In this document: positions 1-34,759 of the stretch, one piece after another
Layout of the letters: each line of letters begins with the position of its first letter
Position numbering within the stretch: the first letter of the stretch is position 1
From: an uncultured bacterium
GTDB lineage: Bacteria; Bacillota_I; Bacilli_A; RF39; UBA660
Reading direction: 5' to 3'
DNA: 34,759 nucleotides
NCBI GenBank assembly: GCA_937863745.1
Contig: CALMHN010000145.1
Coordinates: forward strand, 1 to 34,759
Notes under the pieces: generated by a model
The model's database searches: none
The model's input: the letters and a program-made list of their open reading frames with translations, nothing else
Told to the model about the DNA's origin: nothing
Program-made: the position numbers and the translations under genes

Positions 1-908
1 GTATTAGCTTTATCATAAATATATTTGTAATTAAATTTCTTTAAATCTTTAATAGCTTGATAGATATTTTTTGACATGGTAATATATGGTTTTCCTATAG
101 AATTTTTTATAATATCTTCTGTGATGGTTCCAACTATATCGTGATTGTTGTTACCTAATATTTCTTGAATGCTAGGCGGGATATCTTTTTTATCAAATAC
201 TCCTAGACTAATAGCATCCTCAATATCTCTTCCAAGATAACCAATTATATCTGATATACGAACAACACACCCTTCAAGGGTCATTGGTCTAAGGAATGAT
301 GCATAGTTTGAATCTTCATAACACATATTATAGTCATGAATAAAATCATCAGCATTTTTTTTGATTGGGTAATATTTATCTTGTAAAAATTCCCCGTTAT
401 GGCAAAGAATGCCATCAAGTGTTTGAATCGTTAAGTTTTTCCCGTTGCCATTATCTTCTAGCACCATTAGATCTCTTACCGATTCAACATTGTGCATGAA
501 ATTTCCTTCACCATTATTAAGAGATATTTCATTTAAATATTTTTCACCTAAGTGTCCAAAGGGAACATGTCCTATGTCGTGTCCTAAGGCTTGAGCTTCA
601 ATTAAATCTTCATTTAGTGATAGGGCTCTTCCAATGGTTCTAGCTATTTTACTAACTAATTGAACGTGAATAATTCTTTTAGATATATTATCATTAGTCT
701 TATTAGAAAATACTTGAGTTTTATCAATGTATCTTGTATACGATAAAGAATAAATAATACGATCTGTATCACGGAAGTAATTAGGTCTTATGTCATCGGT
801 TAAATTACCAAATAAACGTATAGCGTCTTCATTTCTACAGGCATATGGAGATAAATTATCTTCTCTTTGAAGCATTATTTGTTTTATTGAGTTTTCATTC
901 ATATTCAT
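1..908 (-). CDS. HD-domain dNTP triphosphohydrolase (dGTPase family), 3' end cut by window edge
   Basis: About 302 residues are visible and the gene runs off the left edge, so the C-terminus is missing. The translation has the HD-superfamily metal-site pattern of dGTPase-like enzymes: H81, the motif ALGHDIGHVPFGHLGE with H110-D111, and a later aspartate in RISDIIGYLGRD (D220). The family hydrolyses dNTPs to deoxynucleoside plus triphosphate in the cytoplasm. The start is ATG at 908 or the in-frame ATG at 902. The GAAAGAAG upstream fits 902 better by spacing. It is divergent from the coiled-coil gene at 997, with promoters overlapping between them. Family assignment is firm; substrate preference (dGTP or general dNTP) cannot be read from sequence. 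Confidence 0.88.
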   Translation of the reverse strand, partial: MNMNENSIKQIMLQREDNLSPYACRNEDAIRLFGNLTDDIRPNYFRDTDRIIYSLSYTRYIDKTQVFSNKTNDNISKRIIHVQLVSKIARTIGRALSLNEDLIEAQALGHDIGHVPFGHLGEKYLNEISLNNGEGNFMHNVESVRDLMVLEDNGNGKNLTIQTLDGILCHNGEFLQDKYYPIKKNADDFIHDYNMCYEDSNYASFLRPMTLEGCVVRISDIIGYLGRDIEDAISLGVFDKKDIPPSIQEILGNNNHDIVGTITEDIIKNSIGKPYITMSKNIYQAIKDLKKFNYKYIYDKAN

Positions 909-923
909 TCTTCTTTCAAGATA

Positions 924-932
924 ATTATATCA
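924..932 (-). promoter_or_regulatory. Extended -10 promoter for the dNTPase gene
   Basis: On the minus strand TGATATAAT lies about 16 bases before the ATG at 908. The TG one base upstream of TATAAT makes an extended -10, and no good -35 is seen at 16-18 bases. It overlaps the promoter region of the divergent gene. Confidence 0.5.
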
Positions 933-937
933 TATTA

Positions 938-966
938 TTTACACTCAATTTTATTTTTGCTATAAT
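938..966 (+). promoter_or_regulatory. Sigma-A promoter for the coiled-coil gene
   Basis: TTTACA (938-943), a 17-base spacer and TATAAT (961-966), with TGC before the -10 giving an extended -10 as well. The -10 ends 30 bases before the chosen start at 997. Confidence 0.8.
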
Positions 967-996
967 TCATGATAGAGAATAAGAAGGTATGTGTGT

Positions 997-2796
997 ATGA
1001 AACAAGTAGTTGATTTAATTAACGAGAAATTAAGATCTATCATTGAAGAAATAACTAAAAATCGTGATAAATCTGAAAAAGAGTTAAATGATATAAAAGA
1101 AGAAATGGATAAAGAAGTTGCTTTAGCCAATGAATATAAAGAAAAAGTAGAATCATCTAAAGAAACTATTAATACTTTGGAAGAAGAAATAGATAAGCTT
1201 AAGAATGATTTAAATGATCTTGAAGTTAAATTTGGCAATGGCGATTTCAAAGATTTGCTTGCTGCTGGTAATAAAGAGATTAATGGACATATTATTAATC
1301 GTAATGCACGTATCCAAGATGAAAGTAATAAAATAAAACAATTACAGGCGGAAGCTTTAAAATTAAAACAGGTATTAGTCGATTTAAAAGATAAGAAGAC
1401 TAATCTTGAAGATGTGGTTAGCAATTATAATATTGCTTTAAAGTATTATGATACTAGATTAGGTGAAGTAATGCTTTATGCTAGTAAAAACGCTGAAAAT
1501 TTAGATAAGTTTGATGAAGTTAAAACTGAAGAAAAGGCACCTGTTGCTAGTGAATTAATTATTGATACTAAAGATTATTCTAATATTGATGTTGATAAAA
1601 TAGTTGATGATAAGGTATTCGATGAAATAGATAATATTGATAATGAAGTTGAACCTTCTCAAGAAGATATTGAAAAGGCTTTGAATGATGCTTTGAATGA
1701 AGAAAAAATAGTTAATAGTAAACCTTTATCTGAAACTCAATTATTAGATGATGCTATTAGTAAAGCTAATGAAATTATTAATAATGAGAAAAAAGAGGCA
1801 GTAGCTGAAGAAAAAGAAGAAAAGGTTGAAGACAAGGTAGAAGAAGAACACAATGACGATGAAATAAATCCTTCTCCTGAGGAAACTATTAAGGTTCTTG
1901 AAAATCCAAGTGATGAACCTATTATTAGTAAGGAAGTTGAAGAACCTTTTAATATTGTTGAAAACGATGATGTTATAAACATTAATGTACCTGATGAGAT
2001 AACTACTGGTGTTGAAGAGAAACATGATGATGAAATAGAAGAACATGACACTGAGCAAAAAGAAGAACATGACACTGAGCAAGAAGAAGTACATGACACT
2101 AAGCAAGAAGAAGTACATGATGCAGAACAAGTAAATACTATAGTTGATACGATGAGCTCTGATGTTAAAGAGTTAGGATTAGAACCCGATAAATTTAAGG
2201 CTGGTGCTTTAGATAAAATCAAAGTAGCATTTAATAAAGAAAATGCTAGAAATGTTATTGATGTATTAAAGAAGCATAATATAGATATTGATAATATTTA
2301 TGATAAACCTAGTGTATTGGTATCAATTACTTCTACTGATTTAAATCATATATTGGAATTATTAGAACAAACTGGTGCTTCACATGATACTATTAATTAT
2401 GTTTTTGATGATTTAGATAAAATTAATATTCATGATTTAGAAGGTAGTGCAATTGAAACAAAGTCATTGATTACTTTATTACATGATTGTGTTACCGATA
2501 TAGATAAAAATGATATAAGCGATGCTTTAAATTTAAATTATGATCAAGTAATGAAATTAAAAGAATCTGCTGGTGATGATGACTATGATACGATGTGTAT
2601 GTTTAATGATGTTGTAGTTGCTAATTACAATGAATTAAAGAAATATAAGGTCAATAATTTAAATGATTGTATTGTAAATCATCCTCATAGATTCTTATAT
2701 AATCCAGATATATTTAAAGATATATTGGATAAATATGATCCTGAAGATTTAGTAAGATGCATTGAGAAAAATAGTGCTGTTATTGATAAATTATAA
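997..2796 (+). CDS. Acidic coiled-coil protein with C-terminal helical-repeat domain, unknown function
   Basis: A cytoplasmic protein of 599 residues with no signal peptide or membrane segment. Residues of about 5-165 form a long charged heptad-type coiled coil. About 170-395 is a very acidic, low-complexity linker containing four 8-residue repeats of the type EEHDTEQK (residues 348-378). About 395-599 is an all-helical region with recurring blocks such as VLKKHNIDIDNIYDKPSVLV, faintly like mTERF-type repeats. ATG 997 is chosen over GTG 991 because AGAAGG (982-987) is correctly spaced only for 997. The gene is monocistronic, with its own promoter and a terminator at its stop. I do not recognise a named family. 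A scaffolding role is possible but is only inference. Confidence 0.75.
   Translation: MKQVVDLINEKLRSIIEEITKNRDKSEKELNDIKEEMDKEVALANEYKEKVESSKETINTLEEEIDKLKNDLNDLEVKFGNGDFKDLLAAGNKEINGHIINRNARIQDESNKIKQLQAEALKLKQVLVDLKDKKTNLEDVVSNYNIALKYYDTRLGEVMLYASKNAENLDKFDEVKTEEKAPVASELIIDTKDYSNIDVDKIVDDKVFDEIDNIDNEVEPSQEDIEKALNDALNEEKIVNSKPLSETQLLDDAISKANEIINNEKKEAVAEEKEEKVEDKVEEEHNDDEINPSPEETIKVLENPSDEPIISKEVEEPFNIVENDDVININVPDEITTGVEEKHDDEIEEHDTEQKEEHDTEQEEVHDTKQEEVHDAEQVNTIVDTMSSDVKELGLEPDKFKAGALDKIKVAFNKENARNVIDVLKKHNIDIDNIYDKPSVLVSITSTDLNHILELLEQTGASHDTINYVFDDLDKINIHDLEGSAIETKSLITLLHDCVTDIDKNDISDALNLNYDQVMKLKESAGDDDYDTMCMFNDVVVANYNELKKYKVNNLNDCIVNHPHRFLYNPDIFKDILDKYDPEDLVRCIEKNSAVIDKL
2038..2130 (+). 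repeat. 24-bp tandem repeat inside the coiled-coil gene (about 4 copies)
   Basis: Units at 2038-2061, 2062-2085, 2086-2109 and a shortened 2110-2130. Each encodes a version of E-E/V-H-D-T-E/K-Q-K/E. The frame is kept, so copy-number change would alter only linker length. Confidence 0.9.
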
Positions 2797-2817
2797 AGTG
2801 TAGAGATACACTTTTTT
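2795..2817 (+). terminator. Rho-independent terminator
   Basis: An 8-bp stem AAAGTGTA/TACACTTT with loop GAGA, running into a T-tract. The stem begins inside the TAA stop of the preceding gene. Confidence 0.75.
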
Positions 2818-2873
2818 ATTACGTTAATATGATGTAAAATGCTTCGCAAATGTTTAAAATGGTAATGTATCTT

Positions 2874-2882
2874 TGTTATAAT
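2874..2882 (+). promoter_or_regulatory. Extended -10 promoter for the first surface operon
   Basis: TGTTATAAT, 30 bases before the GTG at 2913. There is only a weak TTTAAA-like -35 (2853-2858). Confidence 0.6.
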
Positions 2883-2912
2883 TTAATTATAAAACTAAAA
2901 GGAGGTATAAAA

Positions 2913-4754
2913 GTGAAGAAAATTATTAATAATATTTGTAATAAATTATGTGTTTATCTTATGATTTCATTAGTTATATTCAGTAGTTTTTTTTCTTATG
3001 TACCTTTTATATTAGCTGATGGAGTTACGGGTGTTACGACATCTGATTTAAATATTAGATCTGGCCCTGGAACTAATAATTCGATTATTGGTTATATTCC
3101 TAATAGTGGGATAGCTATTTCTTTATTAAGTACTTCAACATATGCTGGAGATGGTTGCTTGTCAGGTTGGTTAAATATTTCTTATAATGGTACTAATGGA
3201 TATGTATGTTCTAAATATGTTACTGTTAATGGCCAAGCTTCTAATGGTAGACCTTGGACTAGCCCTAGAAAGGCTATATATGGTGGAGCAGCATTTAATT
3301 CAAGCGGTTATATTTCTAAAGGACAAAATACAATGTATTTACAAAAGTATAATGTTAGTCCTTGCTCTTCTTATAAAATTTATAACCATCAATATATGGC
3401 TAATTTGGCTGCACCAATGAATCAAGCAAGTACTGAATATAAGATTTATAATTCTAATGGCTTGTTGAGTTTGCCTTTACATTTTATTATTCCGGTTTAT
3501 CAAAATATGCCTGCTTACACATCACATCCAGTTGCTGGGGTGGAAACTGGTGGACAGAGTGAAGTAACTGATCAATCTTTTGAGGACGCTTTGAATGCTC
3601 AAGGATTTGATGAAACTTATAAGAGATGGTTAAGATCTATTCATAATTCATATCCTAATTGGACGTTTGAAGCTTTATATACAGGTTTGGATTTTGAGAC
3701 AGCTGTTGTTAACGAACAGGCTTCTTCATCTATTTCTAGTGTTTGTACTAAATGCCGTGATTCTTCTAATACTGTAACCGAATCTGGTTGGTATGTTGCT
3801 AATACTCAAACAGTTGAATATTTCTTAGATCCACGTAATTTTATGGAAGTTGATAGTATTTTAATGTATGAGGATTTGGGCTTTAGTGATTATTATACTC
3901 AAGATATGGTTCAAAGTGCTTTAAATGGTACATTTATGGCAGGTAACGATGCTTTAGAAAATATTAGTTATGCAAGTATCTTCTATAATGCAGGTAAGAC
4001 ATATAATATTAGTCCAATTTATTTAGTAGCTTTATCAAGGCAAGAGGTTAATTCTAGTATATCATCTGCTACTAATGGTGCTGAATTTGAATATAAGGGT
4101 ATTACTTACTCAGGATTCTATAATTTCTTTAATATTGGAGCTTATTCAAGTGAGGAAAATCCAAGTAAGGCTGGACTAGTTTATGCATCTGAAGGTACAA
4201 CGCCTAATTCAAGTGGTGTTTATACTGGTAATATTGGAGGAGATCCTAATATTAGTTCGGCAAGTTCTGGTTCATCAACATGTAAAACTAATAAAGATGG
4301 AAATAGTGGAAGCAATTCTGGCGGCGGTGACTCAGGAAATAATTCCGGTAATAATTCTGATACATCAAGTTTAAGTTCTCAATTAAGTAGCTTAGGTTTA
4401 AATCAAAAAAGTGGGTATGTAACTAACTTTACTATAGGACAAACTGTTGGATCATTATCAAATGTATCTGTAAGTGGTAAGTCATCTGGGGATGTAATAG
4501 CTACAGGAGATTCAATTACTTTTGCAAGTGGGACAACTTTAACAGCTGTAATTTATGGTGATTTAACCGGAGATGGTGCTGTTAATTCAGCTGATTTACT
4601 TGCTATGCGTTTACATTTACTTGGAACATCAACATTAAGTGGTGCGTTGTTTGAAGCATCTCATGTAAAAACATCGAGTGGTACGATTAATTCAGCCGAT
4701 TTATTACAATTAAGACAACAATTACTTGGAACATCAACGATTAATCAATCATAG
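2913..4754 (+). CDS. Secreted SH3b / glucosaminidase-like wall hydrolase with C-terminal dockerin-like module
   Basis: 613 residues. The start is GTG 2913 after a strong AAAGGAGGT (2898-2906), not the upstream ATG 2850. Residues 1-35 are a signal peptide (cleavage after FILA); 40-106 are a bacterial SH3 domain (LNIRSGPG) expected to bind wall. Residues 111-201 carry GRPWTSP, YISKGQNTMYLQKYNV and HQYMANLAAP; 222-430 carry DPRNF, RQE (E378, likely acid) and FYNFFNIGAY. Both blocks resemble the Firmicutes endo-beta-N-acetylglucosaminidase family cutting peptidoglycan glycan strands, but their order appears swapped relative to the usual one. A Gly/Ser/Asn linker (445-490) precedes a dockerin-like end: one full calcium loop DLTGDGAVNSAD and one degenerate loop. 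The stop overlaps the RBS of the next gene, so the two are an operon. Substrate is inferred. Confidence 0.85.
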   Translation: MKKIINNICNKLCVYLMISLVIFSSFFSYVPFILADGVTGVTTSDLNIRSGPGTNNSIIGYIPNSGIAISLLSTSTYAGDGCLSGWLNISYNGTNGYVCSKYVTVNGQASNGRPWTSPRKAIYGGAAFNSSGYISKGQNTMYLQKYNVSPCSSYKIYNHQYMANLAAPMNQASTEYKIYNSNGLLSLPLHFIIPVYQNMPAYTSHPVAGVETGGQSEVTDQSFEDALNAQGFDETYKRWLRSIHNSYPNWTFEALYTGLDFETAVVNEQASSSISSVCTKCRDSSNTVTESGWYVANTQTVEYFLDPRNFMEVDSILMYEDLGFSDYYTQDMVQSALNGTFMAGNDALENISYASIFYNAGKTYNISPIYLVALSRQEVNSSISSATNGAEFEYKGITYSGFYNFFNIGAYSSEENPSKAGLVYASEGTTPNSSGVYTGNIGGDPNISSASSGSSTCKTNKDGNSGSNSGGGDSGNNSGNNSDTSSLSSQLSSLGLNQKSGYVTNFTIGQTVGSLSNVSVSGKSSGDVIATGDSITFASGTTLTAVIYGDLTGDGAVNSADLLAMRLHLLGTSTLSGALFEASHVKTSSGTINSADLLQLRQQLLGTSTINQS

Positions 4755-4762
4755 GAGGAAAA

Positions 4763-6304
4763 ATGAAAAAAATTAGTTTATTTATTACATTAATATTATC
4801 TATTTTTGCAATGGGTACAGTTAATGCTGCAGCAAGTTATTCATTGTCATCATCGTCATCAACAATTACAAATGGTAGTAAAGTAGTATTTACTGTTAAA
4901 CTTTATAATACGGCGGCTTGGTCAATTAAAGGTTCTTCATCTGGAGCTACATCTGGTTGTTCTATTTCATCTGCTGATTCAACATCTGATGGAAAAGATA
5001 GTACTAAGGTATTAACTGCAACTTGTGTTGCAACTGATATTGGGCAAATAGGATTTACTGTTTCTGGAGATATTACAAGTGCTTCAAGCGGAACAGTTAA
5101 GGTATCTAAATCAGTATCTGTTAATGTTACTAAAGCAAGAGATCCAGATTCTAATAATTATCTCGGCTCACTTGTGGTTTCCGGTTATGATTTAACTCCT
5201 GATTTCTCTAAAGATACATCTGAGTATTCGGTTACTGTTCCTTCATCTGTTAACTCTGTAACTATTGATGCAACGGCTGCATCTCAATATGCAGACATTG
5301 TTGGAACTGGAAGTTTTGATGTGTCTGAGGGTTTAAATGCCTTAAAGGTTACGGTTACTTCTGAAACTGGAGTTCAAAGGGTTTATACTGTTAATGTTAC
5401 AGTTGAAGATTTAAATCCGATTAATATAACAATTGATGGTAAGAGTTATTCAATTATGAAAAATCTTAAAACAGTTGTAGCACCTGAAGGTTTTACAGCT
5501 TCTACAATTACAATTAATGATATAGAAGTTCCTGATTTAGTTAATGAATCTTTAGGTATTACATTGGTTGGAGTAAGAGATGAGTCAGGTAATGTATTCC
5601 TTGCTTTATATAAAGACGGAACATATACTTTGTTTAATCAAAATGAATCAACTGGATTAATTCTTTATATTTTAAAAATAAGTGATGTATTAGATGGATT
5701 TACTAAATCTAGTGTAACTATTAATGGAGATTCATATGATTCGTTAGTTCTTAACTTAAATAATAGTTTAGTATTAGTTTATGCAGAAAATATGGAAACT
5801 GGTGTTGCCAATTATTATGTTTATGATAGTAGCAATAATACGTTTACTTTATATGATTCATCTATCTTGGGTATGTATGCTGGTAAGTTGAAGCAATATA
5901 AATATGTTATATTTGGATTGGGAATATTAAGTGTTTTATTATTCTTACTTAACATTGTAAGTGTTATATCTGGAAGAAAGCATAAGAAAAATAAGCATGA
6001 AGTAAATCCTATCAAGCCTGTTACTAGTATTAATGAAATTGGTGATGAGGAAATAGAGCATGCTGAATCAACTATGGAAGAAGAAAGAATAAAGAACATC
6101 GAGGATGAAGAAAATCATGAGGAAATACCTGATGATTATCAGGAACTAGAAGAAGAATCTGATGACGTTAAGGTTAATGAAATTAGTCCCCGTGAACAAA
6201 AGAAAATAGAAAAAGAAGAACAAAAGAGAATAAAATTAGAAGCTAAAAGAGATAAGAAGAATAAAAGATTAGAAGAAAAGGCTAGAAATGACTTTGATTT
6301 CTAG
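4763..6304 (+). CDS. Membrane-anchored surface protein: cohesin-like/Ig domain, cadherin-like domain, TM, charged tail
   Basis: 513 residues. Signal peptide 1-22 (GTVNA). Residues 25-123 are a Ser/Thr-rich beta domain in the position of the cohesin-like domains of 30045 and 30562. Residues 131-214 match the cadherin-like beta-sandwich family (PF12733 type: NNYLGSLVVSGYDLTPDFS, then YSVTVP and NALKVTVTSETG). Residues 218-372 are an unrecognised beta-rich ectodomain. A membrane segment at 379-403 is followed by a cytoplasmic tail of about 110 residues, acidic and then strongly Lys/Arg/Glu-rich. It starts 8 bases after the dockerin-bearing hydrolase with AGGAGG overlapping that stop, so the two are translated together. 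Inference: it is the membrane receptor or scaffold for the hydrolase. The cohesin reading is tentative; the cadherin-like domain and topology are well supported. Confidence 0.8.
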   Translation: MKKISLFITLILSIFAMGTVNAAASYSLSSSSSTITNGSKVVFTVKLYNTAAWSIKGSSSGATSGCSISSADSTSDGKDSTKVLTATCVATDIGQIGFTVSGDITSASSGTVKVSKSVSVNVTKARDPDSNNYLGSLVVSGYDLTPDFSKDTSEYSVTVPSSVNSVTIDATAASQYADIVGTGSFDVSEGLNALKVTVTSETGVQRVYTVNVTVEDLNPINITIDGKSYSIMKNLKTVVAPEGFTASTITINDIEVPDLVNESLGITLVGVRDESGNVFLALYKDGTYTLFNQNESTGLILYILKISDVLDGFTKSSVTINGDSYDSLVLNLNNSLVLVYAENMETGVANYYVYDSSNNTFTLYDSSILGMYAGKLKQYKYVIFGLGILSVLLFLLNIVSVISGRKHKKNKHEVNPIKPVTSINEIGDEEIEHAESTMEEERIKNIEDEENHEEIPDDYQELEEESDDVKVNEISPREQKKIEKEEQKRIKLEAKRDKKNKRLEEKARNDFDF

Positions 6305-6311
6305 TCTTTTT
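6280..6311 (+). terminator. Rho-independent terminator overlapping the gene end
   Basis: A 10-bp stem (6280-6289 with 6297-6306, one G-T pair), a 7-base loop and then TTTTT. The stop codon 6302-6304 lies inside the descending arm. Confidence 0.85.
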
Positions 6312-6322
6312 AAGTATTTAAA

Positions 6323-6331
6323 TGTTATAAT
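6323..6331 (+). promoter_or_regulatory. Extended -10 promoter for polA-mutM
   Basis: TGTTATAAT, 16 bases before the polA ATG at 6348, with no clear -35. The leader would be only about 10 bases. Confidence 0.55.
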
Positions 6332-6347
6332 AAATTTGGTGATTAGT

Positions 6348-7718
6348 ATGAAGAAAATGGTTTTAATTGATGGTAATAACTTAATGTTTAGAAGTTATTT
6401 TGCTACAGCCTATACAGGTAATTTAATGAAGAACTCTAAAGGTTTAGTTACAAATGCTTTGTATGGTTTTGCTAATATGGTTAATAAAGTAATTAAAGAA
6501 GAAAATCCTTCATATATTTTAGTTGCTTTTGATAAAGGCAAGAGTTTTAGACGTGAAGAATATAAAGATTATAAAGCTGGTCGTAATGAAACACCTGATG
6601 ATTTACGTACTCAGATGCCAATTGCACGTGAAATGCTTGATGCTATGGGTATTAAGTATTTTGAAACAGATAATTATGAAGCTGATGATATTGTTGGAAC
6701 TGTTTCTAAATGGTGTGAAGTTGATCCTGAATGGGATGCTTTATTGGTTACATCTGATCATGATTATCTTCAATTAATTGGTGATGGTGTTGATATTAAA
6801 TTATTACAAACTAAAGGATTCGTTAAATATAATCGAGATACATTTAAGGAAGCCTATGGAATTAATCCTCCTGAAGTAACAGATTTAAAAGGATTGATGG
6901 GTGATTCATCTGATAATATACCTGGGGTTCCTGGTGTTGGTGAAAAAACAGCATTAAAACTATTACAGGAATATAAAACACTTGATGGAGTATATCAAAA
7001 TATTGATTCTATTAAAGGGAAGTTAAAAGAAAAATTAGTTGATAATAAAGATCTTGCATATTTTAGTAAAAAACTTGCTACGATTTATATAAATGTTCCA
7101 ATTCCTTTTGCTTTAGAGGATTGTAAATATGAAGGACCAACTGATAAATTGGATGATTTTTATTATGATTTGGAATTTTATTCTCTAATGAATAGTCATA
7201 AAGTTAAAGAGGAAGTTCATGTTGATAATGAGTATAAAATACTTGATGACTTTTCAAAAGTAGATAAAGAACGTATAGCATATTATATTGAATGTGATAA
7301 AGAAAATTATCACTTAGCTAATATAATGGGTATGGGTATTTATGATGGTAAGAATGCTTATTATGTTGAACCTTCAAAAATACAAGATTTTTTCGATAAA
7401 ACTTTAGATACTATAAAATATACATTTGACTTGAAAAAGAATATTGTACTTACTAATAGGTTTGATACTAATACAATATATGATGTTAATTTAGCAGCAT
7501 ATTTATTAAATAAAATTACAAAAGATGATTTAGCAACGTTGATGAATAATGATTCAGTAAGTGTTCCTTTGTATCATGATATTATAAAAAATAAATTGGA
7601 TATCAAAGAGATTGTTACAACTAAAGCTAAATACATATATTTAACTCATGATAAATATATTGATGATTTGAATGCTGAAGAAATGTTTGATTTATATACT
7701 AATATAGAGCATCCTTAG
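6348..7718 (+). pseudogene. polA: DNA polymerase I, N-terminal part (5' nuclease + 3'-5' exo-like domain), frame broken at its 3' end
   Basis: 456 residues. The start is ATG 6348 after GGTGA, giving the standard N-terminus KKMVLIDGNNLMFRSYFA. Residues 1 to about 285 are the FEN-type 5'-3' nuclease with acidic metal ligands (EADDIVG, TSDHDYLQL, GDSSDNIPG) and the helix-hairpin-helix GVPGVGEKTALKLL. About 290-456 is the 3'-5' exonuclease-fold domain without the DxE catalytic motif (YYIECDKEN), as in Bacillus Pol I, so no proofreading is expected. The frame ends at TAG 7716-7718 inside the conserved segment EHP(L)ESTLAKME. Reading on in the -1 frame restores Pol I homology without a gap, so this and 7736-8896 are one gene split by loss of one base. 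This may be a real mutation or a sequence error. Confidence 0.9.
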
Positions 7719-7735
7719 AAAGTACTTTAGCAAAA

Positions 7736-8896
7736 ATGGAAATTAAAGGTATTAAGTGTGATGCTTCTATATTAAAATCTATGAGTGTTGAAATGAATAA
7801 GCAAATAGAAGAAATACAAAAAAGTATTTATGATTTAGCTGGAGAAGAATTTAATATTAGTAGTCCTAAACAATTAGGCGAAGTATTATTTGATCATCTT
7901 GGTTTATCACATGCTAAGAAGACTAAAACAGGATATAAGACTGGTGAAGATATTCTTGAGAAATTAGTTAATGAACATCCAATTATTCCTTTAATACTTG
8001 AGTTCCGTAAATTAACTAAATTAAATAGTACTTATCTTGAGGGTTTAACTAAATATATAATGCCTGATGGGAAGATACATACTATTTATAAACAAACATT
8101 AACAAGAACTGGTAGACTTTCAAGTGTAGATCCTAACTTACAAAATATTCCAACTAGAGATGATTTAGGAAAGTTAATTCGTAAGGCTTTTTTACCTTGT
8201 AATACTGAATTCTTGTCATGTGATTATTCGCAAATAGAATTACGTGTTCTTGCTCATATAAGTGGTTCTAAAGAATTACAGGGCGCTTTTATTCGTGGTG
8301 AAGATATTCATACAAGAGTAGCTGCTGATATATTTAATAAACCTATGAGTGAGGTTACAAAGAATGAAAGAAGGACGGCTAAATCTGTTATATTTGGTAT
8401 TGTCTATGGCATATCAGGATTTGGTTTAGGAGAAAATATTGGTGTTTCGCCAAAGGATGCTAAAAAGTTTATTGAAAAGTATTTTGAATTATATCCTGGT
8501 GTTAAAGATTATATGGATATGACAGTTAAGTCAGCCTATGATTCAGGTAGTGTTCGTACACTTTTTAATCGTAAAAGAAGTATTGATGAATTATTTAATA
8601 GTAATTATATGATTAGACAAAGTGGCGAACGTATGGCCATGAATACTCCAATTCAAGGAAGTGCAGCCGACATATTAAAGAAAGCAATGGTTGAGATTGA
8701 TAAGGCTTTTGAAGTTAATAATATTAAATCAGATATGTTATTACAAATACATGATGAATTGATATTTGATGTCGTAGAAGAAGAAAAAGAAAAAGTTCTT
8801 AATATTGTTAGAGCTATCATGGAAAGTACAGTTAAACTTGATGTTCCATTGGTAATATCTCAAGATTTTGGAACGGATTTATATGAAACAAAGTAG
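7736..8896 (+). pseudogene. polA: DNA polymerase I, C-terminal polymerase domain, frameshifted from the N-terminal part
   Basis: Homology begins at 7715, before the first ATG (7736), which has no ribosome binding site, so this is not a designed separate gene. It holds the family A polymerase domain: the thumb start EEFNISSPKQLGEVLF, TGRLSSVDPNLQNIP, motif A DYSQIELRVLAH, the O-helix RRTAKSVIFGIVYG and motif C QIHDELIFDV. All catalytic aspartates are present. Together with 6348-7718 it makes about 849 residues, normal for Pol I (832-930). Lack of decay in either half argues for a sequencing error or a very recent mutation. mutM follows with its RBS overlapping the polA stop. Role: gap filling, RNA primer removal and excision repair. 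Confidence 0.9.
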
Positions 8897-8905
8897 GTGA
8901 TTAAA

Positions 8906-9724
8906 ATGCCAGAGATAGCAGAAGTTAGAACAGTAGCTAAGACTTTAAATAAAAGTTTAGTTAATAAATCTATAGTTGGTATTGATATTTATTATGATAA
9001 AATTATTAAGACTAATCTTGATGATTTTAAAAAGAATATTGTTAATAAAAAAATTATAAGTGTTTCTTCATTTGGAAAATGGTTATTATTTAATTTAGGA
9101 GAATATACTTTGTTGTCTCATTTACGTATGGAAGGAAAATACTTTATTAAGAGTAATGAAGATCCTATCGTTAAGCATGAACACGTTGTATTTCATTTGG
9201 ATGATGGCCTTACTTTAAGGTATCATGATGTTCGTAAATTTGGAATAATGATGCTTGTTAAAACAAGTGATGTTTACAATACAAAAGATATTAAAAAGTT
9301 AGGGAAAGAACCTGATGATGAATCCTTATCTAAAGAATATATTTATGATAAAATTCATAAATCCAATAAACCGATTAAAGAATTATTGCTAGATCAAAGT
9401 ATTATAAATGGTTTAGGTAATATTTATGTTGATGAAGTACTTTTTGCTTCCAAGATTATGCCTACTAGATTGGGTAAAGATGTAAAATTAGAGGAATGTG
9501 AAAGTATTAAAAATAGTAGTAGAAGAATCATTGAAGAAGCTACATTAATGGGTGGAAGTACAATTAGAAGTTATACAAGTTCTTTGGGGGTAATTGGTCA
9601 TTACCAAGAAAAACTTATGGTTCATACCAAAGCAGGAGAGCATTGTAAAATATGCAATTCAATAATTATAAAGACAAGAGTGGGTGGAAGAGGCACATAT
9701 TATTGCCCAACTTGTCAAAAGTAA
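8906..9724 (+). CDS. mutM: Formamidopyrimidine-DNA glycosylase (Fpg/MutM)
   Basis: 272 residues. ATG 8906 is chosen over GTG 8897 because the mature N-terminus must be Pro: here PEIAEV, with P2 the Schiff-base nucleophile and E3 the catalytic acid. AGGTGA (8895-8900) overlaps the polA stop. Other family marks are the DNA-contact Lys in SFGKWLLFNL, LSHLRMEGKY, the H2TH region LLDQSIINGLGNIYVDEVLF, and the C-terminal zinc finger C247-x2-C250 ... C267-x2-C270 with R262. It excises 8-oxoguanine and FaPy lesions and nicks the abasic site. The polA-mutM order is a common Firmicutes repair operon; coaE, often next, is absent here. Confidence 0.96.
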   Translation: MPEIAEVRTVAKTLNKSLVNKSIVGIDIYYDKIIKTNLDDFKKNIVNKKIISVSSFGKWLLFNLGEYTLLSHLRMEGKYFIKSNEDPIVKHEHVVFHLDDGLTLRYHDVRKFGIMMLVKTSDVYNTKDIKKLGKEPDDESLSKEYIYDKIHKSNKPIKELLLDQSIINGLGNIYVDEVLFASKIMPTRLGKDVKLEECESIKNSSRRIIEEATLMGGSTIRSYTSSLGVIGHYQEKLMVHTKAGEHCKICNSIIIKTRVGGRGTYYCPTCQK

Positions 9725-9771
9725 AATTATATATCTATTAACATATTTAAATGTTTTTTCGTGTGTCTTTA

Positions 9772-9780
9772 TGTTATAAT
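9772..9780 (+). promoter_or_regulatory. Extended -10 promoter for ezrA-nifZ
   Basis: TGTTATAAT, 24 bases before the ezrA ATG, with a weak T-rich -35. No convincing terminator lies between mutM and this site. Confidence 0.6.
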
Positions 9781-9804
9781 GTTATTACACTAAGGAGGAG
9801 TAAT

Positions 9805-11550
9805 ATGAGTACTGATATACTTAATTTAATTACGATATTATATGCTATTATTACTCTTTTATTTATTGTCGTTACAATAATACTTACAATTAAACATATT
9901 AAAAAAGGCTATGATGATACCTTAATTAATCTTGAAAGAAATAAAAACTTAATAATATCGGGTTCTATTTTATCTGAGTTAAATAAGGTAGAATCATTAA
10001 TAAATAATAAAGATCTAGAAGACAAATATAACTACTGGAAATCAATATTTAAGAGTATTAAAGATGTTGATGTCCCTCATATAACAGATGAATTAATTGA
10101 GGCTGAAGAAGATATTAAAGGCAAAAACTTTAAGGAAGTTAACAATACTCTTGCAACAATTGAATATGAAATTTATATTGCTAAAGCTAAGTCTCAAGAA
10201 TTATTGGATAATATTAGAGAAATTACTTTATCAGAAGAAAGAAATAGGGAAATTGTTACTAAATTAAAGACTGATTATCGTGGTGTTTATTTAAAATATA
10301 ATAATAGTAATAAAAATGATTATAATTTAATACAAAAAACACTTGAGTTACAATTCGAAAATGTTGATAAGTTATTTTCAGCATTTGAAATAGCTATGGA
10401 TAATAATGTTTATACAGAAGTTGGTAAAATTGTTAAAGCATTGGATGATACAATTGGCAATTTAAAAATTGTTATTGATGAAGCACCTTCTATTATTTTG
10501 ATGGGCCAAAAAATGATTCCTAATAAAATAGAAGACATTAAAAGAATTGCTGATAAAATGAGCGACGATGGTTATAATCTTGATTATTTAAAGATTGATT
10601 ATAATATTAACGAAGCAGAGAAAAAAGTTGCTGATATATTTGATAGATTAAAAGTATTAAATCTTGAGGATTCAATATTTGAATTAAGAACTATATTAGA
10701 TTATTTTGATAAATTATATGCTGATTTTGAGAAAGAAAAAATATCTAAAAAGATGTTTGATGATTATATTAGAAGTGTAATATTGAAGTGTAAGAAACTT
10801 ACTAAGATAATATCTGGTCTTGAAGGTAAAATATCGGATATTAAATATTCTTATGATTTAACTGATGATGATGTTAAGATAATAAGTGAGTTATCTAAAG
10901 AAGTTGATGATTGTGAGAATGATTATAATGTTACAATGAATAACTTTAGATCTAAATCATGTGCTTATTCTAAATTAAGTAAAGATATGGAAAGAACAAG
11001 CGTAAGATTAGTTAAGGCAGAAGAAAAGTTGGATTATACATTACGTAGTTTGGGTTCATTAAAAGAAGATGAAATAAGAGCTAAAGAGCAATTAGATGAA
11101 ATAAAGAATATTATGAAACAAACTAAAGAGCATATGTATTCTTTTAAACTTCCTGTTATTCCTAAGAGTTTTTATACTGAATATAGTGAAGCAGAAGATG
11201 CTATTAGAGAAATGGTTATTGAGTTAGATAAAAAGCCTATTTCTATTAAAGTATTAAATACAAGAGTAGATACGGCAAGAGATTTGGTTTTAAAAGTTTA
11301 TAATACATCTTTAGATCTTGTTAAGAGAGCATCAATGGCAGAAAATGCTATTGTTTATGGTAATCGTTATAGAGCAATTAATAAAGAAATTAATTATGGT
11401 TTAATAAGAGCCGAAAGAGAATTCTTTAAGGGTAACTTTAATGAATCTTTGGCTGAAGCTATAAAATCAATTAATGTTGTTGAACCTGGTATTAGGGAAA
11501 GATTACTTGAGGCTTATAAGAATGAATATATCGTGGAAGATGTTAAATAG
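9805..11550 (+). CDS. ezrA: Septation ring formation regulator EzrA
   Basis: 581 residues (B. subtilis EzrA about 562). ATG 9805 follows AAGGAGGAG (9792-9800); the ATG at 9751 is upstream of the promoter and is rejected. One N-terminal membrane segment (7-29) leaves a short outside end, followed by KHIKKGYDDTLINLERNKN and a long cytoplasmic helical, spectrin-like body. The C-terminal region has the conserved EzrA patch around YGNRYRAINKEI. EzrA is a membrane regulator that limits FtsZ ring assembly and links division to wall synthesis in Firmicutes. A NifS-type gene follows within 12 bases, as in B. subtilis ezrA-nifZ, which supports both names. Confidence 0.92.
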   Translation: MSTDILNLITILYAIITLLFIVVTIILTIKHIKKGYDDTLINLERNKNLIISGSILSELNKVESLINNKDLEDKYNYWKSIFKSIKDVDVPHITDELIEAEEDIKGKNFKEVNNTLATIEYEIYIAKAKSQELLDNIREITLSEERNREIVTKLKTDYRGVYLKYNNSNKNDYNLIQKTLELQFENVDKLFSAFEIAMDNNVYTEVGKIVKALDDTIGNLKIVIDEAPSIILMGQKMIPNKIEDIKRIADKMSDDGYNLDYLKIDYNINEAEKKVADIFDRLKVLNLEDSIFELRTILDYFDKLYADFEKEKISKKMFDDYIRSVILKCKKLTKIISGLEGKISDIKYSYDLTDDDVKIISELSKEVDDCENDYNVTMNNFRSKSCAYSKLSKDMERTSVRLVKAEEKLDYTLRSLGSLKEDEIRAKEQLDEIKNIMKQTKEHMYSFKLPVIPKSFYTEYSEAEDAIREMVIELDKKPISIKVLNTRVDTARDLVLKVYNTSLDLVKRASMAENAIVYGNRYRAINKEINYGLIRAEREFFKGNFNESLAEAIKSINVVEPGIRERLLEAYKNEYIVEDVK

Positions 11551-11562
11551 AGGTGAGTTAAC

Positions 11563-12687
11563 GTGGTTTATTTAGATTATTCGGCAACAACTCCAGTTTT
11601 ACCTGAAGTATTAGACAGTTATAATAAAGTTACAGAGGAATATTTTGCTAATAGTAGTAGTTTACATTCATTGGGAATAAAATCTAATGAATTACTTAAA
11701 AGTGCTACTAAACAAATTGCAGAGTTACTCTCAATTAAAGAAGAGGAGTTTACCTTTGTATCGGGTGCTACAGAAGCTAATAATATGGCTTTATTAGGTG
11801 TAGCTGAAACTTATAAAAGATATGGTAATCATATAGCTATATCAACGATGGAACATCCATCTATGTATGGAATATGTAAGCATTTGGAAAAGTTAGGATT
11901 TATTATCGATTATATTAATGTTACTAATGAAGGTGTAATTGATTTTGATGATTTAAAGAATAAGGTTACTAAAGATACAATACTTGTTAGTATATCAGCA
12001 GTAAATTCAGAAACGGGTGCAAGACAACCTTTAAAGACAATTAGACAAGTTATTCATAAAAATAATGAGAATGTAATATTTCATTCAGATATGACTCAGG
12101 CAATTGGAAAAGTTCCTATTATTATTGACGATGTAGATTTAGCATCAATAAGTGGGGAAAAGATATATGGCCCTGCTGGAATTGGCCTTTTGTATCATAC
12201 TAAAGGACTTGTATTAGTTCCATTAATGTATGGTGCTCATGAGGGTGAATTAAGACCGGGAACGATGCCTTTACCTTTAATTGTTTCTTTTGCTAAAGCA
12301 TTAAGACTTTCTTTAAAAGATTTAGCTAAGAAAGAAGATACGGTTAGAAAATATCGCGATAAAATAATTGCTCATTTAGCTGATTATCCTGATGTTTATA
12401 TTAATTCTTCGAAGTATTGTATTCCGCATATTTTAAATATAAGTATTATGGGAATTAAACCTGAGACATTTATTCATGCTTTAGAAACGGATGAAGTTTA
12501 TGTTTCATCTAATACAGCTTGTACTTCTGGTAAACCAAGTCCTGCAATTATGGCAATGTATAATGATCAAGAAAGAAGTAAAACGACAATTAGAATTAGT
12601 TTAAGCTATTTAACACTTCCAAGTGAAATTGGTTTGTTCTTAGATAGTTTTGATAAACATTATGAAGAATTGAAAAGATTAAAATAA
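11563..12687 (+). CDS. nifZ: Cysteine desulfurase, NifS/NifZ type
   Basis: 374 residues with a GTG start after GAGGTGAG, 12 bases after ezrA. It is a PLP fold-type I enzyme: YLDYSATTP, SGATEANNMAL, EHPS (H98), NSETGARQP, SDMTQAIGK (D176, Q179), the PLP lysine K200 in SGEKIYGP, R231 in ELRPGT, and the persulfide cysteine C320 in NTACTSG. It moves sulfur from cysteine to acceptors. Next to ezrA the expected partner is ThiI (tRNA 4-thiouridine), but thiI does not follow here. One oddity is that the residue before the PLP lysine is Glu199, where most relatives have His, and the following GPKG is GPAG. The name nifZ rests on synteny; the activity is confident. Confidence 0.9.
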   Translation: MVYLDYSATTPVLPEVLDSYNKVTEEYFANSSSLHSLGIKSNELLKSATKQIAELLSIKEEEFTFVSGATEANNMALLGVAETYKRYGNHIAISTMEHPSMYGICKHLEKLGFIIDYINVTNEGVIDFDDLKNKVTKDTILVSISAVNSETGARQPLKTIRQVIHKNNENVIFHSDMTQAIGKVPIIIDDVDLASISGEKIYGPAGIGLLYHTKGLVLVPLMYGAHEGELRPGTMPLPLIVSFAKALRLSLKDLAKKEDTVRKYRDKIIAHLADYPDVYINSSKYCIPHILNISIMGIKPETFIHALETDEVYVSSNTACTSGKPSPAIMAMYNDQERSKTTIRISLSYLTLPSEIGLFLDSFDKHYEELKRLK

Positions 12688-12712
12688 GTTATAATCATTT
12701 ATAACTTTTTTT
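12686..12712 (+). terminator. Rho-independent terminator
   Basis: A 9-bp stem AAGTTATAA/TTATAACTT, loop TCAT, then a run of T. It starts within the nifZ stop codon. Confidence 0.8.
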
Positions 12713-12718
12713 GTTATA

Positions 12719-12747
12719 TTGATTGTAAACTTTTATTATTATATAAT
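12719..12747 (+). promoter_or_regulatory. Sigma-A promoter for the lectin-like surface protein
   Basis: TTGATT (12719-12724), a 17-base spacer and TATAAT (12742-12747), 18 bases before the ATG. Confidence 0.7.
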
Positions 12748-12765
12748 TCGTATAAGGATAGAGTT

Positions 12766-14733
12766 ATGAAATTTATAAAATTGCATATAATAACTATATT
12801 ATTTATTTTAATATCTGTATCGTTAACAGTTGGATATGGATTTTATAGTAAATCCTTAGGTTATTCATCTAGTGTTGCTACAAGTGAACCTGGTTTGCTT
12901 ATATTTTCTGTAGCTAGTTCTGATGAAAATAATACAGAGTTTTTAAGTGGGACAAAAGAAAAAGTATCCACAAGTAATGGTATTAATTTAACTAGTGATG
13001 TGGATTTTAATATAAAGAATTCTTCATCATCATCAATTACAATTACTTATACCATCATTAATCAATCAAGTGGAAGTTATACTTATAATGGTTATGAATT
13101 TAGTAATGATGCTACTTTAACTGGTTTACCTGTTCCCTATGTTGAAGGAATAACTCAAGGAGATGTGTTAGCTCCATATCAAACTAAGACAGTTACTGTT
13201 ACTTATTATTATAATTCCAATGTTACAAGTACTACTTTGGTTAGTACGGTAAATAAGTTTAAATTTTTAACTGGTAGTCAATCAGTTGCCATTTCAAGTA
13301 TTAATGGAAGTGTTACGTATACTTCGTATGATCCTGCTACTAAGATTGGTGTTTTTAGTGTAACAATGACTAATAATTATGATTCATCAGTTAGATATAA
13401 TTTGACTTCTAATAATAGTAATGTTTCCTTAGTAAATAGTATGGGTACAAGTACAACATATTCTTATTCTTTGGGGTTAGGTGAATCTAAAACAGTTACA
13501 ATTTATTTATTATATTCAACCAATGTAAGAGAAACAACGGATATAATTCTTACAACTCACGATGGTGATACTTATATAATAAGTGATGATTTATCAATAA
13601 TCTATAAAGATAGTGTATTAAATTGGGCAATACCTAGTATAGCTAGTGATTTAATACCTGTTACTATTGGAACTGATGGAGTAGTTACTTATGCTAATGA
13701 AACTGAGGAATGGTATAACTATACAAATAAAACTTGGGCTAATGCCGTTAAATTGATTTCCAGTCCTTCTACGACCTATAATGTGGGAACGACAATTAAT
13801 GCAAGTGATATTTCAGCTTACTTTGTATGGATTCCAAGATATAAATATGAACTATGGAATGCGGGAGTAAATGATTTAGATGCAACACCAAGTGTTAGTG
13901 TTCCTTTCCAAATTAATATTACTTTTGAAAATAAAAATACAACACCTTCAACAGGTAGTACAAATGGTACTTATTTAACGCATCCAGCATTTACAACATT
14001 TGGATCTAATGGATTTTGGGTAGGTAAGTTTGAGACAACAGGATCAATTTCTAGTATTACAGTACTACCCAATAGTCCTTCTTTAACTAATGTATCGGTT
14101 GGAAACTTCTTTACTAATATGTATAATTACTCTAGAAGTGATGATTCACATATGCTAAAGAATACGGAATGGGGTGCAATTGCTTACTTAACTTATTCAG
14201 CGTATGGTAGAAGTGATGAAGTGTCAATTAATAATGATTCCACTATTACTACAGGATGTGGGGGAGCAACCACAACGGCCGCAAGTGTTACAACATGTAC
14301 AAATGCCTATGGTTCGTTAAGTACGAATGTTTATCCTCAAAGTACAACAGGTAATATATCAGGTGTATTTGATATGTCTGGTGGTGCTTATGAATATGTT
14401 TCGGGTTATATGTCAGGTGACATGGGTTCATCAGGTTTAGATATTAGTTCATATGATGCTAAATACTATGATGTATATGCCACTGGTTCAACAAATACAT
14501 CATTTAATAATCGTATATTAGGTGATGCAACCGGGGAATTAAGGACAATTACTAATCACCGTACTGCTTGGTATAATGATTATGCTTACTTTGTTCAGGC
14601 AACTTATTCATGGTTTAGAAGAGGCGGTCAGTTTGATGAAGGTGAGAATGCTGGTATTATGAATTTCTATCGTCATTCAGGGTCAGCTAATAGTTCTCGA
14701 AGTGCACGTTTAGCATTAACAATCGCTTCTTGA
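12766..14733 (+). CDS. Surface protein with beta-sandwich stalk and FGE/C-type-lectin-like C-terminal domain
   Basis: 655 residues. The N-terminal segment (about 5-25, ITILFILISVSLTVGYGFYS) is a signal peptide or anchor of a kind seen in small Firmicutes surface and pilin-like proteins. Residues of about 45-290 form two Ser/Thr/Asn-rich Ig-like beta domains. From about 350 to the end are FVWIPRYKYEL, GFWVGKFETTG, NTEWGAIAYL, GVFDMSGGAYEYV and a final SWFRRGGQF...SARLAL block, the layout of the formylglycine-generating-enzyme/C-type-lectin fold. Only one cysteine pair is seen (GCGG and TTCTN), with no FGE catalytic site, so a ligand-binding module is more likely than an enzyme. It has its own promoter and terminator. 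Adhesion is an inference. Confidence 0.7.
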   Translation: MKFIKLHIITILFILISVSLTVGYGFYSKSLGYSSSVATSEPGLLIFSVASSDENNTEFLSGTKEKVSTSNGINLTSDVDFNIKNSSSSSITITYTIINQSSGSYTYNGYEFSNDATLTGLPVPYVEGITQGDVLAPYQTKTVTVTYYYNSNVTSTTLVSTVNKFKFLTGSQSVAISSINGSVTYTSYDPATKIGVFSVTMTNNYDSSVRYNLTSNNSNVSLVNSMGTSTTYSYSLGLGESKTVTIYLLYSTNVRETTDIILTTHDGDTYIISDDLSIIYKDSVLNWAIPSIASDLIPVTIGTDGVVTYANETEEWYNYTNKTWANAVKLISSPSTTYNVGTTINASDISAYFVWIPRYKYELWNAGVNDLDATPSVSVPFQINITFENKNTTPSTGSTNGTYLTHPAFTTFGSNGFWVGKFETTGSISSITVLPNSPSLTNVSVGNFFTNMYNYSRSDDSHMLKNTEWGAIAYLTYSAYGRSDEVSINNDSTITTGCGGATTTAASVTTCTNAYGSLSTNVYPQSTTGNISGVFDMSGGAYEYVSGYMSGDMGSSGLDISSYDAKYYDVYATGSTNTSFNNRILGDATGELRTITNHRTAWYNDYAYFVQATYSWFRRGGQFDEGENAGIMNFYRHSGSANSSRSARLALTIAS

Positions 14734-14758
14734 CAATTTATGATAAAAGATATAGTAT
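14730..14758 (+). promoter_or_regulatory. Promoter for rel, -35 inside the upstream stop codon
   Basis: TTGACA (14730-14735), a 17-base spacer and TAGTAT (14753-14758). The consensus -35 contains the TGA stop of the preceding gene. The leader would include the hairpin at 14788-14817. Confidence 0.55.
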
Positions 14759-14787
14759 TTATGTTATCAATTTATTAATACATTAAT

Positions 14788-14817
14788 GGTAGTTTAATAT
14801 AACTACCTTTTATTTTT
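14788..14817 (+). terminator. Rho-independent terminator or rel leader attenuator
   Basis: A 7-bp stem GGTAGTT/AACTACC, loop TAATAT, then TTTTATTTTT. It ends just before the rel ribosome binding site AGGAGGG (14818-14824). Confidence 0.75.
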
Positions 14818-14827
14818 AGGAGGGCTT

Positions 14828-16285
14828 ATGAACTTAGAAGATTTGTTAAGTAAAATAAGTGATTATAGTTCTAAAGATAGAGCTATGATAATTTTAGCTT
14901 ATGAACATGCTAAAGTTCTTCATGCCGGCGTTTTTCGTAGAAGTGGTGAACCTTATATAACTCATCCAGTTGCCGTTGCTTGTATATTGGCAGAAATGCA
15001 TGCTGATGCTGATACAATCGCGGCTGGTTTATTACATGATACGATTGAAGATACTCCGGAAACTAAGGAAGGCATTGTCATGGCTTTTAATCCAACCGTT
15101 GCTGAACTAGTTGATGGAGTAACTAAGATTAAAAAAGAAGATGGTATTCCTATAGATCAATTGGAAGCAGCAAATCTTCGTAAAATAGTTGAGAGTTTAA
15201 CTAAGGATGTTAGAATATTTATTATTAAATTAGCTGATAGATTACATAATATGAGAACAATGGATTATCAAAAACCAGCGACAAGAATTAGAAAATCTCG
15301 TGAGACAATTGATTTATATGTCCCTTTTGCTCAATATCTTGGTGAGTATACATTTAAATTCGAATTAGAGGAGTTAGCTTTTAAATATTTATATGAAAAT
15401 GATTATCAACGTTTTATTGATAGTTTGAATGATATTGAAAGACATGATCGAGATAATATTGATTTAGTATTGTTAGAAGTGTCTAAAGCTTTAGATTCTA
15501 ATGAAATACCCTTTGATGTAAAGTTTAAAATGAAAAATATATATGAAGTATATCGTAAACTTTATATATATAAAGATGTTGGGAATATTAATGATATTCA
15601 CGATTTGTTTTCCATAAAATTAATATTACCAGATGTTCAAACTTGTTATTGGCTACAGGGTAGATTAATAGAAGCTTATCGAGGTTCTATTTTAGAAGAT
15701 AAATGTAAGGATTATATTAAGTCTCCTAAGACTAATAAATATCAAGGATTACATATAAGTGTTAAGTTAAAAGATGGTACTTCTTTTCAGTTTCAATTAA
15801 AAACTAAGGAAATGTATAATATTAATGCTTATGGTTTAACAGCTTATTGGAATTTATTAAGATCTTCTAATTTAGATACTGCTAAAGATGTAATGCAAGA
15901 TGAAGTTAAAAAGATGCCTTTTTATCCTATCTTGGATGAATTATTAAAAGAAAATGAAGATCCATTAGAATTTTCTCGTAAAGTTAAAAATGATATATTA
16001 GGTAAGAATATTTATGTAGAAGATAAAAACATGCAAATTATTGAATTACCTGATGGTTCAACTCCGGTTGACTTTGCTTATTATAAGAAACCTTCATTAG
16101 GTGAAAGTCTAATAAGTGCAAGGGTAAATGGTAGTTATGTTCCTTTGGATACTAAATTAAGCAGTAAAGATATCGTTGATGTTGATTATAATATTAATAT
16201 GCAGGGACCAAGGGAGAATTTAATTGATAAATGCATGACAGAACATGCTAAGTCTTTAATACGTAAAAGATGGAATATTAGTTAA
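14828..16285 (+). CDS. rel: Short Rel/SpoT homologue: intact ppGpp hydrolase, altered synthetase, TGS, no C-terminal regulatory domains
   Basis: 485 residues against about 730-750 for full Rel. Residues 20-150 are the HD hydrolase with metal/catalytic residues kept (H46, H70-D71, E74-D75, D137 in KLADRLHN). Residues 228-345 are the synthetase fold (KDYIKSPK, HDLFSIK with D259), but usual active-site residues differ: the glutamate of EIQIRT is Gln321 (QFQLKT), the RxK motif reads K234-M-K236, and R, NGYQS and EMH positions are K264, NKYQG and EMY. Residues 393-455 are a TGS domain. The helical, zinc-finger and ACT domains are absent; the protein ends about 30 residues after TGS. It is predicted to be mainly a (p)ppGpp hydrolase with weak or no synthesis. 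The ATG follows AGGAGGG. Confidence 0.9.
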   Translation: MNLEDLLSKISDYSSKDRAMIILAYEHAKVLHAGVFRRSGEPYITHPVAVACILAEMHADADTIAAGLLHDTIEDTPETKEGIVMAFNPTVAELVDGVTKIKKEDGIPIDQLEAANLRKIVESLTKDVRIFIIKLADRLHNMRTMDYQKPATRIRKSRETIDLYVPFAQYLGEYTFKFELEELAFKYLYENDYQRFIDSLNDIERHDRDNIDLVLLEVSKALDSNEIPFDVKFKMKNIYEVYRKLYIYKDVGNINDIHDLFSIKLILPDVQTCYWLQGRLIEAYRGSILEDKCKDYIKSPKTNKYQGLHISVKLKDGTSFQFQLKTKEMYNINAYGLTAYWNLLRSSNLDTAKDVMQDEVKKMPFYPILDELLKENEDPLEFSRKVKNDILGKNIYVEDKNMQIIELPDGSTPVDFAYYKKPSLGESLISARVNGSYVPLDTKLSSKDIVDVDYNINMQGPRENLIDKCMTEHAKSLIRKRWNIS

Positions 16286-16300
16286 TATTCTCTTTTTTTT
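16273..16300 (+). terminator. Rho-independent terminator of rel
   Basis: GAATATTA and TAATATTC around a tiny GT centre (practically a 7-bp stem with a 4-base loop), then TCTTTTTTTT. The rel stop TAA (16283-16285) is in the descending arm. Confidence 0.75.
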
Positions 16301-16309
16301 TATAAATAA

Positions 16310-16336
16310 TTAGCACTTTCTATTGACAAGTGCTAA
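16310..16336 (+). promoter_or_regulatory. CIRCE operator (HrcA binding site), variant arms
   Basis: TTAGCACTT, 9 bases, AAGTGCTAA: a perfect inverted repeat matching the CIRCE consensus (TTAGCACTC-N9-GAGTGCTAA) except for a compensated C-to-T/G-to-A pair at the inner end. It surrounds the -35 box of the hsp20 promoter, so HrcA binding would block RNA polymerase. hrcA itself is not in the window. Confidence 0.93.
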
Positions 16337-16351
16337 CTGACGAGTTAATAT
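16323..16351 (+). promoter_or_regulatory. Sigma-A promoter of hsp20-clpB
   Basis: TTGACA (16323-16328), 17-base spacer, TAATAT (16346-16351). The -35 sits in the centre and right arm of the CIRCE element. Confidence 0.88.
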
Positions 16352-16379
16352 TAAAATGTTAGGAAGGAAGTGAGCATAT

Positions 16380-16784
16380 ATGTTACCTAGTAGAATATTT
16401 TTTGATGATTTCATGGATGATTTAGATATTCCTAGAGATAAGAAATTTGATAAATTAATGAAATGCGATATTTATGAAAAAGATAATAATTTCGTTATTG
16501 AAATGGATGTACCTGGATTTAAAAAGGAAGACATCAAAATGGAACTTTCAAATGGCTATTTGAATATATCTGCTGAACATCATATTGATGATAAAGATGA
16601 AGATAAGAAAAAACATTATATTCGTCGTGAAAGAAAAGTTGACGAAAGATGTGAGAGATCATTCTATGTTGGCGATGTTGATGAAAAATCTGTTGAAGCA
16701 GAATTTAAAAATGGTACATTGCTAATTACAGTTCCTAAAGAGGAAAAAGAAAAAAATAATAAGAAATTAATTTCAATTAAGTAA
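16380..16784 (+). CDS. Small heat shock protein, Hsp20/alpha-crystallin family
   Basis: 134 residues with the alpha-crystallin domain at about 27-125: KCDIYEKDNNFVIEMDVPGF, the A-x-x-x-n-G-x-L type end motif (EAEFKNGTLLITVPK), and a lysine-rich tail ending KLISIK, the usual I-x-I oligomerisation motif. The start is ATG 16380, with GGAAGGAAG upstream. It is an ATP-independent chaperone that holds unfolding proteins in the cytoplasm for refolding by ClpB/DnaK. It is first in the CIRCE-controlled unit with clpB, matching the classical pairing of holdase and disaggregase. Confidence 0.95.
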   Translation: MLPSRIFFDDFMDDLDIPRDKKFDKLMKCDIYEKDNNFVIEMDVPGFKKEDIKMELSNGYLNISAEHHIDDKDEDKKKHYIRRERKVDERCERSFYVGDVDEKSVEAEFKNGTLLITVPKEEKEKNNKKLISIK

Positions 16785-16789
16785 TAAAT

Positions 16790-16812
16790 AAGCTAGCATT
16801 TGCTAGCTTTTT
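16790..16812 (+). terminator. Hairpin with T-tract between hsp20 and clpB
   Basis: An 8-bp stem AAGCTAGC/GCTAGCTT, loop ATTT, then TTT. Only 26 bases separate it from clpB and no promoter fits there, so it probably allows partial readthrough rather than full termination. Confidence 0.7.
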
Positions 16813-16838
16813 ATAAGTAAGAAAAGGGAGGTGTTCTT

Positions 16839-18953
16839 ATGTATCCAAATATGGAAGATGATACAAAAAATGTTTTAGAAAAATATGGAAGAGATATTAC
16901 TTCATCAGCTAAAGATAATAAAATAGATCCGGTTATTGGTAGAGATGAGGAAATACGTAATTTAATACGTATTCTTTCACGTAAAACTAAAAATAATCCA
17001 GTGCTTATAGGTGAACCTGGTGTTGGTAAAACAGCTATCGTGGAAGGCCTTGCTCAACGTATTATTCGTGGAGATGTTCCTGATGATTTAAAAAACAAAA
17101 AAATTTGGGAATTAGATTTATCGGCATTGGTGGCTGGTGCAAAATATCAAGGTGAATTTGAGGAAAGATTTAAAGCAGTTTTGAATGAAGTGTCTAAATC
17201 CGAAGGTGACATTATCATGTTTATTGATGAAATACATATGATAGTTGGTGCTGGTTCTTCAAGTGCAATGAATGTTGGTAATATGTTAAAACCAATGCTT
17301 GCTCGTGGTGAAATAAGGTTAATTGGTGCAACTACTTTAAAAGAGTATCGTGAATATATTGAAAAAGATGGAGCTCTTGAAAGAAGATTACAAAAAATAC
17401 TAGTAAGAGAACCATCAGTTGTGGATACCCTTACAATACTTCGTGGTTTAAAGGAAAGATTTGAAGTTTATCATGGAGTTACAATTCGTGATAATGCTTT
17501 AGTCGCGGCAGTTAATATGTCTGATAGATATATTACTGATAGATTTTTACCTGATAAAGCCATTGATTTAGTCGATGAAGCCTGTGCCACAATTAAAATG
17601 CAAATGAATTCAGTTCCAGTTGATCTTGATAAAATAAATCGTCAAATAATGACTTTGGAAATTGAACATGAAGCATTAAAAAAAGAAAAAGATGAAGTAT
17701 CAGTTAGTCGTGTTAAAGAAATAGAAGAACAAATGAATAAGTTAAAACTTAAACAAGATTCTATGCGTAAGACATGGGAGGAAGAAAAAAAACTTAAGGA
17801 TCTAGTTAATGATAAAAAGTCTAAATTAGAAGAATTAAAGTTTGAACTTGAATCAGCTGAGAATAGTTATGATTTAGAGAAAGCTGCTAGAATTAAACAT
17901 GGTGAGATACCTAAACTTGAAGAAGAAATATCTCAATTAAAATTGACTATGCAAAACCAAGTGTTATCAGATGTTGTATCGGAAGATAACATTGCTGAGA
18001 TTGTTAGTCGTTGGACTAATGTTCCTGTTGCCAAATTGGTTGGAAGCGAGAAAGATAAATTATTAAGTCTTGAAGAAAATTTAAAGATAAGAGTTAAGGG
18101 TCAAGATGAAGCAATAAAGCTTGTAAGTGATGCTATCATTCGTGCAAGATCAGGTATAAAAGATCCTACAAGACCAATTGGATCATTTATATTCATGGGT
18201 CCAACTGGTGTTGGTAAAACGGAGATTGCTAAGTCTTTAGCTTATGAATTATTTGATGATGAAAGACATATGATTAGAATTGATTGTTCTGAATATATGG
18301 AAGCATTTAATGTATCGCGTTTAATAGGTGCTCCTCCTGGTTATGTTGGTTATGATGAAGGTGGAGAGTTAAGTGAAGCTGTAAGACGTAATCCATATTC
18401 TATTGTTTTATTTGATGAAATAGAAAAAGCACATCCCGATGTATTTAATATCTTACTTCAAATATTGGATGATGGACATATTACAGATTCTCAAGGAAGA
18501 ACAATTGATTTTAAAAATACAATTATTATTATGACTTCTAATTTGGGTAGTGAAGTTATTTTAAATAATGAAAATAATGCTTCACGTGATGAATTAGTTA
18601 TGAATATCTTAAAATCTAAATTTAGACCTGAGTTAATTAATAGAATAGATGAAATAGTAATATTTAATTCTTTATCTAAAGCTGTTATTTATGAAGTATT
18701 AGATAGAATTATAGATGTTGTTAACGAGCATTTAAAAAACGTCCATTTATCTATAGAATTAACTAAGGAAGCGAGAGTTCATGTTATAGAAGAATCTTAT
18801 AGTCCTGAGTATGGTGCTAGACCTATTAAGAGATATGTTACTAAGCATATTGAAACTTTGATTGCTGAGAGTTTATTAAATGAAACTATTCATGAAGGTG
18901 ATAAAGTTTTAATAGATTATAAAGATAAATTTATATTAAGTAGGAAAAATTAA
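16839..18953 (+). CDS. clpB: ClpB-type AAA+ disaggregase lacking the N-terminal domain
   Basis: 704 residues; full ClpB is about 860. The usual double-Clp N domain (about 140 residues) is missing and the protein begins directly before NBD1 ([25 protein letters not shown]). NBD1 has Walker A GEPGVGKT (58-65) and Walker B IMFIDEIH. Residues of about 250-385 form the coiled-coil M domain needed to work with DnaK. NBD2 has GPTGVGKT (about 454-461), [26 protein letters not shown] and the sensor-2 region GARPIKR. It threads aggregated proteins for refolding. The M-domain length and lack of a visible IGF/L ClpP-binding loop favour ClpB over ClpC or ClpE. Mycoplasma ClpB proteins are similarly short. 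AGGGAGGTG is the RBS. Confidence 0.93.
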
Positions 18954-18969
18954 TTTTTCTTACTTTTTT
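18938..18969 (+). terminator. Rho-independent terminator of clpB, overlapping the gene end
   Basis: A 13-bp stem (18938-18950 with 18953-18965, one G-T pair) followed by TTTT. The stop TAA 18951-18953 sits at the tip of the hairpin. Confidence 0.8.
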
Positions 18970-18995
18970 ATGATAAAATTATTGAGGTGACGTAT

Positions 18996-19295
18996 ATGAA
19001 ATTTGATGATCCTTATAAATATATGATTAGTGGTTATTATGGTGTAGAGTCATTAGATGAATATAAGAATAAGGCTTATTTATTAAAAGATATTAGAGAC
19101 TATATTAATAGTTATTTAGAAAGAAATAGAGTTAATAATTTTGATTATGATGCTTATGAAGATTATGTTGATAATAATGTATCTTTGTTACAAAAACTAG
19201 AAGATGCTTTAATATTGTTACAAGATATGAATGCTTCAATGGAAGTTGTTATTTTAATTAAAACTAAAATTAAAGAAATGACATATAAAAAGTAG
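18996..19295 (+). CDS. Small conserved-looking protein, unknown function
   Basis: 99 residues starting at ATG 18996, 5 bases after GAGGTGA (18984-18990); the upstream GTG 18987 lies inside that RBS and is rejected. The product is acidic to neutral, Tyr/Asp/Asn-rich, predicted helical and cytoplasmic (DPYKYMISGYYGVESLDEY, then DIRDYINSYLE and LLQKLEDALILLQDM). There is no signal peptide, membrane segment or known motif. TGATAAAAT (18971-18979) could be its extended -10. It lies between the chaperone and sortase units without clear functional linkage. Confidence 0.65.
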   Translation: MKFDDPYKYMISGYYGVESLDEYKNKAYLLKDIRDYINSYLERNRVNNFDYDAYEDYVDNNVSLLQKLEDALILLQDMNASMEVVILIKTKIKEMTYKK

Positions 19296-19459
19296 GCTTA
19301 CTGGGGACCCGTTTATTTGACAAAGAGGAGCAAAAGTGATAGTATAACAGGCAATTCAAGGGGATAAGCAAATAGTAATAAATAAGGGGTTGTTTGTTAT
19401 TATAACTTAAGGAGTCTTTTTGGATTGTTTACATGTAAGAATAAAGAGGGTTGGTTGAT
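19296..19459 (+). other. Intergenic leader of the sortase operon
   Basis: 164 bases more G-rich than the neighbouring spacers, with repeated AAGGGG/AAGGAG blocks (19359-19362 area, 19386-19389 area, 19411-19416) and a 7-bp hairpin pairing about 19373-19380 with 19399-19405. The promoter is at 19317-19345, giving a leader of about 108 bases. No known riboswitch core is recognised. Confidence 0.45.
19317..19345 (+). promoter_or_regulatory. Sigma-A promoter of the sortase operon
   Basis: Consensus TTGACA (19317-19322), a 17-base spacer and TAGTAT (19340-19345), the same -35/-10 pair as the rel promoter. Confidence 0.72.
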
Positions 19460-20572
19460 ATGAGTAATAATAAGAGAAAAAGAACTAATAAATATCGTAG
19501 AAAAGTAAGATTCTATAATACTTTAAATGCAGCTTTGTTTTTTGCATTAATTGGTACTGGTGTTGGCTTTACTATTAAGTCTGGTGTTATTTCTGATTTA
19601 ACTGATAGTTATAAACAATCAAAAATTGAAAAGGAAATAGACAGTGGATCTTCAAGTACTTATTCTACTATTGATAATAGTAGTACTTGTGAAAGCAGTG
19701 CATCAGCTCCAAGTGAAAGTAGTATAACTTCTAGTAGCGATACTGCAAGTAGTTCTGCTTCTACAGAAGAAAGTGCTTCAACAGAGGCATCAACTACTGT
19801 AGAGGATAATACTCCTAATACTACAATATCTTCTGATTTACTTGATTCTGGATATGAGTTTAAGAATATTGATGTTGATAAACTTGAAAGTATTAACCCC
19901 GAATATTCTGATTCATGTGCCTGGATTACTATTGATGGTACAAATGTGGATTATCCTGTTGTTCATCCTGATGTTCAAACATTTGTGGAAGAACAAGATA
20001 AGGATAAAACCTATATGGATGCATTAGTTAGCGCTGATAGTTATTTCCTTCATAAAGGTATGGATAATGATTACAGTGTTAATGGAACAATATTTTCTGA
20101 TGCAGTTGATGTTGCTTTAGATAGTGAAGATATTAATGATGTTACAGCAATCTATGGTCATCATATGAAATCAGGAAAGATGTTTAGAGATGTTGATTAT
20201 TATCGTAGTCAATCTTATGCTGATGCTCATCCGTTTGGTGTAATTTATACCGATGATGGTTATGCATACAAAGTATCATTCTTTGCGGCTAATGTTATTT
20301 CAGGAAGTGATTCATCATCTATACAAGTAAGTGATTTTGCAAGTGAAGATGAATTTAATGAGTACTATAATAATATTGAGAAGAATTCCTTAATTAAGAT
20401 GAATGATGTTGATTTGGAATTTGGTGATAAAGTTGTAGTTCTTGTAACATGTGATTATAGCGAAGATAATGCAAGACTTGCATTATATGGTAAATTGGAA
20501 AAACAATGTGTAAACGAAAAACAAAAAGAAGAATTGAATAATAATACTAGTGTTCAAAGAACACGTAAATAA
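19460..20572 (+). CDS. srtB: Class B sortase
   Basis: 370 residues from ATG 19460; TTG 19451 abuts the GAGGG RBS and is rejected. A basic N-terminus, a membrane anchor (about 22-42), a Ser/Thr/Glu-rich linker (about 60-120) and the extracellular sortase domain (about 130-355). Catalytic triad: H234 in IYGHHM, C331 in LVTCDYSEDNAR and R339. The longer helical insert and the TC-x(7)-R spacing fit class B. It joins sorted surface proteins to peptidoglycan by transpeptidation. The next gene encodes an LPKTG protein 16 bases later, almost surely its substrate, although classical SrtB enzymes use NPQTN-type signals. Confidence 0.92.
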   Translation: MSNNKRKRTNKYRRKVRFYNTLNAALFFALIGTGVGFTIKSGVISDLTDSYKQSKIEKEIDSGSSSTYSTIDNSSTCESSASAPSESSITSSSDTASSSASTEESASTEASTTVEDNTPNTTISSDLLDSGYEFKNIDVDKLESINPEYSDSCAWITIDGTNVDYPVVHPDVQTFVEEQDKDKTYMDALVSADSYFLHKGMDNDYSVNGTIFSDAVDVALDSEDINDVTAIYGHHMKSGKMFRDVDYYRSQSYADAHPFGVIYTDDGYAYKVSFFAANVISGSDSSSIQVSDFASEDEFNEYYNNIEKNSLIKMNDVDLEFGDKVVVLVTCDYSEDNARLALYGKLEKQCVNEKQKEELNNNTSVQRTRK

Positions 20573-20588
20573 TAGGGAGAGTGTTGAT

Positions 20589-21338
20589 ATGAAAATTATA
20601 GATTCAAGAAAAAGTAAAAAATTAACTTTAAAGAAATATTTATTAATGTTAGCTATGGGATTAACTATTGCTTTCACTTCTATGCATGGCATGAAGGCTT
20701 ATGCTGCTGAAGGAGATACATTATATGAAGAAACTAATGGTGATTCTAAAACCACTAATATAAGTGATGCTGATGAAGCTAAGCATGATGCTGAGGTTAA
20801 GAATGCTCAAGACAATAATACAACTGTTCCTCAAGAAAATGCTGTTGTTGATAAGAAGGATGGTGTAAGTGATACTAGTAATGTAGATACAAATACTGCA
20901 AATACTACTACTCCAGTTACAACTCCAGGAAAAGATACATTTGTAGATTTAGATAATTATGATGCTGCTAAGGATCCTAATTATAATGTAAATAATCCAA
21001 CTATTGATTCACCTGATGAAGTTACTAGAAAAGGAAAGGATACAACTCCTTCTCAACCTAGTCAACCAAGTCAACCAAGTCAACCAAGTCAACCAAGTTC
21101 AACACCTGGAACAACTACTCCAGTCACTCCAGTTTTACCTAAAACAGGTGATGGAATGAATACTTTATTTGCTATCCTTGGTGGTTTATCTGCTGTAGGT
21201 GTAGCGAGTGGAATTTATGCTCATAAATCTACTTCTTCAAGTGCTGCCATAAGAAGAAGTGAAAGAGTTATTGCAAGCAAAAAAGCTTATGCTAAGAAAA
21301 ACGAAAACGCTGAAAACAAATCAAAGAGTGCTAGATAA
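20589..21338 (+). CDS. LPKTG-motif cell-wall-anchored protein with SQP repeats
   Basis: 249 residues. ATG 20589 follows AGGGAGA; upstream ATG 20550 lies inside srtB and is rejected. Signal peptide 1-39 (MKAYAA), then a disordered Asp/Asn/Thr-rich mature region without recognisable domain, a PSQ repeat stretch, sorting motif LPKTG (183-187), a hydrophobic span (about 191-211) and a C-terminal tail of about 38 residues rich in Lys/Arg/Ser. That tail is far longer than the usual few basic residues. The whole chain looks like a spacer, so it may be a display stalk or a component covalently fixed by the adjacent sortase. Function beyond sortase substrate is unknown. Confidence 0.88.
   Translation: MKIIDSRKSKKLTLKKYLLMLAMGLTIAFTSMHGMKAYAAEGDTLYEETNGDSKTTNISDADEAKHDAEVKNAQDNNTTVPQENAVVDKKDGVSDTSNVDTNTANTTTPVTTPGKDTFVDLDNYDAAKDPNYNVNNPTIDSPDEVTRKGKDTTPSQPSQPSQPSQPSQPSSTPGTTTPVTPVLPKTGDGMNTLFAILGGLSAVGVASGIYAHKSTSSSAAIRRSERVIASKKAYAKKNENAENKSKSAR
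21054..21098 (+). repeat. 9-bp tandem repeat encoding (Q-P-S)n
   Basis: Five copies of CAACCAAGT (the first is CAACCTAGT) in frame, just upstream of the sorting signal. It forms a wall-spanning proline-rich spacer and is prone to slip-strand length change. Confidence 0.92.
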
Positions 21339-21351
21339 GCATTCTTTTTTT
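21326..21351 (+). terminator. Rho-independent terminator of the sortase operon
   Basis: A 7-bp stem GAGTGCT/AGCATTC with loop AGATA and seven T. The stop TAA 21336-21338 is in the loop and first pair of the arm. Confidence 0.8.
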
Positions 21352-21394
21352 ATGTAAACCAAGACTAGTTTATGTGCTTCTTAGTTCTTTATTA

Positions 21395-21403
21395 TGTTAA
21401 TAT
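21395..21403 (+). promoter_or_regulatory. Possible extended -10 promoter for mraY
   Basis: TGTTAATAT, 22 bases before the ATG, with no good -35. It is the only promoter-like site between the sortase terminator and mraY. Confidence 0.4.
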
Positions 21404-21424
21404 TAAGTTGGTAGGTGGTTCATT

Positions 21425-22417
21425 ATGCTAATTTTAGCAAAATCTATATTAGGAATTACATTAGGATTTATATTAGCTATAATAACAGGATTAATTATTC
21501 TTCCTTTTTTAAGAAAGATGAATGCTAGACAAACTGTATCTCGTTTTATTAATCCAAGACATTTAAAAAAAGAAGGGACACCAACAATAGGTGGTTTAAT
21601 ATTTATTATTCCAACTCTTATTTCAGTGCTTGTATTAAGTTTACGTGGTTCCATTGTAATGAATCATAATCTAGTAATAGTATTATTTGTCTTTATATCA
21701 TATGCTATATTAGGTTTTATTGATGATTATTTGAAAGTTAAAATGCATAATAACAAAGGATTATCAGTAATTGTTAAATTTATTTGTCAATTGGTTATTG
21801 CAATAGTTGTTTATTATATTTATGTAGAAAATGGTGGAGCAACAGTTCTTGAAATTTCTTTACTTGGTATTAAATGGAATTTAGGAATATTCTATGCAGT
21901 ATTCGTATTATTCTTATTAGTGGCTACAACAAATGCTGTAAATATTACTGATGGACTTGATGGTTTATGTGGTAGTCTTTCAGCCATGGCATTCTTGGCT
22001 TATGGTATTATTTCTTATGGTAGTACATGGATTGTTGGTTATGATTCAATGGCCTTATTTTGCTTTATTCTATTAGGATCAATCTTTGGTTTCTTATTAT
22101 TTAATACTTATCCTGCACGTGTATTCATGGGGGACACTGGTTCTCTTGCACTTGGTGGTGCCTTAGCATCAGTTGCTATATTAACTCATCATGAAATATC
22201 TCTTGCATTAATTGGTGGAGTTTTTGTAATAGAAACATTATCTAGTTTGATACAAATAATTGCTATTAGAAGATTCCATAAGAAAGTATTCTTAAAAGCA
22301 CCTTTACATCATCATTTTGAGGAGTTAGGTTGGAGTGAAACCGATATCGTTAAGATATTCTTAGTTGCTGGATTCTTACTTGCAATGTTTGGTGTTATAT
22401 ATGGAGTATGGTTATAG
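21425..22417 (+). CDS. mraY: Phospho-N-acetylmuramoyl-pentapeptide transferase MraY
   Basis: 330 residues, about ten membrane helices, ATG 21425 after GGTAGGTGG. Family motifs: KKEGTPTIGG, the Asp pair of IDDYLKVK, NAVNITDGLDGL, FMGDTGSLALGG and PLHHHFEELGWSE (the HHH motif). It transfers phospho-MurNAc-pentapeptide from UDP to undecaprenyl phosphate, making lipid I at the inner face of the membrane. Here it stands alone rather than in the mur-fts cluster, with a terminator on each side. Its presence proves that the organism makes peptidoglycan and so is not a wall-less mollicute, which fits the sortase and wall hydrolase nearby. Confidence 0.97.
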   Translation: MLILAKSILGITLGFILAIITGLIILPFLRKMNARQTVSRFINPRHLKKEGTPTIGGLIFIIPTLISVLVLSLRGSIVMNHNLVIVLFVFISYAILGFIDDYLKVKMHNNKGLSVIVKFICQLVIAIVVYYIYVENGGATVLEISLLGIKWNLGIFYAVFVLFLLVATTNAVNITDGLDGLCGSLSAMAFLAYGIISYGSTWIVGYDSMALFCFILLGSIFGFLLFNTYPARVFMGDTGSLALGGALASVAILTHHEISLALIGGVFVIETLSSLIQIIAIRRFHKKVFLKAPLHHHFEELGWSETDIVKIFLVAGFLLAMFGVIYGVWL

Positions 22418-22440
22418 AAGCTTAATTGCTTCTTTTTTTT
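22416..22440 (+). terminator. Rho-independent terminator of mraY
   Basis: Stem AGAAGC/GCTTCT, loop TTAATT, then a T-run. It starts within the mraY stop TAG and is convergent with the minus-strand terminator next to it. Confidence 0.8.
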
Positions 22441-22442
22441 GC

Positions 22443-22467
22443 AAAAAAAATTAGGATTAACCTAATT
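22443..22467 (-). terminator. Rho-independent terminator of the minus-strand gene
   Basis: Read on the minus strand: a 7-bp stem AATTAGG/CCTAATT, loop TTAAT and a T-run. The TAA stop (22459-22457) spans the loop. Confidence 0.8.
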
Positions 22468-23098
22468 TAATGGAATTTAATATTTTTTGAATATTTGTTT
22501 GAACTGATTCATTGTAAATAGTTTTATTTGATACATAGTTAACGACTAATTTATAATAGGCACCTTGGTAGGAAATTAAATAACCATAGCTAGAATCATT
22601 GGCATAAGTATCTGATGAATAAGAGCCTAGAGTACTTTTTAAGCAATCGTTTGTTGAAAGCAATTCGTTGTAGGTTTCTGCCGTAATGGAAGATACTTCA
22701 ATATTTATACTAGTATAATCTTTATAAAATATAGTACTAGCAGTTGATCCAAATGTATCAGGATATTGCATGGTTAAATTATTATAAGTGAATGTAGCGT
22801 ATGTTGGAACATCAGTTGTAGTTGTTGTACTAGTTGTTGTTTCTTCTATAACATTTGCTTTAGTACTTTTTATAAATATACTTAAAGTAATAAAAGTAGA
22901 TATTATTATTAAACCAAATAAAGCGTGAACAATGGGATGTTTCTTTTTGACTTCTTTTTTATTTAATTCAGCATTTATTTTTGCTAAATCAATGACGGCT
23001 GTATTTTCTTGATCATATTCATTATGATTATCAAATCCACAGGATGCACATATTGAAGATTCATTTGTTAATATTTCATGACATTTTTTACAATACAT
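22457..23098 (-). CDS. Zinc-ribbon membrane protein with extracytoplasmic domain
   Basis: 213 residues. The start is ATG 23098 after GGAGG (23106-23110 on the minus strand); the upstream frame extension is rejected because it runs past the promoter. The N-terminus is a short cytoplasmic zinc ribbon, C3-x2-C6 and C17-x2-C20 (MYCKKCHEILT, SICASCGF). After a charged linker come one membrane span (about 53-76), a Thr-rich spacer (TTTSTTTTTT) and an outside domain of about 120 residues (FTYNNLTMQYPDTFG, then IEVSSITAETYNELL). The outer part looks like a small alpha/beta domain, unrecognised. The layout matches zinc-ribbon, single-span proteins common in Firmicutes, whose function is not known. It is the only minus-strand gene in the interior. 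Confidence 0.8.
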   Translation of the reverse strand: MYCKKCHEILTNESSICASCGFDNHNEYDQENTAVIDLAKINAELNKKEVKKKHPIVHALFGLIIISTFITLSIFIKSTKANVIEETTTSTTTTTDVPTYATFTYNNLTMQYPDTFGSTASTIFYKDYTSINIEVSSITAETYNELLSTNDCLKSTLGSYSSDTYANDSSYGYLISYQGAYYKLVVNYVSNKTIYNESVQTNIQKILNSIKLG

Positions 23099-23122
23099 AT
23101 ACAAGCCTCCTAATCTAATTAC

Positions 23123-23152
23123 ATTATAGCAAAGAGGGGCATTTATTGGCAA
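23123..23152 (-). promoter_or_regulatory. Sigma-A promoter of the zinc-ribbon gene
   Basis: On the minus strand: TTGCCA (23152-23147), an 18-base spacer and TATAAT (23128-23123), with TGC before the -10. Confidence 0.7.
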
Positions 23153-23194
23153 TAAAATAGTAATTAAAAAAATTAAAATGATAGATAATACTTG

Positions 23195-23223
23195 TTTACA
23201 TCAAAATAGGTAAATGGTATACT
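23195..23223 (+). promoter_or_regulatory. Sigma-A promoter of the giant-protein operon
   Basis: TTTACA (23195-23200), a 17-base spacer and TATACT (23218-23223), with TGG giving an extended -10. The start codon is 21 bases downstream. Confidence 0.75.
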
Positions 23224-23244
23224 TTATAGTAGGATGTGTATAGT

Positions 23245-26200
23245 ATGAAGATGATATTTAATAGACGCTATAAGATTATATTTTCTATACTTAGTGTATT
23301 AGTCTTTTCTTTTGTCTTCAAATATATTAATAATCCAATAAATACTTATACACAAATGATTGCTAATAAAGTTCAATATTCTGATGCTTGTTCTACTGGT
23401 AGTGGAACTGTTTATTATGTAGATGCATCAAGTGCTTATATGACAAGTGCGCCAGTTTTATCTGCAGCTGATAAAAATTCAACAACTGATACAAAAATTC
23501 CTAATTGTAGTGTTGTAAGAGTTTATTGCAAGACTACTAGTGGTGGACATACATATTATAAAATTAGTAAAACAGAAAATATGTATATAATGGATTCATA
23601 TTTAAAAAATTCATTACCTGCATCTTGTTCAAGTACTAAAACAACTACAACTATTTCAGCTTCTTATACTTTAGGAAACGTTACAAGTGTTCCTCAAACA
23701 AATTATGATAAAATGTATGCTGATAAAAATGGTGAATTTAAAGTTGCAATATCTAATATTCGTCATGTTGCAAGTGATGATACAAGTAGATTTAAATATG
23801 TTGTTTATGATCCTAGTGGGAATAATGTTACAAATAGATTTGATATTGATATGGATGATTTAACAATTAGTAGTAACGTTGGTTCAACAACTTTGTATTT
23901 AAAAATGAATACAGGATCTTATACATATTCAGCTGGTAACTATACAGTTGGTCTTATGCTTGACAATACTAATTACCAATCAAAAACATTTACAATTGTT
24001 GGAGATTATTATAACTATGATTTAAGCGTAAGTGCTCCAAGTGATACTAGTTCATCTAGTTATCAAACTTGGACTGCTTATTTAACTAATGAAGCAGGTA
24101 TGGATTTTTCTTCTAGTAATTTCAACTTGAAAATTACTAAAGATGGTACAACTTATTATGATACTAATAGTTATACTTCTTATGATAATTTCTCAGCTAA
24201 GTTTTCTAGTTCTAGTACTCATTATATAGCATTCAATTATGATCCTAGTAATTATTCATTAGGGTCAGGTACTTATCTTGTAACTGTTGGTTATAATGAT
24301 CCTGACTCAAGTGCTAGAGGTACTTTAACAAGAACTTTTAATATTACTTTGTCTGGTCGTAGTGTTAATTTAACAAAAAAAGCTGGATCAATGTTTAGAT
24401 ATATTAAAGGTGACTATGCTATAGATATCTATCGTGTTTATAATAATACAGTTTATTATTATGAGAATAGTACAATGAAGAGTGAAGATACAACTTCATT
24501 TGCTGATGAATTTACGGATATTACAATTAATAGTATTGCGGTTGATAGTAATGGCTATGTTAAATATGCCTATAGTGATGCTTGTATAATTACTAATGTA
24601 TTAAATGGTAATGTTACTTATTTGGATGCAAGTGCTGTTAGTCATACAGTTACTCAAGCTGATTTTGAAACGGCATTCCCTGGAGCTTATGCTGCTCTTA
24701 CAACTGCTTATGATATTTATTCTGATGGTCATATTATGCTTAAAAAAGCTGGATCTGGTTCAAGAAAAACTTTAAGTACAATTAATCAAACAATTCGTGC
24801 TTCTGGTGGTGGTGAGTTCTTATTCAACTATGGATATAAAAATTTAAGCAGTGATGATTTGGATTTATCTGAAATTAAAATATCAAGAACTAGTGATAAT
24901 AAAGTGGTTTATCAGAAATCTTGTACAACATCTGGTATTTGGTGGTGGAAGAGTACAACTTGTAGTGTAACAACCAATGATTCACATTTTAAATATAGTT
25001 GGTCACTTGATAGTTCTACATCAACTTTAAAGATTAAATTATTATATTATAATGATTCGGCAACAGCTGATGAAGATTATGCTGGTTCATATAGAATAGA
25101 TCTTGATTTCTATGATTCAGATACTCAAACAATTAATTTCTCACTTGAGGAAGGTGAATTAAACTATTATTTAAAGGCTTCTGTTGATGCCCATTTGGAT
25201 ACAACAGATCCAATGAGTACGGTTTATCCTCCTGGTAATAAAACTTATGAATATAATTTAGGTTTCTATATGCTTAAAGGTGATTCGGAATATTATAAAT
25301 ATAATACTTCTCAGATTGAAACAGTTGTATATGATCATCAAGCTAATTTAGATGAAAATGGTAATTTATATTTCTTTGATCAAACAAATTATACGATGCA
25401 ACTTGTATCATATGATTCATCTACTGGTGCTATTACTTATAAATTAGGTAAGGATGCTACGGTTTTATCAGGTAATGTTAATGATAGTGCCTTTAAGAGC
25501 AAATATAGCGACATTATAGCAATGTTACCTTATTATAAATTTGATAGTTCTACACATGCATTAATTAATACTCCAGCAGGTGATGGATTTAAAACTCATG
25601 TTACTAAATATTATGAAAATAATAATGTAATGTATATTGATTATATTGATTCTTCCGGTACGGCACATACAGGTGTACTTGCTTCTAACTATGGATTAGT
25701 AGATGCTGATACTTATGTATATATTGTTTCTAATTATAATTTTGATACAAGTGGCAATATTATTTATGGTGATATAAATGGTAGTTATAATACTACGGTT
25801 ACTAATGGTAAAGATGTTTCTAGTTTATTTGATATAACAGTTAATTCAGATACATCTGATATAACTAAGGTAATTAAAGTATTACCTAAGACAGAAGTTT
25901 CTGCTGGTACTTATTATGTTTATGTTAAATATAATGAAGCATTAATAGGTGTTGGCTATAAAAACTATTATGCTGATGAAAACCAAGCCATAATTACTAA
26001 GTCTAAATATCCTGAGATGTGGAATAGAAATACACATATGGTTCCAATTACTTATAGTAATCCTATATATGATATTAATATGGGAATTGTTACTTATAGT
26101 AATAATTATGATTCTTATATTAAGAGTATGTATTATAACGTAAGTAGTACGGCAACAATTAATGCAACTCCTATTTATATTCATGATACAGATTCCATTA

Positions 26201-29200
26201 AAATGTATGTTGATAGATGTAGTGCCAAGAGTGGAACAACTTGTACAACATGGGTTGATGATACAAGTGAATTTACTTTATCTAATAACTTTGATAATAC
26301 TGATTACGGTACAACTTACTATGTTAATATTACAAATAAGGCGGCAATTACGCCTGGTACATATCGGCTAAGACTTGAATATACTAATGCGGATGGCATA
26401 GGATTAAGTGCTCCAATTACTAAAGAATTTGATGCTTCAGCTAAATACTATGGTATTATCGTTGATGATAAAACAACGGGTACTGTTAATTATGCACATA
26501 ACTATACACAAACAAAAAATATTTATTTAGATGGATATTATTTATCTAATCCTAGTAATTTGAAATCATCAATTTCATTTAAGTCTGGATCTGGAGAAAT
26601 GGTGGATTTAGTTCTTGAAGATAATATATTCTATTATGTAGATGCTAATGGTAATAAGACGGCTTATTTTACATATACAATGGATAAATATAGTACAAGT
26701 GATGCTAATAAGACTCATTATGAATATCATTTATCTAATTATACAGACGTTACTCAGCAGGGCACATATACTATTACTTTTTACTATACTGAGGATAGTG
26801 GAGAAACGGTATCTGATACATTTGAATTTAGTGTTGGTGCTGATCAATATTCGGTGGATTTAAGTAATGAATATGCTAAATCAACGGATACGGAATTATC
26901 ATTTAGTAAAGATTTTACAACTGCTTATATTTCTAAAGATAAAATTAATAATATAAGTGTTGTAGTTTACTATTATGATGATGCTAAGAATGCTTATGTT
27001 GATGTATCATCTAGTAATGTTTCAGTAGAGAATAGACATATATCTGATATATCATTTACTATTGATAATTGTTCAGGTGTTACTTGTACTGGTAAAGTCA
27101 AATTTGTTATTAATAAAAACAAATATGATACAAGTGATAATGCTGATTATTACATAGAAGTTTCTTATCCAGCTGGTTCTAATAAGAAGACTTATACTAT
27201 TACACCATATAATAAATTATTTGGTTGGGATATTAAGTCATCTTCAATAGTTGGTACTTATACGGATACTGATGGGACTAAGACTACGGTTAATGGTTTC
27301 TATAATAATTTAAGTGATACAACAATTACATTTGATTTAACAAATACATTCCATGAAAATGCGTTTGGAATTGCTGTTAATAAAAATTGTAGTTCTAAAT
27401 CTTCTGAAACTTGTACAACTACTGATGTATATTCACAGGCATTTGATATTACTTATACTTATAATGAAGCTGGTCAAATTAATGGTGCTAAGCTAGTTTA
27501 CAATGGTAAAGTAACATTAACTCCTGGTTATTATGGTTTAGTACTATATTATTCAACTAATGATTTCCGTGTATTAGATTTCAGGGTTAAGTCAGAGTAT
27601 GTCAATATTGTTATTGATGATTTCAATGCTTATTCAATATCTAATTCTAAATATGTAAATGGTTTATTTACAAATATAAATGGTTATGTTAGAGCTCCTG
27701 TAAGTGTTGCTGGTGTTAGTGATTTAAGTAAAATGACTGTTAAAGTTATTGATGCTTCAGGCAATAGTGTATCTTCACTTGCACCTAATATATCTAAGTT
27801 TATTGATAATAAATTAGTATATATTGATTATGTTGCAAATGAATTAAAAGAGGCTAATGATTATACATTAGTAGTAAGTTATACAGATGCCGATAATGAG
27901 GAAATTAAAGCAACTCAGGCATTTACAATGAATAAAACATATTTCAATTTGTACTTTGGTGATACAGTTACAACGGATCCTAGTCCTTTGATACCTAATG
28001 CAGTTAATGGTGGTAAAGCAACATTTACGTTAAATATTGAAGATGTTCCATATTTGTATCAAGGTGCTGATAGTGAAGCTTCATCTTCAGCTGCTCAAAA
28101 GATTGCTGATGGAACAAAAATTTATAGTTTTGCTGGTGATGATGTTACTAATTTATTTAAGGTTACTTATGCATTTAAATCATATTCAGACTTTTATTTA
28201 ATTGTTAGTTATGATAATGGTGCAATTGTTCCTGATGAATATACTGTTAAATCTAGTTATACAATTGATGGATATACGATAACTACTTCTTCTTACTTTG
28301 TAGTAGGAGATTATATGAAGTCTATTAGTGTATCTAATGATGTACAAATTATATCTAATACAGGTGATTCTAAGATACATAGAAACACAGGTGGAACATT
28401 TAGAATTAATTACACTTCATTCTATGGTGCATCTACGAGTGATATAAATGTTAAGGTATCTAATTCTTCATCACAAGATGTAACTAGTTCATTTGTTGTA
28501 GATACTGAATCATCATATATTGATGTTAATTATAATACTAAGAGTGAGGATAAGTATTTACCTTATGGAGATTATATTATTACAGTTACTTATAAAAACT
28601 CCGGAGATTCAGGTTATTCAGTTACTTTATTAAATGTTCATATTTATGATATTTATAAAGATATTGCTATTAATAATATGCGTACTAATAGTTCAGTCGT
28701 ATATGCTGATTTAGATAACCAATTCTACAACTTTGATTTAACATTAACGAGTTTATTAACTAAAGATGATTTAACTAATCTTGAATATAGTGTTTATGAT
28801 GCTGAGAATAATGATGTTACAAGTGAATTTGCTATATCTAATAATTTAAGTGATATAACTGATACATCTAGTGTAATGGTTTATAAGATTCAAATACTTG
28901 CATTTAAAGCTCCAGTTGGTAAATATACAATTAAGTTAAAATTAAAAGATGCTGAAGGGGAATATAATAGTTCTAATGCTTTACAATTTGCTATTACAAA
29001 AACATATTATAAAGTTATATTAGATGATGCTTCTGCATTTAAACCTATTACTACATATGGAAGTGATACTTCTAAGATATATGATAAAGGTGGATTTAAT
29101 ACTAATTATATTTATACAACTAATTATCCTTATAAAGATACAAGTGTATTTAGTATAAGAATATATAAAGGTTTAACTTTAGTAAAAGAAATTAATAATG

Positions 29201-30033
29201 TTGATATTAATGCTTATAGCGAAGATGGTGTTAATTACTTACAAGAAGCATTTGATACGACTGGTGTTAGTGCTGGAACTTACAATGTTTATGTATGTAT
29301 TAATGGTTTACCTTATGTATATAAGACAGTAGAGGTTAATCCTTACATTGCAGCAACTGATTTTTCACTTATTGTTGGTGGATCAATTATTAAAGGTAAT
29401 GATGTTACTATTAGCCACAATAGCAGCAATAAGATTGGTGTAAGTGTAACACCAACTAATGCTACAGATGATAATTTCATTTATACTTCTGGTAATGAGG
29501 AAATTATTAAAGTGGTTGATGGTAGATTAATTGGTGTAAGTGAAGGTAGTACAACTTTAACAGTAAATAATGCGGATGTTACAAAGACATTTAATGTTAC
29601 TGTTACTGAAAGTTTATCTTCTACTAAGTATACAGTTACTTATGGAATAGATTCATCAATTTATGTTAATTCAATTAATACATTAAAGTTATCTAAAGAA
29701 GCATTTGAAGCTAATTTAGATGGTAAAAAAACAGGTTATTCTTATTTGGATAGAAATAAAGCTAGTACAAATCCTACTAATATAGGAACTGGTATGTATT
29801 TTGTTAATCCAGGAGATGCAACATATAGAATAGTAGTAATTGGTGATGTTACTAAAGATGGTAATATTAGTCTTACAGATGTTGCTATAGTATTCCAGTA
29901 TGTAAGAGGTAAAACATCGATTACAGATGATGGAGCATTGCTTGCTGCTCATATAAGAAGAGCTGATAAAGTTACATTAACGGATGTTGCTAGGTTATTC
30001 CAATTCGTTCGTGGAAAGTTGGATTCTTTGTAG
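23245..30033 (+). CDS. Giant modular surface protein: about 12 Ig-like repeats, BIG2 domain, C-terminal dockerin-like module
   Basis: 2262 residues, by far the largest gene here. ATG 23245 is preferred over GTG 23236, which lies too close to the AGGA. An N-terminal membrane segment (about 8-28) serves as signal or anchor, followed by a possible SH3-like domain (about 50-125). Then come roughly twelve beta-sandwich modules; in 1065-1920 they recur every 115-135 residues, and the modules generally end in a G/D-x-Y turn: AGNYTV, GSGTYLV, AGTYYV, PGTYRL, QGTYTI, PGYYGL, YGDYII, VGKYTI, AGTYNV. Residues of about 2035-2127 match bacterial Ig-like group 2. The end has a calcium loop DVTKDGNISLTD and a degenerate second copy (ADKVTLTD), a dockerin-like pair. 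Two cohesin-like genes follow at once. Inference: a long surface stalk held by its dockerin. Confidence 0.85.
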   Translation: MKMIFNRRYKIIFSILSVLVFSFVFKYINNPINTYTQMIANKVQYSDACSTGSGTVYYVDASSAYMTSAPVLSAADKNSTTDTKIPNCSVVRVYCKTTSGGHTYYKISKTENMYIMDSYLKNSLPASCSSTKTTTTISASYTLGNVTSVPQTNYDKMYADKNGEFKVAISNIRHVASDDTSRFKYVVYDPSGNNVTNRFDIDMDDLTISSNVGSTTLYLKMNTGSYTYSAGNYTVGLMLDNTNYQSKTFTIVGDYYNYDLSVSAPSDTSSSSYQTWTAYLTNEAGMDFSSSNFNLKITKDGTTYYDTNSYTSYDNFSAKFSSSSTHYIAFNYDPSNYSLGSGTYLVTVGYNDPDSSARGTLTRTFNITLSGRSVNLTKKAGSMFRYIKGDYAIDIYRVYNNTVYYYENSTMKSEDTTSFADEFTDITINSIAVDSNGYVKYAYSDACIITNVLNGNVTYLDASAVSHTVTQADFETAFPGAYAALTTAYDIYSDGHIMLKKAGSGSRKTLSTINQTIRASGGGEFLFNYGYKNLSSDDLDLSEIKISRTSDNKVVYQKSCTTSGIWWWKSTTCSVTTNDSHFKYSWSLDSSTSTLKIKLLYYNDSATADEDYAGSYRIDLDFYDSDTQTINFSLEEGELNYYLKASVDAHLDTTDPMSTVYPPGNKTYEYNLGFYMLKGDSEYYKYNTSQIETVVYDHQANLDENGNLYFFDQTNYTMQLVSYDSSTGAITYKLGKDATVLSGNVNDSAFKSKYSDIIAMLPYYKFDSSTHALINTPAGDGFKTHVTKYYENNNVMYIDYIDSSGTAHTGVLASNYGLVDADTYVYIVSNYNFDTSGNIIYGDINGSYNTTVTNGKDVSSLFDITVNSDTSDITKVIKVLPKTEVSAGTYYVYVKYNEALIGVGYKNYYADENQAIITKSKYPEMWNRNTHMVPITYSNPIYDINMGIVTYSNNYDSYIKSMYYNVSSTATINATPIYIHDTDSIKMYVDRCSAKSGTTCTTWVDDTSEFTLSNNFDNTDYGTTYYVNITNKAAITPGTYRLRLEYTNADGIGLSAPITKEFDASAKYYGIIVDDKTTGTVNYAHNYTQTKNIYLDGYYLSNPSNLKSSISFKSGSGEMVDLVLEDNIFYYVDANGNKTAYFTYTMDKYSTSDANKTHYEYHLSNYTDVTQQGTYTITFYYTEDSGETVSDTFEFSVGADQYSVDLSNEYAKSTDTELSFSKDFTTAYISKDKINNISVVVYYYDDAKNAYVDVSSSNVSVENRHISDISFTIDNCSGVTCTGKVKFVINKNKYDTSDNADYYIEVSYPAGSNKKTYTITPYNKLFGWDIKSSSIVGTYTDTDGTKTTVNGFYNNLSDTTITFDLTNTFHENAFGIAVNKNCSSKSSETCTTTDVYSQAFDITYTYNEAGQINGAKLVYNGKVTLTPGYYGLVLYYSTNDFRVLDFRVKSEYVNIVIDDFNAYSISNSKYVNGLFTNINGYVRAPVSVAGVSDLSKMTVKVIDASGNSVSSLAPNISKFIDNKLVYIDYVANELKEANDYTLVVSYTDADNEEIKATQAFTMNKTYFNLYFGDTVTTDPSPLIPNAVNGGKATFTLNIEDVPYLYQGADSEASSSAAQKIADGTKIYSFAGDDVTNLFKVTYAFKSYSDFYLIVSYDNGAIVPDEYTVKSSYTIDGYTITTSSYFVVGDYMKSISVSNDVQIISNTGDSKIHRNTGGTFRINYTSFYGASTSDINVKVSNSSSQDVTSSFVVDTESSYIDVNYNTKSEDKYLPYGDYIITVTYKNSGDSGYSVTLLNVHIYDIYKDIAINNMRTNSSVVYADLDNQFYNFDLTLTSLLTKDDLTNLEYSVYDAENNDVTSEFAISNNLSDITDTSSVMVYKIQILAFKAPVGKYTIKLKLKDAEGEYNSSNALQFAITKTYYKVILDDASAFKPITTYGSDTSKIYDKGGFNTNYIYTTNYPYKDTSVFSIRIYKGLTLVKEINNVDINAYSEDGVNYLQEAFDTTGVSAGTYNVYVCINGLPYVYKTVEVNPYIAATDFSLIVGGSIIKGNDVTISHNSSNKIGVSVTPTNATDDNFIYTSGNEEIIKVVDGRLIGVSEGSTTLTVNNADVTKTFNVTVTESLSSTKYTVTYGIDSSIYVNSINTLKLSKEAFEANLDGKKTGYSYLDRNKASTNPTNIGTGMYFVNPGDATYRIVVIGDVTKDGNISLTDVAIVFQYVRGKTSITDDGALLAAHIRRADKVTLTDVARLFQFVRGKLDSL

Positions 30034-30044
30034 GAGGATAGTGT

Positions 30045-30569
30045 ATGATAGCATTAATGATGATATTATGCTTAACATTATTCCTCCCAGGATCCGTTTA
30101 TGCGGATGATATAGGAGTAAGTGTTAAGTGTCCAAGTGATATTAAATCCGGTGAGGAATTTACTTGTGATTTAATAGGATATAGTAGATATAAGGTATCA
30201 TCCATAGAATATTATTATAGTATTCCTGATAATGTTGAAAAGTTGGGATTTACTATTAATGATATATGGAATGGTAGCGATGAAGATAATAAATTATATC
30301 TATATACCGATACTAATCAAATTAATATATTTAAAATAGGAACATTTAGTTTAAAAGCTAATGAAGATTTAGAAAAAATAAATATAAGTACAGATTATTT
30401 AGTATTTGGTGATAGTGATTTTAATGAACATGTCTTAGTTGATAATGTAAATAAAGAAGATAGTTCAAATGTTAAGAAGAAAAATATGATTAAATATGGT
30501 ATTATTGTATTAATAATAGGTATATTGGTTTATGTTGTTATGAAATATAGGAGGAAAAAACATGCGTAA
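30045..30569 (+). CDS. Small type I membrane protein with cohesin-like ectodomain
   Basis: 174 residues, ATG 30045 with TAGGAGGATAG starting at the stop of the giant gene. Signal peptide 1-20 (GSVYA), a single ectodomain of about 115 residues (21-140), one membrane span (about 149-166) and a short basic tail YRRKKHA. The ectodomain opens DIGVSVKCPSDIKSGEEFTC and has an alternating beta pattern ending in KIGTFSLKA, like a cohesin-type jelly roll, and shares a Cys pair (C29, C41) with the next protein (C32, C43). It overlaps the next gene by 8 bases, so the three are one transcript. Inference: receptor for the dockerin-like end of the giant protein. The fold call is moderate. Confidence 0.75.
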   Translation: MIALMMILCLTLFLPGSVYADDIGVSVKCPSDIKSGEEFTCDLIGYSRYKVSSIEYYYSIPDNVEKLGFTINDIWNGSDEDNKLYLYTDTNQINIFKIGTFSLKANEDLEKINISTDYLVFGDSDFNEHVLVDNVNKEDSSNVKKKNMIKYGIIVLIIGILVYVVMKYRRKKHA

Positions 30570-32103
30570 GAGATGGTTAATGTTATTAAGTTTATTGTTT
30601 TTAGTGCCAGGTGTTGTCCATGCGGGTAATCCTTCAGTTAATATTTCGGTTTCATGTGGAAGTGTCGAAACGGGATCTACAACAACATGTACAGCCTATG
30701 CTAATGCAAGTGGTGGAACAATTAATAATGTTTCAGGTTCATATTTAGTTACTGGAAATATTTCACTTGTATCGCTTGATTCTTCAAATGGATTTGGTGG
30801 TGGAAGTGATGCTAGTGCTTCTTATTCAAGTTTTGGTGTTTATGGTAATGAAGTTACTGGTAGTGTAAAATTATTTACGATTACTGTTAGAGGTAATACA
30901 GCTGGTTCAGGTACTGTTAAAGTTAGTGTTACTGGTTATGGCTCTGATAGTGATGATTATAGTGTTTCTTTATCAGGAACTGGTAAAGTTCAAGTAACAG
31001 ATCCTGTTACTCAACCAATAACTGAAGCTCCAACAACTCCAGCAACTACAAGAAGAACAACTCAAGCTGGTAGTAATGTTACAGCTAATGCTAATGCAAC
31101 AACTACCACGATTCCAGTTACAACTGTAGAAGCTTCTAAATTATATTTTACAAGTTTAACTGTTGATAATTTCCCTGTTACAGAAACAAATGGAATTTAT
31201 TATGTAACAACTGATACTACAACAGAAAATGTTACAATAGCCGCGAGTGCTCCTGATGGAGTTACAATAGTTGGTACAGGTACAAGAGTATTAAGTTATG
31301 GTAAAAATACGGTATCATTGATACTTAAAGATACTAATGGTGGTGTTGCTACATTTACACTTGTAATTACAAGACCAGATAATAGTAGTAATTATAATAC
31401 GTTACTTAAGAATTTGGCTGTTGTTGGATATAAGTTTGTATTTGATCCTGCAACGACAAGTTATACAATTACAGTGCCTGATGATGCTACTGAATTATAT
31501 ATATTAGCTGAAGCACAAAGTGAAGATGTTAATGTTGTTGGTAATGGAGTATTAAGTTTAGCAAGTGGTGAAAATACTGCTTATGTAACTGTATCATATG
31601 GAGATTTATCAAGTACTGCTTATACTATTCATATTAAGAGAAGTCATAAGAGTTTAATAATGTGGATAGTAATTGGTACTTTAGGTATAGGATTATTTGC
31701 TACTTTGTTATTAGAAGAAAATTCTAAGAAGAAGAAAGTTAGTAATCTTGTTGCTGAAAAGGAAAAGATATTAGCAGAAAAGAATAGATTAGTTGTAGGT
31801 TCTCAAGATGAAGCTCAACTTAAAGTTAATGGAAGTTCTGCTGTCGGAATTGGATCACGTGTTGTTAATCCAATTGTAAGTCCTACTCCAGTGATGGGTG
31901 TTTCAACTGAGGCACCTAAGAAAGTTATTCCAATTAAGATTATTAAGAAGAGAGTTGCTTCTCCAGGAATGGCTCCAATGGTTAAACCAGTTAATAATCT
32001 ATCAATGATGGATAATGTTGAACCTCAGGTTAAAGTGGTTAAGAAAATGCCTAAGATTACTAAAGTTATTAAACGTGTAATCGTTCCTAACCAAAATAAT
32101 TAA
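30562..32103 (+). CDS. Membrane-anchored protein: cohesin-like domain, Thr linker, two cadherin-like domains, TM, basic tail
   Basis: 513 residues; the ATG overlaps the preceding stop (ATGCGTAAG). Signal peptide 1-21 (GVVHA). Residues 24-148 are a cohesin-like beta domain (NISVSCGSVETGSTTTC, then SVKLFTITVRGNTAGSGTVKV, the G-s-v-x-l-f-t-v pattern typical of cohesins). A Thr/Pro linker is at about 150-190. Two cadherin-like beta sandwiches (about 193-275 and 277-358) include LKNLAVVGYKFVFDPATTSY and YTITVPDDATEL, as in the protein at 4763. A membrane span (365-383) precedes a 130-residue cytoplasmic tail that is very basic with Pro/Val (KVIPIKIIKKRV, KVVKKMPKITKVIKRV). Same plan and position as 4763-6304: directly downstream of a dockerin-bearing gene. 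Role inferred as scaffold/anchor. Confidence 0.82.
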   Translation: MRKRWLMLLSLLFLVPGVVHAGNPSVNISVSCGSVETGSTTTCTAYANASGGTINNVSGSYLVTGNISLVSLDSSNGFGGGSDASASYSSFGVYGNEVTGSVKLFTITVRGNTAGSGTVKVSVTGYGSDSDDYSVSLSGTGKVQVTDPVTQPITEAPTTPATTRRTTQAGSNVTANANATTTTIPVTTVEASKLYFTSLTVDNFPVTETNGIYYVTTDTTTENVTIAASAPDGVTIVGTGTRVLSYGKNTVSLILKDTNGGVATFTLVITRPDNSSNYNTLLKNLAVVGYKFVFDPATTSYTITVPDDATELYILAEAQSEDVNVVGNGVLSLASGENTAYVTVSYGDLSSTAYTIHIKRSHKSLIMWIVIGTLGIGLFATLLLEENSKKKKVSNLVAEKEKILAEKNRLVVGSQDEAQLKVNGSSAVGIGSRVVNPIVSPTPVMGVSTEAPKKVIPIKIIKKRVASPGMAPMVKPVNNLSMMDNVEPQVKVVKKMPKITKVIKRVIVPNQNN

Positions 32104-32116
32104 AAAATACAAATTT

Positions 32117-32147
32117 AAGGATGATAGAAATATCATTCTTTTTATTT
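32117..32147 (+). terminator. Rho-independent terminator of the giant-protein operon
   Basis: A 10-bp stem AAGGATGATA/TATCATTCTT (one G-T pair), loop GAAA, then TTTATTT. Confidence 0.85.
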
Positions 32148-32172
32148 GTTGATATATTGAATAAAAAAATAG

Positions 32173-32313
32173 AAGAACTATACTTCAAGTATAAATAGAG
32201 TATGGAGAGTTTTATTATCTTATGCTAGTAAAATAAGCGATACGAATTTTTGTAATAACAGAGTAGTTTCAACTAGTGATGGTACAACAAGTTCACCATA
32301 TGTAATATCTTAA
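32173..32313 (+). pseudogene. Remnant of a lectin-like surface-protein cassette
   Basis: The frame opens after a stop at 32170-32172 and ends at TAA 32311-32313, with no start codon or RBS. It reads ...VWRVLLSYASKISDTNFCNN then RVVSTSDGTTSSPYVIS. The SYASKISDTNFCN type motif recurs, from memory, in C-type-lectin-like regions of surface proteins of this bacterial group. It keeps a downstream terminator (32335-32360), as a gene relic would. The rest of 32104-32393 holds only terminators and a promoter. Confidence 0.5.
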
Positions 32314-32334
32314 GTTATTTTATTATGAATTATT

Positions 32335-32360
32335 AAAACTGATTTAATATCAGTTTTTTT
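32335..32360 (+). terminator. Rho-independent terminator after the remnant
   Basis: A 9-bp stem AAAACTGAT/ATCAGTTTT, loop TTAAT, continuous with a T-run. Confidence 0.82.
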
Positions 32361-32361
32361 A

Positions 32362-32370
32362 TGTTATAAT
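32362..32370 (+). promoter_or_regulatory. Extended -10 promoter for the two small membrane proteins
   Basis: TGTTATAAT directly after the terminator and 23 bases before the ATG at 32394. Confidence 0.6.
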
Positions 32371-32393
32371 TTAATTAGAATAGTTGGTGAGTT

Positions 32394-32975
32394 ATGTATT
32401 TAGTTATATTACTTGTATTAATACCTTTTATATCAGTTGGTTTAGTTATGTATATATCTATGCTTTATCAATTTATTATAACTACTAGTATTAATAGTTT
32501 ATTATTAATTATTGGTTTATTTATATTAATGTTAGGTAGTTATTTCCTTTTAAATACTATTTTTAAGCTTATTAAGAGCAATTGTAAAATACTTAATATA
32601 AATATGCATAAGGATTCTTTATATGGCTTTATTTGTTTTACTTTTCTTATGCTATTAGGTTTATCTATGATTATTAATTCTATTGTTAATTCAATTAATG
32701 GATCTTTATTAACTATGGGTACAATCATTATTATATTTTATATATATATTATCTATATTTACTTTTTTGATAAAAAAGAAATAGTATTTGAATTAAATGA
32801 TATAGATAAAATAGATAAAAGTATTTATAAATTATCTTTCGTTAATAATACAGAGTTTGTTGATTATTATGTTAATAATGGTAAGTATGATGTAGGTTCT
32901 AAATATAAATGTCTTTATAATAAACATTTAAAAAGTATTATGGAGATTAAGAATGAAGTAAAGGATTTAGTGTGA
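32394..32975 (+). CDS. Four-helix integral membrane protein, unknown function
   Basis: 193 residues; ATG 32394 after GGTGAG. Four hydrophobic helices (about 2-24, 32-57, 75-95, 103-124) are followed by a cytoplasmic or outer domain of about 65 residues with Lys/Asp/Tyr-rich sequence (VFELNDIDKIDKSIYKL, then DVGSKYKCLYNKHLK). It is extremely Ile/Leu-rich with AT-rich codons. I recognise no family; the layout could fit a DUF3592-like or small sensor membrane protein, but nothing decides it. It ends 3 bases before the next gene, so the pair is translated together, suggesting a joint membrane function. Confidence 0.7.
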   Translation: MYLVILLVLIPFISVGLVMYISMLYQFIITTSINSLLLIIGLFILMLGSYFLLNTIFKLIKSNCKILNINMHKDSLYGFICFTFLMLLGLSMIINSIVNSINGSLLTMGTIIIIFYIYIIYIYFFDKKEIVFELNDIDKIDKSIYKLSFVNNTEFVDYYVNNGKYDVGSKYKCLYNKHLKSIMEIKNEVKDLV

Positions 32976-32978
32976 TAT

Positions 32979-33689
32979 ATGAATAATGATAATAATAATA
33001 TAGTTAGAGAAGTTAATAATAATGTTGATGAAAATAAAGCTAGAGAAGTTAATAATGAATATAAGATAAAAAGGTTACCTTTTCTTGTTAGATTTATTAT
33101 TATTATAGCTATTCTAATGGGTTTGTTCTTTGCTTGTTTTTATGCTATTAAATTATCTAAGAAAGCTATGGAAATGAGTGAAACTACTACGACAACAACT
33201 GTTACTACAACATTAAGTGCAAGTGAGAAGTTTATTCAATATTTGAATAAAGATGTTTTAAGAAAGTTTAGTAATGATACACATACGTTAATATTATTAC
33301 CTAGTAGTGTTGCTAATATATATTTAAATATAAATGTTGATGAAGATGGTAATTTAGTTAACGCTAAATATGGTAATTATATATTAGGTGATACTTTAGT
33401 TGCTGATGATACTTATACAATAGGGGATTCAACACTTGTTGGAAGTGATACTTTAAGTAAACATGATACAGAGTATAAGTATTATCTTAATAGTGCTGGT
33501 ACTAAAATTTTAGTAATGAATGCGACGACAAAATTATTATATGCTATGTATGTTAATACTACGACAGGGGAAATTGTTGTTGGTAAGTATGTTGAAGGTA
33601 ATGATAATATAACTATTAATGGTGTAGAATTTCTAAAAAATGGTGCTAATGTTACATATGATGGAGATAGTCTTATTTGGCAAAAATAG
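32979..33689 (+). CDS. Single-span membrane protein with Thr-rich linker and outer domain
   Basis: 236 residues, ATG 32979 just after the previous stop, with only a distant AAAGGA. The N-terminal cytoplasmic part contains a repeated REVNN motif (NIVREVNNNVDENKAREVNN). A membrane span (about 36-57) is followed by a Thr stretch (ETTTTTTVTTTLSASE) and an outside beta-rich domain of about 150 residues (LILLPSSVANIYLNINVDEDG, then TGEIVVGKYVEGN). The plan, short inside segment, one span, poly-Thr spacer, outer domain, is the same as the zinc-ribbon protein at 22457-23098, although the domains differ. It is cotranscribed with the four-helix protein before it. Function unknown. Confidence 0.72.
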   Translation: MNNDNNNIVREVNNNVDENKAREVNNEYKIKRLPFLVRFIIIIAILMGLFFACFYAIKLSKKAMEMSETTTTTTVTTTLSASEKFIQYLNKDVLRKFSNDTHTLILLPSSVANIYLNINVDEDGNLVNAKYGNYILGDTLVADDTYTIGDSTLVGSDTLSKHDTEYKYYLNSAGTKILVMNATTKLLYAMYVNTTTGEIVVGKYVEGNDNITINGVEFLKNGANVTYDGDSLIWQK

Positions 33690-33799
33690 GTTCATATGTT
33701 ATAATATGTATGTTTTTTGTCTAGTGGAATTATTTTATTAGATAAAAATAATATAGTTTTAAATTATTATGTTATAATTTATATACAAAAAAAGGAAAG
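33690..33799 (+). other. AT-rich spacer with ambiguous hairpins and promoter-like sites
   Basis: TGTTATAAT at 33697-33705 lies in the loop of a weak hairpin CATAT/ATATG followed by six T (33712-33717), so it may be a weak terminator or a promoter. A second imperfect hairpin pairs about 33731-33738 with 33746-33753. No gene is seen. Confidence 0.4.
33770..33778 (+). promoter_or_regulatory. Extended -10 promoter for the HD-domain gene
   Basis: TGTTATAAT, 27 bases before the ATG at 33806, with no consensus -35. Confidence 0.6.
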
Positions 33800-33805
33800 G
33801 TGAAT

Positions 33806-34327
33806 ATGAGTAAGTATAGATCGTTTGATAGTATTACTAAAGATATTTTAGCAAATGAAAAGTTTCAAGCTATTACTAATGAATCACATCATGGTATTAC
33901 AAGAATGGAACATTCATTAAGAGTGGCACATGGTGTATATGATATGGCTATTAAACATAATTTAGATTATGTTTCCGCTACACGTGCGGCTTTAGTTCAT
34001 GATTTCTTTACAAATGCTGAATTTATTACTAATCATGGATTAATTAAAGGTGTTGTACATCCTGATATAGCTTTAGCTAATGCTAAAGGTGAATTTGAAA
34101 TAAATGAGATTGAAGCTAATGCTATTGAAGCTCATATGTTTCCTTTAAGTGTTGTTACACCTAAAAGTAAAGAAGCTTGGACATTAACATTTGTTGATAA
34201 GAAAGTAGCTATTTATGAGTATTCAATGAATAAGTTTAATCCTAAGAGATTAACTCATAAAGTTTCATATGGTTTATCTATGGCTTTAGTATTTGCTTTT
34301 AATTTAATAACAATGGGTAGAAGATAA
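33806..34327 (+). CDS. HD-superfamily phosphohydrolase, small
   Basis: 173 residues; ATG 33806 is preferred over GTG 33800, which is inside the GGAAAGG RBS. The metal-binding HD pattern is complete: H36 (MEHSLRVAH), H65-D66 (ALVHDFF), H85 (VVHPDIAL), H110 (EAHMFP) and D131 (TFVDKKV). The extra histidines after HD resemble the small HD enzymes acting on nucleotides or other phosphoesters. The C-terminal end (SYGLSMALVFAFNLITMGRR) is hydrophobic and may touch the membrane. The substrate cannot be told. tRNA-Arg lies 22 bases downstream and may be read through from this promoter, as no clear tRNA promoter is seen. Confidence 0.85.
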   Translation: MSKYRSFDSITKDILANEKFQAITNESHHGITRMEHSLRVAHGVYDMAIKHNLDYVSATRAALVHDFFTNAEFITNHGLIKGVVHPDIALANAKGEFEINEIEANAIEAHMFPLSVVTPKSKEAWTLTFVDKKVAIYEYSMNKFNPKRLTHKVSYGLSMALVFAFNLITMGRR

Positions 34328-34349
34328 TTAATTAATACCCATTTAATAT

Positions 34350-34426
34350 GTTTCCGTAGCTCAGCAGGATAGAGCAATCGCCTCCTAAGCGAAAGATCGG
34401 CAGTTCGATTCTGCTCGGGAACACCA
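34350..34426 (+). tRNA. tRNA-Arg (anticodon CCT), CCA encoded
   Basis: A full cloverleaf: acceptor GTTTCCG with CGGGAAC, D-stem GCTC/GAGC, anticodon loop CTCCTAA (34382-34388, anticodon CCT reading AGG), T-arm GGCAG-TTCGATT-CTGCT, discriminator A and encoded CCA. The outer pair of the anticodon stem (34377 with 34393) is an A-A mismatch. Confidence 0.95.
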
Positions 34427-34436
34427 GAGGGAAATT

Positions 34437-34457
34437 AGTCGAAATAATTATTCGACT
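34437..34457 (+). repeat. Inverted repeat downstream of the tRNA
   Basis: AGTCGAA/TTCGACT around a 7-base AT loop, without a T-run. It could be a 3' processing or pause hairpin, or an operator. Confidence 0.55.
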
Positions 34458-34466
34458 TTCAAATAT

Positions 34467-34494
34467 AAAGGTTAATTTCGGTTAACTTTTTTTT
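34467..34494 (+). terminator. Rho-independent terminator after tRNA-Arg
   Basis: A 9-bp stem AAAGGTTAA/TTAACTTTT (one G-T pair), loop TTTCGG, then more T. Confidence 0.8.
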
Positions 34495-34519
34495 GTGTAT
34501 TTGAAAGGAGATTGATTAA

Positions 34520-34759
34520 ATGATAAATATAACAAAAGAAAATATAGAAATAGAAGATTCTTTAAATAATAGAATTAAAAGTATTACAAAGTTTCTAGGG
34601 GTAAAATCAAAACTAATAAATGGTAAATTAATAAGTATAGATAAAACTAATCTAGCTTATATAGAACCTCATAAATTAGAAATTAATAATACAACATATT
34701 TATTCTTTAATGACTCAAATTTAGTTTATATAAATACTTTAGAAAACGCTATTGATATA
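34520..34759 (+). CDS. Start of an unknown gene, cut by the window edge
   Basis: The open frame runs from ATG 34520 to the right edge (80 residues). AAAGGAG (34504-34510) is well placed. The visible product begins MINITKENIEIEDSLNNRIK and has Lys/Asn/Ile-rich sequence without signal peptide, membrane span or known motif. ATA and CTA codons appear more often than in neighbouring genes, but the sample is too small to argue for transfer. No promoter is seen between the tRNA terminator and this gene. Confidence 0.6.
   Translation, partial: MINITKENIEIEDSLNNRIKSITKFLGVKSKLINGKLISIDKTNLAYIEPHKLEINNTTYLFFNDSNLVYINTLENAIDI

Follow-up and report, generated by a model that had tools for sequence, protein, structure and literature searches.

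Introduction

Synthesis and hydrolysis of ppGpp are completely split between two Rel copies in the Moraxellaceae, with a hydrolase-only RSH carrying a pseudo-synthetase (SpoT[Hs]) and a long partner restricted to synthesis (RelA[hS]) (PMC3153485; PMC9974481). The SpoT of A. baumannii (SpoTAb) has been tested as a hydrolase-only RSH and its TGS has lost the tRNA-contacting His; TGS and Core clamp its HD site, removal of TGS and HEL lowers its activity, the helical domain supports the hydrolase, and the zinc finger and ACT just tune it (PMC9974481). RelA, for its part, has a pseudo-hydrolase (PMC8012599), and a truncated second Rel, RshC[HS], is known from six Bacillus strains (PMC3153485). Regarding synthesis, the E323Q and D264G substitutions eliminated the synthetase activity of RelSeq (PMC13299517), and in E. 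coli RelA the E335Q mutation is a catalytic one (PMC4432633). A literature search, which covered titles and abstract openings and reached subscription papers thinly, returned no description of such a split in the group of bacteria studied here, which is no proof of absence.

Here, we analyzed a window of 34,759 nucleotides from an uncultured bacterium (the whole stretch of DNA under study), which carries a short rel gene. An initial annotation had suggested that the product is a TGS-bearing, hydrolase-only Rel, and sequence, orthologues and selection now lend support to this view. Very probably, the short protein works solely as a (p)ppGpp hydrolase and belongs to a pair of copies that goes back to the duplication of an ancestral bifunctional Rel before the family diversified. 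The split would resemble that of RelA and SpoT but with a truncated hydrolase, and it seems to have arisen apart from the pair of E. coli and its relatives. The reading of the two proteins as a pair draws on residues, domain limits, purifying selection, the orthologue pattern, the tree and the predicted fold.

Features of the short rel gene

The short rel ORF opens with an ATG (Table 1). Pfam matched HD_4 (5e-38), RelA_SpoT at just 59.5 bits and TGS (2.7e-11), in the domain order of the long type of the RSH superfamily, and NCBIfam TIGR00691 scored 406.9 bits, under its cut-off of 499.2.

Table 1. Coordinates of the short rel gene, its parts and its downstream neighbours in the window.
Feature	Position	Strand	Remarks
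Ribosome-binding-site-like AGGAGGG	14818..14824	+	3 bases 5' of the ATG; read from the sequence
Short rel gene, 485 aa	14828..16285	+	HD hydrolase, pseudo-synthetase, Core and TGS; without helical, zinc-finger and ACT domains
HD_4 hydrolase domain, aa 24-172	14897..15343	+	Catalytic and metal residues all canonical
Lys234 codon	15527..15529	+	Aligned with RelSeq R241
Degenerate synthetase domain, aa 235-342	15530..15853	+	Pfam RelA_SpoT
Gln321 codon	15788..15790	+	Aligned with catalytic RelSeq E323
TGS domain, aa 403-451	16034..16180	+	Lys421 at the tRNA-contacting His position of Rel
CIRCE-like perfect inverted repeat	16310-16336		TTAGCACTT-N9-AAGTGCTAA; 5' of hsp20
hsp20	16380-16784		Downstream of the short rel
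Clp-type ATPase gene	16839-18953		Next after hsp20

The CIRCE-like repeat is presumably an HrcA operator. A heat-shock operon including the short rel was considered and rejected, since hsp20 has this CIRCE-like operator of its own. Among the other genomes of the genus examined, hsp20 lay near the short gene in six of seven, and it was near none of the other loci, for which mostly 1.5 kb of flank was covered; we therefore claim no link to Rel function.

The initial annotation had described intact hydrolase residues next to a synthetase Glu and an arginine replaced by Gln321 and Lys234, in a protein that ends just past TGS. All nine hydrolase residues checked are indeed canonical in the window protein (R37, H46, H70, D71, E74, D75, D137, R138 and N141, in RelSeq numbering R44, H53, H77, D78, E81, D82, D144, R145 and N148), and the pairwise alignment with RelSeq (1vj7) placed Gln321 on E323 and Lys234 on R241. 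The catalytic E323 of a bifunctional Rel[HS], which we take to be the same residue as E335 of E. coli RelA, is thus a Gln here. The helical, zinc-finger and ACT/RRM half of a Rel[HS] is missing too, the C-terminus lying 33 residues past position 452. The short end is not an assembly truncation, since 47 family short rows stop in a like manner, 20-49 residues past this position; the 71 family long Rels extend 256-274 residues past it (one contig-cut row excluded).

Compared to bifunctional Rel proteins of Bacillota (RelSeq, B. subtilis, S. aureus), the window protein shares the fold of the catalytic half and the TGS but lacks the synthetase catalytic Glu and the C-terminal regulatory half. With small alarmone hydrolases (MESH1, RelH) it has the HD_4 fold and probably a similar job in common; those enzymes, however, have neither synthetase nor TGS, and the window protein has both folds. 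RshC, known here by description, is likewise truncated in the helical domain with the TGS kept, but it is described as having HD and SYNTH, with no synthetase loss reported in the accessible account (PMC3153485).

Predicted structure

An AlphaFold2 model of the short Rel, for which the input alignment held 40 of the 45 complete shorts with the window protein included, reached a mean pLDDT of 93.4 and a pTM of 0.90, and the predicted fold includes the SYNTH and TGS parts. Its catalytic half aligned with S. aureus Rel 7oiw_A (VIA-align Z 38.3, rmsd 1.6, 324 residues), its TGS with 3hvz (Z 12.1, rmsd 0.7, 64 residues) and its HD with the small alarmone hydrolase 3nr1_A (Z 18.7, rmsd 2.1, 167 residues). 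When the model was compared by Foldseek with full-length Rel, RelA or SpoT, the rmsd was 10-15, and the domain orientation is therefore different or unsure.

The full-length Rel of the same genome

The genome from which the window comes (1.54 Mb, 96% complete) contains a second Rel, full length with 719 aa, on contig C76. Its synthetase residues and tRNA-contacting TGS His are canonical, and a zinc-finger cysteine block and C-terminal part were seen by eye (Pfam RelA_AH_RIS, 27 bits). In its hydrolase, D78, E81, D82 and D144 are all replaced, with HETVDHG for HDxxEDT and KLAGR for KLADR. A search of this genome for a third RelA_SpoT (PF04607) or HD_4 (PF13328) gene found none, the two matches of each being these two Rels. 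With two RSH proteins only, and opposite damage in them, the long protein would thus synthesize and the window protein would hydrolyse, as far as RSH proteins go. The initial annotation had suggested looking for a small alarmone synthetase elsewhere in the genome; such a partner was rejected, as no further PF04607 gene was found in this genome, and the full-length Rel with its damaged hydrolase takes that place. On the residues found, "bifunctional" would be a wrong annotation for both Rel genes of this genome.

Conservation of the short and long Rels in the family

The family sample comprised 81 genomes, namely the nearest relatives (G000-G036) and every fourth genome of an order-wide draw (G060-G232). 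A long Rel was found in 74 and the short form, as a fragment in some, in 48; both were present in 45 genomes and neither in 4. The short fragment of G003 (L228) counted for presence and was left unaligned, and G136_S_L263, a contig-cut long Rel that falls in the long clade, was excluded from the short set together with both fragments of the long Rel of G084. The HD site was covered in 49 of the 51 short rows, the E323 column in 48 and the TGS His column in 47.

As for the hydrolase, the canonical set was present in 49/49 short rows covering the site (47 identical, 2 with R145K). Orthologues with canonical synthetase residues, to which the initial annotation had pointed as a counter-argument, were looked for: none of the 48 short rows has Glu at E323 (Q in 43, K in 2, otherwise H, R or L), R241 however being kept in 30/48. 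The long rows showed the opposite damage, for E323, D264, R241, K243, K304, N306, Y308, H312 and the TGS His are retained in 72/72, and the nine hydrolase residues are complete in 23 and altered in 49. By a six-residue count over 74 long Rels (including two incomplete ones), E81 or D82 is gone in 49, of which 41 have lost a metal ligand too, and D78, E81, D82 and D144 are lost in 10/10 long rows at the genus level. Conservation followed the same pattern: HD was better conserved than SYNTH in 96% of 1035 short-short pairs, and SYNTH better than HD in 97% of intact and 99% of damaged long Rel pairs. SYNTH was also slower than HD in 93% of 55 pairs of outgroup Rels; since intact longs and outgroup Rels behave in this way too, the reversal in the shorts alone is diagnostic.

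The synthetase pocket of the shorts is not lost evenly. Residues of what we take to be the guanine/GDP side are mostly kept (K304 45/48, N306 46/48, Y308 47/48, H312 43/48; also D264 45/48), and those of the catalytic and ATP side are largely lost (E323 0/48, R269 2/48, S247 7/49, K251 19/49), but the division is not clean, with the ATP-side K243 kept in 46/49 and the guanine contact A335 in just 31/48. It is conceivable, if doubtful, that the pseudo-synthetase serves as a guanine-nucleotide sensor in which bound GDP, GTP or (p)ppGpp tunes the hydrolase. Should this be true, ppGpp removal would be governed by the guanine nucleotide level and not by the ribosome.

The same retained residues, D264, K243, K304, N306, Y308 and H312, together with an R241 that persists in 30/48 shorts (though Lys in the window protein), would also fit a short Rel that is still bifunctional, Gln321 being tolerated and the synthetase merely weak. 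We hold this to be extremely unlikely, as E323Q and D264G leave no detectable synthesis by RelSeq (PMC13299517) and most shorts are likewise changed at R269, S247 and R295.

Another explanation would make the short protein a regulatory pseudo-enzyme or a paralogue in decay, with no hydrolase activity of physiological relevance, which may restrain the long Rel. The shorts evolve fast, with end branches up to 2.4, their distribution is patchy (the long-Rel tree requires 20 changes, some of them possibly assembly gaps), and G019 holds HD-region pieces with stops. However, the nine hydrolase residues, lost in many long Rels, are held in 47/49 shorts (R145K in the other 2), and the HD-region dN/dS of the short gene among its relatives is 0.08-0.27 (seven of the nine pairs tried yielded a value), from which the gene does not look like a pseudogene; we consider this explanation very unlikely.

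Two degraded copies were seen in the survey. An in-frame TAA splits the long Rel of G084:C1 (L284) within an already damaged HD, the synthetase half staying open, as a pseudogene or an assembly error. In G019, a genome without a RelA_SpoT match, the short-form-like HD pieces (C22:11690-12008) contain several stops and may be a decaying copy.

Probable duplication history and distribution

The main tree held 129 rows (45 shorts, 73 family longs and 11 class-level Rels), with eight fragment rows left out. The 45 shorts formed a clade (SH-aLRT 99) that was sister to the 73 family long Rels (99), and the 11 class-level Rels stood apart from both (99). The grouping was unchanged, with lower support (57 for the shorts, 90 for shorts and longs), in an HD-only tree of 89 rows that further omits G136_S_L263, five very long short rows and the 49 damaged long Rels. 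Both trees are quick ones with several shorts as long branches, and their rows include neither proteobacterial SpoT nor SAH. Given this grouping, the simplest reading would be that Rel was duplicated once, at the root of the family, and that the short copy lost E323 early on.

The trees also bear on the substrate. MESH1 and other HD_4 hydrolases accept a wider range (PMC7644958; PMC9765508), and the short protein could accordingly act on a related nucleotide such as (p)ppApp or NADPH and not on (p)ppGpp. Its HD nevertheless retains HDxxED and the other checked Rel residues, and the shorts group beside Rel on trees from which SAH is absent, so that we regard another substrate as very unlikely.

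On an HD-free tree, damage to the long-copy hydrolase took 10-11 changes, with the well supported branches alone requiring at least 5, and on the main tree 9, in counts where loss and regain are indistinguishable; one long-Rel clade of 28 rows on the main tree is damaged throughout. This provides about ten more or less independent instances in which to study the conditions under which a long Rel can do without its hydrolase.

Outside the family, the 168 genomes of a 197-genome class sample had at most one match at E 1e-40 among the matches listed, except G329, a fragmented assembly with two. Of 85 named loci that patterns from the window protein picked out in one-genome-per-species records, 80 were examined. 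Short forms with Gln at E323 make up four of these 80 (L033-L036, from MAGs whose titles give Bacilli, Firmicutes or Bacillota), and one of the four (L034) has two hydrolase residues changed; the remaining 76 have Glu at E323 in 74, the column being missing in 2. None of the plasmid records searched had a match of >=60% identity. In G152:C1 (82500-91793) and G208:C6 (15517-24015), only 5.6-6.5 kb separates the short Rel from the long one, with both genes on the same strand; this closeness may go back to a tandem duplication.

Proposed division of labour

Enzyme activities, ribosome independence and a scaffold role of Core and TGS are what we infer for the pair. An ancestral bifunctional Rel would have duplicated prior to the diversification of this family of Bacilli-type bacteria. 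One copy, the short one, would have shed its C-terminal regulatory half and also the chemistry of synthesis, by a natural E323Q and changes in other pocket residues, and HD, pseudo-synthetase, Core and TGS would have stayed in place. The other, long copy would have kept the synthetase, the TGS and the C-terminal ribosome-sensing parts, its hydrolase probably being lost in the window's genome (D78, E81, D82, D144) and in many relatives. From the mutation data and the SpoTAb and RelA parallels, the long Rel would make (p)ppGpp on starved ribosomes in the manner of RelA, and the short protein would degrade it away from the ribosome in the manner of SpoT, Core and TGS presumably keeping its HD site in the active shape.

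This arrangement resembles the SpoT[Hs]/RelA[hS] pair of the Moraxellaceae (PMC9974481; PMC3153485), the window protein having the intact hydrolase residues and lost synthetase residues expected of a SpoT[Hs] type, and the damaged long copies of the family resemble RelA with its pseudo-hydrolase (PMC8012599). The TGS His is lost in SpoTAb, in the window protein and in about half of the shorts. In contrast, the helical, zinc-finger and RRM parts are all present in the full-length SpoTAb, and the window protein stops after TGS; the parallel is imperfect because most of the helical domain, supportive in SpoTAb, is missing. The organisms are distant, and on the tree the hydrolase copy of the present family would have specialised earlier than the synthetase copies. 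It would thus be a second lineage with the split, reached by another route (with truncation and E323Q preceding repeated damage to the long copy's hydrolase), and a natural replicate. It would also provide a natural hydrolase built solely from HD, pseudo-synthetase, Core and TGS, of which Core and TGS are important for hydrolysis by SpoTAb.

The initial annotation had further proposed that the short Rel is not coupled to the ribosome in the usual way. The missing C-terminal parts and Lys421 in place of the TGS His point in this direction for the window protein; the TGS His persists, however, in 23 of the 47 short rows in which its column is covered, so that its loss is not general.

Association between short-form presence and long-hydrolase damage

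The presence of the short form was only modestly associated with a damaged long hydrolase. Scoring short present or absent against long damaged or intact by six residues gave [[34,11],[15,14]] (p=0.045), and a nine-residue version in which G136 was not yet reassigned gave [[35,9],[15,14]] (p=0.02). With damage defined as at least 2 or at least 3 residues lost, p was 0.055 and 0.35, and five independent tree pairs, too few to reach significance, gave 2.6 in the same direction and 0.0 in the opposite one (median p 0.25). A strict coupling of short presence to long-hydrolase loss was rejected, the association being weaker than expected. In 11 genomes with a short form, the long Rel retains all six key hydrolase residues, so the split is incomplete in places.

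Conversely, 15 genomes have a damaged long Rel with no short form detected. A 40-row profile search of these 15 for a hidden short form recovered the long Rel, with HD-only or HD/P-loop proteins in addition in some of them, and a PF01966 search matched other HD proteins. An HD_4 plus P-loop protein occurs in four of them (G015, G031, G156, G164); G021 has an HD_4 protein of 225 aa, and HD_4 proteins of 186-345 aa with no PF04607 match noted are present in G060, G112 and G156. In G140, D82 is the sole change in the long hydrolase. No other HD_4 hydrolase was found in the remaining seven (G010, G022, G036, G120, G160, G220, G232). Assembly gaps (completeness 90-95%, hence 5-10% missing) may account for the missing short form in some exceptions but would explain only a few of the 49 genomes with damage.

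Other HD_4 and RelA_SpoT proteins in the family

L215:1577-2917 and like ORFs in L212-L214, L216-L220, L314 and L315 combine a MESH1-like HD_4 with a P-loop NTPase motif. These fusions are ~450 aa long (653 aa in L218), and some occur where the long hydrolase is damaged and the short form unseen. In L222:1353-2714 (G002:C22), G007:C16 and G001:C154, the last copy being truncated at the contig end, tandem RelA_SpoT domains lie in one ~450-aa protein, and in L222 each of the two synthetase domains carries EIQVRT, making this a doubled small alarmone synthetase.
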